Part shown: positions 1 through 64,000 of the stretch, one piece after another
Position numbering within the stretch: the first letter of the stretch is position 1
Layout: each line of letters opens with the position of its first letter
NCBI GenBank assembly: GCA_030673965.1
Contig: JAUTCN010000004.1
Span: forward strand, 1 to 64,000
Direction: 5' to 3'
DNA length: 64,000 nt
DNA from: Fusobacterium sp. JB019
Lineage (GTDB): Bacteria; Fusobacteriota; Fusobacteriia; Fusobacteriales; Fusobacteriaceae
Notes under the pieces: generated by a model
Databases searched by the model: none
What the model was told of the DNA's origin: nothing
Seen by the model: the letters and a program-made list of their open reading frames with translations, nothing else
Program-made: the position numbers and the translations under genes

Positions 1-726
1 AGACAACTTGTTAAAATAATTAGAGAAGAAGGAGCTATGAAAGCTATTATCACTTCTGAAGATTTAACAGAAAAAGAACTAGCTGAAAAATTTAACAGTT
101 TTGATAATTCAAAAGCTGTCAGTGAAGTTAGTACAAAAGAAATTTATAAAATTCCTGGTTCTGGTAAAAAAGTTGGTGTTATGGATTTTGGAATAAAAAG
201 AAATATCCTTAGAAATTTTGAAAACAGAAACTGTGATCTTGTTGTTTTCCCATGGAATACTACAGCAGAAGAAATTTTAAAATATGACTTAGATGGTTTG
301 TTCTTATCTAATGGACCTGGAGATCCTGCTGATTTAGAAGATGTTATTTCTGAAATTAAAAAAATAGTTGGAAAACTACCAATAGCTGGAATTTGCTTAG
401 GACAACAATTATTAGCTTGGGCTTTAGGAGGTTCTACAACAAAATTAAAATATGGTCATAGAGGTTGTAATCATCCAGTTAAAGATTTAGATAGAAATAG
501 AATCTATATTACTTCTCAAAACCATGGATATGTAGTTGACAAAGTTCCTGATTCTATGAGAGTTACTCATATTAATCTAAATGATAATTCTATTGAAGGT
601 CTAAGAAGTGATGATTTACATATTATGAGTGTTCAATACCATCCTGAGGCTTGGCCTGGACCAGAAGATAACAACTATTTATTTGATGACTTCTTAGAAT
701 TATTCGAATATAAATTTAAAAAATAA
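1..726 (+). CDS. carA: carbamoyl-phosphate synthase small (glutaminase) chain, 3' part
   Basis: C-terminal 241 codons of CarA, which hydrolyses glutamine and channels ammonia to CarB for carbamoyl phosphate used in pyrimidine and arginine synthesis. The frame is open from base 1 and the residues before the first ATG at 37 (RQLVKIIREEGAMK) match the usual CarA sequence, so the start lies outside the window. The class I glutamine amidotransferase domain is visible: FLSNGPGDP oxyanion region, AGICLGQQLLAWALGG with the nucleophile Cys, and QYHPEAWPGP with the catalytic His-x-Glu. Followed 59 bases later by carB, so the two subunits are almost certainly cotranscribed. Family call is secure; only the 5' end is missing. 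Confidence 0.95.
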   Translation, partial: RQLVKIIREEGAMKAIITSEDLTEKELAEKFNSFDNSKAVSEVSTKEIYKIPGSGKKVGVMDFGIKRNILRNFENRNCDLVVFPWNTTAEEILKYDLDGLFLSNGPGDPADLEDVISEIKKIVGKLPIAGICLGQQLLAWALGGSTTKLKYGHRGCNHPVKDLDRNRIYITSQNHGYVVDKVPDSMRVTHINLNDNSIEGLRSDDLHIMSVQYHPEAWPGPEDNNYLFDDFLELFEYKFKK

Positions 727-785
727 CTATAAATTGTAGGATATTTATTGATTTTAATTATTAATATTTAAATTGGAGGGTTTTA

Positions 786-3700
786 ATGATAGATAAAAAT
801 ATAAAGAAAACATTAGTTATAGGTTCTGGACCAATAATAATAGGACAGGCTGCTGAGTTTGATTACTCTGGAACTCAAGCATGTGAAACTTTGAAAAAAG
901 AAGGTATTGAAGTTGTATTAATAAACTCTAATCCTGCAACAATAATGACAGATAAAGCTGTTGCAGATAGAATTTATATAGAACCAATTACCGTTGAATT
1001 TGTTGAAAAAGTAATTGAAAAAGAAAAACCTGATTCAATACTTGCTGGTATGGGAGGACAAACAGCTTTAAATATGGCTGTTGAACTTAAAGAAAAAGGT
1101 ATCTTAGATAAATATAATGTTAGAATTATAGGAACTTCTATCGAATCGATAAAGAGAGGAGAAGACAGAGAACTTTTCAGAGAAGCTATGGAGAAAATAA
1201 GCGAACCTATTATCGAAAGTAAAATTGTAGAAAGTTTAGAAGAAGGATTCGATGTAGCAAGATCAATTGGTTATCCAGTTGTAGTAAGACCTGCTTATAC
1301 TTTAGGAGGAACTGGTGGAGGTTTTGCTCATAATCCAAAAGAACTAGAAGACATTTTATCTAAAGGATTAAGCCTTTCTAGAGTAGGACAAGTTTTAATA
1401 GAAAAATCTATTCTAGGTTGGAAAGAAGTGGAATATGAAGTTGTTAGAGATAAAAATGGTAACTGTATAACAGTATGTAATATGGAAAATATTGATCCTG
1501 TAGGTATTCATACTGGAGACTCAATTGTTGTAGCTCCTTCTCAAACATTATCTGATAGAGAATATCAAATGCTTAGAACATCTGCTTTAAAAATTGTAGA
1601 TGAAATCGGAGTTGTAGGAGGATGTAATGTTCAATTTGCTCTAAATCCAAAATCTTTTGAATATGCTATTATAGAAATAAATCCTAGAGTTTCTAGATCT
1701 TCTGCTCTAGCTTCTAAAGCTACAGGATATCCAATCGCAAGAGTTGCTACTAGACTTTCTTTAGGTTATACTCTTGATGAAGTAAAAAATGAAGTTACTG
1801 AAAAAACTTATGCTTGTTTTGAGCCAACACTAGACTATATAGTAGTTAAAATTCCTAAATGGCCTTTCGATAAGTTTAAAAAAGCTAATAAAAAATTAGG
1901 AACAAAAATGATGGCAACAGGTGAAATCATGGCCATTGGAAATAATTTTGAAGCTGCCTTACTTAAAGGGTTACGTTCTTTAGAAATTGGAAGATTTAAC
2001 TTCAACCATCCTTCTGTTAGCAAAATGTCAATGGAAGAACTTAAAGCAGCTGTTGTAAAACCAGACGACATCAGAATATTCATTGTAGCAGAAATGTTAA
2101 GAAGAGGTTATATTAAAGAAAAATTACAAAGAATAACAGGTATCGATAAATTCTTTATGGAAAAACTAGAATGGATTGTTAAACAAGAAGAAATTTTAAA
2201 GAAAACTAAATATAAAGATTTTAAACCAGAATATCTAAGAAAATTAAAAAAGAAAGGCTTTTCTGATAAAGGAATTTCTGAATTCATGAATGTTTCAGAA
2301 AAAGATATCGAAAGAAAAAGAAAAGAAAATAATATTTATCCAGTTTATAAAATGGTTGATACTTGCGCTGGAGAATTCGCAGCAGATTCATCTTATTACT
2401 ATTCAACTTACGACGAGTATGATGAAGTAACAGTATCTGATAAAAGAAAAATAATAGTTATCGGTTCTGGACCAATAAGAATAGGACAAGGAATTGAATT
2501 TGATTATTGTACTGTTCACACTGTTAAAACACTTAAAAAACTAGGTATTGAAAGTATTATAATCAACAATAATCCTGAAACAGTATCTACTGATTTTTCA
2601 ACAGCAGATAAATTATATTTTGAACCATTAGTTACTGAAGATGTTATGAATATAATAGAAAAAGAAAATCCTGAAGGAGTTATCCTTCAATTTGGAGGTC
2701 AAACTGCAATTAAACTTGCTAAAGAATTAGCTAGACGTAATATTAAAATACTAGGAACTTCCGCTGAAAAAATTGACGAAGCTGAAGACAGAGAAAAATT
2801 TGAAGAAATGATGGAAGAATTAGATATTAAAAGACCTAAAGGAAGAGCTGTATGGGATGTAAATCATGGTATTGAAATCGCAAATGAAATTAAATATCCT
2901 GTTCTTGTAAGACCATCATATGTTCTAGGTGGACAAGGAATGGAAATTTGCCATGATGAATATAATTTAGTTAAATATCTAGAATCTTCTTTCGATAGAG
3001 ATCCTGAAAATCCTGTACTAATTGACAAATATCTAAATGGTATTGAACTTGAAGTAGATGCTATCTGCGATGGAGAAAATGTAATTATTCCTGGGATTAT
3101 GGAACATTTAGAAAGAGCAGGAGTACATTCAGGAGATTCAATAACTGTTTATCCTCAACAAAACCTATATGAAGGAACTGAAGAAGAAGTTTTAAAAATT
3201 TCTAAACAAATTTCTAAAGCTCTAGAAATAAAAGGAATGATGAATATCCAATTTATAGCTTACGAAAATGAACTATATGTTATAGAAGTTAACCCAAGAT
3301 CTTCAAGAACAGTTCCATACATATCTAAAATATCAGGTATGCCAGTAATAGAAATAGCTACAAAAGTAATTTTAGGTCAAACTTTAGAAGAAACTGGATA
3401 TAAACCTGGAATTTATAAAAAGCCTAATTTAGTAGCTGTAAAAGTTCCAGTTTTCTCAACTGAAAAACTTGGAGATGTTGAAGTTTCTTTAGGACCAGAA
3501 ATGAGATCTACTGGAGAAGTCCTAGGGGTTGGAAATACAATAGATGAAGCTATTTATAAAGGATTACTAGCTGGTAAAAGAGTTAATAAAGTTTCTGATA
3601 AAAATATTCTTCTTACAATAAGAGATAAGGATAAAGAAGAGTTCTTACCTATTGCTAAAGAATTAATTGATTTAAACTGTAAACTATTTGCAACAGCTGG

Positions 3701-3992
3701 AACAGCTAAATTCCTTCAAGAAAATAATGTTGAAGCTTCAAAAATAAATAGAATAGGAGAAAATTCTCCAAATATTCTTACAGCTATACAAAATAAAGAT
3801 ATTGATTTAATTATAAACACCCCAACAAAAGCAAACGATGCTCAAAGAGATGGATTTAAAATGAGAAGAACCGCTATTGAATATGGAGTGGAAGTTCTTA
3901 CTTGTTTTGATACTCTTAACGCTATAATTAAAACAGAAAAGAAACATTTTAAAGATAAAGAATTAGATATTTTCGATATCTCTAAAATTTAG
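786..3992 (+). CDS. carB: carbamoyl-phosphate synthase large chain
   Basis: CarB, 1068 residues, the normal full length. It makes carbamoyl phosphate from bicarbonate, ammonia and two ATP. The internal duplication typical of the family is clear: two ATP-grasp halves, each opening with a GSGPIIIGQ / GSGPIRIGQ loop (about residues 13 and 560), with [20 protein letters not shown] and [20 protein letters not shown] repeats, and a C-terminal MGS-like allosteric domain (AGTAKFL, INTPTK). The ATG follows a GGAGG at the correct distance. It is downstream of carA and is closed by a terminator at 4028-4062. No PyrR-binding site or other regulator could be seen, because the operon's 5' end is outside the window. 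Confidence 0.97.
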
Positions 3993-4027
3993 CTTGATTA
4001 TTTAAACAAAATAGGTATAATAAAAAC

Positions 4028-4066
4028 AAAGAAGTTGTTTCTCTAAATGAAACAACTTCTTTATAA
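4028..4066 (+). terminator. Rho-independent terminator after carB
   Basis: Perfect 13-bp inverted repeat AAAGAAGTTGTTT (4028-4040) and its complement (4050-4062) around a 9-base loop, followed by a short T/A-rich tail. It lies 36 bases after the carB stop codon and 70 bases before the next start, so it ends the carAB transcript. Confidence 0.8.
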
Positions 4067-4131
4067 CTTTAAATAATTATTTTCAGTCTAAATTATTAGA
4101 TAACAAATTTTTATTTTTTAGGAGGTTTTAC

Positions 4132-4833
4132 ATGTATAATTTTAATAATGATGGTTATTCGCTTAACCAAGATGTATCTACAAACAATAAGCTTTTAAGG
4201 TCCGCTTTTTCATATATGGTGCTTGGACTTTTAGTTACTTTTTCAGTTCCAGCTTATATATTATTTTTCAATCAATATTTTTTAGGAACTATTTTTAAAT
4301 TTTATCTTCCTATTATTATTGGAGAATTTGTGTTAGTTATTACTCTTTCTGCTGGAATAAATAAAATTTCTAAATCCACTGCAGCTTTTATGTTTTTTCT
4401 TTATTCCTTTTTAAATGGACTTCTTTTTTCATTAATTGGAGCAGCTTATAATTTAGATGTAATATTTTATGCTCTTTTAACAACTATTGTTATGTTTGCT
4501 GTCCTTGCTATTTATGGATACACTACAAATGAAGATTTAAGTAAATATGGTGGCTTTTTAAAAACAGGTCTTATTTCTTTAATTCTTATGAGTTTAATAA
4601 ACTTATTTTTCAAAGTTCCTAGTTTATATTGGATGGTTACTATTTTAGGTGTTGTTCTTTTTTCTGCTTTAATTTGTTTTGATGTTAACAGAATTAAAAG
4701 AATGACCTATCAAATTTCATCTGGAAATGAAGAAGCTGTTGGAAAAATGGGAATAATTGCTGCTTTAACACTTTATTTAGATTTTATCAATTTATTCTTA
4801 TATCTTCTAAGAATTTTCTCTAGAAAAAAATAA
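4132..4833 (+). CDS. Bax inhibitor-1/YccA family integral membrane protein
   Basis: A 233-residue, very hydrophobic protein with about seven predicted membrane spans. The pattern fits the BI-1/YccA (UPF0005) family: a short hydrophilic N-terminus (residues 1-20), spans from the YMVLGLLVTF stretch, an internal TAAFMFFLYSFLNGLLFS segment, and a C-terminal IAALTLYLDFINLFLYLLRI segment that is the most conserved part of the family (Asp in the penultimate helix). Members act as pH-sensitive calcium leak channels or as partners of membrane proteases such as FtsH; the substrate here cannot be told. ATG preceded by AGGAGG. It stands alone between two terminators. Confidence 0.85.
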   Translation: MYNFNNDGYSLNQDVSTNNKLLRSAFSYMVLGLLVTFSVPAYILFFNQYFLGTIFKFYLPIIIGEFVLVITLSAGINKISKSTAAFMFFLYSFLNGLLFSLIGAAYNLDVIFYALLTTIVMFAVLAIYGYTTNEDLSKYGGFLKTGLISLILMSLINLFFKVPSLYWMVTILGVVLFSALICFDVNRIKRMTYQISSGNEEAVGKMGIIAALTLYLDFINLFLYLLRIFSRKK

Positions 4834-4840
4834 TAATTTT

Positions 4841-4868
4841 AAAAGAGCAAAAATTTTTGCTCTTTTTT
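4841..4868 (+). terminator. Rho-independent terminator after the BI-1 gene
   Basis: Perfect palindrome with 13-base arms AAAAGAGCAAAAA and its complement (4841-4866), ending in a run of T. Lies just after the stop codon at 4833. Confidence 0.85.
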
Positions 4869-4928
4869 TATTAAAGAAATTTTAATTATTTACTTTTTTT
4901 TTACAATATGGTATCTTTATACTTAGGG

Positions 4929-4947
4929 ATATAGTATATTACTATAT
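4929..4947. promoter_or_regulatory. palindrome upstream of the Na/Pi cotransporter gene
   Basis: Inverted repeat ATATAGTA-TAT-TACTATAT (8-bp perfect arms, 3-base centre), 36 bases before the start of the Na/Pi cotransporter gene. Its symmetry and position suit a repressor operator or phosphate-type regulation, but no T-run follows, so it is not a terminator. AT-rich palindromes can arise by chance; assignment as an operator is inference. Confidence 0.4.
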
Positions 4948-4983
4948 TATTAATGGGTAAAAATTGAATATTTAGGAGGTAAA

Positions 4984-6612
4984 ATGTATTTAGACATTAT
5001 CTTTAAAGTCGTAGGGGGATTGGGGATTTTCCTTTACGGTATGGACAATATGTCTGGTGGAATGCAAAAGCTTGCAGGTAAAAAATTAAAAAAAATACTT
5101 GCTGCTCTGACCACAAACAGATTTATTGCTATTTTTATGGGATTTTTTGTTACAATGCTTGTTCAATCATCTTCTGTTAGTACAGTTATGACGATTGGTT
5201 TTGTTAATGCATCTTTGCTTACATTAAAACAAGCCTTAGGAGTTATTCTTGGTGCTAATATTGGTACCACAGTAACTGGTTGGTTACTAGTTTTGCATTT
5301 AGGTAAGTATGGACTTCCTATAGCCGGAATTGCTGCTATTGCCTTTGTTTTTGTGAAAAAAGATCGTTCAAAAACAAAAGCACTTACTATTATGGGATTT
5401 GGACTTATTTTTTTAGGATTAGAATTAATGAGTAATGGTTTAAAACCAATTCGTTCTATGCCTGAATTTTTAAATCTATTTAAACTATTTGTAGCTGATT
5501 CATACTTTGGAGCTTTTAAAGCTGCTCTTGTTGGAGCATGTATAACCGCTGTTGTACAATCATCTTCAGCTACTCTAGGAATTACTATAACACTTGCATT
5601 ACAAGGATTAATTGACTATCCTACTGCTGTTGCACTTGTTCTAGGAGAAAATGTAGGAACTACAATAACTGCTTTTTTAGCAACTTTAACTGCTAATACC
5701 AATGCTAAAAGAGCTGCCTATGCTCATAGTATTATTAATATCGTTGGGGTTTGCTGGGTTATTTCTATATTTCCTTATTATCTAAAAATTCTAAATTTAG
5801 TTGTTGATTCTACTCAAAATATTACTGTTGGTATAGCAACCGCTCATACTATGTTTAATATTTTAAACGTTTTATTATTCACCCCTTTTGTAGGACCTTT
5901 ATCTAAACTACTGAAATTTTTGGTGAAAGACGATGGAAAGCAAGACAATAAAGTTACTAAACTAGATTCTCTTATGGTTGCTACTCCAGGGGTTGTTGTA
6001 GAACAAACCAAAATAGAAATTTTAACTATGGGACAATATATAAAAGAAATGCTATTTTCTTTAGAAGAAATTTTTGCTAAACAAAAAGAAATTTCAGAAA
6101 ATAAAATAGAAAGATTACAACATGTAGAAGACAGTTTAGATTTATACCAAAAAGAAATTACAGATGTTAACTTTATGATTTTAAATAAAGATTTAAGTGA
6201 CAATCTTATTGAAGAAACTAGAAAAAACTTAGATGTTTGTGACGAATATGAAACTATCAGTGACTATTGTCTTCGTATTGCTAAAGCTTTAAAAAAAATT
6301 CAAGATAACGAAATTCAACTTACTGAAGTAGAAAGAAAAATTTTATTTAAATTAAATGAAAGTATTGAACTATTATTCAGAGAAGTAAATATTTCTTTTG
6401 AAGCTAAAGATAAAGAAAGATTCCTTAAAGCGATTACAAAAGCTAATAAAATAACATCTGACTTTAAAAAAGCAAGAGAATATCATTTGAAAAATGCTTC
6501 TCAAGCTGGAGTTCCTGTTATGTTAAGTACTGGTTATATGGATATACTAAATTACTATAGAAGAATAAGAGATCATTTATTTAATATTATTGAAGTATTT
6601 ACAAGATTATAA
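4984..6612 (+). CDS. Na/Pi cotransporter family protein with C-terminal PhoU-like domain
   Basis: A 542-residue inner-membrane transporter of the NptA/PNaS family, expected to import phosphate with sodium. Two inverted family repeats are visible, each with the diagnostic QSSS motif: LVQSSSVSTVMTIGFVNA (about residues 60-78) and VVQSSSATLGITITLALQG (about 186-204), each followed by GxNxGTT (GANIGTT, GENVGTT). From about residue 350 to the end the protein is helical and charged and resembles a PhoU domain, a common fusion in this family. ATG with AGGAGG upstream. Monocistronic, with a palindrome upstream (4929-4947) and a terminator downstream. Confidence 0.92.
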   Translation: MYLDIIFKVVGGLGIFLYGMDNMSGGMQKLAGKKLKKILAALTTNRFIAIFMGFFVTMLVQSSSVSTVMTIGFVNASLLTLKQALGVILGANIGTTVTGWLLVLHLGKYGLPIAGIAAIAFVFVKKDRSKTKALTIMGFGLIFLGLELMSNGLKPIRSMPEFLNLFKLFVADSYFGAFKAALVGACITAVVQSSSATLGITITLALQGLIDYPTAVALVLGENVGTTITAFLATLTANTNAKRAAYAHSIINIVGVCWVISIFPYYLKILNLVVDSTQNITVGIATAHTMFNILNVLLFTPFVGPLSKLLKFLVKDDGKQDNKVTKLDSLMVATPGVVVEQTKIEILTMGQYIKEMLFSLEEIFAKQKEISENKIERLQHVEDSLDLYQKEITDVNFMILNKDLSDNLIEETRKNLDVCDEYETISDYCLRIAKALKKIQDNEIQLTEVERKILFKLNESIELLFREVNISFEAKDKERFLKAITKANKITSDFKKAREYHLKNASQAGVPVMLSTGYMDILNYYRRIRDHLFNIIEVFTRL

Positions 6613-6614
6613 AC

Positions 6615-6646
6615 AAAAGAGAGAATTTACTTCTCTCTTTTTTATT
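6615..6646 (+). terminator. Rho-independent terminator after the Na/Pi cotransporter gene
   Basis: AAAAGAGAGAA (6615-6625) and its exact complement (6631-6641) around a 5-base loop, followed by T-rich sequence, immediately after the stop codon. Confidence 0.88.
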
Positions 6647-6680
6647 TTATTGCTTATTTAAATAATAAATGATAATATAA

Positions 6681-6704
6681 AAAGAGCGACATTAGCCGCT
6701 CTTT
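6681..6704 (-). terminator. Rho-independent terminator after the symporter gene
   Basis: AAAGAGCG (6681-6688) and complement CGCTCTTT (6697-6704). On the minus strand the hairpin follows the stop codon at 6729 by about 25 bases and is followed by TTTTATATTA. Confidence 0.75.
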
Positions 6705-6728
6705 AAAATTAACTATTAATATTATTTT

Positions 6729-7904
6729 TTAATTATTTTCCTTTAATGTATGCCCTGCAAATCTATTTACTATTATTGCTAAAGCACCGTCACCTGTTAC
6801 ATTACAAGCAGTTCCAAAACTATCTTGTGCTAAATAAAGAGCTATCATTAAAGATAATAATTCAGGTGGGAATCCTAGCATTGTATCTAGTAATCCTAAT
6901 GCTGCCATTACAGCTCCTCCTGGAACTCCTGGAGCAGCTACCATTGTAACTCCTAGCATTAGTATAAATCCAAAGAACATTGTAAATGAATAATTCATTC
7001 CATTTAACATCATTACAGCTAATGAACAACTTGTTAAAGTTATAGTTGATCCTGATAAATGAATTGTTGCAAATAATGGTACTGCAAATTCTGCAACTCC
7101 TTCATTTACACCATTATTTTTAGTAGACTGTAAAGTTACTGGAATTGTTGCAGCTGATGATTGTGTTCCTATTGCAGTGAAATATGCAGGAATCATTTTT
7201 CTTATTAAAGAAATTGGATTTTTTCCTCCCAATGTTCCAGCTACAAAATATTGTAATAGAATAATAGACCAATGTAATATTATTACTATTCCAAACACTC
7301 TTGCAAATACGCTCATTATTGTTTCAACTTGACCTGCATAAGTCATGTTAGCGAAAATTCCACAAATATGAAGAGGTAAAAATGGAATAATTATAACTTT
7401 AATAATTCCCTCTACTATTCCTTGGAATTCATTCATAACATTTTTTATAGCATCACTTTTTGAAGCAGCAACTCCAATCCCAATTACAAATGCCATTAGT
7501 AAAGCTGTCATAACTCCCATAATTGGTGGCATATCAACTTTAAAGAATCCGCTTACTAAAGCATGTTCTGGATTAGATGCATCTAAATGTAATGAACCTA
7601 CTTTCAAGAAAGAAGGGAATATTGCACTGTCTACAAAAAATGCTATTGATCCTGATATAACAGTAGAGCAATAAGCAACAAGTGTAGCTACTCCTAATAA
7701 TTTACCAGCATTGGAACCTAAATCTCCAATCCCTGGAGCAACAAACCCTATTATAATTAATGGAATTACGAATCCTAAGAAGTTTCCAAAAATACCATTA
7801 AATGTAGCTAATAATTCAACAATAAATAATACTCTCATTTTACCTATAATTATACCGATTATTATACCGATTATCAATTTAGGTAATAGACCTAGTTTTT
7901 TCAT
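6729..7904 (-). CDS. dicarboxylate/amino acid:cation symporter (DAACS family)
   Basis: A 391-residue membrane protein of the SDF/DAACS family (relatives GltP, DctA, SstT), which imports acidic or neutral amino acids or dicarboxylates with Na+ or H+. The serine-rich re-entrant loop is seen as GTQSSAATIPVTLQSTKN, followed by VPLFATIHLSGSTI, the counterpart of the family's PLGATINMDGTA ion/substrate-binding stretch. The second re-entrant loop is AAPGVPGGAVMAALGLL. It is somewhat shorter than the usual 410-430 residues. Start ATG preceded by GGGAGGAG. Expression probably depends on the promoter/operator array at 7961-8000. The exact substrate cannot be told from sequence. Confidence 0.88.
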   Translation of the reverse strand: MKKLGLLPKLIIGIIIGIIIGKMRVLFIVELLATFNGIFGNFLGFVIPLIIIGFVAPGIGDLGSNAGKLLGVATLVAYCSTVISGSIAFFVDSAIFPSFLKVGSLHLDASNPEHALVSGFFKVDMPPIMGVMTALLMAFVIGIGVAASKSDAIKNVMNEFQGIVEGIIKVIIIPFLPLHICGIFANMTYAGQVETIMSVFARVFGIVIILHWSIILLQYFVAGTLGGKNPISLIRKMIPAYFTAIGTQSSAATIPVTLQSTKNNGVNEGVAEFAVPLFATIHLSGSTITLTSCSLAVMMLNGMNYSFTMFFGFILMLGVTMVAAPGVPGGAVMAALGLLDTMLGFPPELLSLMIALYLAQDSFGTACNVTGDGALAIIVNRFAGHTLKENN

Positions 7905-7960
7905 AAAATCTCCTCCCTATAAACCATATTAATTAATAGTTAATTCCGATTCTTAAAAAA

Positions 7961-8000
7961 AATGTACAGAAAGGAACCTTTCTATACAATTTTCTATACA
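7961..8000 (-). promoter_or_regulatory. promoter with embedded operator-like repeats for the symporter gene
   Basis: On the minus strand TTGTAT (7984-7989) and TACATT (7961-7966) are 17 bases apart, a plausible sigma-70 promoter for the symporter. A 26-bp inverted repeat, TGTACAGAAAGG-AA-CCTTTCTATACA (7963-7988, 11 of 12 pairs), lies across the -10, the spacer and most of the -35. A third half-site TTTCTATACA (7991-8000) repeats the one at 7979-7988 exactly, 12 bp further on. This looks like a repressor-binding array between divergent genes. The regulator is not identified. Confidence 0.55.
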
Positions 8001-8062
8001 CTAATATATACACCATATTAGAAGAAAATGCAAGTTATTTTAATAAAATTTTGGAGGTAATA

Positions 8063-9856
8063 ATGATAAAAGGAAACACTCATGGAATAAAAAGCCATAT
8101 CTTAAAAGAACTAGATGAACTTTTAAACGAAAAAATTGAAAAACAATTTTTCATAAAAAAAGAACTTATTTTTAGAATTTCTGAAATTAGTTCAAAAATT
8201 AACAAAGAAATTAGTATTACTATTAATAGAAATGGTAAAATTATAGACATTAATATTGGAGATAATAGCAGTGCTTCTATTCCTAATATTTCTTTTAAAG
8301 AAAAAAAACTTAGTGGTTATAGAATTATCCATACACATCCTAATGGAAACTCTAAACTTTCTGATGTTGATATTTCAGCTCTTATAGAGCTAAAATTAGA
8401 TTCAATGATTGCTATAGGAATAGATCCTGATGGAAAGATTACAGGTATTAACTTTGCTTTCTGTAAAATTAAAAATAATAATTTTTATCACGAAGAATTT
8501 ACAGTTAAAAATATTGAAGCTGTCGAAGAATTTAATTATTTAGCGAAAATTCAAGAAATTGAAAAAGAATTAAAAAACAAAGAAAATACTGAAGATGACC
8601 AAGAATATGCTATTTTAGTTGGTAGAGAAAGTAAAGATAGTCTTCTTGAACTGAAGGAATTAGGAAAAGCTTGTGATATAGAAACTGTTGATATTATGTT
8701 ACAAAAAGGAACCAATATAGATAAAAAATTCTATATTGGAAAAGGGAAAGTAGCTGAATTATCCCAATTAAAACAAATTAGATCTGCTAATTTAATTATT
8801 TTTGATGAAGAACTTTCAGGAATTCAAATAAGAAATCTTGAAGAAGCTACAAATTGTAAAGTTATAGATAGAACTTTTTTAATTTTAGAAATTTTTGCAA
8901 GAAGAGCTAAATCTAAAGAAGCTAAAATTCAAATTAAATTAGCCAAGCTAAAATATGAAAGTGCTCGTTTGATCGGTCTTGGAACTACCTTATCTAGAAT
9001 AGGAGGAGGAATTGGAAATAGGGGGCTTGGAGAAACTAAATTAGAATTAGATAGAAGAAATATTAAAGATAAAATTTCTTCTCTAAAAAAAGAACTTACA
9101 AAAATTAAAAATATCAGAACAGTTCAAAGAGAAAAAAGAGAAAACTCTGGAATCGGTAAAATTTCTCTTGTAGGTTATACAAATGTAGGTAAATCAACTC
9201 TTAGAAATCTAATTGTTAAAGAATATTGTGATGAAAATACAGCTAAAACAGAAAGTGTTCTTGCTAAAAATATGCTATTTGCTACTTTAGATACAACTAT
9301 TAGAGTTATAAAATTAAATTCTAACAAAGAAGTTGCATTTATTGATACTGTTGGATTTATTAGAAAATTACCTCATGATTTAATAGAAGCTTTTAAATCA
9401 ACTTTAGAAGAAGTTATTTATTCAGATGTTTTAATTCATGTTGTTGATGTTTCTAGTGAAAATTTACATCAAGAAATAGAAGTTGTTGAAAAAGTATTAA
9501 AAGAATTACAATCTGATGATAAGCCAACTATACTAGCTTTAAATAAAACTGATTTAGTTACAGAAGATAAACTTAAAGAAATTAAAGAAAAACTTAATAA
9601 ATATAATCTTATTGAAATTAGTGCTAAAAATAACATTAATATAGATACTTTACTTGATACTGCTAGTGATTTGCTTCCCAATACAAACAAAGAAATCGAG
9701 TACTTAATACCATATAGTGATACCTCTATTTCTTCATATTTACATAATAATTCAGCTATTTTAGAAGAAGAGTTTTTAGCTAATGGAATAAGAATAAAAG
9801 CTCTAGTTGATGAAAAAACTTTTAATAAATATAAAAAATTTATGATTTTATCTTGA
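8063..9856 (+). CDS. hflX: GTPase HflX with N-terminal JAMM-like extension
   Basis: HflX binds the ribosome and splits stalled or heat-damaged 70S particles using GTP. The start is set at ATG 8063 (597 residues), because an in-frame TTG at 8051 overlaps the GGAGG at 8053-8057. Residues 180-350 hold the glycine-rich HflX domain (IGGGIGNRGLGETKLELDRR) and residues 371 on hold the G domain: GYTNVGKST, DTVGF, NKTD and SAK. The first ~170 residues are an extension absent from the 426-residue E. coli protein; it contains HTHPNGNSKLSDVD (H90, H92, S100, D103), the spacing of a JAMM/MPN+ zinc motif. GTPase identity is secure; the role of the extension is unknown. Confidence 0.92.
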   Translation: MIKGNTHGIKSHILKELDELLNEKIEKQFFIKKELIFRISEISSKINKEISITINRNGKIIDINIGDNSSASIPNISFKEKKLSGYRIIHTHPNGNSKLSDVDISALIELKLDSMIAIGIDPDGKITGINFAFCKIKNNNFYHEEFTVKNIEAVEEFNYLAKIQEIEKELKNKENTEDDQEYAILVGRESKDSLLELKELGKACDIETVDIMLQKGTNIDKKFYIGKGKVAELSQLKQIRSANLIIFDEELSGIQIRNLEEATNCKVIDRTFLILEIFARRAKSKEAKIQIKLAKLKYESARLIGLGTTLSRIGGGIGNRGLGETKLELDRRNIKDKISSLKKELTKIKNIRTVQREKRENSGIGKISLVGYTNVGKSTLRNLIVKEYCDENTAKTESVLAKNMLFATLDTTIRVIKLNSNKEVAFIDTVGFIRKLPHDLIEAFKSTLEEVIYSDVLIHVVDVSSENLHQEIEVVEKVLKELQSDDKPTILALNKTDLVTEDKLKEIKEKLNKYNLIEISAKNNINIDTLLDTASDLLPNTNKEIEYLIPYSDTSISSYLHNNSAILEEEFLANGIRIKALVDEKTFNKYKKFMILS

Positions 9857-9881
9857 TTTTAATGCTAAAATATGATAAAAT
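9853..9881 (+). promoter_or_regulatory. promoter of the pyr operon
   Basis: TTGATT (9853-9858), 17-base spacer, TAAAAT (9876-9881). The -35 overlaps the hflX stop codon. Transcription would begin near 9888, a few bases before the leader-peptide ribosome site CGGAGG at 9901. Confidence 0.7.
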
Positions 9882-9911
9882 CGTAAAAATGTAAAAAAAA
9901 CGGAGGTAAAA

Positions 9912-10040
9912 ATGATTAGGTATTTATTAAAAAATTTAAAATTATTTCTTTTAAATTTCATTTTTACTTTTTTTAATTATTTTGATTTTTATAAAAATTT
10001 CAATTATTATTTTAATATTATAGAGAATAAAAATTACTAA
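9912..10040 (+). CDS. pyr operon leader peptide (42 codons)
   Basis: A short ORF beginning ATG 9912, six bases after a good ribosome site (CGGAGG 9901-9906), and ending at TAA 10038-10040. The 42-residue product is extremely rich in Phe (9) and Tyr (6), read mostly from TTT, TAT and TTA codons, so the template is a long U-rich run. The last codons form the 5' arm of the terminator at 10024-10058 and the stop codon lies in its loop. This is the layout of the E. coli pyrBI leader, in which slow transcription of U-rich sequence at low UTP lets the ribosome catch up and melt the terminator. No function as a protein is expected. Function is inference from layout. Confidence 0.75.
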   Translation: MIRYLLKNLKLFLLNFIFTFFNYFDFYKNFNYYFNIIENKNY

Positions 10041-10067
10041 TTTTGTAATTTTTATTCTTTTTTTTTT
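10024..10067 (+). terminator. attenuator (intrinsic terminator) between pyr leader peptide and pyrB
   Basis: Perfect 14-bp stem AGAATAAAAATTAC (10024-10037) with complement (10045-10058), 7-base loop, then ten consecutive T (10058-10067). It ends 13 bases before the pyrB ATG, with the pyrB ribosome site AAGGAGG right after the T-run, so termination here would shut off the whole operon. The leader-peptide ORF covers the 5' arm. Confidence 0.88.
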
Positions 10068-10080
10068 AAGGAGGATATTT

Positions 10081-11148
10081 ATGAAAGACATTATCTCTAT
10101 TAAAAATTTTACCAAAGATGAAATTTTAGAAATTTTAAAAGAAGCTAAAAGCTTAAAAGAATTTCCTAAAACAAATCTTATTGAAAATAAAATTGTTGCT
10201 ACTCTCTTCTTTGAACCATCAACAAGAACTAGACTTTCATTCACTTCAGCAAGCTTTAAAATAGGAGGTAAAGTTCTTGGATTTGATAGTCCTGATGCTA
10301 CCTCTTTAAAAAAAGGAGAAAGTTTAAGAGATACAATTAAAGTTACTGAAGGTTATGCCGATATAATTATTATGAGGCATTTAAGGGATGGAGCTGCTAA
10401 ATTTGCTAGTGAAGTTGCCAATGTTCCTATAATTAATGCTGGCGATGGGGCAAACGAACATCCTAGTCAAACTCTTCTAGATTTATATACAATTAAAGAT
10501 AATCTTAAATCTATTGATAATTTAACTACTGCTTTTATCGGTGATCTCAAATATGGAAGAACTGTGCATTCTTTAACTGAAGCTCTATCTAAGTTTCAAG
10601 GGCAAACTTTTTACTTTATAGCTCCTGAAGAAATACAGATTCCTAAAGAAATTCAAAAAGAATTAGATTTAAAAGGAATCAATTATAAACTACTTTCTGA
10701 TTATAAAGAAATATTAAAAGAAGTTGATGTTCTTTATATGACTAGAATTCAAAAAGAAAGATTTGAAAATCCTGAATTATATGAAAAAGTAAAAAATACA
10801 TTTGAAATTTCTAAAGAAACTATTTTAGGAAAATGTAAAGAAAATATGATTATATTACATCCTTTACCTAGGGTAAATGAAATCAATATTGATTTAGATG
10901 ATACTAAACACGCTTTATATTTTGAACAAGCTAAAAATGGAGTACCTGTAAGAGAAGCTATGATTGGAATTGCCTTAGATAAAATTAATATTGCTTCAAT
11001 AAAAAAAGAAACATCTATTGTTAAAAAAAGTAATCAAAATATTTGTCCAAATAAAAATTGTATAACTAAATTTGAACAAACAGAAAATAATATAGTCATA
11101 AAAAATAATGAAAAATTCTGTTATTATTGTGGAAAAAAAATTAATTAA
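10081..11148 (+). CDS. pyrB: aspartate carbamoyltransferase with PyrI-type zinc ribbon
   Basis: PyrB joins carbamoyl phosphate and aspartate. Catalytic-chain motifs are present: FEPSTRTRLSF (carbamoyl phosphate loop), HPSQTLLDLYT and HPLPRVNEI. The catalytic chain normally ends near residue 310; here the protein continues to 355 with a Cys4 module: C322-x4-C327 ... C347-x2-C350 (CPNKNCITKFEQ, FCYYCGKKIN). This matches the zinc domain at the end of the regulatory chain PyrI, but the nucleotide-binding allosteric domain of PyrI is absent. First gene of pyrB-K-D-F-C-E, controlled by the upstream attenuator. Identity is certain; the effect of the zinc tail (assembly or intersubunit contacts) is inference. 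Confidence 0.96.
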   Translation: MKDIISIKNFTKDEILEILKEAKSLKEFPKTNLIENKIVATLFFEPSTRTRLSFTSASFKIGGKVLGFDSPDATSLKKGESLRDTIKVTEGYADIIIMRHLRDGAAKFASEVANVPIINAGDGANEHPSQTLLDLYTIKDNLKSIDNLTTAFIGDLKYGRTVHSLTEALSKFQGQTFYFIAPEEIQIPKEIQKELDLKGINYKLLSDYKEILKEVDVLYMTRIQKERFENPELYEKVKNTFEISKETILGKCKENMIILHPLPRVNEINIDLDDTKHALYFEQAKNGVPVREAMIGIALDKINIASIKKETSIVKKSNQNICPNKNCITKFEQTENNIVIKNNEKFCYYCGKKIN

Positions 11149-11165
11149 TATATTAGGAGGAATAT

Positions 11166-11933
11166 ATGTTTTTAGAAGATTGCGTAGTTTTAGAAAATAA
11201 TAAAATTTCAGATTCGTATTATTTATTAAAGTTAAAAGGGGAGAAATCTATCTCCTCAGCTAAACCTGGACAGTTTTACATGCTTCAATGTAAAAATGAA
11301 TCAACTTTATTAAGAAGACCAATTAGCCTTCATTATATAAATAAAGAGAAACAAATCATTGAATTTTATTATGAAGTTAAAGGAAAAGGAACTAATGAAT
11401 TTAAAAATATAAAACCTGGAGAAAATATAAATTTACAAGGACCTTTAGGAACTGGTTTTAATACTGATATTGAAAACAAAAATATTGTTATTATTGGTGG
11501 AGGAATGGGAATGGCTCCTATGAAATTTTTAACAGAAGCTCTTTCTCCTAAAAATAATGTAACTTTTATTTGTGGAGGTAGAAATAAAGAGAGTATGAAT
11601 ATTTTAGATAATTTTAATCTTGAAAATATCAAGACAATTATAACTACTGATGATGGTTCCCTTGGTATAAAAGGAAATGTAACTATCCCTCTTTTAGAAA
11701 CTTTAAAAAATAAAAACATTTATAAAATATACACTTGTGGCCCTCAAATAATGATGAAACACATTATGAATATAGCTAAAAAAAATAATATCTTATGCGA
11801 AGTTTCCCTTGAAGAAAGAATGGGATGTGGAGTTGGAGCTTGTGTTGGATGCTCTATTCTTACAAAAGAAGGTATGAAAAAAGTATGTAAAGATGGTCCT
11901 GTATTTGATAGTAAAATTATAATTAACGATTAA
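11166..11933 (+). CDS. pyrK: dihydroorotate dehydrogenase B, electron-transfer subunit
   Basis: PyrK (255 residues) passes electrons from the PyrD flavin to NAD+. The FAD-binding segment LLRRPISLHYIN (residues ~41-52), the nucleotide-binding loop IIGGGMGMAPMKFL, and a C-terminal [2Fe-2S] site with cysteines in MGCGVGACVGCSI and KVCKDGPVFD are all visible. ATG preceded by TTAGGAGGAATAT. It directly precedes pyrD, the usual partner in type 1B enzymes, and its stop codon is immediately followed by the pyrD ribosome site. Confidence 0.95.
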   Translation: MFLEDCVVLENNKISDSYYLLKLKGEKSISSAKPGQFYMLQCKNESTLLRRPISLHYINKEKQIIEFYYEVKGKGTNEFKNIKPGENINLQGPLGTGFNTDIENKNIVIIGGGMGMAPMKFLTEALSPKNNVTFICGGRNKESMNILDNFNLENIKTIITTDDGSLGIKGNVTIPLLETLKNKNIYKIYTCGPQIMMKHIMNIAKKNNILCEVSLEERMGCGVGACVGCSILTKEGMKKVCKDGPVFDSKIIIND

Positions 11934-11948
11934 TTGAGGAGGCTTAAA

Positions 11949-12869
11949 TTGAATAAATTAAATGTAAATTTTTTAGGAATTAATTTTGACAACCCTATCT
12001 TAACTTCTTCTGGTTGTTTTGGATTTGGACTAGAATATAAAGATTATTTTAATCCTAATGAATTAGGAGGAATTGTTCTTAAAGGCTTAACTTTAGAACC
12101 TCGAACAGGAAATATTGGAACTAGAATAGCCGAAACTCCTAGTGGAATCCTAAATTGTGTAGGACTTGAAAATCCTGGAATTGATGTATTAGAAAAAGAA
12201 ATCATTCCAAACTTAAAAAAACAAGGAATTAACACAAAAATAATTGTGAATATAAATGGAAGTACTGTTGAACAATATGTCGAAATTGCTAAAAGAGTTA
12301 ATGAAATAAAAGAAATTGATATGGTAGAATTAAATATATCTTGTCCTAATGTTAAAGATGGTGGAATGGCTTTTGGAGCTAATCCTGAAGTTGCGGGAAA
12401 AACTACAAGAGAAGTAAGAAAAGTTTTAAATAAACCATTAATTGTTAAACTTTCTCCAAATGTTACAAATATTGTTGAAATTGCTAAAATTGTAGAAGAA
12501 AATGGAGCAGATGCTATTTCAATGATAAATACTTTATTAGGTATGAGAATTGATATTAACAAAGGTACTCCTATCTTAGGAAATACTTTTGGTGGATTAT
12601 CAGGACCTGCTGTTAGACCAGTTGCAGTAAGAATGGTTTACCAAGTTGCTCAAAATGTTAACATCCCTATAGTTGGAATGGGGGGAATTAATTCTTGGGA
12701 AGATGCTGTTGAATTTATTATGGCTGGAGCTACTATGGTTTCAATAGGAACAGGAATTTTTCCAAATCCTCTTTTACCCCTAGAAGTAAAAGAAGGATTA
12801 AATAATTACTGTATTAAGAATAATTTAAAAAATTTACAAGATATAAAAGGAATAGCTTTTAAAAAATAA
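11949..12869 (+). CDS. pyrD: dihydroorotate dehydrogenase, type 1B catalytic subunit
   Basis: PyrD oxidises dihydroorotate to orotate on FMN. The start is placed at TTG 11949 (306 residues), seven bases after GAGGAGG (11936-11942), because the longer frame from TTG 11934 would read through that ribosome site. Motifs: LTSSGCFGFG near the N-terminus, NISCPNVKDGGMAFG with the active-site Cys of class 1B enzymes, and GGINSWEDAVEFIMAGAT for FMN phosphate binding. The pairing with pyrK confirms the NAD+-dependent 1B type. The rare TTG start may tune its level relative to pyrK. Confidence 0.94.
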   Translation: MNKLNVNFLGINFDNPILTSSGCFGFGLEYKDYFNPNELGGIVLKGLTLEPRTGNIGTRIAETPSGILNCVGLENPGIDVLEKEIIPNLKKQGINTKIIVNINGSTVEQYVEIAKRVNEIKEIDMVELNISCPNVKDGGMAFGANPEVAGKTTREVRKVLNKPLIVKLSPNVTNIVEIAKIVEENGADAISMINTLLGMRIDINKGTPILGNTFGGLSGPAVRPVAVRMVYQVAQNVNIPIVGMGGINSWEDAVEFIMAGATMVSIGTGIFPNPLLPLEVKEGLNNYCIKNNLKNLQDIKGIAFKK

Positions 12870-12896
12870 TATTTTTATATAAATGGAGGATTAATT

Positions 12897-13619
12897 ATGA
12901 ATGCAAAAAATAAATTAATAATAGCTTTAGATTTCCCTACAATGGAAAAAGCTGTAGAATTAGTTGAAAAATTAGGAGATGAAGCTACTTTTTATAAGGT
13001 TGGATTAGAATTATTCCTAAATTCCAAAGGAGAAATGATTGAATATTTAAATAATAAAAATAAGAAAATATTTTTAGATTTAAAATTCCATGATATTCCA
13101 AATACAACAGCCATGGCATCTGTCTTTGCTGCTAAAAAAGATGTTTTTATGTTTAATGTTCACGCAACTGGTGGAAAAAAAATGATGACTAAAGTTGTAG
13201 AAGAAGTTAGAAAAATAAATAATTCTTCTCTACTTATAGCAGTTACAATCCTTACTAGTTTTTCAGAAGAAGAAATACAAGAAACTTTCCAAACAAAGGC
13301 TAACATTCAAGAATTAGCTATGAATTTAGCTAACTTAACTAAAGAATCTGGAATGAACGGAATAGTTTGTTCTCCTTGGGAAGCTAATTCCATCAAAAAA
13401 TCACTTGGAGAAGAATTTAAAACTGTTTGTCCTGGAGTAAGACCTCTTTGGGCTGCTACTAACGATCAAAAAAGAATTATGACTCCTAAAAAAGCTATTT
13501 TAAATGGATGTGATTTCTTAGTTGTTGGAAGACCTATTACTAAAAATGAAGATCCTATAAAAGCTGTACAATTAATTCTTAAAGAAATTGAAGAAGGAAT
13601 AGTTGAAAAAAATAATTAA
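12897..13619 (+). CDS. pyrF: orotidine 5'-phosphate decarboxylase
   Basis: PyrF (240 residues), a TIM-barrel enzyme converting OMP to UMP. The catalytic tetrad region is FLDLKFHDIPNT (Asp-x-Lys-x-x-Asp), the N-terminal strand is LIIALDFPTMEKA, and the phosphate-binding end is VCPGVRPLWAAT followed by FLVVGRPITK. Length is typical of the bacterial type 1 enzyme. ATG preceded by TGGAGG. Fourth gene of the pyr operon. Confidence 0.96.
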   Translation: MNAKNKLIIALDFPTMEKAVELVEKLGDEATFYKVGLELFLNSKGEMIEYLNNKNKKIFLDLKFHDIPNTTAMASVFAAKKDVFMFNVHATGGKKMMTKVVEEVRKINNSSLLIAVTILTSFSEEEIQETFQTKANIQELAMNLANLTKESGMNGIVCSPWEANSIKKSLGEEFKTVCPGVRPLWAATNDQKRIMTPKKAILNGCDFLVVGRPITKNEDPIKAVQLILKEIEEGIVEKNN

Positions 13620-13636
13620 TCAAAAGAGGTGATAAA

Positions 13637-14842
13637 ATGTTAATTAAAAATGCTTTAATTTTTATAAATAATAAAGCTGTATCTAAAGATATTTTAATTG
13701 AAAATGAAAAAATTATAAAAATTCAGGAAAACATATCTATCTCCTCTCATGCAAATGATGAAATCATAGATGCTGAAGGAAAATATATACTTCCTGGAAT
13801 AATCGATCCTCATACTCATATGAGAGATCCTGGTCTTACTTATAAAGAAGACTTCTCAACTGGAAGTATGGCATGCGCTAAGGGAGGAATAACAACTTTT
13901 TTAGATATGCCTAACACTATCCCAAACACTACTACAAAAGAAGAACTTTTAAATAAAAAAGAACATTCCAAAAATAGAAGTTTTGTCGATTATGCCTTTT
14001 ATTTTGGTGGAAGTAAGCTAGATAACAGTAACGAAGTTAAAAAAGTTAAAGATATTTCAGTGGCAACTAAAATTTTTATGAATGTTTCTACAGGTAATAT
14101 GCTTGTAGAAGATGAAGAAATATTAATAAATATTTTTAAAAATTCAAAGTTAGTAGCTGTACATGCAGAAGGAAAAATGGTGAAAAAAGCTATTGAAATT
14201 TCTAAAAAAACTGATACACCTGTTTATTTATGTCATCTTTCAACTAAAGAAGAAATAGAATACTTAAAAGAGGCTAAAAAAAATAATCTTAAAGTTTATG
14301 GAGAAGTTACTCCCCATCATTTATTTTTAAATAAAGATAATTTAAAAGATAACCCTCTTTTGGTTATGAAACCAGAACTAAAAACAAAAGAAGATAATCT
14401 CGCTCTTTTAGCTGCTATAAATGAAGGAATCATTGATACTATCGGAACTGATCATGCTCCTCATACATTTGAGGAAAAATCAAATAATCTTATTTATGGT
14501 ATCCCTGGAGTAGAAAATTCATTAGAATTAATGTTACAAGCTGTAAAAGAAAAGAAAATAAATATTACTCAATTAATGAAATTAATGAGTGAAAATCCTA
14601 GCAAAATATTTGGATTAAAATCAAAAGGAAATTTAAAAGTTGGATATGATGCTGATATTATATTAGTTGATTTAAACATTGATGAAAAAATATCTGATAA
14701 AAATATCATATCAAAATGTAACTGGACACCTTACAAAGGATTTAAAAAAGGTGGAAAAGTTATCATGACTATTGTAAGAGGAAATATTGTATTTAATAAT
14801 AATAAATTTAATAATTTGAAAATAGGAAAGGAAGTGGTTTAA
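13637..14842 (+). CDS. pyrC: dihydroorotase (class I)
   Basis: PyrC (401 residues) closes carbamoyl aspartate to dihydroorotate with a binuclear zinc centre. Metal motifs: DPHTHMRDPG (residues ~56-65), VAVHAEGK, VTPHHLFL, and IGTDHAPHTFEEK with the catalytic Asp. The length of about 400 residues and the HxHxRxPG-like motif (here HTHMRDPG) mark the class I enzyme rather than the ~340-residue class II. Ribosome site AAAGAGGTGAT lies before the ATG. Stop codon and next start are one base apart, indicating translational coupling with pyrE. Confidence 0.94.
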   Translation: MLIKNALIFINNKAVSKDILIENEKIIKIQENISISSHANDEIIDAEGKYILPGIIDPHTHMRDPGLTYKEDFSTGSMACAKGGITTFLDMPNTIPNTTTKEELLNKKEHSKNRSFVDYAFYFGGSKLDNSNEVKKVKDISVATKIFMNVSTGNMLVEDEEILINIFKNSKLVAVHAEGKMVKKAIEISKKTDTPVYLCHLSTKEEIEYLKEAKKNNLKVYGEVTPHHLFLNKDNLKDNPLLVMKPELKTKEDNLALLAAINEGIIDTIGTDHAPHTFEEKSNNLIYGIPGVENSLELMLQAVKEKKINITQLMKLMSENPSKIFGLKSKGNLKVGYDADIILVDLNIDEKISDKNIISKCNWTPYKGFKKGGKVIMTIVRGNIVFNNNKFNNLKIGKEVV

Positions 14843-14843
14843 T

Positions 14844-15467
14844 ATGAATAGAGCGAAAGGTGTTGCTAATTCTTTGTTATCAGTAGGAGCTGTAAAATTA
14901 AATGTAAAAGAACCTTTTACTTTTGTATCTGGAATAAAAAGCCCTATTTACTGTGATAACAGAAAAATGATTGGATATCCTGAAGAAAGAAAAATTGTTA
15001 TAGATGGATTTATTGATATATTAAAAGATAAAGATTTTGATATAGTGGCAGGAACTGCTACAGCAGGAATTCCTTGGGCTGGATTTATAGCTGAAAGATT
15101 AAATGTTCCTATGGCTTATATCCGTTCTGCTAAAAAAGATCATGGAGCTGGACAACAAATAGAGGGAGCTAGCTTTGAAGGAAAAAGAGTTATTGTTATA
15201 GAAGATTTAATTTCAACTGGTGGAAGCTCTATTAAAGCTGTTCAAGCTGCTAGAGAAGCAGGAGCTAAAGAAGTTGAAGTAGTTGCTATATTCTCTTATG
15301 AGTTCCCTAAAGCAATAGAAAATTTTAAAAATGCTAATGTCAAGCTTGAAAATATCTCTAATTTTACAACTCTTATAGAACTTGCTACTGAAAAAGAATA
15401 TCTTAATTTAGAAGAAAAAGAAATTGCTTTAAAATGGAATAAATCTCCAAATACTTGGAAGAAATAA
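14844..15467 (+). CDS. pyrE: orotate phosphoribosyltransferase
   Basis: PyrE (207 residues) makes OMP from orotate and PRPP. Motifs: FTFVSGIKSPIYCDNR near the N-terminus, the flexible loop AYIRSAKKDHGAGQQIEG with catalytic Lys and His, and the PRPP-binding VIVIEDLISTGGSS. Last gene of the pyr operon, with the start one base after the pyrC stop and the ribosome site inside the end of pyrC. It is followed by a strong terminator that also serves the convergent candidate sRNA. Confidence 0.96.
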   Translation: MNRAKGVANSLLSVGAVKLNVKEPFTFVSGIKSPIYCDNRKMIGYPEERKIVIDGFIDILKDKDFDIVAGTATAGIPWAGFIAERLNVPMAYIRSAKKDHGAGQQIEGASFEGKRVIVIEDLISTGGSSIKAVQAAREAGAKEVEVVAIFSYEFPKAIENFKNANVKLENISNFTTLIELATEKEYLNLEEKEIALKWNKSPNTWKK

Positions 15468-15483
15468 TTTATCCTAAAAGCAA

Positions 15484-15590
15484 ACAAAAAAAGAAAATGA
15501 AAAGGGGCAATTTTCATTTTCTTTTTTATTTATAAGTATAAGATTAAGGAAATCAGACGGGTTATTAGGAATTCAATTCCGCCTTCTATA
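15484..15590 (-). ncRNA. candidate small RNA, copy 1 of a two-copy family
   Basis: About 105 bases from a minus-strand promoter TTTACA (15619-15624), 17-base spacer, TAAAAT (15596-15601), to the terminator at 15487-15527. A 5' hairpin pairs AGGCGG (15584-15579) with CCGTCT (15560-15555). A linker ending TTATAAATAAAA and the terminator with loop UUGCCCC follow. The segment aligns without gaps to the sequence at 59283-59362 (63 of 80 positions identical by hand count), including promoter, hairpin, linker and loop, and the hairpin shows a compensatory C-G to U-A change. No ORF of note is on this strand. Whether it is transcribed is not shown. Confidence 0.68.
15487..15527. terminator. bidirectional terminator between pyrE and the first sRNA copy
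   Basis: Seventeen-base perfect arms (15487-15503 and 15511-15527) around the loop GGGGCAA (UUGCCCC on the minus strand), with A-runs before and T-runs after. On the plus strand it ends the pyr operon; on the minus strand it is the 3' hairpin of the candidate sRNA at 15484-15590. Confidence 0.9.
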
Positions 15591-15595
15591 AATGA

Positions 15596-15639
15596 ATTTT
15601 ATCAATAATATTGTGTTTTGTAAAATATTATTATATAAT
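15596..15639. promoter_or_regulatory. overlapping divergent promoters of the sRNA and the LysR gene, with LysR-type box
   Basis: Plus strand: TTGTGT (15611-15616), 17 bases, TATAAT (15634-15639) for the LysR gene. Minus strand: TTTACA (15619-15624), 17 bases, TAAAAT (15596-15601) for the sRNA. Between them is an inverted repeat AATAATATT (15604-15612) / AATATTATT (15624-15632), whose T-N11-A core is the usual LysR-type operator form. The layout suggests the LysR protein controls both itself and the sRNA. Confidence 0.6.
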
Positions 15640-15673
15640 GGTACTATAAGCAAAACTTATAAGGAGAAAATCA

Positions 15674-16576
15674 ATGACACTTAAAGAAATGGAATATGTT
15701 ATTACAATTGCTAAATATGAAAGTTTTTCAAAAGCCGCTGATGTACTTTTTGTAAGTCAATCTGCTCTAAGTCAAGCTATTACAAAACTTGAAAAAGAAT
15801 TAGGATTGCAACTTTTTAGACGTAACAACAAAAATGTTTCTTTGACTTTTGCTGGAGAAATGTTTTTTAAAAAAGGTGAAGAAATATTAAATCTTACTAG
15901 TAGATTCAGTAATGAATTAAATACTTTAGCTTCTTGTAAAAAAAGAATTATTAGACTTGGGATCCATCAATCTTATGGTAAGTATTTTTTACCTAAGTTA
16001 ATTCCTTTCTACAAAAAATTATTACCTAATGTGCAGATAAAAATGATTGAAGATTATTCAGCTAATTTAGAAAAATTATTATTAGAAGATAAGTTAGATG
16101 TTATTATTTCCACTTTCCAAGAAAAAAATTCTAAACTTTCGTACAAGAAATTTTTTGAAGAAAATATTCTTTTAGCTATAGCTAAAAATAATCATCTAAA
16201 CAGAGATTTTGACGAAGATGAAAACATTAAAGAAATTGACTTAACTAATTTTAAAGATGAAAACTTTATATTGTTAATCAAAGAATTTAAATCTAGAAAA
16301 ATCATTGATAATATTTGTAAAAGTTTAAATTTTACACCTAACTGTATTCTAGAATCAAAAGATTTTGATACAATAAATTCTTTAGTTGCTCAAAATATGG
16401 GAGTTGGTTTTGTCCCAAGTTCTATAAATAAAGATCGAAATTCCAATTACTATAAAATAAAAAATGTTGATAGTAATAGAAATTTCTATATTGTTTATAA
16501 GAAAAATATTGTTCATAGACCTTATATTATTGCAGAATTTATTAAACTTGCAGAAAATGCAATGATTAACTATTAA
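15674..16576 (+). CDS. LysR-family transcriptional regulator
   Basis: A 300-residue LTTR. The N-terminal winged helix-turn-helix is clear (residues 1-60: SFSKAADVLFVSQSALSQAI followed by KLEKELGLQLFRR), and residues 90-295 form the two-lobed effector-binding domain (IIRLGIHQSYGKYFLPKL at its start). ATG with AAGGAG upstream. The ligand cannot be told. The only divergently transcribed neighbour is the candidate sRNA at 15484-15590, and the shared promoter region holds a T-N11-A palindrome, so the sRNA is the best guess for a target. Downstream is a terminator shared with fabG. Confidence 0.9.
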   Translation: MTLKEMEYVITIAKYESFSKAADVLFVSQSALSQAITKLEKELGLQLFRRNNKNVSLTFAGEMFFKKGEEILNLTSRFSNELNTLASCKKRIIRLGIHQSYGKYFLPKLIPFYKKLLPNVQIKMIEDYSANLEKLLLEDKLDVIISTFQEKNSKLSYKKFFEENILLAIAKNNHLNRDFDEDENIKEIDLTNFKDENFILLIKEFKSRKIIDNICKSLNFTPNCILESKDFDTINSLVAQNMGVGFVPSSINKDRNSNYYKIKNVDSNRNFYIVYKKNIVHRPYIIAEFIKLAENAMINY

Positions 16577-16580
16577 ATAA

Positions 16581-16612
16581 AAAAAGGTGAGAATTTAAAT
16601 TCTCACCTTTTT
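16581..16612. terminator. bidirectional terminator between the LysR gene and fabG
   Basis: Perfect palindrome with 16-base arms beginning AAAAAGGTGAGAATTT (16581-16596) and complement (16597-16612), A/T-tracts on both sides. It serves both convergent genes. Confidence 0.88.
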
Positions 16613-16615
16613 ATT

Positions 16616-17341
16616 TTAGAATGATAACCCACCTGAAATAGGAATTGTTACTCCTGTAATATAAGAAGATTCATCACTTGCTAAGAATAAAACTGTATTT
16701 GCTACATCTTCTTTTGTTCCCATTCTTTTTAAAGGAACTCCACTTAAAATATTATCTACAGCTTTTTCTGATAATTTATCTGTCATTGGACTTTGAATAA
16801 ATCCTGGAGCAACACAGTTAACTCTAATTTGAGCTCCCTTTCTTGCCAACTCTTTTTTCCAAGTTTGTGTCATACCAATTACTCCTGCTTTAGTTGCAGC
16901 ATAATTTGTTTGACCTATATTCCCATATATTCCTACTACTGATGATAAAGTTACTATTGATCCCTTTTTATGTTTTGTCATAATTGGAGCAACTGCTTGA
17001 GTTACATTAAAAACTCCTTTTAAGTTGATTTCAATTACAGAATCCCATTGAGATTCTTTCATTCTTACAAAAGGTCCATCTTGAGTTATTCCAGCATTAT
17101 TTACTAAAATATCAATAGTACCATATTCCTCTGCTATTTCTTTAACTAATTCTTTTATTCCTTCTCTATCTGTTACATTTAATATTTTTCCAACTACATT
17201 TTCTTGCTCATATTCACAAGGATTGATATCACATGCTATAACAACTTTTGCCCCTTCTGATGCAAATTTTTCAACTATGGCTCTACCTATCCCCATTGCT
17301 CCACCTGTTACTAAAGCAACTTTTCCTTCTATTCTATTCAT
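16616..17341 (-). CDS. fabG: 3-oxoacyl-ACP reductase family SDR
   Basis: A 241-residue short-chain dehydrogenase/reductase, most like FabG, the NADPH-dependent ketoacyl-ACP reductase of fatty acid elongation. Motifs: TGGAMGIG cofactor loop (residues ~11-18), NNAG, catalytic Ser in LSSVVGIYG, YAATK (Tyr-x3-Lys), and VAPGFIQSPMT. It stands alone, not in a fab cluster, so it could instead be an acetoacetyl-CoA reductase or a secondary reductase. It has a consensus promoter (17375-17403) overlapped by a palindrome, which suggests dedicated control. Family is certain; the physiological substrate is not. Confidence 0.85.
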   Translation of the reverse strand: MNRIEGKVALVTGGAMGIGRAIVEKFASEGAKVVIACDINPCEYEQENVVGKILNVTDREGIKELVKEIAEEYGTIDILVNNAGITQDGPFVRMKESQWDSVIEINLKGVFNVTQAVAPIMTKHKKGSIVTLSSVVGIYGNIGQTNYAATKAGVIGMTQTWKKELARKGAQIRVNCVAPGFIQSPMTDKLSEKAVDNILSGVPLKRMGTKEDVANTVLFLASDESSYITGVTIPISGGLSF

Positions 17342-17361
17342 AAATACCTCCTATTTTTTTC

Positions 17362-17403
17362 AATTACACATGTAATTATATATTTTTTTATATTTTTTGT
17401 CAA
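17362..17403 (-). promoter_or_regulatory. consensus promoter and overlapping palindrome upstream of fabG
   Basis: On the minus strand TTGACA (17398-17403), exactly 17 bases, TATAAT (17375-17380): a perfect sigma-70 consensus promoter. The inverted repeat AATTAC-ACAT-GTAATT (17362-17377) covers the end of the -10 and the start site, the position of a repressor operator. The binding protein is unknown. Confidence 0.7.
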
Positions 17404-17419
17404 TATGTATATAAACTAA

Positions 17420-17448
17420 TTGACTTGATTAACTTATTAGACTAAAAT
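17420..17448 (+). promoter_or_regulatory. promoter of the MFS transporter gene
   Basis: TTGACT (17420-17425), 17-base spacer, TAAAAT (17443-17448), 35 bases before the ATG, divergent from the fabG promoter. Confidence 0.7.
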
Positions 17449-17483
17449 ATTAAAAGATTTAACTATAAAGGAGATGATCCCCT

Positions 17484-18674
17484 ATGAAAGCTAATCTTTT
17501 TAGATTTTATATAGCTTATTTTTTATTAAATACTATTAATAATCTAATTCACCCTGTTACACCTGCATATATAAAATTAATGAACATGCCTAATTATATG
17601 TTCGGTTTACTGTTTTCTTCAATGGCTCTTGGTCATTTAATGCTTTCACCATTTTGGGGAAATATTAGTGATCGTATTGGACGAATCCCTATTATTAGAA
17701 TTTGTATTGGTGGATATGCCATTGGCCAATTAGGTTTTGCTACGTTTAGTATACCACAGATTATACTTCTTTGCAGATTTTTAAGTGGCCTTTTTTCTGG
17801 AGGATTTCAAGTTATTGCTCTTGCTTATATAGCTGATATAACTTATAAAGAAAATAAAGCAAAAGCTTTATCCTTTTATGCTGCTATCTCAACTATAGCT
17901 CGTTCCTTTGGATTTTTTATAGGAGGAATGGTTGGTACTTTAAATATTTATTATGCCTTCATTTTGCAAATAATACTCCTATCTTGTGAAACTATTTTTT
18001 TGGGTAAATATTTACCTGAAAGTTTAACTGATCAAAATAAAAGTAAAGAAAAAATTAATTTTTTCCAAAGTTTAAAAATATTTGATTTAAAAAAAGGAAA
18101 AAAAATATTAACTTTCCCTCTCATTATCTTTTTTATAGGAGTGATGCTTAGTGAATTTTCAAGAGTTGGTTTTAATAACAGTTTTAATTTCCATTTAAAA
18201 GCAGGTTTAAATTTACCCCCCTCTTATAATGGAACTACTATGGGAATTATCGGAATTTTAAGTCTGATTATTAATTTAACTATTAATCCTTACATTATAA
18301 AAAAGTTTAATTTAAGAAAAACTTTACCTCTTATTTTAGTTACAAATGGAATAATTGGATTATTACTAATAATATTTAACAATAGTCTCAACTTATTCTT
18401 TAGTATAAGTATTCTATTTTATATGCTTAATGCTCTATATATTCCTATTCAACAATCATTATATACAGAAGGTTACAATAAAAATTATGGATTACTTTCT
18501 GGATATTTTAATGCTTCTAAATCTATAGGAATGATTTTAGGAGGACTTATTTCTGGATTTGCTTACAATTATTTTACTATGTTACCTTTTGCTTTAGTTA
18601 GTTTTTCTTTTTTAATAGCAGGTATTTTATATACAATAAATTGTAAACAATTTAGTATAAATATTAACAAATAA
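17484..18674 (+). CDS. major facilitator superfamily transporter
   Basis: A 396-residue protein with about 12 membrane spans. The MFS motif A loop is seen between spans 2 and 3 as GNISDRIGRIPII (about residues 58-70), and an acidic-rich loop lies mid-protein. The TetA-like N-half (GLLFSSMALGHLMLSPFWGN) suggests a drug or metabolite exporter, but the substrate cannot be assigned. ATG preceded by AAAGGAGATGATC. Divergent from fabG and possibly under the same control region; terminated at 18673-18698. Confidence 0.85.
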   Translation: MKANLFRFYIAYFLLNTINNLIHPVTPAYIKLMNMPNYMFGLLFSSMALGHLMLSPFWGNISDRIGRIPIIRICIGGYAIGQLGFATFSIPQIILLCRFLSGLFSGGFQVIALAYIADITYKENKAKALSFYAAISTIARSFGFFIGGMVGTLNIYYAFILQIILLSCETIFLGKYLPESLTDQNKSKEKINFFQSLKIFDLKKGKKILTFPLIIFFIGVMLSEFSRVGFNNSFNFHLKAGLNLPPSYNGTTMGIIGILSLIINLTINPYIIKKFNLRKTLPLILVTNGIIGLLLIIFNNSLNLFFSISILFYMLNALYIPIQQSLYTEGYNKNYGLLSGYFNASKSIGMILGGLISGFAYNYFTMLPFALVSFSFLIAGILYTINCKQFSININK

Positions 18675-18698
18675 AAATCACCTGCATAGGTGATTTTT
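18673..18698. terminator. bidirectional terminator between the MFS gene and rqcH
   Basis: AAAAATCACCT (18673-18683), loop GCAT, AGGTGATTTTT (18688-18698). Perfect 11-bp stem with T-tracts on both strands, between convergent genes. Confidence 0.9.
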
Positions 18699-18705
18699 AT
18701 TTGTT

Positions 18706-20325
18706 TTAAATAGATTTTTTTATTATTATTGATTTAAAAATATTATATGTTACAAAACCTAGGGGAGCTCCTTTTGGCTTATTCAAATTTTTCTTTTCTG
18801 TATAATCTACCACTACTTTTTCACCAATTGAGGCTTTTGAATGATAAGCAGCTAACTCTCCTATTTTTTTTATAAAATCATCAGATTCTTCAAAATCTTC
18901 TTTTCTTACAATTATATGAGAACCTGGTATATCTTTTATATGAAACCAAACATCATTTTTATTAGCAAACTTGAAAGTTAAATAATCATTTTCTTTATTA
19001 TTTCTTCCATAATAAAGTACTTTATCTCCTATTTCAAAAGTTCCATAACTTGGATCTTTAGCTTTCTTTTTCTTTTTAGTTTTTACTCTTTCCTTTATTA
19101 TTTTTTCTTCAATTAATTCAATCTCTAAATTTTTTAATTCATTTATTTTTTCACTAGAATTAATAAAAAATAAAACACTTTCTAGATAAAATTTTCTATT
19201 TTTAAACTCCAAAATTCTTTCATTGGAAATTTTTAATCCTTTTTTTAATTTTGAATATTTCTTATAAATCTTATTTAAATTATTTTGAGGACTTAAAAAA
19301 GGATCAATTTCAATTTCAATATCTTTATTATTATAAAAATCATAAGTTTTTACTATCTTGTCTCCCCTTTTAACTGAATACATTATAGAAGCAAATATAT
19401 CCCCTCTTTCTTTATATTCTTTATAATTAGACATAATTATTATATCTTTTTCTATATTCTTAATTATTTTTTTAGCTTTTTTTATTTCTTTTTCAACCTT
19501 AGATACTAACTTATTTTTTAAAACAACAAAAGAAGAAGCTAATAATTTTGAATCTATATATTCCACAATCATTTCATTAAAAGTTTCATATTCTTTTATA
19601 TCATCATAATCTTTAGGCTTTATTTCTAAAACTGTTGCTAATATAGGAATATTATCTTTTAAATATATAACTGGCTTTATAGGTTCTCTTAATGATTTTT
19701 TTAAATCTTCATATGATTTTAAAATTTCAGTTGTTTTTTTACCTATTCCATCTATATTTTTCAAAAGAGTTTGTTCATTTAAATATTTATTAAAATTTTC
19801 TTCACTAACAAAGTTAGGATTTTCTTTTTTTAATATTACAGGTTGAACATATTTAGCCCCTTTAAATAAAAATCTTAAAGAATTTTCTTCTATTGAAAAT
19901 TTCTTTAATAATCCTATAATTTCTTCTTTATCATCTGTTAAAATTATATTAGAATGTTTCCCCATTATTTCAAAATATAAATAATTTTTTTCTATTTCTC
20001 CTAAAGCATTTAATTTTGAAAAAGTAAACTTTATTATTCTATCATAACCTACTTGTTCTATTTTTTTTAAAGCAGAGTTAACTATATATTTCCTCAAAAT
20101 CATTAAAAAATTTGAATTCTCTTCTATAACTCTTTCTTCTTTTTTTTCTGTTATATAACATATTGGAAAAGACGGACTACAAGAAAAAATTAATTTCTTT
20201 TTTCCAAAATTTAAACTCAAAGATAGGGAAGAATTTTGAAAAATTTTCCCTATCTTTTTATTTAATATATTGTTTTCTAATTCAGGTATAATTTTAGAAA
20301 GAGAAATCCCATCTAAATATAACAC
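18706..20325 (-). CDS. rqcH: NFACT-family ribosome quality control protein (RqcH/Rqc2/FbpA homologue)
   Basis: A 539-residue NFACT protein. Bacterial RqcH binds stalled 50S subunits with peptidyl-tRNA and adds C-terminal alanine tails for proteolysis. The N-terminal NFACT-N domain starts MLYLDGISLSKIIPEL and has FEIMGKHSNIILTD; a middle helix-hairpin-helix segment (LKNIDGIGKKTTEIL) and a long coiled coil (residues ~270-410) follow; the C-terminal NFACT-R domain has FKFANKNDVWFHIKDIPGSH. The start is GTG at 20325, overlapping the MarR-type gene's TAG by one base, which indicates translational coupling. Some annotations call such proteins fibronectin-binding; the ribosomal role is the better supported one for this family. 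Confidence 0.9.
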   Translation of the reverse strand: MLYLDGISLSKIIPELENNILNKKIGKIFQNSSLSLSLNFGKKKLIFSCSPSFPICYITEKKEERVIEENSNFLMILRKYIVNSALKKIEQVGYDRIIKFTFSKLNALGEIEKNYLYFEIMGKHSNIILTDDKEEIIGLLKKFSIEENSLRFLFKGAKYVQPVILKKENPNFVSEENFNKYLNEQTLLKNIDGIGKKTTEILKSYEDLKKSLREPIKPVIYLKDNIPILATVLEIKPKDYDDIKEYETFNEMIVEYIDSKLLASSFVVLKNKLVSKVEKEIKKAKKIIKNIEKDIIIMSNYKEYKERGDIFASIMYSVKRGDKIVKTYDFYNNKDIEIEIDPFLSPQNNLNKIYKKYSKLKKGLKISNERILEFKNRKFYLESVLFFINSSEKINELKNLEIELIEEKIIKERVKTKKKKKAKDPSYGTFEIGDKVLYYGRNNKENDYLTFKFANKNDVWFHIKDIPGSHIIVRKEDFEESDDFIKKIGELAAYHSKASIGEKVVVDYTEKKNLNKPKGAPLGFVTYNIFKSIIIKKSI

Positions 20326-20999
20326 TATCCCTCTTTTCTCACTACAATTATATTTTTAGCATCTAATGCATTTAATTCTAAAATTTCTCCGTCTTGTTTT
20401 ATTAGAACTATTTTTTCATTTTCTTTTATATCTTTTATCATTAATTCTGTATACGAATGTATCCCATTCCCCATGAAATAATCTTGAACAATTGGTGTCC
20501 CTTTTATTTCTATTACTGATACTTTAGAACCTATTGGAAAATCTGTTATTGAACTAGGCTTTAAAAATTTTGATTTATCCTTTAAATTTGCCAATATTTT
20601 TTCAAATGTTTTTAAAAACACATCTAAATCTTCTTTATTTATATTTTCTGTAATAGTTGCCATTATTGTTTTATGATAATTGTTATGGTATTCTAAAGCC
20701 TTCGAACCTTTTGGAGTTAAAGAAACATAAACTTTTCTTCTATCTACATTTGATCTTGCTCTCATTGCAAAACCTTTTTCTTCTAATTTTGTTATTGCAA
20801 CTGTTGCTGTTCCCATTGTTATTGCTAATCTTTCTGACAATGTATTCATTGTTATTGAATCTTCTCCAATAGCTTCTATTATATGTAACTCTGTATGAGT
20901 TAAACATTTTATTCCATTTTTTAAAGCTAAATCTTCTGATTCATAGAATAATTTATAGAAATTTTCAAATATCTCATTTACTTCCTTTATATAAGACAT
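20325..20999 (-). CDS. MarR-type regulator with C-terminal FeoA/SH3-like domain
   Basis: A 224-residue protein from ATG 20999, which follows AGGAGGGATAGT; a longer frame upstream would run through rpe. Residues ~10-140 are a MarR winged helix: HTELHIIEAIGEDSITMNTL, then ERLAITMGTATVAITKLEEK and RSNVDRRKVYVSLTPKG. The last ~75 residues (FPIGSKVSVIEIKGTPIV to the end) resemble the FeoA/SH3-like domain found at the end of DtxR-type metal regulators. The combination is unusual and suggests a metal or other small-ligand sensor. It sits between rpe and rqcH in a housekeeping operon, one base after the rpe stop. Confidence 0.72.
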   Translation of the reverse strand: MSYIKEVNEIFENFYKLFYESEDLALKNGIKCLTHTELHIIEAIGEDSITMNTLSERLAITMGTATVAITKLEEKGFAMRARSNVDRRKVYVSLTPKGSKALEYHNNYHKTIMATITENINKEDLDVFLKTFEKILANLKDKSKFLKPSSITDFPIGSKVSVIEIKGTPIVQDYFMGNGIHSYTELMIKDIKENEKIVLIKQDGEILELNALDAKNIIVVRKEG

Positions 21000-21000
21000 A

Positions 21001-21642
21001 CTATCCCTCCTTTTTAAGATTAGAAATTCTTTCTTGGTATTCTCCTTTAAAGACATAAGAACCTGCAACAAAAACATTGGCTCCTGCTTCTTTACATTTT
21101 GTTATAGTTTTATCTGTTATTCCTCCGTCTACTTCTATTTCAACGTCCTTATTCATTTTTCTAATTTCCCTAATTTTTTCTACCGAACTTTCTATAAAGC
21201 TTTGTCCTCCAAATCCAGGATTAACACTCATTACTAATACTAAATCTAATTCATCTATTACATATTTTAAAACTTCTGGAGAAGTAGCGGGATTTAAAGA
21301 AACTCCTACTTTTACTCCATAAGATTTTATTTGTTGAATAACTCTATGTAAATGAACTGTAGATTCTGCATGAACTACTATTATATCTGCCCCTGCCTTT
21401 ACAAAATCTTCTATATATCTTTCTGGACTAGTTATCATTAAATGTACATCAAAAGGAAGTTTTGTTTTCTCTCTAATACATTTTATAACCGGAGCTCCAA
21501 AAGTAATATTTGGAACAAAAATTCCATCCATAACATCTATATGAACCCAGTCAGCTCCTGCTTTATCTATAGCAATGATTTCCTCCCCTAATTTACTAAA
21601 ATCTGCTGATAATATTGAAGGAGCAACCTTAATACTTTTCAT
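21001..21642 (-). CDS. rpe: ribulose-phosphate 3-epimerase
   Basis: Rpe (213 residues) interconverts ribulose 5-phosphate and xylulose 5-phosphate in the pentose phosphate pathway. TIM-barrel motifs: [52 protein letters not shown] and [10 protein letters not shown]. Start taken at ATG 21642 because AAAGGTGG lies seven bases before it; the ATG at 21660 has no ribosome site. It overlaps the end of rsgA by 14 bases. The PASTA-rsgA-rpe order copies the Firmicutes prkC-rsgA-rpe cluster without the kinase. Confidence 0.95.
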
Positions 21643-22531
21643 AATTTTTCCACCTTTCATTTTTTAATTTTTCATATACTTTTTTATAAAAATTATATCT
21701 TATTTCAGATATTTTTCCTTTTTCAACCATTTCTTTTATTAAACATTTAGGTTCATTTATATGCCTACAATCTAAAAACTTACAATATTCTCCGTCTTCT
21801 AATTGAAATTCTGAAAATAATGAAATTAATTCATTAAAATCTTTTATTGGAGGAATTTCTATAGAAGAAAATCCTGGAGTATCAATTACATATCCACCGC
21901 AAATAGAAGGTAGCAACTTAGAATCTCTTGTCGTATGTTTCCCTGCCTTTAATCTTTTACTAGTTTCTCCAACTATTAATTCTTTTGATTCTTGTAAAAA
22001 ATTAAGTATACTAGATTTCCCTACTCCACTAGGTCCTCCAAAAGCAACTGTTTTATTTTTTATCTTATCTTCCAATTCTTTTATTCCTATATTCTCATAA
22101 GTTGAAATTAAAAATACAGGAATATTAATATCTTTCAAATATTGTAATTTTTCATTTAATTCTTCTTTTTCTTCATTTGTTAATAAATCTATTTTATTTA
22201 CTACAACAATAGGAGATACTTTATAATAAGAGCTATTTAACAATAAGAAATTTAATCTATCTATTTCTAAAACAGGATCCTTTGCTGCAAACTGTATTAC
22301 TAAAAAATCTATATTAGAAACTAAAGGTCTATTTATAATATTTTTTCTTTCATATACTTTTGTTATATATCCATCCTCTGATATATCTACAAAATCTCCA
22401 ACAACACAGTTATCCTTCTTATCTTTTCTTTTAAGAATTCCCCTAAGCTTACATTCATAAGTTTCTTCTCCTGATTTAACATAATAAAATCCTTGAATTT
22501 TATTAATTATTCTTCCTTTTATATATATCAA
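21629..22531 (-). CDS. rsgA: ribosome small-subunit-dependent GTPase A
   Basis: RsgA (about 300 residues) is a circularly permuted GTPase that tests late 30S assembly. Order of motifs: OB fold at the N-terminus (residues ~1-70), NKIDL (G4), then [16 protein letters not shown] (G1) and DTPGFSS (G3), and a C-terminal zinc knuckle ([14 protein letters not shown]). The listed start is a TTG at 22531, but the only ribosome site (TAAGGAG, 22538-22532) abuts it with no spacer, so translation may in fact begin at an ATA codon at 22528 or 22522. Identity is certain; the exact start is not. Confidence 0.93.
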
Positions 22532-22535
22532 CTCC

Positions 22536-23240
22536 TTATTTTGATACTATTAAATTTATATTAGAACCTGAAGAAATTTTACTTTTTATCTCCAAATTTG
22601 TATCTACAACAATTCCAGATTCTAGCCCCTCAACTTCTATTGTTTCTACTTTATCTATAAATATAGATTTTTTTTGCAAAATTTCTTTTGCTTCTTCTAA
22701 AGAAAAACCTATTACATCTGGAACTTCTACCATTTTATTTGATGTTCTATTGCTTACTAATATAAATATTCCATCTTTTGAATTCACATATTCTCCTGGC
22801 CCAGGATTTGTTGTTATCACTGAATTGTATGCTAATGGATAATCTGTTCTAGCTATATTTTTAATTTTTATTCCTCTTTCTTCTAGCATTCTTTTTACTT
22901 GAAATAACTGTTGACCTGAAAAATCTGGAACTTCATAATAATTTTCTCCCATACTAACCCATACTTTAACTGTCCTTCCTTTTTTTAAAATATGTTTTGC
23001 TTCAGGTTTTTGCATAAATATCTGACCTACTGGAAGTTTTGAAAAATCTTTTCCTACTACTTGTACCTTTATTATTTTATTTGGAATTTTTTCTTTAACT
23101 TCTTCTACTGTCATTCCTTTTAAATTTGGGTTAATATAAAAATTTTTATTAAAATATTTGTCCAAAAATATATTAACAGTAAAAAACAATGTAAATACTA
23201 TTAATATAAAAGAAATTCCTATTTGTAAATTTTTTTTCAT
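22536..23240 (-). CDS. stand-alone membrane-anchored protein with three PASTA domains
   Basis: A 234-residue protein with one N-terminal membrane span (residues ~6-26) and three PASTA repeats outside the cytoplasm (about 36-100, 101-167 and 168-234). Each repeat has the family pattern: GMTVEEVKEKIP, VPDFSGQQLFQVKRML and VPDVIGFSLEEAKEIL, then a basic-hydrophobic strand such as TVKVWVSMG. PASTA domains bind muropeptides and normally end Ser/Thr kinases (PrkC/PknB) or penicillin-binding proteins. No kinase domain is present here or next door, though the genes downstream (rsgA, rpe) are those that follow prkC in Firmicutes. A cell-wall-sensing or scaffold role is inference. Confidence 0.85.
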   Translation of the reverse strand: MKKNLQIGISFILIVFTLFFTVNIFLDKYFNKNFYINPNLKGMTVEEVKEKIPNKIIKVQVVGKDFSKLPVGQIFMQKPEAKHILKKGRTVKVWVSMGENYYEVPDFSGQQLFQVKRMLEERGIKIKNIARTDYPLAYNSVITTNPGPGEYVNSKDGIFILVSNRTSNKMVEVPDVIGFSLEEAKEILQKKSIFIDKVETIEVEGLESGIVVDTNLEIKSKISSGSNINLIVSK

Positions 23241-23286
23241 TCGTCCTCCTGATTAGTGTAAAATTTATTTAATTACACCTAGTAAA

Positions 23287-23315
23287 ATGTTATCACATAA
23301 AACTTAAAATATCAA
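23287..23315 (-). promoter_or_regulatory. promoter of the PASTA-rsgA-rpe operon
   Basis: Minus strand TTGATA (23310-23315), 17 bases, TAACAT (23287-23292). An inverted repeat GTGTAA/TTACAC (23256-23261 and 23273-23278) follows in the 5' leader. Confidence 0.55.
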
Positions 23316-23323
23316 TATTTAAC

Positions 23324-23352
23324 TTGCTAAAACATACCTTAAATGATAAAAT
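23324..23352 (+). promoter_or_regulatory. promoter of hpt-rsmA
   Basis: TTGCTA (23324-23329), 17 bases, TAAAAT (23347-23352), divergent from the PASTA operon promoter. Confidence 0.6.
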
Positions 23353-23409
23353 GAAATGTATAATTTTATGGTTATTATTATAAAATTTAAATATATTCAG
23401 GAGGAAATT

Positions 23410-23937
23410 ATGGAAGGTAGTATAGAGGTTTTAATCCCTAGAGAAAAAGTTGAATCACGTATCAAAGAATTAGGAAAAATAATTGCTGAAGATTACAAGG
23501 ATAAAGATTTAGTCTGCGTAGGACTTTTAAAAGGTTCAGTTATGTTCATGGCTGAGTTAACAAAAAGTATGGAAATCGATTTAGCAATGGATTTCATGAA
23601 AGTCTCTAGTTATGGTGGAGGAATGGACTCTACAGGAGTTGTTAAAATATTAAAAGACGTTGATGAAGATTTAACTGGAAAAGACGTTCTTATTATAGAA
23701 GATATTATAGATACAGGTCTTACAATAGCTAATGTTAAGGATTTTTTAGCTAAAAAAATGCCTAATTCTATAAAAGTTTGTTCTCTTTTAGACAAACCTA
23801 GTAGAAGAAAAGTAGATGTTAAAGGAGAATATATTGGTTTTGAAATTCCTGATGAATTTGTTGTTGGGTATGGATTAGACTTAGATGAAAAATATAGAAA
23901 CTTACCTTTTGTCGGGAAATTTATTCAGAAAAAATAG
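23410..23937 (+). CDS. hpt: hypoxanthine phosphoribosyltransferase
   Basis: Salvages hypoxanthine (and usually guanine) to IMP/GMP with PRPP. The start is ATG 23410 (175 residues), behind CAGGAGGAAATT; the longer frame from 23356 has no ribosome site. Motifs: LKGSVMFMAEL (pyrophosphate loop), VSSYGG flexible-loop Ser-Tyr pair, and the PRPP site DVLIIEDIIDTGLTI. FVVGYGLDLDEKYRNLP is the conserved C-terminal purine-binding part. Nine bases separate it from rsmA, whose ribosome site overlaps its stop codon. Confidence 0.94.
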   Translation: MEGSIEVLIPREKVESRIKELGKIIAEDYKDKDLVCVGLLKGSVMFMAELTKSMEIDLAMDFMKVSSYGGGMDSTGVVKILKDVDEDLTGKDVLIIEDIIDTGLTIANVKDFLAKKMPNSIKVCSLLDKPSRRKVDVKGEYIGFEIPDEFVVGYGLDLDEKYRNLPFVGKFIQKK

Positions 23938-23945
23938 GAGATGTA

Positions 23946-24740
23946 ATGTCATTTAAACATAAAAAAAAATATGGCCAAAATTTTTTAACTGACCAAAATA
24001 ATGTATTAGATAAAATAATAGAAGTTTCTAATCCTGGGGGAAATGAAGAAATCTTAGAAATCGGCCCTGGAGAAGGAGCATTAACTGAACTTTTATTAAA
24101 AAAATCTAAAAAAGTAAATTGTGTTGAAATTGACACTGATTTGGAAAAAATTCTTAGAAAAAAATTTAAAGATAAAGAAAATTTTAATCTAGTTATGGGT
24201 GATGTATTAGAAGTTAATTTAAATGAGTTTTTAATGCCTAATACTAAAGTTATTGCAAATATTCCTTATTATATAACTTCTCCTATAATTAATAAATTAA
24301 TATCTCATAGAGATAAAATAGATGAAATTTATTTAATGGTTCAAAAAGAAGTTGGAGAAAGGGTGTGTGCTACTTCTGGGAAAGAAAGAAGTGTTCTTAC
24401 ATTAGCCGTTGAGTTCTTTGGAAAAGGAGAATATTTATTCACCATTCCAAAAGAATTTTTTACACCACCACCTAAAATTGATTCAGGATTTATTTCTATA
24501 AAACTACATCAAGATAAAAGATATGAAAAACAAATTTCAGAAAAAGTATTTTTCAAATATGTTAAGGCTGCTTTTTCAAACAAAAGAAAAAATATTGTAA
24601 ACAATTTATCAACTTTAAAAATCTCTAAAGATTTAATAAAAGAAAAATTAGAAATTTTGGGAATTGCTCCAAATGAAAGAGCTGAAAATATAACAATTGA
24701 TAAATTCATTGAATTAGCTAAGTTATTTGAAAACAAATAA
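23946..24740 (+). CDS. rsmA: 16S rRNA dimethyladenosine transferase
   Basis: RsmA/KsgA (264 residues) dimethylates the two adjacent adenines near the 3' end of 16S rRNA late in 30S assembly. Motifs: KKYGQNFLTDQN at the N-terminus, EIGPGEGALTE (SAM loop), VEIDTDL, and NIPYYITSPI (the catalytic NLPY-type motif). The C-terminal helical domain is complete. It follows hpt with GGAG at the stop codon as its ribosome site, so the two are coupled. Confidence 0.95.
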   Translation: MSFKHKKKYGQNFLTDQNNVLDKIIEVSNPGGNEEILEIGPGEGALTELLLKKSKKVNCVEIDTDLEKILRKKFKDKENFNLVMGDVLEVNLNEFLMPNTKVIANIPYYITSPIINKLISHRDKIDEIYLMVQKEVGERVCATSGKERSVLTLAVEFFGKGEYLFTIPKEFFTPPPKIDSGFISIKLHQDKRYEKQISEKVFFKYVKAAFSNKRKNIVNNLSTLKISKDLIKEKLEILGIAPNERAENITIDKFIELAKLFENK

Positions 24741-24752
24741 ATCAATAAATCG

Positions 24753-24790
24753 GGCTGGATAATTTTTAATATTCAGCCTTATTTTATAAA
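24753..24790 (+). terminator. weak Rho-independent terminator after rsmA
   Basis: GGCTGGAT (24753-24760) pairs with ATTCAGCC (24771-24778) with one G-U pair, followed by a T/A-rich tail. It lies between rsmA and the DUF4911 gene. Confidence 0.6.
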
Positions 24791-24819
24791 TATAATTTTT
24801 TAATTAGGAGTGTTTAGTT

Positions 24820-25059
24820 ATGAAAAGTTATGAATTTTTTATTCAAACTAGAAAAGAAGACATTGATTTTATTAATAAAATCATGGAAGCTTATGAAGGT
24901 ATTGGAGTTGTAAGAACTAATGATCCTAAAAAAGGATTAATTACAATAATTACTACTACAGATTTTAAAGAAACAGCAAAAGAAATAATTATTGATTTAG
25001 GAAAAAATTATGTACAACTTGAAATCCTTAGAGAAGGATTATGGAATGGTAATTTATAA
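24820..25059 (+). CDS. DUF4911-like small protein
   Basis: A 79-residue protein that I recognise only as resembling the DUF4911 family. It alternates strands and helices: YEFFIQTRKEDIDFINKIME, then GIGVVRTNDP, ITIITTTDF and a helix ending in LEILREGLW. It has no membrane segment or Cys residues. It starts the run DUF4911-khpA-rimM-trmD, the place usually taken by ribosomal protein S16 (rpsP) in other bacteria, and precedes khpA by 20 bases. A link to RNA or ribosome work is suggested only by position. Good ribosome site TAGGAG. Confidence 0.65.
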   Translation: MKSYEFFIQTRKEDIDFINKIMEAYEGIGVVRTNDPKKGLITIITTTDFKETAKEIIIDLGKNYVQLEILREGLWNGNL

Positions 25060-25079
25060 TAAAAAATGGAGGTATTAAT

Positions 25080-25319
25080 ATGGAAAGATTAGAAAATTTA
25101 CTAAAATATATTTTAAGTGGTCTTGTAGAACATGAGGACTTAATTAGAATTTCTTATGAACTTATAGATGATACTGTTATCTTTAAAGTTAATGTTGCCA
25201 AAGGAGAAATGGGTAGAGTTATTGGTAAAAATGGGCTTACTGCTAATGCTATTAGAGGAGTTATGCAAGCTGCAGGAGTTAAGGATAAATTAAATGTTAA
25301 TGTAGAATTTTTAGATTAG
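25080..25319 (+). CDS. khpA: KH-domain RNA-binding protein KhpA
   Basis: A 79-residue type II KH-domain protein (YlqC/KhpA). The GxxG loop is GRVIGKNGLTANAIRG (about residues 45-60), preceded by VAKGEMG. In other bacteria KhpA pairs with KhpB to bind RNAs and affect cell elongation. In F. nucleatum the KhpA/KhpB pair is reported to bind sRNAs, which is of interest given the candidate sRNAs in this window. ATG behind TGGAGG. Nine bases before rimM. Confidence 0.9.
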   Translation: MERLENLLKYILSGLVEHEDLIRISYELIDDTVIFKVNVAKGEMGRVIGKNGLTANAIRGVMQAAGVKDKLNVNVEFLD

Positions 25320-25327
25320 GAGAAAAA

Positions 25328-25846
25328 ATGAATTTAGTTACTATTGGTAAAATATCTGGCACTCACCATTTAAAAGGTGCCGTAAAATCAAATCTTAATA
25401 TAAATGATCCTAACATTTTAGTTAATGAAAAAGTTTTAATTATAAAACCTACAGGAGAAAAAGTAATTTTAACTGTAAAGAAAATTTCTAGACTTGTTGG
25501 AGAAAAATATACTATTGAATTTGAAGAAATTAAAAATAAAACAGAAGCTAATGTTCTTCACAATAGCATAGTTAAAATTAATAGAAAATTTTTAGGACTA
25601 GCTGAAGGGGAATATTTATTACAAGATCTTCTTGGAATGAAAGTTTTTTTAGAAGATAAAACTTGTATAGGAAGTGTTACCGAGGTTTTTGATACTGCTG
25701 CTCATGATATCATAGTTGTTTCTGATGATGAATATGAAGCAATGATTCCAAAATTAGATCCTTTTATTAAAAACATTGACTTTTCTAACAATGAAATAAT
25801 TGTTGATCTTTGGGAAGGTATGAGAGAATTAAAAATAAAAAAATAA
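25328..25846 (+). CDS. rimM: 16S rRNA processing protein RimM
   Basis: RimM (172 residues) binds S19 and helps mature the 30S head. Two parts are seen: an N-terminal beta barrel (VTIGKISGTHHLKGAVKS, the conserved opening) and a C-terminal PRC barrel with GEYLLQDLLGMKV and IGSVTEVFDTAAHDIIVV, ending MIPKLDPFIKNID. The gene order khpA-rimM-trmD is widely conserved. AGGAG overlaps the khpA stop codon. Confidence 0.93.
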   Translation: MNLVTIGKISGTHHLKGAVKSNLNINDPNILVNEKVLIIKPTGEKVILTVKKISRLVGEKYTIEFEEIKNKTEANVLHNSIVKINRKFLGLAEGEYLLQDLLGMKVFLEDKTCIGSVTEVFDTAAHDIIVVSDDEYEAMIPKLDPFIKNIDFSNNEIIVDLWEGMRELKIKK

Positions 25847-25868
25847 TTTAAACATAAAGAGGTATAAA

Positions 25869-26594
25869 TTGAAAATAAATATTTTAACTTTATTTCCTGA
25901 ATTTTTTAGCACTTTTAAAAATCAAAGTATTATTGGAAGAGCTGTTAAAAATAATTTAATCGAGATTAATGTAATAAATATCAGAGATTTTTGTTTTGAT
26001 AAACATAAACAAGCTGATGACATTCCCTTTGGGGGAGAAGGAGGAATGGTTATGAAACCTGAGCCTCTTTTTCGTGCTTTAGAACAATGCCAAGGTAAGG
26101 TTATTTATACTTCTCCTCAAGGAGTGACTTTTAATCAAAAGTTAGCTCTAAATTTAAAAGAAGAAGGAGAACTTACTATCATTGCTGGTCATTATGAAGG
26201 AATTGATGAAAGAGTTGTCAATGAAAAAGTTGATATGGAAATTTCTATAGGAGATTATGTCTTAACTGGAGGGGAAATTCCTGCAATGGTTATTGTTGAT
26301 ACTATTTCTAGACTTATCCCTGGAGTTATAAAAAAATCTTCTTATGAAAATGATTCTTTTTTTAACGGCTTACTAGATTACCCTCAATATACTAGACCTG
26401 CAGAATATCAAGGACTTAAGGTTCCTGATGTGCTAATTTCAGGAAATCACAAAAAAATTAAAGAATGGAGAATCAAGGAAAGCTTAAAAAGAACTTACCT
26501 TAGAAGACCTGACTTACTAGAAAATAAAAAACTTAATGATTTAGAAAAAAAATTACTAGAAGAAGTAATTTTAGAATTAAAAAAATTAAAATAA
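25869..26594 (+). CDS. trmD: tRNA (guanine37-N1)-methyltransferase
   Basis: TrmD (241 residues) makes m1G37 in tRNAs and so prevents +1 frameshifting. SPOUT-fold motifs: INILTLFPEFF, DIPFGGEGGMVMKPEPL, the trefoil-knot SAM site IAGHYEGIDERV and SIGDYVLTGGE, then LLDYPQYTRPAEYQG. The start is TTG 25869, seven bases after AAGAGGT. The whole family fold is complete. A second SPOUT-type methyltransferase gene follows 18 bases later. Confidence 0.95.
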   Translation: MKINILTLFPEFFSTFKNQSIIGRAVKNNLIEINVINIRDFCFDKHKQADDIPFGGEGGMVMKPEPLFRALEQCQGKVIYTSPQGVTFNQKLALNLKEEGELTIIAGHYEGIDERVVNEKVDMEISIGDYVLTGGEIPAMVIVDTISRLIPGVIKKSSYENDSFFNGLLDYPQYTRPAEYQGLKVPDVLISGNHKKIKEWRIKESLKRTYLRRPDLLENKKLNDLEKKLLEEVILELKKLK

Positions 26595-26612
26595 AAAAGG
26601 TGGAAACTAGTT

Positions 26613-27176
26613 ATGAGAAATAAAATATACTTAGCACTTGTACATTACCCTGTCTATAATAAAAGAAAGGAAACTGTATGTACTTCTGTTACAAACTTTG
26701 ATATTCACGATATATCTAGAACTTGTAGAACTTATGATGTTAAAGAATATGATATAGTTGTTCCTGTTGAAGCTCAAAAACAACTTACTCAAAGAATTAT
26801 TGGATACTGGCAAGGAGGAACAGGGGGAGAATATAATAAAGATAGAGAGTCTGCATTTAAACATACTAAAGTTAAAAACTCTTTAGAAGAAACTATTGCA
26901 GATATAGAAAAAGCTGAAGGACAAAAACCTGTAATTATAACTACATCAGCTCACATATATCCTAATTCTATTAGCTACCCTGGTCTTTCTGAAAAAATAT
27001 TTAATGATGACAAACCTTACCTATTCTTATTTGGAACTGGTTGGGGGCTTATAAAAGAAGTTATGGATATGTCTGATTATATTCTAGAACCTATTAGAGG
27101 AAATACTAAATATAATCATCTTTCTGTTAGATCTGCTGTTTCTATTATTTTAGATAGAGTACTCGGAGAAAAATAA
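26613..27176 (+). CDS. SPOUT-type SAM-dependent RNA methyltransferase (Methyltrn_RNA_4 family)
   Basis: A 187-residue protein that I place in the PF09936 family of putative RNA methyltransferases. Typical stretches: IYLALVHYPVYNKRKETVCTS at the start, TSVTNFDIHDISRTCRTY, and the knot region PYLFLFGTGWGLIKEV followed by DYILEPIRGNTKYNHLSVRS. The LEPIRG..YNHLSVR signature resembles the SAM-binding knot of other SPOUT enzymes. It directly follows trmD, consistent with a tRNA target, but the modified base is unknown. Confidence 0.8.
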   Translation: MRNKIYLALVHYPVYNKRKETVCTSVTNFDIHDISRTCRTYDVKEYDIVVPVEAQKQLTQRIIGYWQGGTGGEYNKDRESAFKHTKVKNSLEETIADIEKAEGQKPVIITTSAHIYPNSISYPGLSEKIFNDDKPYLFLFGTGWGLIKEVMDMSDYILEPIRGNTKYNHLSVRSAVSIILDRVLGEK

Positions 27177-27196
27177 AATACTAGTGGGAGATTGAT

Positions 27197-30100
27197 ATGA
27201 ATAAAAAAATTAAAATAACTCCTAAAGAAAATTTTTTCCATTATTTAGGAGCTAAAAATATCTTTGTGAAATTAATTTTATTCTTTAATAAAACTAAAAC
27301 TTTAAAAATAAAATGTTCAATAAAGAACCCTTCTTTTATTTCTGAAACTGATTTAATCTCCAAAGAATTAAAAAAAACATTTGGTTCTTCAATTTCTATA
27401 GAATTTGAAATTCAGTATAAAGATAATAAAATTTCTAAAGAAACTCTTATAAATATAGTAGATAAAGCTATTTGTAAGCTTAAAGAAAATAACGCTACTT
27501 CTAAATCTTTTTTATTTCTTTATAGAATCAATATAGAACAAAATAAAATTATTATTGAATTAAAAAATAAAATAGCAATTGATAATTTATATGATTCTAA
27601 AATAAATATTAAATTAGAAAAAATTCTAGCTGAATTTGGAATAAACAACTTTAATGTTTCTTTTATTCCTGGAGATTTTTCTAAAGAAATTAATAAATTA
27701 GAACAAGAAAAAGAAAATATAATGTTTAGTTTAAGTGAAAAAATAGATAAAGAAATAGCTGAAATCAAAGCTAATCCAAATCTAGCAAAAACAACTCCAA
27801 GCAACAATAATTCTTGGACAAATAATCCTTCTAAAAGTACACCTAGAAAAATTAAAGGAACTCCAATTCCTCTTAAGGAATTTAATGATATTTATGAAGG
27901 AGAGAACTGTATTATCCAAGGAGAAGTTTTCAGTATTGATTTTCGTGAACTTAAAAATGGAACTACTTTAAAAACATTTAGAATTACAGATAATTCGAAT
28001 TCTTTAACTATTAAAAAATTTGACAGAAATAATTCAGTTGAAGAAATTAATACAGGGGAATGGATTAAAGTTAGTGGAAGAAAACAGCTAGATAAATTTT
28101 CTGATAATGAAGAAGTGCTAATTGCCACATCAATAAATAAATTAGACATCGTTAAAGAAATAAAAAAAGATACTAGTGAAGAAAAAATGGTTGAATTACA
28201 CACTCATAGTAAAATGAGTGAAATGGTGGGAGTTACTGAAATAACAGATTTAATTAAAACAGCTAAATCTTTTGGACATAAAAGTATAGCTATTACAGAC
28301 TATTCTGTTGTTCATACTTTTCCTATTGCTTTTAACAAAACTAAAAAAGATAAAAATTTCAAAGCTATTTTAGGTTGTGAAATGTATATGGTAGATGATG
28401 AAAAACCTATGATTACTCACCCAAAAGATTTACCAATTGAAGAAGAAACTTTTGTAGTTTTTGACTTAGAAACTACAGGACTTAATTCTCACGATAATGA
28501 AATAATTGAAATTGGAGCAATTAAATTAAAGGGCACTAGAATAATTGATAAATTTTCTGAATTTGTTAAACCTAAAGGAAAAATTCCTGAAAAAATTCAA
28601 AGATTAACTAGTATTTCAAATAGTATGGTTGCTGATGCCCTAGGTATTGAAAAAGTTTTACCTAAATTTATTGAATTTTCAAAAGATGCAACTATGGTAG
28701 CCCACAATGCTAAATTTGATATGAGTTTTATTAGAAGAGACTGTAAAAAAATATTAAATATAGACTTTGATCCTAGTGTTATTGATACTCTTCAAATGGC
28801 TAGAGATGTTATGCCACATCTTAGAAGTTTTGGTTTAGGACCACTTACTAAAAAATTAGGTGTGGCCCTTGAAAGTCACCATAGAGCTGTTGATGATTGT
28901 CAAGCAACTGCAGGAATGTTTGTTATATTTTTAAATAAATACTTTGATAAAGGTATTCTAAATTTAAAAGATATAAACAATGGTTTTTCTCTTAATATTC
29001 AAAAACAAGATACAATTAATATAATTGCTCTTGTTAAAAATCAAGAAGGTTTAAAGAATTTATATAAATTAGTTTCTTATGCTCATAAAGATCATTTTGG
29101 TAGTAAAAAAGCTAGAGTTCTTAAAAGTGAAGTAAAAAAACTAAGAGACGGCCTTCTAATTGGAGGAAGTACAACAGTTCACTTTAGAAATACCAATGAT
29201 ATCTCTTTAAATTATTTAGATTATAATTTTAAAGAGATGGAAAAATCTATTGAATTTTATGATTATGTGGAACTTTTATCTAGAGAAAACTTTAATGAAT
29301 TTATAGAAGAAGATGGAACTAATAGAATCTCTAATTACAAAGCTGTTGAAAAAATGAATGAATTCATTTATGAAACATGTAAAAAACATAATAAAATAGT
29401 TACTGCAAGTTCTAATGTACACTATTTAGAAAAAGATGAAGCTAATATAAGAAGTATTCTTCTTTACGGTAGTGGTACTGTATTTAATAAAAGACAGTAC
29501 TTAATAGATAATGGTTTTTATTTTAGAACTACTGATGAAATGCTTGAAGAATTTTCATATTTAGGAGCAGAAGAAGCTCGAAAAATTGTAATTAAAAATA
29601 CTAATGCTATAGCTGATAGTATTGATAAAGTTCAACCTATTCCAGATGGATTTTATCCTCCTGAATTGGATAATGCTGAAAATATTGTTAGAGATATGAC
29701 TTATGAAAAAGCTCATAGAATTTATGGGGACCCTCTCCCTGAAATAGTTAAAAAAAGACTAGAAAGAGAACTTAATTCTATTATTAACCATGGATTTTCA
29801 GTTCTATATCTTTCAGCTCAAAAACTTGTTAAAAAATCATTAGATAATGGTTATCTAGTTGGTTCTAGAGGTTCTGTTGGATCCTCTCTTGTTGCTTTTA
29901 TGATGGGAATTACAGAAGTTAATGCATTGTATCCTCATTATATTTGTGAAGACCCTGAATGTAAATATTCTGAATTTACTGATAAAGAAGGAGCCGGAGT
30001 TGACCTTCCTGAAAAAGTTTGTCCAAAATGTGGAAAACCTTTAAAAAGAGATGGACATGCTATCCCTTTTGAAGTTTTCATGGGATTTGATGGAGATAAA

Positions 30101-31534
30101 GTCCCTGATATTGACCTTAACTTTTCAGGAGAATATCAATCTGAAATTCATAGATACTGCGAAGAAATGTTTGGAAAATCTAATGTATTTAAAGCTGGAA
30201 CTATTTCTACTCTAGCTGAAAAAAATGCTATTGGATATGTTAGAAAATTCTTTGAAGATCATGAAATAGATAGTAATAATGCTGAAATTTTCAGAAGAGC
30301 TTCTAAAGTTGAGGGAGCTAAAAAAACAACAGGACAACATCCTGGAGGAATGGTAATTGTTCCAAAAAACATGGAAGTTTATGATTTTTGTCCTATACAA
30401 CATCCTGCTAATGATATTAACAATGATTCTATTACAACTCATTTTGATTATCATGTTATGGATGAACAACTTGTAAAATTGGATATACTAGGACATGATG
30501 ATCCTACAACTATTAAAGTACTACAAGAATACACTGGAGTTAATATTTATGATATTCCTATAGCTGATAAAGATACTCTACAACTATTTTCTGGAACAGA
30601 AATATTGGGAGTTACACCTAAAGATATTGGATCTACTGTTGGAACTTTTGGAGTTCCTGAATTTGGTACTCAATTTGTTAGACAAATGCTTGTTGACACT
30701 AGACCTAAGACATTTGCTGAACTTGTTAGAATATCAGGTCTTTCTCATGGTACTGATGTATGGCTTAATAATGCCCAAGAATTTATCAGAGCAGGAAAAG
30801 CTACTCTTTCTGATGTTATAACTGTTAGAGACGATATTATGAACTATCTTATTGATAATGGTGTAGAAAAATTAACAGCTTTTAAAATAATGGAATTTGT
30901 TAGAAAAGGAAAACCTTCTAAGGATCCTGAACAATGGCAAAAATATTCAGATATTCTTAAAGAAAAAAATGTTAAAGACTGGTATATTGAATCTTGTAAA
31001 AGAATAAAATATATGTTCCCTAAAGGACATGCTGTAGCTTATGTTATGATGGCTATGAGAATTGCATATTTTAAAGTTCACTATCCTTTAGCCTTCTATG
31101 CAGCTTATTTAACTAGAAAAATTGATGATTTCGATTTTGAAATTATGGGAAATAGTAATTTAGCTAAAGAAAAATTAGAAGAACTTAAACAAGAATCTAA
31201 GCTAGATGTAAAAAAGAAAACTCAATTTGCTATTTGCGAAATTGTTATTGAAATGTACGCTCGAGGATTTGAGTTCTTAAAAATAGATTTATATAAATCT
31301 GAAGGATTTAAATTTACTATTGAGGATAATAAAATAAGAGTTCCCCTTCTTGGGATTAATGGTCTTGGAGCTAGTGTTATTGAAAATTTAATAAAAGAAA
31401 GAAACCAAGATAAATTCCTTTCTTATGAAGATTTAAAGCGTCGTACTAAAATTTCTTCAACTACTTTAGATAAATTAAAATCAATTAACGCTGTGGAAAA
31501 TTTAAGTGATACTAATCAAATTAGTCTTTTTTAG
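27197..31534 (+). CDS. polC: DNA polymerase III PolC-type alpha subunit with built-in exonuclease
   Basis: PolC (1445 residues) is the leading-strand replicative polymerase of Firmicutes, Fusobacteria and Thermotogae. Domains in order: N-terminal domain (1-215), OB fold (~225-325), PHP domain split by the exonuclease (VELHTHSKMSEMVGVT at ~331; GCEMYMVDD), proofreading 3'-5' exonuclease (VFDLETTGLNSHDNEIIEIG at ~419, HNAKFD, HHRAVDD), zinc-binding cysteines (CEDPECKY ... VCPKCGK at ~917-950), polymerase active site (GSRGSVGSSLVAF; DGDKVPDIDLNFSGEYQ with the catalytic Asp residues) and a C-terminal helix-hairpin-helix region. A separate DnaE lies at 44785-48198. Ribosome site GTGGGAG precedes the ATG. 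Confidence 0.96.
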   Translation: MNKKIKITPKENFFHYLGAKNIFVKLILFFNKTKTLKIKCSIKNPSFISETDLISKELKKTFGSSISIEFEIQYKDNKISKETLINIVDKAICKLKENNATSKSFLFLYRINIEQNKIIIELKNKIAIDNLYDSKINIKLEKILAEFGINNFNVSFIPGDFSKEINKLEQEKENIMFSLSEKIDKEIAEIKANPNLAKTTPSNNNSWTNNPSKSTPRKIKGTPIPLKEFNDIYEGENCIIQGEVFSIDFRELKNGTTLKTFRITDNSNSLTIKKFDRNNSVEEINTGEWIKVSGRKQLDKFSDNEEVLIATSINKLDIVKEIKKDTSEEKMVELHTHSKMSEMVGVTEITDLIKTAKSFGHKSIAITDYSVVHTFPIAFNKTKKDKNFKAILGCEMYMVDDEKPMITHPKDLPIEEETFVVFDLETTGLNSHDNEIIEIGAIKLKGTRIIDKFSEFVKPKGKIPEKIQRLTSISNSMVADALGIEKVLPKFIEFSKDATMVAHNAKFDMSFIRRDCKKILNIDFDPSVIDTLQMARDVMPHLRSFGLGPLTKKLGVALESHHRAVDDCQATAGMFVIFLNKYFDKGILNLKDINNGFSLNIQKQDTINIIALVKNQEGLKNLYKLVSYAHKDHFGSKKARVLKSEVKKLRDGLLIGGSTTVHFRNTNDISLNYLDYNFKEMEKSIEFYDYVELLSRENFNEFIEEDGTNRISNYKAVEKMNEFIYETCKKHNKIVTASSNVHYLEKDEANIRSILLYGSGTVFNKRQYLIDNGFYFRTTDEMLEEFSYLGAEEARKIVIKNTNAIADSIDKVQPIPDGFYPPELDNAENIVRDMTYEKAHRIYGDPLPEIVKKRLERELNSIINHGFSVLYLSAQKLVKKSLDNGYLVGSRGSVGSSLVAFMMGITEVNALYPHYICEDPECKYSEFTDKEGAGVDLPEKVCPKCGKPLKRDGHAIPFEVFMGFDGDKVPDIDLNFSGEYQSEIHRYCEEMFGKSNVFKAGTISTLAEKNAIGYVRKFFEDHEIDSNNAEIFRRASKVEGAKKTTGQHPGGMVIVPKNMEVYDFCPIQHPANDINNDSITTHFDYHVMDEQLVKLDILGHDDPTTIKVLQEYTGVNIYDIPIADKDTLQLFSGTEILGVTPKDIGSTVGTFGVPEFGTQFVRQMLVDTRPKTFAELVRISGLSHGTDVWLNNAQEFIRAGKATLSDVITVRDDIMNYLIDNGVEKLTAFKIMEFVRKGKPSKDPEQWQKYSDILKEKNVKDWYIESCKRIKYMFPKGHAVAYVMMAMRIAYFKVHYPLAFYAAYLTRKIDDFDFEIMGNSNLAKEKLEELKQESKLDVKKKTQFAICEIVIEMYARGFEFLKIDLYKSEGFKFTIEDNKIRVPLLGINGLGASVIENLIKERNQDKFLSYEDLKRRTKISSTTLDKLKSINAVENLSDTNQISLF

Positions 31535-31545
31535 GAGGCAATAAC

Positions 31546-32460
31546 GTGTTTAAATATTTAGAAAAAAAATATCTAGGAGCAATCTTAGTTTGTTTTGCAG
31601 CATCTTTATGGGGATTAGACTCTATTGTTCTAACTCCTAGATTATTTCAATTAAGAGTTCCTTTTGTTGTTTTTATGCTACATTTCATTCCTTTTACAGC
31701 AATGACTTTAGTTATTGGAAAAAGAGAAATTAAAAATATTATATCTCTTCCTAGGAAAGATTTATTTTATTATTTTTTAGTAGCTTTATTTGGAGGAACT
31801 CTTGGAACTTTAGCAATAGTTAAAGCTCTCTTTTTAGTTAATTTTCAACATTTAACTATTGTTACTTTACTACAAAAATCTCAGCCTATATTTGCTATTA
31901 TTTTAGCTAGATTTCTTCTTAAAGAAAAATTAAAAAATAATTTTATTTTATTTGCTATTTTAGCATTAATTGGCGGTTATATAATGACTTTTGAATTTTC
32001 TTTTCCAAAGTCTTCTAATGAAAGTCATATTTTAATGGCTAGTGTGTATGCTTTATTTGCAGCCTTTTCATTTGGGAGTTCTACTGTTTTTGGTAAAAAA
32101 ATTCTAGCTAACTCCTCATTTATAACAGCTCTTTATACAAGGTTTTGCTTTACTTCTATAATTACTTTCTTTATTGTTCTTAGCAAAGGACAATTAGGAT
32201 TAATTTCTGAAGTTACTGCTTTCCAGTGGTTTATTTTTATTACTATTGCTCTTACTTCTGGTAGTATGGCAATTATGATTTATTACAAAGGACTTCAGTA
32301 TATTGATGCCAGTGTAGCTACCATATGTGAATTGGCCTTCCCTATTTCTTCAGTCTTTTTTGACTATATTTTTAATGATAATATACTTACTCTTATCCAA
32401 TCTTTCGGAGCTATTCTATTATTATTTTCAATTATAAAAATAAGCAAAAATCAATCTTAA
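31546..32460 (+). CDS. EamA/DMT-family membrane transporter
   Basis: A 304-residue protein with about ten membrane spans arranged as two EamA repeats (about residues 12-145 and 165-300), typical of the drug/metabolite transporter superfamily. Family-like stretches: CFAASLWGLDSIVLTP in span 1, LFLVNFQHLTIVTLLQKSQP in the first repeat and IMIYYKGLQYIDASVATICE in the second. The start is GTG 31546 behind GGAGGCAATAAC, only 11 bases after polC, so it is probably cotranscribed. Substrate unknown; relatives export amino acids or purine metabolites. Confidence 0.85.
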   Translation: MFKYLEKKYLGAILVCFAASLWGLDSIVLTPRLFQLRVPFVVFMLHFIPFTAMTLVIGKREIKNIISLPRKDLFYYFLVALFGGTLGTLAIVKALFLVNFQHLTIVTLLQKSQPIFAIILARFLLKEKLKNNFILFAILALIGGYIMTFEFSFPKSSNESHILMASVYALFAAFSFGSSTVFGKKILANSSFITALYTRFCFTSIITFFIVLSKGQLGLISEVTAFQWFIFITIALTSGSMAIMIYYKGLQYIDASVATICELAFPISSVFFDYIFNDNILTLIQSFGAILLLFSIIKISKNQS

Positions 32461-32462
32461 AC

Positions 32463-32500
32463 AGAAGAAGTGATATTATATATCACTTCTTCTTATTTTA
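32463..32500 (+). terminator. Rho-independent terminator after the EamA gene
   Basis: AGAAGAAGTGATAT (32463-32476) and its complement (32480-32493), loop TAT, then a T/A-rich tail. Begins two bases after the stop codon. Confidence 0.85.
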
Positions 32501-32513
32501 TTTTAATAAATAT

Positions 32514-32542
32514 TTGACAAACAAACTATTCTGTGGTACTAT
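32514..32542 (+). promoter_or_regulatory. promoter of an orphan transcript (candidate sRNA)
   Basis: TTGACA (32514-32519), 17-base spacer, TACTAT (32537-32542). It faces the end of the convergent era gene, with no ORF downstream before a strong terminator. Confidence 0.65.
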
Positions 32543-32548
32543 CTATTT

Positions 32549-32660
32549 GAGATTAATTTCAAACTTTAAAGCTTTGGTGAGAGTTTTAAAGTTTTCCTAC
32601 CCTAAACTTTAATCAAAAAAGAAAGAACCCCCACAAAAGTGAGAGGTTCTTTCTTTTTTT
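32549..32660 (+). ncRNA. candidate small RNA between the EamA gene and era
   Basis: About 110 bases between the promoter at 32514-32542 and a strong terminator (15-bp stem, 32615-32629 with 32645-32659, then T-run). A 5' stem pairs AAACTTTAAA (32561-32570) with TTTAAAGTTT (32585-32594). A third copy of AAACTTTA at 32604-32611 could pair with the same 3' arm, giving two exclusive folds. No ORF with a ribosome site is present. The terminator loop is C-rich (CCCCCAC), like that of the two-copy family, but the rest does not align. Transcription is predicted, not shown. Confidence 0.55.
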
Positions 32661-32662
32661 TA
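32615..32662. terminator. bidirectional terminator shared by the orphan sRNA and era
   Basis: Fifteen-base perfect stem starting AAAAAAGAAAGAACC (32615-32629) with complement (32645-32659); a small inner CAC/GTG stem can form in the loop. T-tracts occur in both directions and the era stop codon is at 32667. Confidence 0.85.
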
Positions 32663-32666
32663 TTTT

Positions 32667-33560
32667 TTATTTTTCATCAAAATATCCTAATTCTTTTAAG
32701 AATGGTTTTTTCTTTCTCCAGTCATTCTTTACTTTTACCCAAAGTTCTAAATATATTTTTCTATCTAATAATTTTTCAATTTCTTTTCTAGCTTCAGTTC
32801 CGATCTCTTTTAGCATTTTACCGCCTTTTCCTATTATAATACCTTTTTGAGAATCTCTTTCAACATAAATATTAATATTAAACTTATCCTTACCTTCATC
32901 TCTTTTTTCAACATTAATTATTTCTATTGCAACTGAATGAGGAATTTCATCTCTAGTTTTTAGTAATATTTTTTCTCTAACAATTTCTGTCATTATTCTA
33001 TATATAGGCATATCTGTATACATATCATCTGGATAATATTGAATATCTTCCTCTAAAAACATTTCTAACCTATCTAATAATTTAGGAATCCCTATTCCAT
33101 ATTCCCCTGCTATTTCAACAATTCCATCAAATTTCCCTAATTTTTCTTCTACTTCTAATCTTTTATTTTTCAACTCTTCATCAGTTAATCTATCAATTTT
33201 GTTTATAACCAAAATTCTTGGAGTTCTTCTAGCTGACAAAACTCTTTCCATAACAAACTGATCTCCTGTACTAATTTCTTGAGTTCCATCTAAAAGCATT
33301 AGAATAGCGTCTACATCTTTTAATATTCTAATAGCACTATTTGTCATATATTCACCTAATAAATGTTTTGGTTTATGTATACCTGGAGTATCTATAAATA
33401 TATACTGATTTCCTTTTACATTTAATATCCCTTTTATATTTTCTCTTGTTGTTCCTGCTTTATTTGAAACTATTGCTACTTTTTCATCAACTAATTTATT
33501 TATAAGGGTTGATTTCCCTACATTAGGTCTCCCTACTACAGCAATAAATCCTGCTTTCAT
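32667..33560 (-). CDS. era: GTPase Era
   Basis: Era (297 residues) binds 16S rRNA and S1 sites during 30S maturation. The G domain has GRPNVGKSTLINKLVDEKVA, DTPGIHKPKH and NKIDRL; the C-terminal KH domain has GIIIGKGGKMLKEIGTEAR. All motifs are intact and the length is typical. Its ATG overlaps the stop codon of the upstream Xer-like gene by one base, and it is the last gene of the leftward ftsX-envC-nadK-recN-xer-like-era run. Confidence 0.96.
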   Translation of the reverse strand: MKAGFIAVVGRPNVGKSTLINKLVDEKVAIVSNKAGTTRENIKGILNVKGNQYIFIDTPGIHKPKHLLGEYMTNSAIRILKDVDAILMLLDGTQEISTGDQFVMERVLSARRTPRILVINKIDRLTDEELKNKRLEVEEKLGKFDGIVEIAGEYGIGIPKLLDRLEMFLEEDIQYYPDDMYTDMPIYRIMTEIVREKILLKTRDEIPHSVAIEIINVEKRDEGKDKFNINIYVERDSQKGIIIGKGGKMLKEIGTEARKEIEKLLDRKIYLELWVKVKNDWRKKKPFLKELGYFDEK

Positions 33561-34363
33561 TAATTCTCATCTCCTATTCCTATTTTAAAATATTCTTTCC
33601 TTATTTCTTCTAATCTATTTTCTTTTTTAAAACCTGATGTCTCTTTTTTTCTTTCATCAATACATTTATTTCTTATCATGCTAGGTAAAACTTCTCTTTC
33701 TAATTTTGCCTTTCTTCCATATCTTATAAATCTATCTTTAAAATTTTGATTTGTTATATCATAAAAAATTTTATTTATTTCAATATCTAATTCTATTTCT
33801 AATTTTTCTATATATTCTCTTAATTCTAAAGATAAATCTAATGAAATTTGTATTATAATATATTCATTTCCTCTATTTACTGTAAAACTTTTATAATTAT
33901 TTTTTTTTAAATCTTCCGCTTCTAAATTTAAAATTTCTGATATTTTTAAGCCTGTTTCTGATAAAAGTTTTATTATTAGACTATCTCTTTTTTCTTTTCT
34001 ACTATCTCCGCACACATCTAAAATTGCTTTAATTTCATATCCTTTTATCTTTTTACCAATTTTTATATTTTTTCTTGTTGTGCTTATTTTTTCAACTGGA
34101 GAATTATTTATATACTCTTTTTTTATAAAATATTTGTACATAGCTTTTAAAGAGGTTATTTTTCTTATTATTGAATTCTCTGCATATTTAGATTTTAAAA
34201 ATTCTAAATATACCATAATATCCTCTTCTGTAACATCTAAAAGACTCTTGCCTTTTAAATATTCTTCAAAATCTAATATATCTTTTTTATAAAAATCTAT
34301 ACTTACCTTTGCTACAACTTCTTCCTTTTCTAACTGAAAAAAAAACTCATTAATCAACTTCAT
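33560..34363 (-). CDS. degenerate Xer-type tyrosine recombinase (probably inactive)
   Basis: A 267-residue protein with the layout of XerC/XerD. Residues 1-85 look like the SAM-like core-binding domain (FYKKDILDFEEYLKGKSLLD; ENSIIRKITSLKAMYKYFIK). The catalytic half has lost nearly all required residues: the first catalytic Arg is Lys (SETGLKISEILNL, normally TGLRISE), the beta-hairpin Lys is Glu (RGNEYIII, normally GKGNKER), the HxLRH box reads PSMIRNKCI so both His are gone, and no LGH box follows. KEYFKIGIG is the only Tyr near the end. It is unbroken and overlaps era by one base, so selection seems to maintain it, perhaps as a DNA-binding protein. Confidence 0.75.
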   Translation of the reverse strand: MKLINEFFFQLEKEEVVAKVSIDFYKKDILDFEEYLKGKSLLDVTEEDIMVYLEFLKSKYAENSIIRKITSLKAMYKYFIKKEYINNSPVEKISTTRKNIKIGKKIKGYEIKAILDVCGDSRKEKRDSLIIKLLSETGLKISEILNLEAEDLKKNNYKSFTVNRGNEYIIIQISLDLSLELREYIEKLEIELDIEINKIFYDITNQNFKDRFIRYGRKAKLEREVLPSMIRNKCIDERKKETSGFKKENRLEEIRKEYFKIGIGDEN

Positions 34364-34371
34364 TCTAACTC

Positions 34372-36030
34372 CTATTCATAAAGTAATTCGTTTGCGTGTT
34401 TCAATACTGCATCAGTTACATTATCTCCTGCTAACATTCTTGAAATTTCTAAAACTCTCTCTTCTTCTTTTAATTTTCTTACCAATGTAATAGTTTTATT
34501 ATCTTGTGTTTTCTTTTCTATAAAAAATTGTTCATTTGCTTTTGAAGCTATTACTGGAGAGTGAGTAATACATAAAACTTGTACATTTTCACCAATTTCC
34601 TTTAATTTCTCTGCAATTTTCCTAACAGTTTCTCCCCCTACTCCTGTATCTATTTCATCAAAGATTAAAATTGGAATATTATCAACTCTAGAAAAAATAA
34701 CTTTTAATGCTAACATTATTCTACTAACTTCACCACCAGAAGCTATCTTTTGAAGAGGTTTTAATTCTTGCCCTATATTAGTTGAAATAAATATTTCAAT
34801 TTCATCTGATCCATTTTTAGACATCATTTCTTTTTCATCTAATTTTATTTTTATATTTACATTTTTCATATTTAAAAAATCTAATTCTTTTATCAGTTCT
34901 TTTTCTATTAATTGAATATATTTTTTTCTAATTTTTCTAAGTTCTATTGCATATTTCCAATATTTTTCTTTATATTCTTCTCTTTTTTTATTTAAATTTG
35001 ATATTTTAAATTCATTTTCATCTAATTTATTTAATTTCTCTTCAAGTTCTGTTTTAAAATTTAAAATTTCTTCAATAGTTTCTCCATACTTATCCTTTAA
35101 TCTTTTTATTAAATCTAATCTTTCAATTACTTCTGAAAGTCTATTTTCATCAATATCTATTTCACTATTTAAATTTTCTATAGAGCTCACACAATCGTCT
35201 AACTCATAGTAAACTTTTTCTAATTGTTCATAAATATCTTCAAACTCTTTTCCATAACTTACTATTGTTTCTAAACTTTTTTTACAAGTATATATTATAC
35301 TTAAAGCATTTATTTCTTCATTTTTTAATCCTAGTTCTGACATCATTAATTTCTCTTTAATTTTACCTGCATTAAAAAGTCTTCTATATTCTATTTCTAA
35401 TTCTTCATCTTCTCCTAAATTTAAATTAGCACTTTCTATTTCTTGTAATTGAAATTCATAAAATTCTTTTCTTTCAGCTAAATCTCTTTTACTTTCTTCA
35501 ATATATTTTACTTTTTTATTGAATTCATTATATAAACTAAAACTATTCTCAAGATTTTCTCTAATATCTTTTGCTTCTTCTTCTGAAAATCTATCTATTA
35601 ATTTTATATGATTTTCTTTATTTAATAACATTTGATGAGAATGTTGTCCTACTATATCAACTAATGTTCTCATAATTTCTTTTAACGTTCCTAAAGGAGT
35701 TCTTATTCCATTTACAAAAACTTTTGTTCTTCCTGTCTTTTCTAAAACTCTTCTTATAATTATTTCTTGCTCTTCAACTTCTATTCCTAAATCTAAAAGT
35801 TCTCTTTTTTGATTATTATTTACATTAAATATACCTTGAGCAACCAAAGACTTATCTTCAGCCCCTAACATATCTATTTTAGCTTTTTCTCCTAATAACA
35901 AATTTATTCCACTTAGTATAATAGACTTTCCTGCTCCAGTTTCTCCTGTTAAAGTAATTAGCCCTCCACCAATTTCTATATCTAACTTTTCTATTATTGC
36001 TAAATTTTCTATTAAAAGCTCCTTTAACAT
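34372..36030 (-). CDS. recN: DNA repair protein RecN
   Basis: RecN (552 residues) is an SMC-like ATPase that acts early at double-strand breaks. Walker A ETGAGKSIILSGINLLLG near the N-terminus, a long coiled coil (residues ~150-390), the ABC signature region ASGGEVSRIMLALK, Walker B ILIFDEIDTGVGGET and a final CITHSPVIASKANEQ are present. The start overlaps the end of nadK by seven bases. Operon with nadK is common in bacteria. Confidence 0.95.
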   Translation of the reverse strand: MLKELLIENLAIIEKLDIEIGGGLITLTGETGAGKSIILSGINLLLGEKAKIDMLGAEDKSLVAQGIFNVNNNQKRELLDLGIEVEEQEIIIRRVLEKTGRTKVFVNGIRTPLGTLKEIMRTLVDIVGQHSHQMLLNKENHIKLIDRFSEEEAKDIRENLENSFSLYNEFNKKVKYIEESKRDLAERKEFYEFQLQEIESANLNLGEDEELEIEYRRLFNAGKIKEKLMMSELGLKNEEINALSIIYTCKKSLETIVSYGKEFEDIYEQLEKVYYELDDCVSSIENLNSEIDIDENRLSEVIERLDLIKRLKDKYGETIEEILNFKTELEEKLNKLDENEFKISNLNKKREEYKEKYWKYAIELRKIRKKYIQLIEKELIKELDFLNMKNVNIKIKLDEKEMMSKNGSDEIEIFISTNIGQELKPLQKIASGGEVSRIMLALKVIFSRVDNIPILIFDEIDTGVGGETVRKIAEKLKEIGENVQVLCITHSPVIASKANEQFFIEKKTQDNKTITLVRKLKEEERVLEISRMLAGDNVTDAVLKHANELLYE

Positions 36031-36830
36031 AAATTATCTCCCCACCTTAATTTTTCCTTTAAAACAGAATAATAATTTCTATTTTCATAACTAAATAAAT
36101 TTAATGTTTTTTCTGAATATTTAATTTCTATTTTATCATCTTCTTCTATTTGACGAACCATCTCTCCATCTACAATTATAAAACATCTATCATATCCTTT
36201 TACATGTTCCACTCTTACCTGTCTTTTAGAATCTATAACTATAGGTCTACTTGTAAGATTATGTGGAGCTATAGGAGTTATTAAGATTGCTTGTAAATAA
36301 TGAGATAATATTGGACCTCCTGCAGAAAGAGAATAAGCTGTTGATCCTGTAGGAGTAGCTATTATAACTCCATCTCCCTTATATCTATTAATTCTATCTA
36401 TATCACAAAACAAATCCAATGATGTTAATCTTTTCCCCATTCCTCCATTTGAAAAAACAACTTCATTTAAAGCATAAAACTTTTCTGAATTTATAGTTAT
36501 TTCTAAAATCCCTCTTTTTTCTATCTTATATTTTCCTTCTAAAAAATTTTTGCAAGCATCCAAACCTTCATCTAATTTTGTTTCAGTTAAAAACCCTAAA
36601 TTTCCAGCATTTATTGCAATTGTTATCAAATTTTTCTTTAAAATTATTTGTTTAGAAGCTCTAAGTAAAGTCCCATCTCCACCTATTACTATTGCAAAAT
36701 CTGCTTCTAGAATATCATCAGGAGATAAAATTAAAACTTTATTTTTTTGAAAAAAATCTATTATTTTATGGTACATTTCTATAGCTTTAATCTTTTCTTT
36801 ATTATAGAATATCACACATTTTTTTTCCAT
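36024..36830 (-). CDS. nadK: NAD kinase
   Basis: NadK (268 residues) phosphorylates NAD+ to NADP+. Motifs: VIGGDGTLLRASK (the GGDGT ATP site, residues ~49-61), NAGNLGFLTE, NEVVFSNGG, and TPTGSTAYSLSAGGPIL with ITPIAPHNLTSRPIV, which form the NAD site. Length and motif spacing are normal. It lies between the EnvC-like gene and recN, overlapping recN. Confidence 0.95.
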   Translation of the reverse strand: MEKKCVIFYNKEKIKAIEMYHKIIDFFQKNKVLILSPDDILEADFAIVIGGDGTLLRASKQIILKKNLITIAINAGNLGFLTETKLDEGLDACKNFLEGKYKIEKRGILEITINSEKFYALNEVVFSNGGMGKRLTSLDLFCDIDRINRYKGDGVIIATPTGSTAYSLSAGGPILSHYLQAILITPIAPHNLTSRPIVIDSKRQVRVEHVKGYDRCFIIVDGEMVRQIEEDDKIEIKYSEKTLNLFSYENRNYYSVLKEKLRWGDNLC

Positions 36831-36839
36831 ATTAACTCC

Positions 36840-37937
36840 TTATTTTAAAAATTTTCTAGGATCTATTGGTTTTAAGTTCATTCTAATTTCATAATATAAA
36901 TTAGGCTTTTTATCTATTGAATATCCTAAAATTCCTATTTTTTGACCTTGTATAACTCTTTGATTTTGTTTTACTTTTGAAGAAATTAAGTTTCCATAAA
37001 CCCCTATTGTATTATAACCATAATCAATCATGACAACTTTTCCTAGTCCTTGAATTTTTCCAGAATAAATAATCTCTCCTTTAAAAGATGATCTTACAAT
37101 ATCTCCTAATTTTCCTCTCATTTCTATTCCATTACTAGAAACAGATTTTGCTTTAAAATCATTAAAATTTAAAACGATTCTTCCATTTGTAAGAGGATAA
37201 GCAGCCCTTCCTAACTTAGATATGGCTGTTGAATATTTTACTTTCCCAACACTTTTTATTCTTGAATTAATTATATTTTCTATTTCTTTTTCTATTCTTT
37301 TTTTCTGTTTCTCTAGAGAAGATATTTTACTTATATGTGATTTTTTTTCTTTTTCTAATTTCTTAATTAATTTATTTTTTTGATATTGCTTTTTTGCAAT
37401 TTGATTTTTTTTCAAATTTAAAGAATATCTTAATCTTGCTAATTTAGTTTTTTCTTTCTCTATATTAGCTTTAACTTCTTTTATATCATGTGTAACATCT
37501 TTTATCTTTGTCATCCTATTTAAATCATTATATAATATCTTAGAAAATTGTCTCTTCAATATCCCTTCTTCTTCAAAAGAAAGTTTAGACTTATCACGTC
37601 TATTCCAAGCAATAATTTTAGCATCAAATTCTGATTTTGTTCTTTGAAGTTCTTTTGAACTAAACTTTAAATTTCTTTCTCCGTAATCAATGTTTTTCAT
37701 AATTGACTTTATTTCTAACTCTATCTTATTTCTATCCTTTAATATTTCATTAATTTCTTTTCTTATTTCTTCAATTTGTTCTTCAATCGTTTTTTTAGTA
37801 TTATCTATAACTTCTATTCTTTCATGTTTAACTTTTATTTCAGTATCTAATTTTTTAATTTTTTCTTTCATCTGATTAACATTTGAACTTCCAAATATAA
37901 ATATTGAAGATAAAAAATATATTAATATTAGTTTCAT
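36840..37937 (-). CDS. EnvC-like murein hydrolase activator (non-catalytic LytM domain)
   Basis: A 365-residue exported protein: signal peptide (LILIYFLSSIFIFGSS, residues 2-18), a very long coiled coil (~20-250) and a C-terminal LytM/M23 fold. The LytM zinc ligands are missing: the HxxxD position reads GIEMRGKLGD and the HxH position reads NLYYEIRMN. E. coli EnvC has the same losses and works by activating amidases under control of FtsEX. The ATG overlaps the ftsX stop by four bases, which supports the EnvC-FtsX partnership. Role in daughter-cell separation is inference from family and neighbour. Confidence 0.82.
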   Translation of the reverse strand: MKLILIYFLSSIFIFGSSNVNQMKEKIKKLDTEIKVKHERIEVIDNTKKTIEEQIEEIRKEINEILKDRNKIELEIKSIMKNIDYGERNLKFSSKELQRTKSEFDAKIIAWNRRDKSKLSFEEEGILKRQFSKILYNDLNRMTKIKDVTHDIKEVKANIEKEKTKLARLRYSLNLKKNQIAKKQYQKNKLIKKLEKEKKSHISKISSLEKQKKRIEKEIENIINSRIKSVGKVKYSTAISKLGRAAYPLTNGRIVLNFNDFKAKSVSSNGIEMRGKLGDIVRSSFKGEIIYSGKIQGLGKVVMIDYGYNTIGVYGNLISSKVKQNQRVIQGQKIGILGYSIDKKPNLYYEIRMNLKPIDPRKFLK

Positions 37938-38758
37938 AATATTTCACTCTTCTCATTTACTGGAAATTTCCAAACAATTATTATTAGAAGAAATATTATC
38001 AAACTTTGAAAATAGATTATTTGAAATAAACTTAATATATCAACTTTTATATCTAGGGTTAATAGCCATTGTCTCAATATAAAATATATATTATAATAAA
38101 TAACTGTCCCACTTAAAATTGCAACTGTAAACTGTAAAACATTTATATTTTTAGCTTTTAGCTTAGTTCTTGCGTTGCTTTTTCCATTTAATATTAACGC
38201 TAAATAATCACTTTGAATTTGAAGAGAAATAATAAAATATAATATTGCTAAAGAACTTATACTTCCAAATAATAATATATTTTTTATCCCTCTATATATT
38301 TTAGATTTCATCCCTATTTCTTCTGAATAACTTCCATCTATAAAATATTCTTTTATTCTTTTATCTTTATCTAAAATATCTTGAATCTTTTCCAAAGAAG
38401 ATTTACTATCAAAATATATTCTCATTGAATCTGGAAGAGGATTCTCTCCTCTAGGAATAACAATTCCCAAATCACTTTGTAGATTTCTAAAAGCTATATA
38501 GCTATCTACATAAATAACTTTTTTTATTTCTGGAATATTAAGCAAATATTCTTCTATTTTTCCTTTTTCCTTTGTAGAAATATTATTTTGTAATTCAGCA
38601 GATACAAAATTTATATTATCTAATTTATTTAACTGAGAGTTAAAATTTAGTATTCCAGAAACAAAAAAATTAAAAAGAATAGAAATTAAAATAATACTAA
38701 AAAAACTCTTTTTTATATCTACGTAAATTTTTGATTTTTTTTGTACTTTTTTAAACAT
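37934..38758 (-). CDS. ftsX: cell division protein FtsX
   Basis: A 274-residue permease of the FtsX type: one N-terminal span (~19-38), a periplasmic domain (~40-165, PEIKKVIYVDSYIAFRNLQS and ENPLPDSMRIYFDSKSSLEK, the family's LP-x-S region) and three C-terminal spans. FtsX with the ATPase FtsE transmits cytoplasmic signals to EnvC-type activators at the septum. No ftsE gene is next to it; upstream is a terminator and transketolase. ORF quality is good and it overlaps the EnvC-like gene. Confidence 0.82.
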   Translation of the reverse strand: MFKKVQKKSKIYVDIKKSFFSIILISILFNFFVSGILNFNSQLNKLDNINFVSAELQNNISTKEKGKIEEYLLNIPEIKKVIYVDSYIAFRNLQSDLGIVIPRGENPLPDSMRIYFDSKSSLEKIQDILDKDKRIKEYFIDGSYSEEIGMKSKIYRGIKNILLFGSISSLAILYFIISLQIQSDYLALILNGKSNARTKLKAKNINVLQFTVAILSGTVIYYNIYFILRQWLLTLDIKVDILSLFQIIYFQSLIIFLLIIIVWKFPVNEKSEIL

Positions 38759-38787
38759 AATCTTTTCCTTCCATTCAAATTATTAAA

Positions 38788-38814
38788 TAGAGGCAAAAAT
38801 CTATTTTGCCTCTA
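38788..38814 (-). terminator. Rho-independent terminator after the transketolase genes
   Basis: TAGAGGCAAAA (38788-38798) and its complement (38804-38814), five-base loop; on the minus strand followed by TTTAATAATTT. It separates tkt from ftsX. Confidence 0.8.
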
Positions 38815-38829
38815 TATTTAAGTATATAT

Positions 38830-39756
38830 TTATAAATTTTCTTTTATTACAGAAATTAATTTTTCAGCAGTTAGTTCATATTTTTCTAATAACTCTGCTC
38901 CTGTTCCACTTTGTCCAAATTTATCATAAATACCTACTTTTTTAACTTTAGCAGGATGTACTTCTGATAAAAATTCAGAAACAGCTGAACCTAAACCACC
39001 TATAACAGAATGCTCTTCTGCTGTAACTATAAATTTAGTTTCTTTTGCTGCCTTTAATATTGTTTCTCCATCTAATGGTTTTATTGTCCCTACATTTATA
39101 ACTCTTACTGAAATTCCTTCAGCTTTTAATACTTCTGCAGCTTTTAATGCTTCAGCTACCATAAGTCCTGTTGCTGCTATAGTTACATCATTTCCTTCTT
39201 GAATTGTATTTGCTAATCCTATTTGGAAATCATAATTTTCATCAAATAAAACTGGTACTCCTAATCTTCCCATTCTTATATAAACAGGTCCATCATATTC
39301 CGCTGCTGCATGAACCATTTTTTTTGTTTCTACTGCATCTGCTGGAGATAAAACAACCATTCCTGGAACTACTCTCATTAAAGCAATATCTTCTATTGAT
39401 TGATGAGATCCTCCATCTTCTCCTACAGAAATTCCTGCATGAGTTGGTGCTATTTTAACATTTAATTTCGGATAAGCTACTGTATTTCTTATTTGTTCAT
39501 AAGCTCTACCTGCTTCAAAAACAGCAAATGTTGAAGCAAAAACAGTTTTTCCACAAGTTGCTAATCCTGCTGCAGTTCCTATTAAATCAGCTTCTGCAAT
39601 TCCTACATTTATATGTCTTTCAGGAAATTCCTTTTTGAATACACTAGTTTTTGTTGAACCAGATAAGTCTGCATCTAAGACTACTACATCTTTATTTAAT
39701 CTTCCTAATTCGGCTAAAGCTTCTCCATAAGCTTCTCTTGTCGCCTTTTTTATCAT
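38830..39756 (-). CDS. transketolase, C-terminal subunit
   Basis: A 308-residue protein covering the pyrimidine-binding and C-terminal domains of transketolase, which moves two-carbon ketol units in the non-oxidative pentose phosphate pathway. Motifs: DADLSGSTKTSVFKKEFPER, NVGIAEADLIGTAAGLA (catalytic Glu), HAGISVGEDGGSHQSIEDIA and TAEEHSVIGGLGSAVSE. The split form needs the 271-residue N-terminal subunit encoded 11 bases upstream. Substrate specificity (transketolase rather than another split 2-oxo enzyme) is supported by both halves. Confidence 0.93.
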   Translation of the reverse strand: MIKKATREAYGEALAELGRLNKDVVVLDADLSGSTKTSVFKKEFPERHINVGIAEADLIGTAAGLATCGKTVFASTFAVFEAGRAYEQIRNTVAYPKLNVKIAPTHAGISVGEDGGSHQSIEDIALMRVVPGMVVLSPADAVETKKMVHAAAEYDGPVYIRMGRLGVPVLFDENYDFQIGLANTIQEGNDVTIAATGLMVAEALKAAEVLKAEGISVRVINVGTIKPLDGETILKAAKETKFIVTAEEHSVIGGLGSAVSEFLSEVHPAKVKKVGIYDKFGQSGTGAELLEKYELTAEKLISVIKENL

Positions 39757-39767
39757 TGTTATCCCCC

Positions 39768-40583
39768 TTATTTATTTAATTCTTCTAAAGCTTGTACTGC
39801 TTGTTCTTGTGTAGGCGCTTTTCCATGGAATCCACATACATTTTCCATAAAAGAAACTCCCTTACCTTTAGTAGTTCTAGCAATTACAACAGTTGGTTTA
39901 TTTTTAACTGTTTTAGCTTCATCTAAAGCAGATATTATTTCATCAAAATCATGACCATTTATTTCAATTACATGCCATCCAAAAGATTTCCATTTATCAG
40001 TTAAAGGTTCTACACCCATTACTTTATCTACGTTTCCATCAATTTGAAGATTATTAGTATCTACAAAAGCACATATATTATCAAGTCCATAATGTGCAGC
40101 TGTCATCGCAGCCTCCCATATTTGACCTTCTTGTTGTTCTCCATCTCCCATTACAGCATAAACTCTGTAATCTTCTTTAAAAATTTTAGCATTTAACGCC
40201 ATTCCATTTGCAACAGAAAGACCTTGTCCTAAAGAACCTGTTGAAATTTCAACTCCTGGTACTTTTTTCATATCTGGATGTCCTTGTAATATAGAACCAT
40301 ATTGTCTTAAAGTCATAAGGATTTCTTTGTCAAAATATCCTTTTTCTGCTAGTACAGCGTATAATGCTGGAGCTGCATGTCCTTTAGATAATACAAATCT
40401 ATCTCTTCCCTCCATTTTTGGATTTTTAGGATCTACGTTCATTTCATGAAAATATAATGTTGTTAATATATCAGTAGCTGAAAGTGATCCTCCTGGATGA
40501 CCAGAATTTGCTTTGGTGATCATTTTAATAATGTCTTTTCTTACTTCTTTTGCTTTTGTTGATAAAAGATTAATATCCTTCAT
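39768..40583 (-). CDS. transketolase, N-terminal (ThDP-binding) subunit
   Basis: The thiamine-diphosphate-binding half of split transketolase. Start is ATG 40583 (271 residues), six bases after AAAGGAG; the frame can be read from 40598 but without a ribosome site. Motifs: ANSGHPGGSLSATDILTTLYF, RDRFVLSKGHAAPALYAVLAEKG, GSLGQGLSVANG and the ThDP motif GDGEQQEGQIWEAAMTAAHY. Downstream is its C-terminal partner gene. Its product works with Rpe (21001) and RpiB (55016) in the same pathway. Confidence 0.94.
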   Translation of the reverse strand: MKDINLLSTKAKEVRKDIIKMITKANSGHPGGSLSATDILTTLYFHEMNVDPKNPKMEGRDRFVLSKGHAAPALYAVLAEKGYFDKEILMTLRQYGSILQGHPDMKKVPGVEISTGSLGQGLSVANGMALNAKIFKEDYRVYAVMGDGEQQEGQIWEAAMTAAHYGLDNICAFVDTNNLQIDGNVDKVMGVEPLTDKWKSFGWHVIEINGHDFDEIISALDEAKTVKNKPTVVIARTTKGKGVSFMENVCGFHGKAPTQEQAVQALEELNK

Positions 40584-40615
40584 TGTTTCTCCTTTCAATT
40601 TATATTTATAAAATA

Positions 40616-41230
40616 TTATATTATTTTATAACTTAACTTGTCAATAAAACTAGAATTTTTTAATTCATAATTTATTTTTTTATATACTTTTTTATTAAAT
40701 TTTTCATATTTAAAATTTCCTAAAAGTATAAATAATATTAAAAATAAAATAAGAGGCCTAAATAACTTCTCTTCTTTTTTAGTACTCTTTAGTATATATA
40801 CTAAAGATAACATTAATATGTATATATACTCTTCTATAGATGAACTCAACTTAATAACTATATAAAGACATATTATTATCGAAATAAAAATTAAAGCTTT
40901 CGATATATTTTTCCTTAGTTCTTTATCTACTATTGGTATATGTAACAAAGCTCCCCTTGCCCAACCTTTTGGAAAAAAATCAAAAATTAAATGAACTCCC
41001 ATGGCACATGAAAATCCCATGATAAACATTCTAAACAGATAACTTTCTTCATTATTATAAAGACTCAAAAGAAAAAATATAATTATAGGACTATGGGTTA
41101 AAATATTTCTATGCCTTAATTTTAATTTAAAATCCCAATCAGGAAATTTAATCCCTATTAAGAAAGCACTAAAAGATATAATGATCCCTATAATTCCTAT
41201 ATTTTCTAAAAATTTTAGTATAGTTTCCAT
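40616..41230 (-). CDS. YdjM/DUF457-like membrane-bound hydrolase family protein
   Basis: A 204-residue membrane protein, start ATG 41230 behind GTGGAG (a GTG at 41242 would need translation from inside that ribosome site). It has about five spans. Residues typical of the YdjM family are visible: IKFPDWDFKLKLRHRNILTHS (shortened here to its key parts: PDWD, RHRNILTHS) and MGVHLIFDFFPKGWARG, giving conserved Asp and His residues of a supposed metal site in the membrane. Real enzymatic activity of this family is not established. It is separated from nusB by a terminator. Confidence 0.65.
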   Translation of the reverse strand: METILKFLENIGIIGIIISFSAFLIGIKFPDWDFKLKLRHRNILTHSPIIIFFLLSLYNNEESYLFRMFIMGFSCAMGVHLIFDFFPKGWARGALLHIPIVDKELRKNISKALIFISIIICLYIVIKLSSSIEEYIYILMLSLVYILKSTKKEEKLFRPLILFLILFILLGNFKYEKFNKKVYKKINYELKNSSFIDKLSYKII

Positions 41231-41329
41231 GTATTTCTCCACTGTTTAATCGCGTAAATATATTTTACTATATTTTACAAAAAAAATCACTATTTAATAT
41301 AGTTTTAATTAATTTAATAACAAAATAAA

Positions 41330-41361
41330 AAAATCTCCAGTAATAACTTACTAGAGATTTT
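41330..41361 (-). terminator. Rho-independent terminator after nusB
   Basis: Arms 41330-41343 (AAAATCTCCAGTAA) and 41348-41361 pair with one mismatch; the minus-strand tail is TTTTTATTTTG. It ends the accB-to-nusB operon. Confidence 0.72.
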
Positions 41362-41366
41362 AAATT

Positions 41367-41762
41367 TTATAAAACCTTAGCTAAAACTCCATTTAAAAAT
41401 TCATATGACTTTGTATCTCCATATTTTTTAGCTAACTCTACAACTTCATTAATTACAACTTCTTTTGGAGTTTTTTCAAACATCAATTCATAAACTGCAG
41501 ATTTCAGAAGAGCTTTTTCTACAATTCCTATTCTATCATAACTCCAACCTTCCATTTTAGAATTTATAGAATCTAAAATCTCTTCACTATGATCTTCAAT
41601 TCCTTTTACATATTGTTCTATAAATTCTCTTTCATTTTCGTTTATTTTTTTCCCTTCTTCTCTTGTAAGGTAATCAGAGTAAATATCTTTTGCTGATTCT
41701 TCTTTCATTTCTGCTTCAAATATAATCTTAAATAAATCTTCTCTTGCTGCTCTTCTGCTCAT
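41367..41762 (-). CDS. nusB: transcription antitermination factor NusB
   Basis: NusB (131 residues) joins NusE in rRNA antitermination complexes. The all-helical family pattern is clear: SRRAAREDLFKIIFEAEMKE at the N-terminus, IDSINSKMEGWSYDRIGIVEKALL-like central region (key part GWSYDRIGIVEKALLKSAVY), and EVVINEVVELAKKYGDTKS followed by FLNGVLAKV. Last gene of the accB-accC-asp23-amaP-DUF2273-nusB cluster, 11 bases after the DUF2273 gene. Confidence 0.93.
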   Translation of the reverse strand: MSRRAAREDLFKIIFEAEMKEESAKDIYSDYLTREEGKKINENEREFIEQYVKGIEDHSEEILDSINSKMEGWSYDRIGIVEKALLKSAVYELMFEKTPKEVVINEVVELAKKYGDTKSYEFLNGVLAKVL

Positions 41763-41773
41763 CTCTTCCCCTT

Positions 41774-41983
41774 TTATTTTCTAAATCTTTCTAATATATT
41801 ATTAAAATAATTTCTAACTTCTTCATTATCACTTACTATATAACCTATTATTGTTAGTAATATAATAAACAATGTGGAAAAAAATCCAAAAATAAGAACT
41901 AAAATTGCTATAATAAATCCAACTATAGCTCCTAAAACTTTCCTTTTATTTTCCATTATTAAGATAATAAACTCGTCTAACAT
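41774..41983 (-). CDS. DUF2273 small membrane protein
   Basis: A 69-residue protein with two membrane spans (about residues 17-50, GAIVGFIIAILVLIFGFF and LFIILLTIIGYIVSD) and a short charged end. This is the DUF2273 pattern, always found between amaP and asp23/nusB in Firmicutes. Probably a membrane anchor or partner for the Asp23-type protein. GAGGTGAG lies before the ATG. Confidence 0.8.
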   Translation of the reverse strand: MLDEFIILIMENKRKVLGAIVGFIIAILVLIFGFFSTLFIILLTIIGYIVSDNEEVRNYFNNILERFRK

Positions 41984-42000
41984 ATAGCCTCACCTCTTAA

Positions 42001-42507
42001 TTAATTCTCTTTAACTTTTAAGGAAACTTTTTTTATTTTTATTTCTATCACTTCTATATCTAATTCTAATTTATCTTGTAACTCTGATTTTATCTTTTTT
42101 TGTAACTCTTCACTTTTTTCAGCTATACTTCTATTAGTTAGCATATCTAAATTAATTAATATGTAATGTTTTTTTCTTTTCTTACCACATACTATCTTTA
42201 TATTTCTTATTTCTCTATCTGGTGATAATATTTCTTTTATAACTCCTTTAATTGAATCTAATGAAATATTTACAGTTCCTAATTCACCCTTTATAATATA
42301 TCCTTCTTCTTTTTTAAACAAAGAAATAAACTTAATTATTACTATAAATATATATATTATTGAAATTGTTAAAATTAACACATTTCTAAAAAATACATCT
42401 TCTTGAAAAGTAATTAAATATTTAGGAACAAACACATATACTATCCCTAAAGAAGCTAATATAAGCATTCCTAACCAAGCTATAAAAAACAAAAACTTTT
42501 TAAACAT
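42001..42507 (-). CDS. amaP: alkaline shock response membrane anchor protein AmaP
   Basis: A 168-residue protein with two N-terminal membrane spans (about 5-28 and 43-64) and a soluble domain (70-168) with the Asp23/Gls24-like pattern (GELGTVNISLDSIKGVIKEI). In Staphylococcus aureus AmaP anchors Asp23 at the membrane. Located between the Asp23-type gene and DUF2273, as in Firmicutes. Confidence 0.82.
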   Translation of the reverse strand: MFKKFLFFIAWLGMLILASLGIVYVFVPKYLITFQEDVFFRNVLILTISIIYIFIVIIKFISLFKKEEGYIIKGELGTVNISLDSIKGVIKEILSPDREIRNIKIVCGKKRKKHYILINLDMLTNRSIAEKSEELQKKIKSELQDKLELDIEVIEIKIKKVSLKVKEN

Positions 42508-42525
42508 AAAATCACATCCCTTTGT

Positions 42526-42891
42526 TTATGCATTTTCTTCTAAAATTTCTACAGTTTCCTCTATCTTTATATCTTGAATAAATACATTAACTTCAACTAC
42601 TGTTAAAGCAGTTAACTCAGAAACAGCTTTTAATACTGCCTCTTGAACATTTTTAGCAACTTCTGAAATATGATATCCATATTTTATTATTATATAAGTG
42701 TCTATACTACATTCTTTTTCTCCAACTTCAACTTTTATTCCTGTTGTTGTTCTTTTTTTACCTAGCATTTTGCTAACTTCTCCAGCTACTCCTCCTGCTA
42801 ATTTATATACACCATCAACATCTTCAGTAGCTTTAGCGGCAATGGTTCTAACCACATCATCTGCTATTTTTATATTTCCTAAGTTACCCAT
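42526..42891 (-). CDS. Asp23/Gls24 family envelope stress response protein
   Basis: A 121-residue soluble protein of the Asp23/Gls24 family: IADDVVRTIAAKATEDVDGV at the N-terminus, then VEVGEKECSIDTYIIIKYGY and VVEVNVFIQDIKIEE. In Gram-positive bacteria it forms a membrane-associated network involved in cell-wall stress. Its presence beside accC in an LPS-making organism is a noteworthy shared trait with Firmicutes. Start ATG at 42891 with AGGGGG upstream. Confidence 0.9.
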   Translation of the reverse strand: MGNLGNIKIADDVVRTIAAKATEDVDGVYKLAGGVAGEVSKMLGKKRTTTGIKVEVGEKECSIDTYIIIKYGYHISEVAKNVQEAVLKAVSELTALTVVEVNVFIQDIKIEETVEILEENA

Positions 42892-42931
42892 AATAAACCC
42901 CCTTCTATAAATTTAAATTAATATACATCTA

Positions 42932-44272
42932 TTATAACCCAAATTCCTTTTCAATGAAAGCAGTTGTTACATTTCCTTTTTTATAATTTTCATTTTCTAG
43001 AACTTTTAAATGAAAAGGTATTGTTGTTTCTACACCTTCAATTATAAATTCATTTAAAGCTCTCTTCATTCTTGCAATAGCTTCTTCTCTATCTATACCA
43101 AAAGCAATTATTTTACCTATCATTGAATCATAATAAGGTGATATTTCATATCCTTGATATGTATGAGAATCTATTCTTATTCCTATTCCTCCTGGAGTTA
43201 CATATTTAGTTATTTTCCCAGGACATGGTAAAAATCCATGCTCTGTATCCTCTGCATTTATTCTACACTCTATTGCATGACCATAAGGAACTATATCCTC
43301 TTGAGTCATATTTAGTATATCTCCCTCAGCTAATACTATTTGTAATTTTATTATATCTAAACCAGTTACAGCTTCAGTTACTGTATGTTCCACTTGTATT
43401 CTAGTGTTCATCTCCATAAAATAAAAATTATTATCTTGATCTAGCAAAAATTCAAAAGTTCCTGCTGAATCATAATTAATAGCTTTTGCAAGTCTTACTG
43501 CTGCATCTCCCATTTCTTTTCTTACCTTTTCAGGTAATTTAAATGATGGAGATTCCTCTATTAATTTTTGATTTTTTCTTTGGATAGAACAATTTCTTTC
43601 TCCTAAATGTATTACATTCCCATGTTTATCTCCTATAATCTGAATTTCAACATGTTTAGGATTTTCAACATATTTCTCTACAAATACGTCTGGATTATTA
43701 AATGCTGCCTCTGCTTCATTTTGAGCTGCAACCATATTTCTTTCTAATTCCTCATCATTTCTAGCTATCCTCATTCCTTTTCCACCGCCACCAGCAGTAG
43801 CTTTAATCATTACTGGATATCCAATTCTTTCTTCTATTTCTTTTTTTGCTTCTTCAACATTTGTTATTATACCTGTTCCATTTGTTACAGGAACATTATT
43901 TTCTATTGCTTTTTCTCTTGCGGTAGCCTTATCTCCCATATTTTTTATGCACTCATGATTAGGTCCAATGTAAATTAATTCATGTATTCTACAAATTTTA
44001 GCAAATCTTGCATTTTCAGCTAAAAATCCATATCCTGGATGAATAGCATCTGCTCCAGTTATTTCTGCCGCTGCAATTATATTAGGAATTTTCAAATAAG
44101 AATCTACAGCTGAAGCTGCTCCTATACATACGGCTTCATCTGCCATTTGAACATGTAAACTATCCTTATCAGCCTCTGAATAAACTGCAACTGTTTTTAT
44201 TCCTAATTCTTTAGCTGCTCTTATTATCCTTATAGCTATTTCTCCTCTATTCGCAATAAGTATTTTCTTCAA
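42932..44272 (-). CDS. accC: acetyl-CoA carboxylase, biotin carboxylase subunit
   Basis: AccC (446 residues) carboxylates biotin on BCCP using ATP and bicarbonate. Motifs: [20 protein letters not shown] (N-terminus), [17 protein letters not shown], the ATP-grasp glycine loop [33 protein letters not shown] and [20 protein letters not shown] with the catalytic Arg region. All active-site residues are intact, so a biotin carrier must exist somewhere. The BCCP-like gene directly upstream (44310) lacks the biotin lysine. Confidence 0.95.
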
Positions 44273-44309
44273 TTTTACCCTCCAATTTCTTTTATAATTT
44301 CCTTATAAA

Positions 44310-44714
44310 TTATTTGATTTTTATTAAAGCTTTTCCATAATCAGTTGTATCTCCATTTTTCAATAAAATTTCTTCTACAACACCAGCTTTATCAGACTTC
44401 ATAGGAGTTTTAATTCCAACTGTTGATATGTAACCTATTACTTGTCCTATCTTTATTGGTTGTCCTACGCTAACTAATGGAACTCCATTTTTATCAAAGA
44501 AATAAAACTTCCCTATATTAGTTGATTTTATATATTCAAAAACTTCCTCTTCTTTTACTATTTCTTCTTCTAAAATAACTTCCTCTTCAACTTCCTCTAT
44601 TAAATCTTTTTTTATTTTTATTTTTAGTTCTTCCGCTTCATAATTTATTTCAGATAGGTTCTTATCAGCTAATATCCTAACTAATTCATCTATCATTATT
44701 TCTTCTTTTTCCAC
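44310..44714 (-). CDS. accB: BCCP-like lipoyl/biotinyl-domain protein lacking the biotinylation motif
   Basis: A 134-residue protein in the accB position. N-terminal ~45 residues and an acidic linker (VEEEVILEEEIVKEEEVFEY), then a biotinyl-domain fold: VPLVSVGQPIKIGQVIGYIS and SDKAGVVEEILLKNGDTTDY. The hairpin that should read EAMKM reads STVGI: aligned on the flanking GQ and DKAG (22 residues, no gap), Gly100 sits where the biotinyl-Lys belongs; Lys102 and Lys106 are out of register. I re-read the codons and saw no frameshift. Start is GTG 44714, five bases after AGGAGG. It may be a pseudo-carrier or structural subunit; annotation as functional AccB should be held back. Confidence 0.75.
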   Translation of the reverse strand: MEKEEIMIDELVRILADKNLSEINYEAEELKIKIKKDLIEEVEEEVILEEEIVKEEEVFEYIKSTNIGKFYFFDKNGVPLVSVGQPIKIGQVIGYISTVGIKTPMKSDKAGVVEEILLKNGDTTDYGKALIKIK

Positions 44715-44739
44715 TTGTTCCTCCTATACTTTTTTTTTA

Positions 44740-44768
44740 ATTTTATCACAAACAGAAAAATGTAGCAA
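44740..44768 (-). promoter_or_regulatory. promoter of the accB-accC-asp23-amaP-nusB operon
   Basis: Minus strand TTGCTA (44763-44768), 17-base spacer, TAAAAT (44740-44745), just after the dnaE stop codon region. Confidence 0.6.
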
Positions 44769-44784
44769 GATAAAATTACATCAG

Positions 44785-47700
44785 TTATTTAATCACCAAG
44801 CTATCTTTTCCCAATAAATCCACAACTTCGTTTATAAAATTTAACGAAGGAAATACTTTAACTTTTGAATCCTTCACCACTTTTTTATTATCTTTTTTCA
44901 TTGCAAAGAAAAGAGTTGATTTCCCTCTATACCTTTTTAATATATCTTTTAATTTTAAAAATTTATGTTTCTCATTTTCCTTAAGCAATATATAAACTTT
45001 TTTATTATTTAAAAAACCTAATTTATTCACATCTATTAAACTTTTAACTATAAACTTTTTTGTTTCATTTCCATTAAAATAATCTGCTTTAATACTTCCT
45101 GAAAGAAATGCTGCTTTTCCTTCTATGAAATCTGAAGAATATTTATTAAAATCTCTTGGAAATATTATTCCTTGAATTAAGTCTGTATAATCCTCAATAT
45201 CAAATATCCCCATTACTTCTCCAGTTCTTTTAGTCACAACCTTTTTTATATTATAAATAATTCCGACTATATCCACAATCTTATTTTCTTCCCCATCTTT
45301 TATACTTTCTATATTATCTACACGATAAGTAGAGATTATATTTTTATAAACATCTAATGGATTTGCACTTAAATAAAATCCTAAAAATTCTTTTTCTTTT
45401 TTCAATTTTTCTTCTAATTTAAACTCTTCCACTTGAGACATGGAAAAACTAGTTATTGTAGATTTTGCTTCTCCAAATAAATTCATTTGCTGAATTTCAT
45501 CTTCTTTTAATCTTTTATTTGCATAATCAATTCCTTTAGAAATAGACTCTATTTTAGCTTTCCTATTTCCTTCTAGACAATCTAATGCTCCTGAATAAAC
45601 AAGAGCTTCTAAACCTTTTTTATTGATACCATATTTTTTAGTTCTAAAAATAAATTCATCAAAAGTTTTATACTCTCCGTTTTCCTCAACTTCTTGCTTT
45701 ATTCCTTCAGAAACTTTTATTCCTAAATTTTTTATTGCTGAAAGAGCAAATACTATACCTTCCCTATCAACTAAGAATCTAGAAGCTGCTTTATTTACAT
45801 TTGGAAATTTAACCTTAACTTGATGTCTTCTTGCATCTTCAATATACCCTGCAATATTTTCTATATCCTTCATTCCTGAACTCATGATTGCTGCAAAATA
45901 ATACTTAGGATATAAAGCTTTTAAATATGCTGTCCAATATGCAATCAGAGCATAGGCAGCTGAATGCGATTTATTGAATCCATAGCCTGCAAATTTATCT
46001 ATTAGATGAAATATTTCATTTGCTTTCTCTTCTGTATAACCATTTTTTATAGAACGTTCTATAAATTTTTCTTTGTTTTCTTCCATTATATAAATATTCT
46101 TTTTTCCCATGGCTCTTCTTAATAAATCTGCTTCTCCTAAAGAATAATTAGCCATGATATTAGCTATTTTCATAACTTGTTCTTGATAAAGTATTACCCC
46201 ATAAGTTTCTTCTAATATTTCTTTTAAAGAATTATGAGGATATTTAATTTCTTCTCTCCCATTTTTACAATTAATAAAATTATCAACCATCCCAGATCCT
46301 AATGGTCCCGGTCTATATAAAGCTAACAATGCTATTATATCTTCAAATCTATCTGGCTTTAATTTTCTAAGTATTTTTCTTATTCCTTTAGATTCGCACT
46401 GAAAAACTCCTAATGTATCTCCATTAGAAAGTAATTTATAAACCTCTTCACTATTTAAAGGAATTTCTTCTAACTTTATTTCTTTTTTCAAATCTTCTTT
46501 TACATAATCTATCGTCCTTTGGATATTTGTTAGATTTTTCAAACCTAAAAAATCCATTTTCAAAAGTCCTAATTCTTCCAATTCTTTCATTTGATATTGA
46601 GTTGAGATCGATGAATCTTTGTCTGAATAAAGAGGTACAGTTTCATTTAGAGGATCTTTTGTAATAACTATTCCTGCAGCATGAATAGAAGTATGTCTAA
46701 CTTTATTTTCTAATCTACCAGAAAAATCTAATACCATTTTTATTTCATTATCAGTTTTATAAATTTCATTTAATTCTTTTACATTTTTTAATGCCTCTTT
46801 AATAGAATAATTAAAAGGAATTAATTTAGCCACTTTATCAATTTTTGAAAGTTGTATATTTAAAACTCTTCCTACATCTCTTATTGCTGCTCTAGCCTTT
46901 AAAGTTCCGAAAGTTATAATTTGAGCTACTTTATCACTACCATATTTTTTAACTACATATTCTATTAATTCTTGTCTTCTTTCCTGACAAATATCTATAT
47001 CTATATCTGGCATAGATATTCTTTCTGGATTTAAAAATCTTTCAAAAATCAAATTATACTTCAAAGGATCTAATTCTGTTATTCCTAAAGCATAAGCAAC
47101 TAAACTTCCTGCTGCTGATCCTCTTCCTGGACCAATAGGTATTCCTCTTTTTTTGGCAAAACTTATAAAATCCCATACAACAACAAAATACCCAGCATAT
47201 CCCATCTTATTTATAATGGATATTTCATATTCTATACGCTCTATTATACTCTCATTAAGACCTAAGGGATATCTTTTTTTTAATCCTTCATAAACTAAAG
47301 TTTTCAAATAATTTTCTATATTACTTTGATCTTTTGGAATTACATAGTAAGGAAACTTAAATTTTCCAAATTCAATTTGAACATTACATTTATCACTAAT
47401 TTCATTAGTATTATCAATAGCCTCTATATATTCTTGACCTAAAGCTTCTATCATTTCTTCTCTAGTTTTTAAATATAATTCTTCTGTTTCTATTTTCATT
47501 CTTTTTTCATCATTTATTCTAGAACCTGTTTGGATACAAAGCATTATATCTTGTAATACATGATCCCCTTTATTAACATAATGAGTATCATTTGTTGCTA
47601 CTGTTTTCACTTGAAATTTATTAGCTAACTGAAATAATTTTTTATTTAATTCTTCTTGAATTAAAAACCCATTATTTTGTAATTCTATATAAAAATCTTC

Positions 47701-48198
47701 TTTTCCAAAAATTTCTATATAATCTTCTATCGCTGCATTTATTTTTTCTGAAGATTCTTCATCTAGAATTCTTCTAGAAATTTCTCCTTGCATACAAGCT
47801 GATAGACAAATAACACCTTCCCTATGCTTCTTTAAAAATTCTTTATCTGTTCTAGGTTTATAATAAAATCCTTCAATATAGGCTTGGGAACTTATTTTTA
47901 TTAAATTTTTATATCCTTCATTATTTTTAGCCAATAAAACAACATGAAAAATTCTACCTTCTTTATTTTTCATTCCATTCTCAGCGACATAAGCTTCTAT
48001 ACCTATTATAGGCTTAATGCCATTTTCAATGGCTTTTTTATACATTTCTATTGCCCCGAACATATTCCCATGATCAGTTATACCAATACTTCTCATTTTT
48101 AATTCTTTGGCTTTACTTATATATTCTGAAATCTTTCCGACACCATCAAGAAGACTATACTCTGTATGTAAATGTAAATGAGTAAATCTATTTTCCAT
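44785..48198 (-). CDS. dnaE: DNA polymerase III alpha subunit DnaE
   Basis: DnaE (1137 residues), the second replicative polymerase beside PolC; in organisms with both it usually extends primers and makes lagging strands. Domains: PHP domain (THLHLHTEYSLLDGVGK; ITDHGNMFGAIEMY), polymerase palm (GPGRGSAAGSLVAYALGITE; ISMPDIDIDICQERRQELIE with catalytic Asp residues), DFLGLKNLTNIQRTID, LLRRAMGKK fingers, helix-hairpin-helix and OB fold near the C-terminus (NKIVDIVGIIYNIKKVVTKR). It is 36 bases downstream of the SNF2-partner gene and probably cotranscribed with that pair. Confidence 0.95.
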   Translation of the reverse strand: MENRFTHLHLHTEYSLLDGVGKISEYISKAKELKMRSIGITDHGNMFGAIEMYKKAIENGIKPIIGIEAYVAENGMKNKEGRIFHVVLLAKNNEGYKNLIKISSQAYIEGFYYKPRTDKEFLKKHREGVICLSACMQGEISRRILDEESSEKINAAIEDYIEIFGKEDFYIELQNNGFLIQEELNKKLFQLANKFQVKTVATNDTHYVNKGDHVLQDIMLCIQTGSRINDEKRMKIETEELYLKTREEMIEALGQEYIEAIDNTNEISDKCNVQIEFGKFKFPYYVIPKDQSNIENYLKTLVYEGLKKRYPLGLNESIIERIEYEISIINKMGYAGYFVVVWDFISFAKKRGIPIGPGRGSAAGSLVAYALGITELDPLKYNLIFERFLNPERISMPDIDIDICQERRQELIEYVVKKYGSDKVAQIITFGTLKARAAIRDVGRVLNIQLSKIDKVAKLIPFNYSIKEALKNVKELNEIYKTDNEIKMVLDFSGRLENKVRHTSIHAAGIVITKDPLNETVPLYSDKDSSISTQYQMKELEELGLLKMDFLGLKNLTNIQRTIDYVKEDLKKEIKLEEIPLNSEEVYKLLSNGDTLGVFQCESKGIRKILRKLKPDRFEDIIALLALYRPGPLGSGMVDNFINCKNGREEIKYPHNSLKEILEETYGVILYQEQVMKIANIMANYSLGEADLLRRAMGKKNIYIMEENKEKFIERSIKNGYTEEKANEIFHLIDKFAGYGFNKSHSAAYALIAYWTAYLKALYPKYYFAAIMSSGMKDIENIAGYIEDARRHQVKVKFPNVNKAASRFLVDREGIVFALSAIKNLGIKVSEGIKQEVEENGEYKTFDEFIFRTKKYGINKKGLEALVYSGALDCLEGNRKAKIESISKGIDYANKRLKEDEIQQMNLFGEAKSTITSFSMSQVEEFKLEEKLKKEKEFLGFYLSANPLDVYKNIISTYRVDNIESIKDGEENKIVDIVGIIYNIKKVVTKRTGEVMGIFDIEDYTDLIQGIIFPRDFNKYSSDFIEGKAAFLSGSIKADYFNGNETKKFIVKSLIDVNKLGFLNNKKVYILLKENEKHKFLKLKDILKRYRGKSTLFFAMKKDNKKVVKDSKVKVFPSLNFINEVVDLLGKDSLVIK

Positions 48199-48233
48199 AA
48201 TAGTATCTCCTTTCGATCTTTACTTATATTATA

Positions 48234-49994
48234 TTACACATTTTCAAAATAATATCCATTTTCTTTTAAAATTTCAGAAAATTTTTCTATATTTTCTTCT
48301 TTTATTAAAATATGAAATTCTTCAGCCTTTAATATTAACTTTCCAATTTCTTTGTTCTTTATAATAAAGTTTACTAATTCTTTATCTTCTCCTAATTTTA
48401 AAACTTTATAATCATTAATTATTTTAATTGAGTTAATTCTTTTTTCCATTTCGTTAAAAAAATCTGTCCAAATATTTGAAAAATCAGAAGATATTTTTTC
48501 TTTAAATTCATTAATTTTTTCATAGAAATCTTTTTTGTTTTTTATTTTTCTAAAAAAACTATCCTTAGAAAGCTTATACTTATTAGATGAAATTTTTGTA
48601 CCTATAGTTTCTAAAAATAATATTTTAATTGGAGATTCTCCAATTAATGTTATTATTAATCTATCATCTTCTAATATAGCGTTTCCTTCTTCCTCTTCTT
48701 TGAAATCATATTTATCACTTCTACCAAAGATATATCTCCCTAATTCTGTAAACTTAATGGCTTTAATTCCATCAAACTTAGATAAATAACCATGCTTTAA
48801 ATATAATGCATTTTTATTTGAAGGTAATGTATAGAAAATTTCAATTACTCCTAATGCACTAAGTATAAATAAAACAGATTTTATAAATGGTTCTATTATA
48901 TAATTTCTGTAATTAAAATAAGAAGTTATTTTAGTTCTCTCATAGTTAGCTTCATTTATATAAATATTATTATACACTGAATTTATATCTAAAACTTCTA
49001 TAAATTTATCATTATATATAATATAGTTTATTATATTATCTACATTAACCATTTTATTATCTGGCATTTCCATTAAAGCTTCTTTAATAGTTTGTATTCC
49101 TCTTTTTACTTCACTATTATTTTTAAAAATTTTATTTACACCTTTTAAATAATTTAAATATAGTCTTATATAAACTGAATTCTTATCCTTTATACTTTTA
49201 CCCTCTAGAAAATCATTCACTATATTTTTAATATTGCTAGCCCTTAAATAGGAAATATTTAGATATTCTTCCTTCAATAAAAAGAAAAACAACGCTATTG
49301 TTTCAGTTTTTAAAAAACTCAAATCCTTCTCATCTTCATAATACTCTTTTATATTACAATATTTACACATATTATTTTTAGAAGATTTTAATACCTTCCC
49401 ACTTGAAGATAATTCTATTTTTCCATCTGCAAAAAATTTAAAATAATTTACAATGTCTTCTAAAATAATATTTTCATTACTATCGCTAGATAGTTTTCCA
49501 TATCTTTCAGAAGGATAAATATAACATTCCTTTGTCCTAGGCAAGAATTCTCTATACCATCTTACAATGTCGTTATCTAAATATAAATATTCTTCTTTTT
49601 TTACTCCATACCCATATTTAAAAAATCTATACTCATCTTTTAACTGTATATCGTTTGAAAACTCTCTACCTTTTTTAAAACATAAATCTCTTTCTTTTAT
49701 GATGTATTTCCCATCCCAAGCTATTCTTATAAATATTTCTTGAACATCTTTAGGTAAAGTTGAAAAAACATTTAAAAAACTTTCTTTTTTTAAGAAAATC
49801 TGATCCATTAATTCTAAAAATTTAGATTTTTTACTGTCCTCTGTTATTAAAGAAACTTCAAAAATTCCCATATTTAATCCAATATATCCTTCTGCTATTA
49901 GGTCTATGAAATAAACCTTAAATAATTTATATAAATCACTTTTTGTATAAAATTTATCTATCGCTTCTCTAAACTGTGTCCTGCTTATTCCCAT
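48234..49994 (-). CDS. unknown protein encoded with the SNF2 helicase
   Basis: A 586-residue protein I cannot assign with confidence. It has no membrane segment or signal. A Cys pair (MCKYCNIKEYY, about residue 208) could bind metal with other residues. The last ~150 residues (ILEDDRLIITLIGESPIKIL; NKYKLSKDSFFRKIKNKKDF; YKVLKLGEDKELVNFIIKNK) recall the helicase-associated domain (Helicase_C_3/XPB-like) that accompanies some bacterial helicases. It starts 15 bases after the SNF2 gene and ends 36 bases before dnaE, so it is probably a partner of the helicase. Sequence is lysine-, isoleucine- and asparagine-rich like the rest of the window, with no sign of transfer. Confidence 0.55.
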   Translation of the reverse strand: MGISRTQFREAIDKFYTKSDLYKLFKVYFIDLIAEGYIGLNMGIFEVSLITEDSKKSKFLELMDQIFLKKESFLNVFSTLPKDVQEIFIRIAWDGKYIIKERDLCFKKGREFSNDIQLKDEYRFFKYGYGVKKEEYLYLDNDIVRWYREFLPRTKECYIYPSERYGKLSSDSNENIILEDIVNYFKFFADGKIELSSSGKVLKSSKNNMCKYCNIKEYYEDEKDLSFLKTETIALFFFLLKEEYLNISYLRASNIKNIVNDFLEGKSIKDKNSVYIRLYLNYLKGVNKIFKNNSEVKRGIQTIKEALMEMPDNKMVNVDNIINYIIYNDKFIEVLDINSVYNNIYINEANYERTKITSYFNYRNYIIEPFIKSVLFILSALGVIEIFYTLPSNKNALYLKHGYLSKFDGIKAIKFTELGRYIFGRSDKYDFKEEEEGNAILEDDRLIITLIGESPIKILFLETIGTKISSNKYKLSKDSFFRKIKNKKDFYEKINEFKEKISSDFSNIWTDFFNEMEKRINSIKIINDYKVLKLGEDKELVNFIIKNKEIGKLILKAEEFHILIKEENIEKFSEILKENGYYFENV

Positions 49995-50009
49995 AAAATC
50001 TCCTATCCT

Positions 50010-52736
50010 TTAACTACCTAATATAAACTCTATATCTTCTTCATTTAAATTTTTAACTGCTGCCCCTTCATCTGATATCAAACTTTCAACCAATTGAGTT
50101 TTTGTTTCTTGTAATTTTAAGATTTTTTCCTCTATTGTATCTTTAAGAATCATTTTATATGAAAAGACTGTTCTATCTTGTCCTAATCTATATGCTCTAT
50201 CCACTGCCTGATTTTCAACAGTTTTATTCCACCATGGATCATAAATAAATATTGTATCTGCTGCAGTTAAATTAAGACCAACTCCTCCTGTTTTTAAGGT
50301 CATTACAAATACTTTATATTTAGAATCTGTTTGAAATTTGTCAACTAATATATGCCTATCTTTAGTAGCTCCTGTCATTGATAAATATTTTATTTCATTT
50401 TTTTCTAATTCTTTACAAATCCCATCTATAGAATTAATATAATTAGCAAAAACTAAAACCTTATGATTATTTTTTACCGCTTCTATTATATTTTCTATAA
50501 CAACTGTCTTTTTACTTGAAACAATAGATGAATTTTTAATTTCTGGACAACTTGTAATTTGTCTTAATTCATTTAATGCTTGAAGAATATAAAATTGCGA
50601 TTTATTAAATCCTTTTACTTTTATATTCTCATGAACCATATTATAATAATACATTCTTCTTTCTTCGTAATATTTTTTTTGATTTGGATTCATTTCAATG
50701 TATACTACTTTTTCTATTTTATCTGGTAAATCTTTCAATACTTCTTTTTTTATTCTTCTTAAAATAAATGGATATATTTTTTTTCTTAATTCATTAATAG
50801 CCTCTTGATCATTATCCCTATGTATAGGAACTGCATAAAACCTATTAAACTCTTCAGCTGTTCCAAACATTGAAGGATTTAGAAACCTAAATAAAGAATA
50901 CAATTCTCCCAAATTATTCTCAACAGGAGTTCCAGATAAAGCTATTCTATTCTTAGAATTTAAAAGCATAACAGCCTTTGTTGTCTGGGCATTTATATTT
51001 TTTATATTTTGAGATTCATCTAGTATAACTAAATCAAATTTCAATTTTTTTACTTTCTCTATATCATTTCTTACTGTCCCATAAGTCGTTAAAATAACTT
51101 CACTATTCATTATTTCTTCTAAATTTCTATTACTTCCATAATAAATTCCAGTATTTAAATTAGGACTAAACTTTTTTATTTCACTTTCCCAGTTATATAC
51201 TAAACTTTTAGGCATAACAACTAGAGTTTTTTTATTAGCTCGTGTATGTATTTTATTTATTAACACAATTGCTTGCAAGGTTTTCCCAAGTCCCATATCA
51301 TCAGCTAAACAACCGCCTAAATTGTTACTTATTAAATAAGCTAACCATTTACAACCATATTCTTGATACTTTCTTAACGTTGCATTTATTTTAGGCAATC
51401 TTATTTTTTTACTTTCTAAATTATTTATTCCTAAGAAAAAATCTTTTCTTTTGTTTATTTCTGTTTTTAAAATTTTATCATTAATCATCTCATCGACTAT
51501 AGGTAAATCAAAAAATGATATTTTCACTTTTTTATCTTGATCTATTTTAAAAACTTTTTCCAATTTCTCTATATATTTTTTATTAATTATAGCGTTAGTT
51601 CCATCTCCTAAAACAATATAAGAGTCCTTTTTTAAAGTGGATAATATGTCAGCTATACTAAACTTTTCTTCTCCTATCTCTAATTCTAATTCTCCTTCTA
51701 AAAAATCTATAGAATGTTTTAACTTTCCAACTAACTTAGGTTTCGCAACTTTAATGCTATATTTTTTAAGTTTATCTGTTCCAATTACCTTATACTTACC
51801 TGCTAATTGCAACAAATCTTTTTTTACAAATTCTTTCGCTAATTTTTCTTGTATTATAAGTAAATTATCTTCATCTAAAAAATAACCATATCTTATTCCT
51901 AAATTTTTCTGATGCTTTGTTATAATTTTTATTATTTCATCAATAAATTCATTTGTTTTTTCCAAATCAACTCTACTCTTAGATATTTTCTTTTCCAAAT
52001 TATTAATAATTATAATTTCCTCTAAATTATTCTTCCGTATAAATTCATCAGAAATAGAGGAATATAATATATTTATCTTTAAATAAAGACTGTTATCCTG
52101 GGAAATTTTATCAATTACTAATTGGGGAATTCCTTTTAATTCTAATTTTTTTTCAACCTTATAATCTAAATAATTTATTTCTATATCATTGACATAATTA
52201 TTAGCTAAAGATAGAAAAACCTCTATATCATTTTTATCAATACTTATATTTAAATCTTCTAATAAACTTGTATCTAAAAATAATTCTTTGAAATTATATA
52301 TTATACCTTTCCTAAAAATTAAATGTTCATTTAAAATCTTAAAATCAAAATATTTATTATTTAAAACTAATTTTGAATCTAATTTTCCCTCTTCTTCTGA
52401 TTCTTCTAAGATTAAACTTAAACTATTTTCTTCTAAACTCCATAAAATTTTATTGAAATTCTCATCCACAAAATTATCAATTTCTTTTAAATATTCAGCT
52501 ATCTCTGAAACTTGTTCGAAATATAGTTCTTTTCTAATTTCTCCCCATCCAACAAAAAAATCATCTTCTTTAGTTTCTTTTAATAACGAGACTAATTTTT
52601 CTATATTTTCATTTTCAATTTGAAAATTGCTAAAATCTGTTATTTCGTCTTTTTCTTTAGAAACTGGAACAATATAATCTCCATCATTATCTATAATAAG
52701 CATAAAATAAATTTCTTTTTCCGTTTTTAATTTCAT
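50010..52736 (-). CDS. SNF2-family DNA translocase/helicase
   Basis: A 908-residue protein. The N-terminal ~450 residues are a poorly conserved SNF2-associated region. Residues ~460-900 form the ATPase: TLRKYQEYGCKWLAYLISNN (Q/Ia region), LADDMGLGKTLQAI (Walker A, ~480), LVILDESQNIKN (DEAH box in DESQ form), ALSGTPVENNLGELYSLFRF, then the second RecA lobe with TLKTGGVGLNLTAADTIF and QAVDRAYRLGQDRTVF. No nuclease, SWIM zinc finger or methylase domain was seen. Such proteins remodel protein-DNA complexes or RNA polymerase (RapA-like). It is the first gene of SNF2-partner-dnaE, from the promoter at 52781-52809. Confidence 0.88.
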   Translation of the reverse strand: MKLKTEKEIYFMLIIDNDGDYIVPVSKEKDEITDFSNFQIENENIEKLVSLLKETKEDDFFVGWGEIRKELYFEQVSEIAEYLKEIDNFVDENFNKILWSLEENSLSLILEESEEEGKLDSKLVLNNKYFDFKILNEHLIFRKGIIYNFKELFLDTSLLEDLNISIDKNDIEVFLSLANNYVNDIEINYLDYKVEKKLELKGIPQLVIDKISQDNSLYLKINILYSSISDEFIRKNNLEEIIIINNLEKKISKSRVDLEKTNEFIDEIIKIITKHQKNLGIRYGYFLDEDNLLIIQEKLAKEFVKKDLLQLAGKYKVIGTDKLKKYSIKVAKPKLVGKLKHSIDFLEGELELEIGEEKFSIADILSTLKKDSYIVLGDGTNAIINKKYIEKLEKVFKIDQDKKVKISFFDLPIVDEMINDKILKTEINKRKDFFLGINNLESKKIRLPKINATLRKYQEYGCKWLAYLISNNLGGCLADDMGLGKTLQAIVLINKIHTRANKKTLVVMPKSLVYNWESEIKKFSPNLNTGIYYGSNRNLEEIMNSEVILTTYGTVRNDIEKVKKLKFDLVILDESQNIKNINAQTTKAVMLLNSKNRIALSGTPVENNLGELYSLFRFLNPSMFGTAEEFNRFYAVPIHRDNDQEAINELRKKIYPFILRRIKKEVLKDLPDKIEKVVYIEMNPNQKKYYEERRMYYYNMVHENIKVKGFNKSQFYILQALNELRQITSCPEIKNSSIVSSKKTVVIENIIEAVKNNHKVLVFANYINSIDGICKELEKNEIKYLSMTGATKDRHILVDKFQTDSKYKVFVMTLKTGGVGLNLTAADTIFIYDPWWNKTVENQAVDRAYRLGQDRTVFSYKMILKDTIEEKILKLQETKTQLVESLISDEGAAVKNLNEEDIEFILGS

Positions 52737-52780
52737 ATTTCCCCTATTTTATCTCCCTTTTTTATTTTTTGCTAAGATTA

Positions 52781-52809
52781 ATTATATCATAATTTCTTCT
52801 ATCCATCAA
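52781..52809 (-). promoter_or_regulatory. promoter of the SNF2-partner-dnaE operon
   Basis: Minus strand TTGATG (52804-52809), 17-base spacer, TATAAT (52781-52786), about 45 bases before the SNF2 start codon. Confidence 0.65.
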
Positions 52810-52830
52810 GTTTATCAAGTCTTTATCATA

Positions 52831-52860
52831 AAAAAAAAGACCTTCTCAGGTCTTTTTTTT
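52831..52860 (-). terminator. Rho-independent terminator after nhaC
   Basis: Thirteen-base arms AAAAAAAAGACCT (52831-52843) and complement (52848-52860), loop TCTC. On the minus strand the 3' arm carries the T-run. It overlaps the nhaC stop codon. Confidence 0.85.
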
Positions 52861-54332
52861 TATTTAGAAAAACTTAAAATTGTTGTTACTATATTTTTTA
52901 TTCTTCCTTTTTTTACTTTTGATTCATCTATATATTTTATTGTTAATCCTGTATAACCATAAATAGCTGAAATTATTGGATTTATTAAATTTAAAAAACA
53001 ATAAGGTACATATACCCAAGGAGCTATTCCTAGTGTTGCAATCATATAAGCTCCACAACTGTTCCATGGAATAAGAGGAGAAGTCATTGTCCCTGAATCT
53101 TCTAGAACTCTAGATAAAGTTACAGGATGTAAATTTCTTTTTTTATATGCATCTTTAAAAATTCTTCCTGTTATTACAATTGATAAATATTGTTCTGAAG
53201 CTAATGCATTAGCTGCTAATGCTGTAAGTAATGTAGAAAGAATTAAGCTTCCTGTTGAGTTTGCTAGTTCTAATATTTTATTGGCTATTGCTGAAAGCAT
53301 CCCTGTTTTTTCCATGACTCCTCCAAAAAAAAGAGCACAAATAATTAAAGATACTGTCCACATCATACTATTCATACCTCCACGAGTAAGCAGAGAATCT
53401 ACAATTTTATTTCCTGAATTAGAAATATAACCAATTTGAAGAGAAGTTACAAAATCTTTAACTTTAACTCCTTGGATAAAAATTGCTGCTATTCCACCTA
53501 TCAAACTTCCACAAACTAATCCTGGAATTGCTGGTATCTTTTTTATTACTAATCCTATTGTTATCACTGGAACTATAAACAATATTGGAGTAATCACAAA
53601 CTCAGTATTCAAAGTATTTAATATAGAATTTAAAACCTCTATATTAATTTGAGAATTTGAATATTTATTCCCTATTATTGTAAATAATATAATAGTTATT
53701 ATAAAACTAGGAATTGTAGTATAAAGCATATATTTTATATGTTCAAATAATTTCGAACCTGCCATGGCTGGTGCTAAGTTAGTTGTATCTGAAAGAGGAG
53801 ACAATTTATCCCCCATATATGCTCCTGAAATTATTGCTCCTGCAGTTATTTGAGGAGGAATTCCTAACCCAGCTCCAACTCCCATTAAGGCTATTCCTAT
53901 TGTTGCAGCTGTACTCCATGAACTTCCAGTTGCTATTGCCACTACAAATGAAAGTAATAATGTTGCTGGTAAAAATATACTAGGAGACATTATTTTAAGT
54001 CCATAAAAAATCATTGTGGGAACAACACCAGAAATAATCCAACTTCCTACAACCATACCAATTATTAATAAAATAATAGCTGCTTCCATTGAAGACTTTA
54101 TAGTTTCCAATATACCCTCTAATATTTCATCCCAATCATACTTAAGTGAAAACATTGCTATACAAGCTGCTAACATTCCAGATAACATTATCGGAATATG
54201 TGGATCTGCTCCTGTAAATTTTAAGGTATAAGCAAGAGATCCTACTAAAAATATAAGCGGTATCATTGCATGTACAAATTTTGTTTCTTTAATTTTTCCA
54301 GTATTTCTCACGTCACAATCATTTTTTTTCAT
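52860..54332 (-). CDS. nhaC: Na+/H+ antiporter NhaC family
   Basis: A 490-residue antiporter with about 11-12 membrane spans, expected to export Na+ in exchange for protons. NhaC features: GSSWSTAATIGIALMGVGAG and GAYMGDKLSPLSDTTNLAPA (the conserved DK-SP-SDTTNLA motif), ALAANALASEQYLSIVITGR and PLIPWNSCGAYMIATLGI. Start at 54332 with AGGAGG ahead. Its transcript has a leader of about 270 bases that contains a structured element and an intrinsic terminator (54413-54550), so expression is probably controlled by premature termination, plausibly by a cation. Confidence 0.93.
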   Translation of the reverse strand: MKKNDCDVRNTGKIKETKFVHAMIPLIFLVGSLAYTLKFTGADPHIPIMLSGMLAACIAMFSLKYDWDEILEGILETIKSSMEAAIILLIIGMVVGSWIISGVVPTMIFYGLKIMSPSIFLPATLLLSFVVAIATGSSWSTAATIGIALMGVGAGLGIPPQITAGAIISGAYMGDKLSPLSDTTNLAPAMAGSKLFEHIKYMLYTTIPSFIITIILFTIIGNKYSNSQINIEVLNSILNTLNTEFVITPILFIVPVITIGLVIKKIPAIPGLVCGSLIGGIAAIFIQGVKVKDFVTSLQIGYISNSGNKIVDSLLTRGGMNSMMWTVSLIICALFFGGVMEKTGMLSAIANKILELANSTGSLILSTLLTALAANALASEQYLSIVITGRIFKDAYKKRNLHPVTLSRVLEDSGTMTSPLIPWNSCGAYMIATLGIAPWVYVPYCFLNLINPIISAIYGYTGLTIKYIDESKVKKGRIKNIVTTILSFSK

Positions 54333-54412
54333 TTTTCCTCCTAGCTATTAAATCCTAATCATAAAGATTAAAATTTTAATTATCACCCCTATTTTTTTTA
54401 AATTTTAACAAT

Positions 54413-54550
54413 AAAAAAACATCATTGATTCTAAAACCAATGATGTTAACCACTTTCCCATTGGATCCCAAATCTCCCTGTCAATATTTAGACGAGGTTA
54501 GCTACGGATCCTAGATCCGATTAGAATGGGTCCCCCGCTTTCTTCTTAAA
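54413..54550 (-). promoter_or_regulatory. candidate riboswitch with terminator in the nhaC leader
   Basis: This stretch is GC-richer than its surroundings and folds on the minus strand. A hairpin CGGATC-TAG-GATCCG (54505-54519), an outer helix CCCATT/AATGGG (54525-54530 with 54457-54462), and a long-range helix TAACC/GGTTA (54496-54500 with 54447-54451) can form. An intrinsic terminator follows: AACATCATTG (54447-54438) pairs with 54427-54418, then seven U. The TAACC helix abuts the terminator, so ligand binding could choose between them. The gene is a Na+/H+ antiporter, so a Na+ or Li+ class is likely; I could not match it securely to a known consensus. Confidence 0.6.
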
Positions 54551-54603
54551 TATAATTTTAAAACAATTATAAATAAAACTAAGCGAATTATTTGCTATTT
54601 TTA

Positions 54604-54641
54604 TTTTCAATTTATTATATAATAAATTGAAAATATGTCAA
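54604..54641 (-). promoter_or_regulatory. consensus promoter with 30-bp perfect palindrome for nhaC
   Basis: Minus strand TTGACA (54636-54641), 16-base spacer, TATAAT (54614-54619). A perfect 30-bp palindrome with arms TTTTCAATTTATTAT (54604-54618) and its complement (54619-54633) covers the -10 and most of the spacer. No T-run follows on either strand, so it is operator-like rather than a terminator. Confidence 0.6.
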
Positions 54642-54648
54642 TAGTTTT

Positions 54649-54990
54649 TTAAACTATTTTTGTATTTAATTTTTTTCCACCTAAAAGATGAAAATGAATA
54701 TGAAATACCTCTTGGCCACCGTATTCATTGCAATTAGTTATAACTCTGTATCCTTCTTCAGCTATACCTAAATCTTTAGCTATTTTAGCTATCACCATAT
54801 ACATTTCTCCAATTAATTCCTTATCCTCTTCTTTTATATCATTTATTGTTGGTATTTCTTTTTTAGGCACAACTAAAATATGTACTGGAGCTTGAGGATT
54901 AATATCCTTAAAAGCTAATACTTTATCATTTTCAAAAACTATTGTTGCTGGTATTTCTCTATTTATTATTTTTGTAAATATAGTTGCCAT
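54649..54990 (-). CDS. HIT-family hydrolase (HinT-like)
   Basis: A 113-residue histidine-triad protein, start ATG 54990 eight bases after GGAGG (a frame from 55008 includes the ribosome site). Motifs: IFTKIINREIPATIVFENDK, FKDINPQAPVHILVVPKKE and the triad VFHIHFHLLGGKKL near the end. HinT enzymes hydrolyse adenosine 5'-phosphoramidates and similar nucleotides. It lies 26 bases after rpiB, probably in one transcript. Confidence 0.93.
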   Translation of the reverse strand: MATIFTKIINREIPATIVFENDKVLAFKDINPQAPVHILVVPKKEIPTINDIKEEDKELIGEMYMVIAKIAKDLGIAEEGYRVITNCNEYGGQEVFHIHFHLLGGKKLNTKIV

Positions 54991-55015
54991 TTTAAAATCC
55001 TCCATCAATTGTTAA

Positions 55016-55444
55016 TTAATCTTCTATCATTGAAACTCTTCTTAAATGTCTTCCACCTTGAAATTCTGTATTTAAAAAAGTATCAACTATTTCTAAAGCA
55101 AGAACATCTCCAACCATTCTAGCTCCAAAAGCTAAAACATTAGCATTATTATGTTCTCTTGTAAGTCTAGCCATTGTAGTATTCATACAAAGTCCAGCTC
55201 TAACACCTTTTACTTTGTTTGCTGCTATTGAAATTCCTATCCCTGTTCCGCAAATAACTATTCCAAATTTTGCTTTTTGGTCAACAACTGCTTCTCCTAC
55301 AGCCTTACCATAAACAGGATAATCAACTGAATCAGTAGAATTACATCCTAAATCTAAAACTTCATATCCTTTTTTTTCTAAATGTTCTTTCACTTGTTCT
55401 TTTAATTGGTAACCACCATGGTCACAACCTAATGCTATTTTCAT
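55016..55444 (-). CDS. rpiB: ribose 5-phosphate isomerase B
   Basis: RpiB (142 residues) interconverts ribose 5-phosphate and ribulose 5-phosphate. Motifs: IALGCDHGGYQLKEQVKEHL (N-terminal Asp-His pair), VICGTGIGISIAANKVKGVRA with the catalytic Cys, and TREHNNANVLAFGARMVG. RpiA-type folds are absent. It supplies the pentose pathway used by the transketolase genes at 38.8-40.6 kb and feeds PRPP for the pyr and hpt enzymes. Confidence 0.95.
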   Translation of the reverse strand: MKIALGCDHGGYQLKEQVKEHLEKKGYEVLDLGCNSTDSVDYPVYGKAVGEAVVDQKAKFGIVICGTGIGISIAANKVKGVRAGLCMNTTMARLTREHNNANVLAFGARMVGDVLALEIVDTFLNTEFQGGRHLRRVSMIED

Positions 55445-55480
55445 TTTTCTCTCCTCAGTATTTATATTTTTTAATTTTTA

Positions 55481-55960
55481 TTAAAAACCTTCAAATAATG
55501 GCTCCCCAGCCTCTACTTCTTTTTCTGTAGCTTCTCTAACACCTTTTACTTCTACTTCAAATCTAACTTCTTTTCCTGCAAAAGGATGATTTCCATCAGC
55601 TATAATTTTATCTTCTAAAATTTCTTTAATTATAAATGATTGTTCTCCACCATCTTCTAAATCAGCTATAAAATCAAGTCCTACATAAAGATCTTCAAAT
55701 TCTATAAATTGATCTCTATCCATTTCAACTACCATTTCTTCATCTCTTTGCCCATATCCTTCTTCTGGTGTTAATATTATTTTGTCTTTAAATCCCGCTT
55801 CTTGACCTTCTAAAGCCTCTTCTACTTTTAAAACAAAGTTTCCAAAACCTTGAATGAAAAAATAAGGTCCCACTTCCTTAGTATCTTCTAATAATTCATT
55901 ACTCTTGTTATCATAAACTTTAAATTCTAAAGTTACTACTCTTCCTTCTTCTATTTTCAC
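55481..55960 (-). CDS. FKBP-type peptidyl-prolyl isomerase, SlyD-like
   Basis: A 159-residue SlyD-type protein: FKBP half-domain VVTLEFKVYDNKSNELLEDT and FFIQGFGNFVLKVEEALEGQ, an IF (insert-in-flap) chaperone domain KIILTPEEGYGQRDEEMVVE, then DGNHPFAGKEVRFEVEVKGV. It acts as isomerase and folding helper in the cytoplasm. The His/Cys-rich nickel-binding tail of E. coli SlyD is missing; the protein ends soon after the FKBP fold. The gene stands 36 bases upstream of rpiB. Confidence 0.88.
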   Translation of the reverse strand: MKIEEGRVVTLEFKVYDNKSNELLEDTKEVGPYFFIQGFGNFVLKVEEALEGQEAGFKDKIILTPEEGYGQRDEEMVVEMDRDQFIEFEDLYVGLDFIADLEDGGEQSFIIKEILEDKIIADGNHPFAGKEVRFEVEVKGVREATEKEVEAGEPLFEGF

Positions 55961-56026
55961 AATATCACCTCACTAATTAATATTCTATAGTTTAAGAGTA
56001 CCATATATTTATTTAAATTTCATCCT

Positions 56027-56632
56027 TTATTTTATCCCCATCTCTATTTCTATAAGTTTTCTATTATCTATTGAGGTTAATTTTTCTAACAATAAAAAAG
56101 CTAATTCTATAGCAGTTTTAGGATTTGAAGAAGTTATTATATTTCCATCTTCAACTATCTCCTTGTAAATTCCTTTTGCTCCATAAGTTTCTAATTGATT
56201 AAAATATCTTTTATTTTCTCTTAAATAGGTTGTCGCCTTTTTCTCTCTTAGTATTCCTATTTTTCCTAAAGCAATAGCTCCTGTACATACCCCTACTATT
56301 ATTTTTTCTGACTGAAAAAAATCGTAGATAAGTTTTTTTATGCTTTCTTTTAAAAAATCATCAAAATATCTAAACTTTCCAAATCCACCAGGTATTATAA
56401 TTGCACAATAATCTTCCACATTTATTTTTTCTATATTTAAATTTATATCTGAAACCAATCTTAATTTATTAAAAGATATTCTTGTTAAATTTTTCTCACT
56501 AAAAGAGGCTGTAACAACTTCTATCTTTTCATATTTTTTAGAAATTATATTACTCCAACCAAAAACATCTATGAAAGGAGCGATTTCTAAAATTTCACTT
56601 CCATTTGAAATTAATAGCAATATCTTTTTCAT
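56027..56632 (-). CDS. DJ-1/PfpI family protein
   Basis: A 201-residue class I glutamine-amidotransferase-like protein; start ATG 56632 chosen (a frame from 56665 is possible). N-terminal KKILLLISNGSEILEIAPFI with the family Glu, the strand IIIPGGFGKFRYFDDF, and nucleophile elbow IIVGVCTGAIALGKIGIL with the reactive Cys. After that comes the ATTYLRENKRYF segment where a His would be expected in proteases but is not obvious. Relatives include YajL/ThiJ chaperones, glyoxalase III and isonitrile hydratases, so the exact activity is unclear. Divergent from the decarboxylase-arginase gene. Confidence 0.82.
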   Translation of the reverse strand: MKKILLLISNGSEILEIAPFIDVFGWSNIISKKYEKIEVVTASFSEKNLTRISFNKLRLVSDINLNIEKINVEDYCAIIIPGGFGKFRYFDDFLKESIKKLIYDFFQSEKIIVGVCTGAIALGKIGILREKKATTYLRENKRYFNQLETYGAKGIYKEIVEDGNIITSSNPKTAIELAFLLLEKLTSIDNRKLIEIEMGIK

Positions 56633-56690
56633 ATTATTATTCCCCTTTTGAGACACTATTTTCATTTTAATGAAAAAAATAAAAAAATTA

Positions 56691-56719
56691 TTGACTTAAT
56701 TCAAAAAGTCAAATACAAT
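56691..56719 (+). promoter_or_regulatory. promoter upstream of the decarboxylase-arginase gene
   Basis: TTGACT (56691-56696), 17 bases, TACAAT (56714-56719). TTGACTT and AAGTCAA (56691-56697 and 56706-56712) form an inverted repeat across the -35 and spacer. A second -10-like TATAAT is at 56777-56782, closer to the gene, without a clear -35. Confidence 0.55.
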
Positions 56720-56808
56720 ATCTTGTTTGATTATATCATATATTTAAAATTAAACGACAATTTTTTTAATTTGTTGTATAATATAAAGAAAATATTAAGG
56801 AGGTTTGA

Positions 56809-59163
56809 ATGGCTAAATTAGACCAAAATTTAACACCATTATTCACAGTTTTAAAAGATGTTTATGCAAAAAAAAATGTAACTCCCTTTCATGTTCCTGG
56901 ACACAAACAAGGAAATGGAATGGATGAAGAATTTCTTGAATTTATAGGGAGAAATCCTTTAAAAATAGATGTTACTATTTTTAAAATGGTTGATGGACTT
57001 CATCATCCTACAAGTCACATAAAAAAAGCTCAAGAATTAGCTGCAGATGCTTATGGAGTAAACCAAAGTTTTTTTGCTGTTAATGGTACTTCTGGAGCCA
57101 TTCAGGCTATGATTCTTTCTGTTGTAAAATCAGGAGAAAAAATATTAGTTCCTAGAAATGTTCATAAATCAGTTTCAGCTGGAATTATCCTATCTGGAGC
57201 TATTCCTATTTATATGAACCCTGAAATTGACAATAATTTAGGGATTGCTCATGGAGTAAAACCTCATACAGTTGAAAAAATGTTAGAACAACATCCTGAT
57301 GTAAAAGCAGTTTTAATCATAAATCCTACTTATTATGGAGTTGCTACTGATATTAAAAAAATTGCTGATATTGTTCACAGCTTCGATCTTCCTTTAATTG
57401 TGGATGAAGCTCACGGACCTCATCTTCATTTTCATGAAGATTTACCTATCTCGGCTGTTGATGCTGGAGCAGATATTTGCTGCCAAAGCACTCATAAAAT
57501 AATTGGAGCTATGACTCAAATGTCCCTATTACATGTAAACTCTACAAGAGTTAACCCTAATAGAATTCAACAAATATTGAGTTTATTACATACAACTTCT
57601 CCTTCTTATCCTCTTATGGCATCACTTGATTGTGCTAGAAGACAAATTGCCACAAAGGGAAGAGAACTTATATCTAAAGCCATTGAGCTTGCTAACTTCA
57701 CTAGATCTGAGCTTAATAAAATCCCTGGAGTTTATTCTTTTGGAGAAGAAATTGTTGGAAGAGAAGGAGTTTTTGCTTTTGATCCAACAAAATTAAGTAT
57801 TTCAGTAAAAGAAATGGGAATAACTGGATTTGAATTAGAAAGAATCCTAATTGAAGAATATAATATTCAAATGGAACTTTCTGATTTCTATAATGTTCTT
57901 GGTCTTATAACTCTAGGAGATTCTAAAGAAAGTGTTACAAAATTAATAGATGCACTTAAAGATATTAGTGCTCGATTCTTTGATACTAAAGATGTTAAAC
58001 CTATTAAATCAGTTAGAATTCCTTCAGTACCAGAACAAGTCTTAATACCAAGAGAAGCTTTCTATAGTGATACAAATGTTATTCCTTTTGATGAAAGTGA
58101 AGATAAAATTTGTGCAGAGATGATAATGGCTTATCCACCTGGAATTCCAATTATTACACCTGGAGAAAGAATTAGTAAAGAAATTATAGATTATGTTTAT
58201 GAGCTAAAAGAAACTAAAACTCAACTTCAAGGAATGGACGATTCCGATTTAAATACTATTAAAATTATCGAAGAAGAAGATGCTATGTATATTTATACTG
58301 AAAAAATGAAAAATAAGTTGTTTGGAGTTCCTTTAAATTTAGGAGCTGACAAATCTGGTATAGAATTTGGTATTGATGTATTAGTTGAAACTTATCCTGA
58401 TACTTTTGATGAAATTGAAATAATAGAAGTGAATAAACAAAGGGAAAACTTCAACACTCCTAATTTAAAATATAAAAATACAATTTTACATACATGTGAA
58501 AAGCTTGCAAAAGCAGTAGATGAAGCTATTGTAGATGGTTATAGACCTATTATCATAGGAGGAGACCATTCCATTTCTTTAGGAAGTATCTCTGGAGTTG
58601 CTAAAACTAATAAAAATTTAGGAGTAGTTTGGATTGATGCCCATGCAGATATGAACACTGATGAAACTACACTAACTGGTAATATTCATGGAATGCCTTT
58701 AGCTTTACTTCAAGGAGCTGGAGATCCAGATATGGTTGATTGCTTCTTCAAAGGAAGAAAAATTAATCCTAAAAATGTTGTTATAATTGGAGCTAGAGAT
58801 ATTGATGTTAGAGAATATGACGTTATAAAAGAACTTGGAGTTAAAGTTATTCATTATGATGATATTATAAGAAAAGGAATGGACAATGTCTTAGAAGAAA
58901 TCAATGATTATTTAGATATTGAAGATATCCATATAAGTTTAGATATCGATTCTATCAATCCTAATTGTGCTCCTGGAGTAAGTACTCCTGTTAAAAATGG
59001 TTTAGATGAAGATGATGTTTACAAAACTTTTAAGTTTTTATTTAAAAATTATTTTATAACTTCTGTAGACATTGTTGAGTATAATCCAACATATGATAAG
59101 AATAACAAAACAGCACACCTTGTTAAAGATTTTACAGATTATATTCTAAACCCTATATATTAA
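56809..59163 (+). CDS. fusion of Orn/Lys/Arg decarboxylase and arginase-type ureohydrolase
   Basis: A 784-residue fusion. Residues 1-490 are a PLP fold-type I amino acid decarboxylase of the short SpeA/Cad type: TPFHVPGHKQG, VDEAHGPHLHF (D199, H202) and CQSTHKIIGAMTQ with PLP Lys230; its C-terminal part has MAYPPGIPIITPGE. Residues ~525-784 are a ureohydrolase with all manganese ligands: H587 (GGDHS), D610, H612, D614 (DAHAD), D712, D714. The stretch NTDETTLTGNIHGMP keeps the Asn, Ser/Thr, Asn and His that bind arginine's amino-acid end in arginase, so it is arginase-like. Together they would turn arginine into putrescine plus urea via ornithine, or via agmatine if the decarboxylase prefers arginine. 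ATG behind AAGGAGG. Confidence 0.9.
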   Translation: MAKLDQNLTPLFTVLKDVYAKKNVTPFHVPGHKQGNGMDEEFLEFIGRNPLKIDVTIFKMVDGLHHPTSHIKKAQELAADAYGVNQSFFAVNGTSGAIQAMILSVVKSGEKILVPRNVHKSVSAGIILSGAIPIYMNPEIDNNLGIAHGVKPHTVEKMLEQHPDVKAVLIINPTYYGVATDIKKIADIVHSFDLPLIVDEAHGPHLHFHEDLPISAVDAGADICCQSTHKIIGAMTQMSLLHVNSTRVNPNRIQQILSLLHTTSPSYPLMASLDCARRQIATKGRELISKAIELANFTRSELNKIPGVYSFGEEIVGREGVFAFDPTKLSISVKEMGITGFELERILIEEYNIQMELSDFYNVLGLITLGDSKESVTKLIDALKDISARFFDTKDVKPIKSVRIPSVPEQVLIPREAFYSDTNVIPFDESEDKICAEMIMAYPPGIPIITPGERISKEIIDYVYELKETKTQLQGMDDSDLNTIKIIEEEDAMYIYTEKMKNKLFGVPLNLGADKSGIEFGIDVLVETYPDTFDEIEIIEVNKQRENFNTPNLKYKNTILHTCEKLAKAVDEAIVDGYRPIIIGGDHSISLGSISGVAKTNKNLGVVWIDAHADMNTDETTLTGNIHGMPLALLQGAGDPDMVDCFFKGRKINPKNVVIIGARDIDVREYDVIKELGVKVIHYDDIIRKGMDNVLEEINDYLDIEDIHISLDIDSINPNCAPGVSTPVKNGLDEDDVYKTFKFLFKNYFITSVDIVEYNPTYDKNNKTAHLVKDFTDYILNPIY

Positions 59164-59218
59164 AACAAATACAACTAGTTTAAAAACAGAACGTAAATCA
59201 CTATAAAAAATAGTTATC

Positions 59219-59252
59219 TAGAGCTATAAGTTTTTCTTATAGCTCTATTATT
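59219..59252 (+). terminator. Rho-independent terminator after the decarboxylase-arginase gene
   Basis: TAGAGCTATAAG (59219-59230) and its exact complement (59236-59247) around a five-T loop, then TTATTTTTT-type tail. Confidence 0.88.
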
Positions 59253-59261
59253 TTTTACTAT

Positions 59262-59290
59262 TTTACTTTTATTTTCTTTTCTGATAGAAT
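59262..59290 (+). promoter_or_regulatory. promoter of the second sRNA copy
   Basis: TTTACT (59262-59267), 17-base spacer, TAGAAT (59285-59290). It corresponds in position and spacing to TTTACA-17-TAAAAT in front of the first copy (15596-15624). Confidence 0.55.
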
Positions 59291-59296
59291 TCAAAT

Positions 59297-59397
59297 ATAT
59301 TAGATGGAAGAAAATTCCTAATTTCCCATCTAGTTTCCTTAACCTTATAGTTATAAATAAAAAAAAATGGAAAGTTGCCCCTTCCCATTTTTTTTTA
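59297..59397 (+). ncRNA. candidate small RNA, copy 2 of a two-copy family
   Basis: About 100 bases between the promoter at 59262-59290 and a terminator with 12-bp perfect arms (59359-59370 and 59385-59396). The 5' hairpin pairs AGATGG (59302-59307) with CCATCT (59326-59331). The linker TTTCCTTAACCTTATAGTTA and the terminator loop containing TTGCCCC (59375-59381) match copy 1 at 15484-15590. It lies between the decarboxylase-arginase gene and kdsC, on the opposite strand from copy 1. The ORF on the other strand here has no ribosome site. Transcription is predicted only. Confidence 0.65.
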
Positions 59398-59475
59398 TTT
59401 TTAACTATTTTTATTAGAATATAAATTTTATTTATGATAAGATTATAATGATAATTAAAAATAATAGGAGGATTT

Positions 59476-59982
59476 ATGATTAAATTAATTGTTTTAGATG
59501 TAGACGGAACACTTACCGATGGAAAATTGTATATTGATAACTTAGGAAATGAAATGAAGAGTTTTGATGTAAAAGATGGATTAGCCATTTCTCAAGCTAT
59601 AAAACAAGGATTAAAAGTAGCTATCATAACTGGAAAAACATCTAATATTGTAGAAAAACGCTCTAAAGAATTAGGTATAACTGATATTATTCAAGGAAGT
59701 AGAGATAAAGTAAAAGATTTAAATGAAATTTTAAAAAAATATAATTTTTCTTTTAAAGAAACTGCATACATGGGAGATGATTTAATTGATTTAAAAGTTA
59801 TGAAACTCTGTGAACTTTCAGCCTGTCCTAAAGATGCTGTAAAAGAAATAATCGAAATATCTAACTTTATTTCTAAAAAAAATGGAGGCAATGGAGCCGT
59901 AAGAGAATTTTTAGAGTTTTTATTAAAAAAACAAAATCTTTGGAATGATATAATTAATAATTTTTCTTCAACAGAACAATAA
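59476..59982 (+). CDS. kdsC: 3-deoxy-D-manno-octulosonate 8-phosphate phosphatase (KdsC-type HAD)
   Basis: A 168-residue C0-type HAD phosphatase, removing phosphate from Kdo-8-P for lipopolysaccharide core synthesis. HAD motifs: LIVLDVDGTLTDGKLYIDN (nucleophile Asp), IITGKTS (motif II), DKVKDLNEIL Lys region, and AYMGDDLIDLKVMKL (motif IV). The GNEMKSFDVKDGLAI stretch is typical of KdsC. Its presence argues for an LPS outer membrane. AGGAGG lies ahead of the ATG and a -10 TATAAT is at 59444-59449. The YdcF-type gene follows after 16 bases. Confidence 0.93.
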   Translation: MIKLIVLDVDGTLTDGKLYIDNLGNEMKSFDVKDGLAISQAIKQGLKVAIITGKTSNIVEKRSKELGITDIIQGSRDKVKDLNEILKKYNFSFKETAYMGDDLIDLKVMKLCELSACPKDAVKEIIEISNFISKKNGGNGAVREFLEFLLKKQNLWNDIINNFSSTEQ

Positions 59983-59998
59983 TAAGGAGGCTCAATTA

Positions 59999-60755
59999 AT
60001 GTTTGAATTTATAAAAAATATTTATTTATTTATTTATTTTTTCACCTTTACCTATCCTTTTAATATTATTACTTATTGGTATTTTTAATATCTATAACAA
60101 AAAAAATAAAAGTGGATTTCTGTTAATTTTATTAAGTTTAGGTATATATTGCTGCTCTTGTAATTTCTTTATTAGCCCTATTATGCATAGTTTAGAAAAT
60201 AATTTCTCAAAACTATCTGAAAAAAATATTAAAGATTCTGAAATTTATATTTTACTTGGGGGAGGTATTTTTACCAATACTGAAATAGGATCTACTCCCA
60301 CAACATATGCTTATCCTCGAATTCTTAAAACTATAGAACTTTATAATGAAAATCCTAAACCAATTTATATTTTTGGAGGAATTTCTTTAAATAATAAAAA
60401 AAGTGAAAGTTCTATTTATAAAGATATTCTTATTAATTCTGGTATTGATAAAGAAAATATTTTCATAGAAGAAAAAAGTAAAACTACTGCTGAAAATTCT
60501 AAATATATAAAAGAAATTATGCATTCTAAAAATATAAAATCTGGTACTTTAATAACTTCAGCTTATCATATGCCTAGATCAATGGCTATTTTCAAAGATA
60601 AATCTCTTATTTTTTATCCTGCTAATGCTGGATACTTAGGAAGTTTATCTAATCAAAAAATACTTAATTATATTCCTGATTTTAAAAATTTATCTTATTT
60701 AAATATTATTTCACATGAATATATTGGAAGAATTTATTACTATATCAGATATTAA
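59999..60755 (+). pseudogene. YdcF/DUF218 membrane protein gene, out of frame at a tetranucleotide repeat
   Basis: ATG 59999 has a strong ribosome site (AAGGAGG 59984-59990) but its frame ends after 29 codons. The DUF218 domain (residues from LGGGIFTNTEIGSTPTTYAY through GTLITSAYHMPRSMAIF) is in another frame from 60183 on, and that frame is open back to 60015, encoding further membrane segments (PLPILLILLLIGIF; GFLLILLSLGIY). The two frames meet at (ATTT)4 followed by ATTTTTT (60020-60042). Losing one ATTT unit or one T would give a continuous ~250-residue protein with the normal two N-terminal spans. So it is either phase-variable and off here, a recent pseudogene, or a sequencing error. 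Family role: envelope processes such as elyC-like lipid-carrier metabolism. Confidence 0.72.
60020..60042. repeat. tetranucleotide simple sequence repeat inside the YdcF gene
   Basis: Four tandem ATTT units (60020-60035) run into A plus six T. It lies 22-44 bases after the start codon, exactly where the reading frame breaks. Slippage by one unit changes the frame. Confidence 0.8.
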
Positions 60756-60775
60756 TATCATAATAAGGAGTTCAT

Positions 60776-61717
60776 ATGCTACAAATAATTAGCAAAATAT
60801 TTCCAATAATAACTTTGTTTACTATTGGAATTTTAATTCGGAAAAAAAATTATTTAACTATTACAGGAATGACCGATTTAAAGAAATTAGTTGTTAATAT
60901 TTCTTTACCCGCTGTTCTTTTCAAAGCTTTTTTTACAATGAAATTTGATTTAAAATTTTTAAAACTATCTTTAATAATAATATGTTTATTAGTTTTTATG
61001 TACAGTCTAGGAGTTTTAATCTATAAATTAAAATTTACCTCTTCTGAAATGTCCCCTTTCTTCAGCAGTGGTTTTGCATTTGGTCTTATTGGGATTCCAT
61101 TATTTTCTATCATGTACGGAGAAGAAAATTTAGGGCTTTTTTCTATTATTGGTTTAGGACACGAATTCTTTATTTGGTTTATATACTATTCTTTAGTTAA
61201 TATGAAATTATATAAGCATAAATTTTCTATTTCTTATTGTAAAGGGTTTTTTAAATCTCCTCTAATAATTTCTATTGGACTTGGACTTTTCTTTAACCAA
61301 TTAGGATTTAACAAATTAATAGAAACTAATTATTTTATAAATGGCATCTTTTCAGCTATAAACTATATAGGCTCTTTAGCAACACCTCTTATTTTAATTA
61401 GTATCGGATATTCTTCTAAAATTTCTTTAAAAAATTCTAAAGAAACTTTAAGATTAATTCTTTCTCGTTTTACTTGTATTATTATTTCTGGAATTATTTT
61501 TAAAATTTTTGTAATTGATAATTTTTTTGAACCAACTTGGTTATTAAATGTTTCTTATACTACCTTATTCATTTTACCTCCAGTGTATTCTTTAACTGTT
61601 TTTCTAGGAGTAGCTGGAAATGACAAAGAAGAGGAATTAATTAGCAATGCAACTATTTTATATACTCTTTTAAGTATAGTCTTATTCATATTAACTGCTT
61701 TTTATTTCAAAATATAA
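60776..61717 (+). CDS. AEC-family transporter
   Basis: A 313-residue protein with about ten membrane spans in two halves, of the auxin efflux carrier (AEC) family; bacterial members move malate, malonate or other organic acids. Typical features are an N-terminal LFTIGILIRKKNYLTITGM-type segment with KKLVVNISLPAVLFKAF, and the ILISIGYSSK / PPVYSLTVFLGVAGND stretches in the second half. Ribosome site AAGGAG before ATG 60776. Twenty bases after the YdcF gene, so likely part of the kdsC transcript. Substrate unknown. Confidence 0.85.
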   Translation: MLQIISKIFPIITLFTIGILIRKKNYLTITGMTDLKKLVVNISLPAVLFKAFFTMKFDLKFLKLSLIIICLLVFMYSLGVLIYKLKFTSSEMSPFFSSGFAFGLIGIPLFSIMYGEENLGLFSIIGLGHEFFIWFIYYSLVNMKLYKHKFSISYCKGFFKSPLIISIGLGLFFNQLGFNKLIETNYFINGIFSAINYIGSLATPLILISIGYSSKISLKNSKETLRLILSRFTCIIISGIIFKIFVIDNFFEPTWLLNVSYTTLFILPPVYSLTVFLGVAGNDKEEELISNATILYTLLSIVLFILTAFYFKI

Positions 61718-61746
61718 AAAAGAAGATTAATTAATCTTCTTTTTTT
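61716..61746. terminator. bidirectional terminator between the AEC gene and the Nudix gene
   Basis: Perfect palindrome with 15-base arms starting AAAAAAGAAGATTAA (61716-61730) and its complement (61731-61745). It overlaps the ends of both convergent genes. Confidence 0.85.
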
Positions 61747-62126
61747 AATTTATTTATTAATTCTATATCTGCAGGAGCCCAAACTAAAGAATTCAAATTT
61801 TTCTTATTTAACCAAATATGAGAATCATGTTCTAATAACTTAAAATGTTTAGAAATTAATTTACATCTTATTCCAATTAAGTTAATAACTCCTCTTTCAT
61901 ATTTATGAAATACATTGCCAACTATTTCATAAGGTTCTATTTCTGCCTCTAACTCTTCTTTTATTTCTCTTTTAATTGCTTCATAAGCTGTTTCTCCTTC
62001 TTCTACCTTCCCTCCAGGAAATTCCCAGTAGTTTCCTAGTATCTTTTTGGTAGGCCTTAGAGTACATAAAATTTGACCTTCTTCATTTTCTATTATAGCT
62101 CCAACTACTTTTATTATTTTTTCCAT
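61731..62126 (-). CDS. Nudix hydrolase, MutT-like
   Basis: A 131-residue Nudix protein; the start is ATG 62126, eight bases after GGAGA (ATG 62132 is too close). The Nudix box is complete: GGKVEEGETAYEAIKREIKE continuing EEL, giving G-x5-E-x7-REIxEEL. TLRPTKKILGNYWEFPGG upstream and a C-terminal WAPADIELINKL resemble MutT enzymes that clean oxidised dGTP from the nucleotide pool. The gene is divergent from the C_GCAxxG_C_C gene and shares a palindromic control region. Confidence 0.9.
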   Translation of the reverse strand: MEKIIKVVGAIIENEEGQILCTLRPTKKILGNYWEFPGGKVEEGETAYEAIKREIKEELEAEIEPYEIVGNVFHKYERGVINLIGIRCKLISKHFKLLEHDSHIWLNKKNLNSLVWAPADIELINKLKKED

Positions 62127-62158
62127 AATCATCTCTCCATTAATATTTTTTTATTTTT

Positions 62159-62233
62159 ATTTTATAACACTTTATTTCCTTTATCAAATAAAATATATTT
62201 TATTTGATAAAAAAAATTATTTTATAGTATAAT
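62159..62233. promoter_or_regulatory. divergent promoters joined by a 32-bp perfect palindrome
   Basis: Plus strand: TTGATA (62204-62209), 18 bases, TATAAT (62228-62233). Minus strand: TTGATA (62182-62187), 17 bases, TAAAAT (62159-62164). The palindrome with arms TTTATCAAATAAAATA (62180-62195) and its complement (62196-62211) holds both -35 elements, one in each arm, so one bound dimer could control the Nudix gene and the C_GCAxxG_C_C gene together. Confidence 0.7.
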
Positions 62234-62265
62234 ATTATATTGATTAAAAACTAGGAGGACTTTTT

Positions 62266-62670
62266 ATGCTAAAAAATATTGCTAAAAAATATTATCACGA
62301 ACAAAATTATAACTGTGCTGAATCTATTTTACTTGCTGTCAATGAATATTATCATCTAAATCTTAAAAAAGATGATTATGAATTTTTAACTGCTTTTGGA
62401 GGAGGTCTTGGATGTGAAAGAATCTGTGGAGCTTTAACTGGAGGAATAGCTGCACTAGGAAAGCTTTTTAAAGTTGATAAAGAAACTATGCATACTTTGT
62501 CTGCTGAACTTATAAATGATTTTGAAATTCATTTAAATACCAGTATTTGTTTAGAATTAAAAGAAAAATATAGAACAGAAAAATTCCATTGTTTAAAAAC
62601 TGTTGAACTTGCAGCAGATGTTTTTGAAAACTTTGTTTCAAAAAATAAAAATTTTCTTAGTATTAGATAA
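62266..62670 (+). CDS. C_GCAxxG_C_C family protein
   Basis: A 134-residue protein of the C_GCAxxG_C_C (PF09719) family: NYNCAESILLAVNEYY (first Cys), FGGGLGCERICGALTGGIAA (the GCxxxCGAxxG core), SICLELKEKY and HCLKTVELAAD (later Cys). The cysteine pattern suggests a redox or metal-sulphur site; function is not established. Often found near redox genes; here it is divergent from a MutT-like gene with a shared operator, which would suit oxidative-stress control. ATG behind AGGAGG. Confidence 0.88.
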   Translation: MLKNIAKKYYHEQNYNCAESILLAVNEYYHLNLKKDDYEFLTAFGGGLGCERICGALTGGIAALGKLFKVDKETMHTLSAELINDFEIHLNTSICLELKEKYRTEKFHCLKTVELAADVFENFVSKNKNFLSIR

Positions 62671-62672
62671 AA

Positions 62673-62699
62673 AAAAGCCTTCTTTTAAAGAAGGCTTTT
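62673..62699. terminator. bidirectional terminator between the C_GCAxxG_C_C gene and the chromate transporter genes
   Basis: AAAAGCCTTCTT (62673-62684) and complement (62688-62699), three-base loop, with A/T-tracts on both sides. It overlaps the stop codon of the downstream minus-strand gene. Confidence 0.88.
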
Positions 62700-63261
62700 A
62701 TATTATCCCACCGTACACAAAAATTCCTATTATTCCTGAAAGAATTATTACTGTTATTGGGCTTTTTTTAAATTTTTTAAGTATTATATAACAGAATAAA
62801 AATATCCAAATAGCTATAATATTTATATCTTTTAAAGCTCCTATTCTCTTGGTTCCCCAGAATGCAACTGTTATTATAGCCGCTCCTGCTGTTCCTATCA
62901 AAGCAACAACTACTGGTCTTAAAGTTTCTAAAATCTTCTTTACACTCTCTAAATTTTTATATTTATAATAAAAGTGAGCCAATGTTATTACTATAATACA
63001 AGAAGGAGTTACACATCCTGCTGTAGCAACTACTGCTCCTGGAATTCCTCCTAATTTTGTTCCTACAAATGTCGATGCATTAATTGCAATTGGACCTGGA
63101 GTCATAGAAGCTATAGTTATTAAATCTGTAAATTGATTCATGGTAATCCAATGATTTTGATTTACTAAAATCTGTTCTATTAAGGGTAAAGCTGCGTAAC
63201 CTCCACCTATACTAAATAAACCTATTTGAACAAAACTTAAAAATATTTTAATATACATCAT
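62698..63261 (-). CDS. chromate transporter family protein, half-size (second subunit)
   Basis: A 187-residue CHR-family half protein with about six spans. Typical stretch: SFVQIGLFSIGGGYAALPLI, then NQFTDLITIASMTPGPIAIN and ASTFVGTKLGGIPGAVVATA. Short CHR proteins come as adjacent pairs with opposite topology and act together. Its start overlaps the stop of the upstream partner by four bases (ATGA type). The annotated chromate efflux role is by homology; the natural substrate may be another anion. Confidence 0.9.
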   Translation of the reverse strand: MMYIKIFLSFVQIGLFSIGGGYAALPLIEQILVNQNHWITMNQFTDLITIASMTPGPIAINASTFVGTKLGGIPGAVVATAGCVTPSCIIVITLAHFYYKYKNLESVKKILETLRPVVVALIGTAGAAIITVAFWGTKRIGALKDINIIAIWIFLFCYIILKKFKKSPITVIILSGIIGIFVYGGII

Positions 63262-63797
63262 TTCCTTATCACCCCAATTATCATTGCAATTATTATTATC
63301 AATGCTACATTTACTCTAAAATAATAAGCTGCTAAAAATGCAATTATCATTAAAATTATCATAAATATTTTTTTGCTTTTTAAAATAGTTAGAGTCATAG
63401 TAGATACCACATCAAAAATTACTACAGCAACCCCTGCTTGCATTCCTTTTAAAATTGCATTAACTACTTTATTATCTCTAAAAGCAGAATAAAACATAGA
63501 AACTATTGTTATTATTATTAGTGGTGGTAATACAGTTCCTGAAATAGTAACAAATGCTCCTCTTAACCCTGCTACTCTATATCCTATTAAAATTGAAGTA
63601 TTTACTGCTATTGCCCCTGGTGAAGATTGTCCAATAGCAATTAAATCTAGCATTTCCTTTTCTTCTACCCATCCTAAATCATCTACAAACTTTTTTTTCA
63701 TTAAAGGAACTATTACATAACCTCCTCCAAATGTAAAAGCGCTTAAATAAAAAGTTGATAAAAACAATTTAAAGTATAAATGTTTATTTTTAGTCAT
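63258..63797 (-). CDS. chromate transporter family protein, half-size (first subunit)
   Basis: A 179-residue CHR half protein: FLSTFYLSAFTFGGGYVIVP, then EEKEMLDLIAIGQSSPGAIA and VNTSILIGYRVAGLRGAFVT, the family's GGGYV..P and SPGxxA..N motifs. Six or so spans. First gene of the two-gene operon; the pair forms a heteromeric transporter in known cases. Start ATG at 63797 with a nearby AGGAG. Confidence 0.9.
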   Translation of the reverse strand: MTKNKHLYFKLFLSTFYLSAFTFGGGYVIVPLMKKKFVDDLGWVEEKEMLDLIAIGQSSPGAIAVNTSILIGYRVAGLRGAFVTISGTVLPPLIIITIVSMFYSAFRDNKVVNAILKGMQAGVAVVIFDVVSTMTLTILKSKKIFMIILMIIAFLAAYYFRVNVALIIIIAMIIGVIRK

Positions 63798-63861
63798 TAA
63801 TATTCTCCTATAATTGTTATATAATAACTATTATACCTTAATTAGATATATTTACAAAATA

Positions 63862-63896
63862 AAAAAGAAAGTTATAATCTATAACTTTCTTTTTAT
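63862..63896. terminator. terminator downstream of the partial symporter gene
   Basis: Fifteen-base perfect arms AAAAAGAAAGTTATA (63862-63876) and complement (63880-63894). On the minus strand it directly follows the stop codon at 63898-63900. Confidence 0.85.
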
Positions 63897-63897
63897 A

Positions 63898-64000
63898 TTA
63901 ATTTTTTTTTAAAAATTTACCTTCATAATCTTTTAAACTATCTATTGCTTGAGAAGATAAAGGTAAAATAGCCATAATATTAAATACTGTCATTAAGGCA
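63898..64000 (-). CDS. C-terminal end of a probable sodium:alanine symporter (AGCS), partial
   Basis: The last 33 codons of a minus-strand gene that begins outside the window: ALMTVFNIMAILPLSSQAID and then SLKDYEGKFLKKN before TAA. The hydrophobic last span (normally GLMALPNLIALLLLS) followed by a VVxxTKDY-like end is how AGCS sodium:alanine/glycine symporters finish. Too short for certainty; another transporter family is possible. A terminator follows directly. Confidence 0.5.
   Translation of the reverse strand, partial: ALMTVFNIMAILPLSSQAIDSLKDYEGKFLKKN

What the first reader, a model, noticed from the sequence alone, without database searches (positions are those of the whole stretch)
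15484..15590. Two-copy candidate sRNA family with conserved promoter, compensatory base change and UUGCCCC terminator loop
The minus strand at 15603-15484 and the plus strand at 59283-59397 align without gaps for about 80 bases (63 identical by hand count), although they lie 44 kb apart, in opposite orientation, and with unrelated flanking genes. The conserved part includes a sigma-70-like promoter with 17-base spacing (TTTACA/TAAAAT and TTTACT/TAGAAT), a 5' hairpin (AGGCGG/CCGTCT versus AGATGG/CCATCT, with a C-G to U-A compensatory pair), a linker CCTTA-x-CTTATA-x-TTATAAATAAAA, and a terminator whose loop holds UUGCCCC in both. Neither copy has an ORF with a ribosome site. A C-rich single-stranded loop is the usual seed of sRNAs that pair with G-rich ribosome sites; GGGGCAA occurs once in pyrB coding sequence (10447-10453), which may be chance. 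KhpA, reported as an sRNA-binding protein in F. nucleatum, is encoded in the window.
Basis: partly seen in the sequence, partly recalled or inferred. Interest (0 to 1): 0.82.

Follow-up and report, generated by a model that had tools for sequence, protein, structure and literature searches.

The report
LysR-linked small RNA pair in Fusobacterium
Two copies of a roughly 105-base RNA gene in a Fusobacterium genome belong to a conserved, apparently undescribed small-RNA family that sits back-to-back with one regulator gene in six of seven related species and carries that regulator's probable binding site, so the regulator probably works through the RNA.

Summary
The similarity of the two copies continues upstream of the promoters into a perfect dyad, TATAAG-N5-CTTATA, centred 63 bases before the predicted start in both. 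This dyad occurs exactly twice in the 2.27-Mb genome, both times at these RNAs. Copy A is divergent from a LysR-type regulator gene (15674-16576). A covariance model made only from copies A and B gave weak hits in three other species, each lying directly divergent from the LysR orthologue. Reading those loci showed the same unit in 6 of 7 held species of the genus: dyad at -63, promoter, hairpin, conserved linker, terminator loop with GCCCC. The seventh species lacks both LysR and RNA. None was found elsewhere in the family, and Rfam has no match. Copy B is a duplicate in two sister species that kept the operator.

Best explanation: a LysR-activated trans-acting sRNA with the GcvA/GcvB and OxyR/OxyS layout. 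The C-rich terminator loop and the UUUCCUUAA linker are probable seeds. Targets are unknown: exact loop-complement sites at ribosome sites are not shared between two sister species. Transcription was not testable, and published Fusobacterium sRNA tables could not be opened.

The parts
15674..16576 (+). LysR-type transcriptional regulator (300 aa), divergent from sRNA copy A; probable activator of both sRNA copies
   Evidence: Pfam HTH_1 and LysR_substrate; orthologues 56-90% identical in 5 further genus genomes, each with the sRNA divergent from it
15645..15661 (.). Operator dyad IR1 of copy A, TATAAG-N5-CTTATA, centre -63 from predicted sRNA start; also at the predicted lysR start site
   Evidence: Only two perfect dyads in the whole genome, both at the sRNAs; same spacing in all 8 genes
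15625..15639 (.). Second, weaker inverted repeat IR2 of copy A (ATTAT-N5-AATAT), centre 21 bases from IR1; overlaps the lysR -10
   Evidence: ATTAT-N5-A(A/C)TAT at +21 in every sequence examined; coordinates
15611..15639 (+). Predicted lysR promoter TTGTGT-N17-TATAAT
   Evidence: Sequence reading; inference
15596..15624 (-). sRNA A promoter TTTACA-N17-TAAAAT with extended -10 TG
   Evidence: upstream block aligns without internal gaps in 8 genes
15486..15590 (-). sRNA copy A, predicted transcript of about 105 nt
   Evidence: CM R1/R2 match; R2 E 1e-10; predicted ends only
15555..15584 (-). 5' hairpin of sRNA A (AGGCGG/CCGTCT)
15524..15552 (-). Linker TTTCCTTAATCTTATACTTATAAATAAAA of sRNA A; TTTCCTTAA.CTTATA kept in all 8 genes (one extra A in G004); possible seed
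15486..15527 (-). Terminator of sRNA A with loop TTGCCCC (15504-15510); the same hairpin faces the end of pyrE on the + strand
59225..59241 (.). Operator dyad IR1 of copy B, centre -63; lies inside the terminator hairpin of the upstream gene (59219-59247)
59247..59261 (.). Second inverted repeat IR2 of copy B (ATTAT-N5-ACTAT)
59262..59290 (+). sRNA B promoter TTTACT-N17-TAGAAT with extended -10 TG
59296..59397 (+). sRNA copy B, predicted transcript of about 105 nt
   Evidence: R2 E 4e-12; orthologue in G002 at the same locus
59302..59331 (+). 5' hairpin of sRNA B (AGATGG/CCATCT)
59334..59362 (+). Conserved linker of sRNA B
59359..59397 (+). Terminator of sRNA B with TTGCCCC in the loop (59375-59381)

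Best explanation
Copies A and B are two paralogous genes for a non-coding, trans-acting sRNA of about 105 nt. The LysR-type regulator encoded next to copy A binds the TATAAG-N5-CTTATA dyad centred near -64, and the weaker repeat near -42, of both genes. When its inducer is present it activates both sRNAs from an extended -10 sigma-70 promoter. The same sites sit on the lysR promoter, so it should repress itself. The sRNA ends in a terminator whose loop exposes GCCCC, and carries a single-stranded UUUCCUUAA-N-CUUAUA linker. One or both pair with G-rich or AAGGA ribosome sites of mRNAs and mostly repress them, perhaps with KhpA/KhpB as helper. Shown by sequence: the gene family, its structure, the dyad and its fixed spacing, and the linkage with LysR in six species. 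Inferred: transcription, LysR binding and activation, inducer, base pairing, targets.
For: The dyad occurs twice in 2.27 Mb, both at the sRNAs, with its centre exactly -63 in all 8 genes. Model R1, made from copies A and B alone and blind to LysR, gave hits in G001, G003 and G006 (E 0.08-0.63) that lie 93-111 bases divergent from the LysR orthologues found separately; chance is about 1e-4 per genome. All six LysR-bearing genomes have the RNA; G005 has neither. The operator-promoter pattern of 23 bases matches with 0-1 mismatches only at these 8 genes in 7 genomes. IR spacing resembles GcvA on gcvB (-65, -43) and OxyR on oxyS (-66, -44) (PMC5002191). 5' hairpin: 95% of cells paired, against 29-52% for slid versions; CG/UA/UG at one pair. 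Terminator stems differ between clades yet stay paired while GCCCC is kept. C-stretch seeds are usual in fusobacterial sRNAs (PMC11005410).
Against: No transcript data. Covariation is modest: 2 of 6 hairpin pairs change on both sides, and shuffles often reach that (307/500). Exact AGGGGCAA sites at start regions (putatively trpE, a DUF502-like and a YidE-like gene in G000) are not found at the same genes in G002. TTAAGGAAA before ATG is rarer than its reversed control. LysR action could be repression rather than activation.
Confidence: 0.72

Rival explanations
1. The RNA is real and LysR-linked, but acts mainly in cis or as a protein-binding RNA (for example a decoy for KhpA/KhpB or for the LysR itself) rather than by base pairing with distant mRNAs.
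For: No conserved target site was found. The terminator of copy A is antisense to the end of the pyrE transcript.
Against: The pyrE neighbourhood is not shared by the other species, where the RNA lies by lgt or other genes. The linker and GCCCC loop are kept in sequence while stems change, as expected for pairing seeds.
Confidence: 0.14
2. The sequences are 5' leader attenuators or terminated leaders of downstream genes, not free sRNAs.
For: Copy B lies about 80 bases upstream of kdsC on the same strand, and the RNA precedes lgt on the same strand in G004 and G006.
Against: Downstream genes differ between species, and copy A converges on pyrE. The constant neighbour is the divergent LysR gene.
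Confidence: 0.06
3. A dispersed DNA repeat or mobile element that happens to carry a promoter and terminator.
For: Two copies in opposite orientation 44 kb apart.
Against: Exactly two copies per genome at the same places in G000 and G002, one copy beside LysR in four other species, no match in phage, plasmid or viral collections.
Confidence: 0.02
4. The transcript encodes a small peptide.
For: Copy B has ATG GAA GAA AAT TCC TAA within the hairpin.
Against: No start codon, frame or ribosome site is shared among the copies.
Confidence: 0.02

Closest known systems
GcvA / GcvB (gammaproteobacteria)
   Same: LysR-type gene with divergent sRNA; dyad of the form 5-N5-5 at about -65 and a second one about 21-22 bases closer; probable autorepression from the same sites (PMC5002191; PMC1557403)
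   Different: RNA does not match the Rfam families and is about half the length of GcvB (own knowledge); regulator is not GcvA; a second sRNA gene carries the same operator; no other operator copies found
OxyR / OxyS (enterobacteria)
   Same: LysR-type gene with divergent sRNA of similar length (OxyS ~109 nt, own knowledge); inverted repeats at -66 and -44
   Different: Regulator scores far below the OxyR models' cut-offs; no Rfam match of the RNA; the dyad differs (ATAAG-N5-CTTAT, not ATAG-N7-CTAT)
FoxI and FoxJ (Fusobacterium nucleatum)
   Same: Fusobacterial sRNAs with a C-stretch seed, in FoxJ within a hairpin loop (PMC11005410)
   Different: FoxJ is sigma-E dependent, about 156 nt and lies upstream of ylmH; here the promoter is sigma-70-like and LysR-linked
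RepG (Helicobacter pylori)
   Same: A C-rich terminator loop; in RepG it is the proven pairing site for a G-repeat (PMC8295292)
   Different: Target and pairing not shown here; different promoter and regulator

Membership tests
LysR-controlled divergent sRNA (kind: GcvA/GcvB, OxyR/OxyS) | sRNA gene divergent from a LysR-type regulator gene | tested here: met
   6 of 6 genomes with this LysR
LysR-controlled divergent sRNA (kind: GcvA/GcvB, OxyR/OxyS) | Inverted repeats near -65 and -43 of the sRNA start | tested here: met
   Centres -63 and -42 from the assumed start in the genes examined; start sites are predicted, not mapped
LysR-controlled divergent sRNA (kind: GcvA/GcvB, OxyR/OxyS) | Regulator binds and activates the sRNA gene | not testable with these tools
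   Needs gel shift and deletion data
LysR-controlled divergent sRNA (kind: GcvA/GcvB, OxyR/OxyS) | sRNA regulates mRNAs by base pairing | tested here: inconclusive
   Conserved seeds, but no shared target site
GcvB or OxyS RNA families (Rfam) | Match to the family's covariance model | tested here: not met
   No Rfam match at gathering threshold anywhere in the window
OxyR regulator | Score above the curated OxyR model cut-off | tested here: not met
   106.8 bits against a cut-off of 329
CidR / GltC / CynR regulators | Score above the curated model cut-off | tested here: not met
   180.6/415, 167.1/350, 143.5/277 bits
FoxJ sRNA | Location upstream of ylmH and sigma-E promoter | tested here: not met
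   Location differs; the sigma-E motif itself was not compared
Published F. nucleatum FunR sRNA list | Identity with a listed sRNA | not testable with these tools
   The 2021 atlas, the 2022 PNAS and the 2024 NAR papers are not held; supplements were not available

The most novel reading that the evidence does not exclude
A LysR-type regulator whose whole direct regulon, apart from itself, is one or two sRNA genes, so that it controls the cell only through RNA, in a phylum whose model species lacks Hfq and ProQ.
Probability: 0.35. Interest if true: 0.75.

Novelty: new member of a known kind. Interest (0 to 1): 0.6.

Why it matters
Few fusobacterial sRNAs have a known control and function (FoxI, FoxJ). 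This pair has a named probable regulator, a defined operator and defined seeds, so the circuit can be tested at once. The same layout, a LysR gene with a divergent sRNA, in Fusobacteriota and Proteobacteria suggests that it arises repeatedly or is very old. The duplicated copy that kept the operator shows how a regulator gains a second RNA output.

Tried and rejected
Exact 25-base linker pattern in GTDB contigs and IMG/VR: no match. The nearest named genus genomes seem to be left out there. Plasmid and phage collections: none. Copies at the pyrE and kdsC loci of the other five species: absent; the RNA was found elsewhere, next to LysR. Targets: all 43 AGGGGCAA sites in G000 and 78 of the 80 in G002 were read; start-region sites are not shared. 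TTAAGGAAA plus start codon is depleted rather than enriched. Duplex energies against window genes gave no outstanding pair. Repeat, leader and peptide readings were considered and rejected.

Full report
CHECK OF THE OBSERVATION. The minus strand at 15603-15484 and the plus strand at 59283-59397 match as described: 60 of 77 identical bases in the ungapped block, alignment score 83 against 15.0 +/- 2.9 for shuffled pairs. The promoters, the hairpin with a C-G/U-A change and the TTGCCCC loop are real. Two details need correction. GGGGCAA is not limited to pyrB, and the similarity does not stop at the promoter.

THE MISSED PART. The alignment continues to a perfect dyad, TATAAG-N5-CTTATA, at 15645-15661 (A) and 59225-59241 (B). 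In the whole 2.27-Mb genome this dyad occurs twice, at these two places only. The gene that starts at 15674, divergent from copy A, is a LysR-type regulator.

PHYLOGENY. Covariance model R1, made from copies A and B alone, finds both copies in G002 at the same loci: pyrE | A | lysR, and decarboxylase-arginase | B | kdsC. The pyrE and kdsC loci of five other genus members lack it. A separate protein search found LysR orthologues at 56-60% identity in G001, G003, G004 and G006, none in G005 and none in other genera at E <= 1e-50. The weak R1 hits in G001, G003 and G006 (E 0.63, 0.63, 0.08) turned out to lie 93-111 bases upstream of, and divergent from, those LysR genes. For one random hit the chance is about 1e-4 per genome, so three agreeing genomes are strong independent evidence. 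Reading the loci showed the unit in all six species, G004 included.

ANATOMY. In all 8 genes the dyad centre lies exactly 63 bases before the assumed first base, which follows the -10 by five bases. A second, weaker repeat ATTAT-N5-A(A/C)TAT lies 21 bases nearer. The -10 is extended by TG. Then follow a 5' hairpin, the linker TTTCCTTAA-N-CTTATA (invariant apart from one inserted A in G004), and an A/T-rich terminator stem whose sequence differs between the two clades while GCCCC stays in the loop. On a fixed alignment the hairpin is paired in 95% of cells, against 29-52% for slid versions, with CG, UA and UG at one pair. Covariation counts are small, and some measures are reached by many shuffles. 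Model R2 finds the 8 genes at E 4e-12 to 9e-9; the next match in 61 family genomes has E 0.09. Only a limited number of candidates per genome was scored, so further weak copies cannot be excluded. No ORF is conserved. No Rfam family matches.

MECHANISM. In GcvA-gcvB the inverted repeats are at -65 and -43 from the sRNA start, and in OxyR-oxyS at -66 and -44 (PMC5002191). GcvA activates divergent gcvB (PMC1557403). The layout here is the same, at about -63 and -42 from a predicted start. In copy A the repeats cover the predicted lysR -10 and start, which suggests autorepression. Copy B has no LysR gene beside it but keeps the dyad, which there also forms the terminator hairpin of the gene before it. 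The full operator-promoter pattern matches with 0-1 mismatches only at the eight sRNA genes across seven genomes, and not at all in G005. Binding and activation by LysR remain inference.

RNA ACTION. C-stretches are accepted seeds in F. nucleatum sRNAs (PMC11005410), and a C/U-rich terminator loop is the proven seed of RepG (PMC8295292). Of UUGCCCC only GCCCC is kept across the genus. Exact complements of the loop (AGGGGCAA) at start regions in G000 lie before genes that look like trpE, a DUF502-type membrane protein and a YidE-type transporter (identified by eye from their first residues). G002 has such sites at other genes. So the targets are open.

EVOLUTION. In G001, G003 and G004 the lysR-sRNA unit lies 5-6.4 kb from kdsC, and in G001 and G003 also about 4 kb from pyrE. 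In G000 and G002 the two copies stand next to pyrE and kdsC. A local duplication later split by rearrangement would explain this; it is inference.

LIMITS. G004 corresponds to a contig labelled Fusobacterium sp. in GTDB (34306-base contig), so the genus is Fusobacterium. Whether these RNAs are already listed as FunR sRNAs in the published atlas could not be checked. A search for Fusobacterium with LysR and sRNA found no paper in the held library.

Noticed in passing
59219-59247: The terminator hairpin of the decarboxylase-arginase gene contains the complete LysR-type dyad, so one sequence may serve as terminator and as operator.
   Followed up: partly
56809-59163: A 784-aa protein joins an Orn/Lys/Arg decarboxylase-type domain with an arginase domain, an unusual fusion.
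   Followed up: no
L159 1-1452 and L160 2414-3862: In G003 and G006 the LysR gene is followed at once by a PyrK-like/GltD-like fusion gene (NfnAB-type; NCBIfam PRK12778 best for L160), a hint at redox or nitrogen control.
   Followed up: partly
15674-16576: Two cysteines (in LxSCKK and in the later IC-S/E-SL stretch) are kept in all six LysR orthologues; possible redox sensing.
   Followed up: no
whole genomes G000, G002, G003, G006: TTAAGGAAA followed within 12 bases by ATG is rarer than the reversed control pattern (10 against 43 in G000).
   Followed up: no
   Followed up: yes
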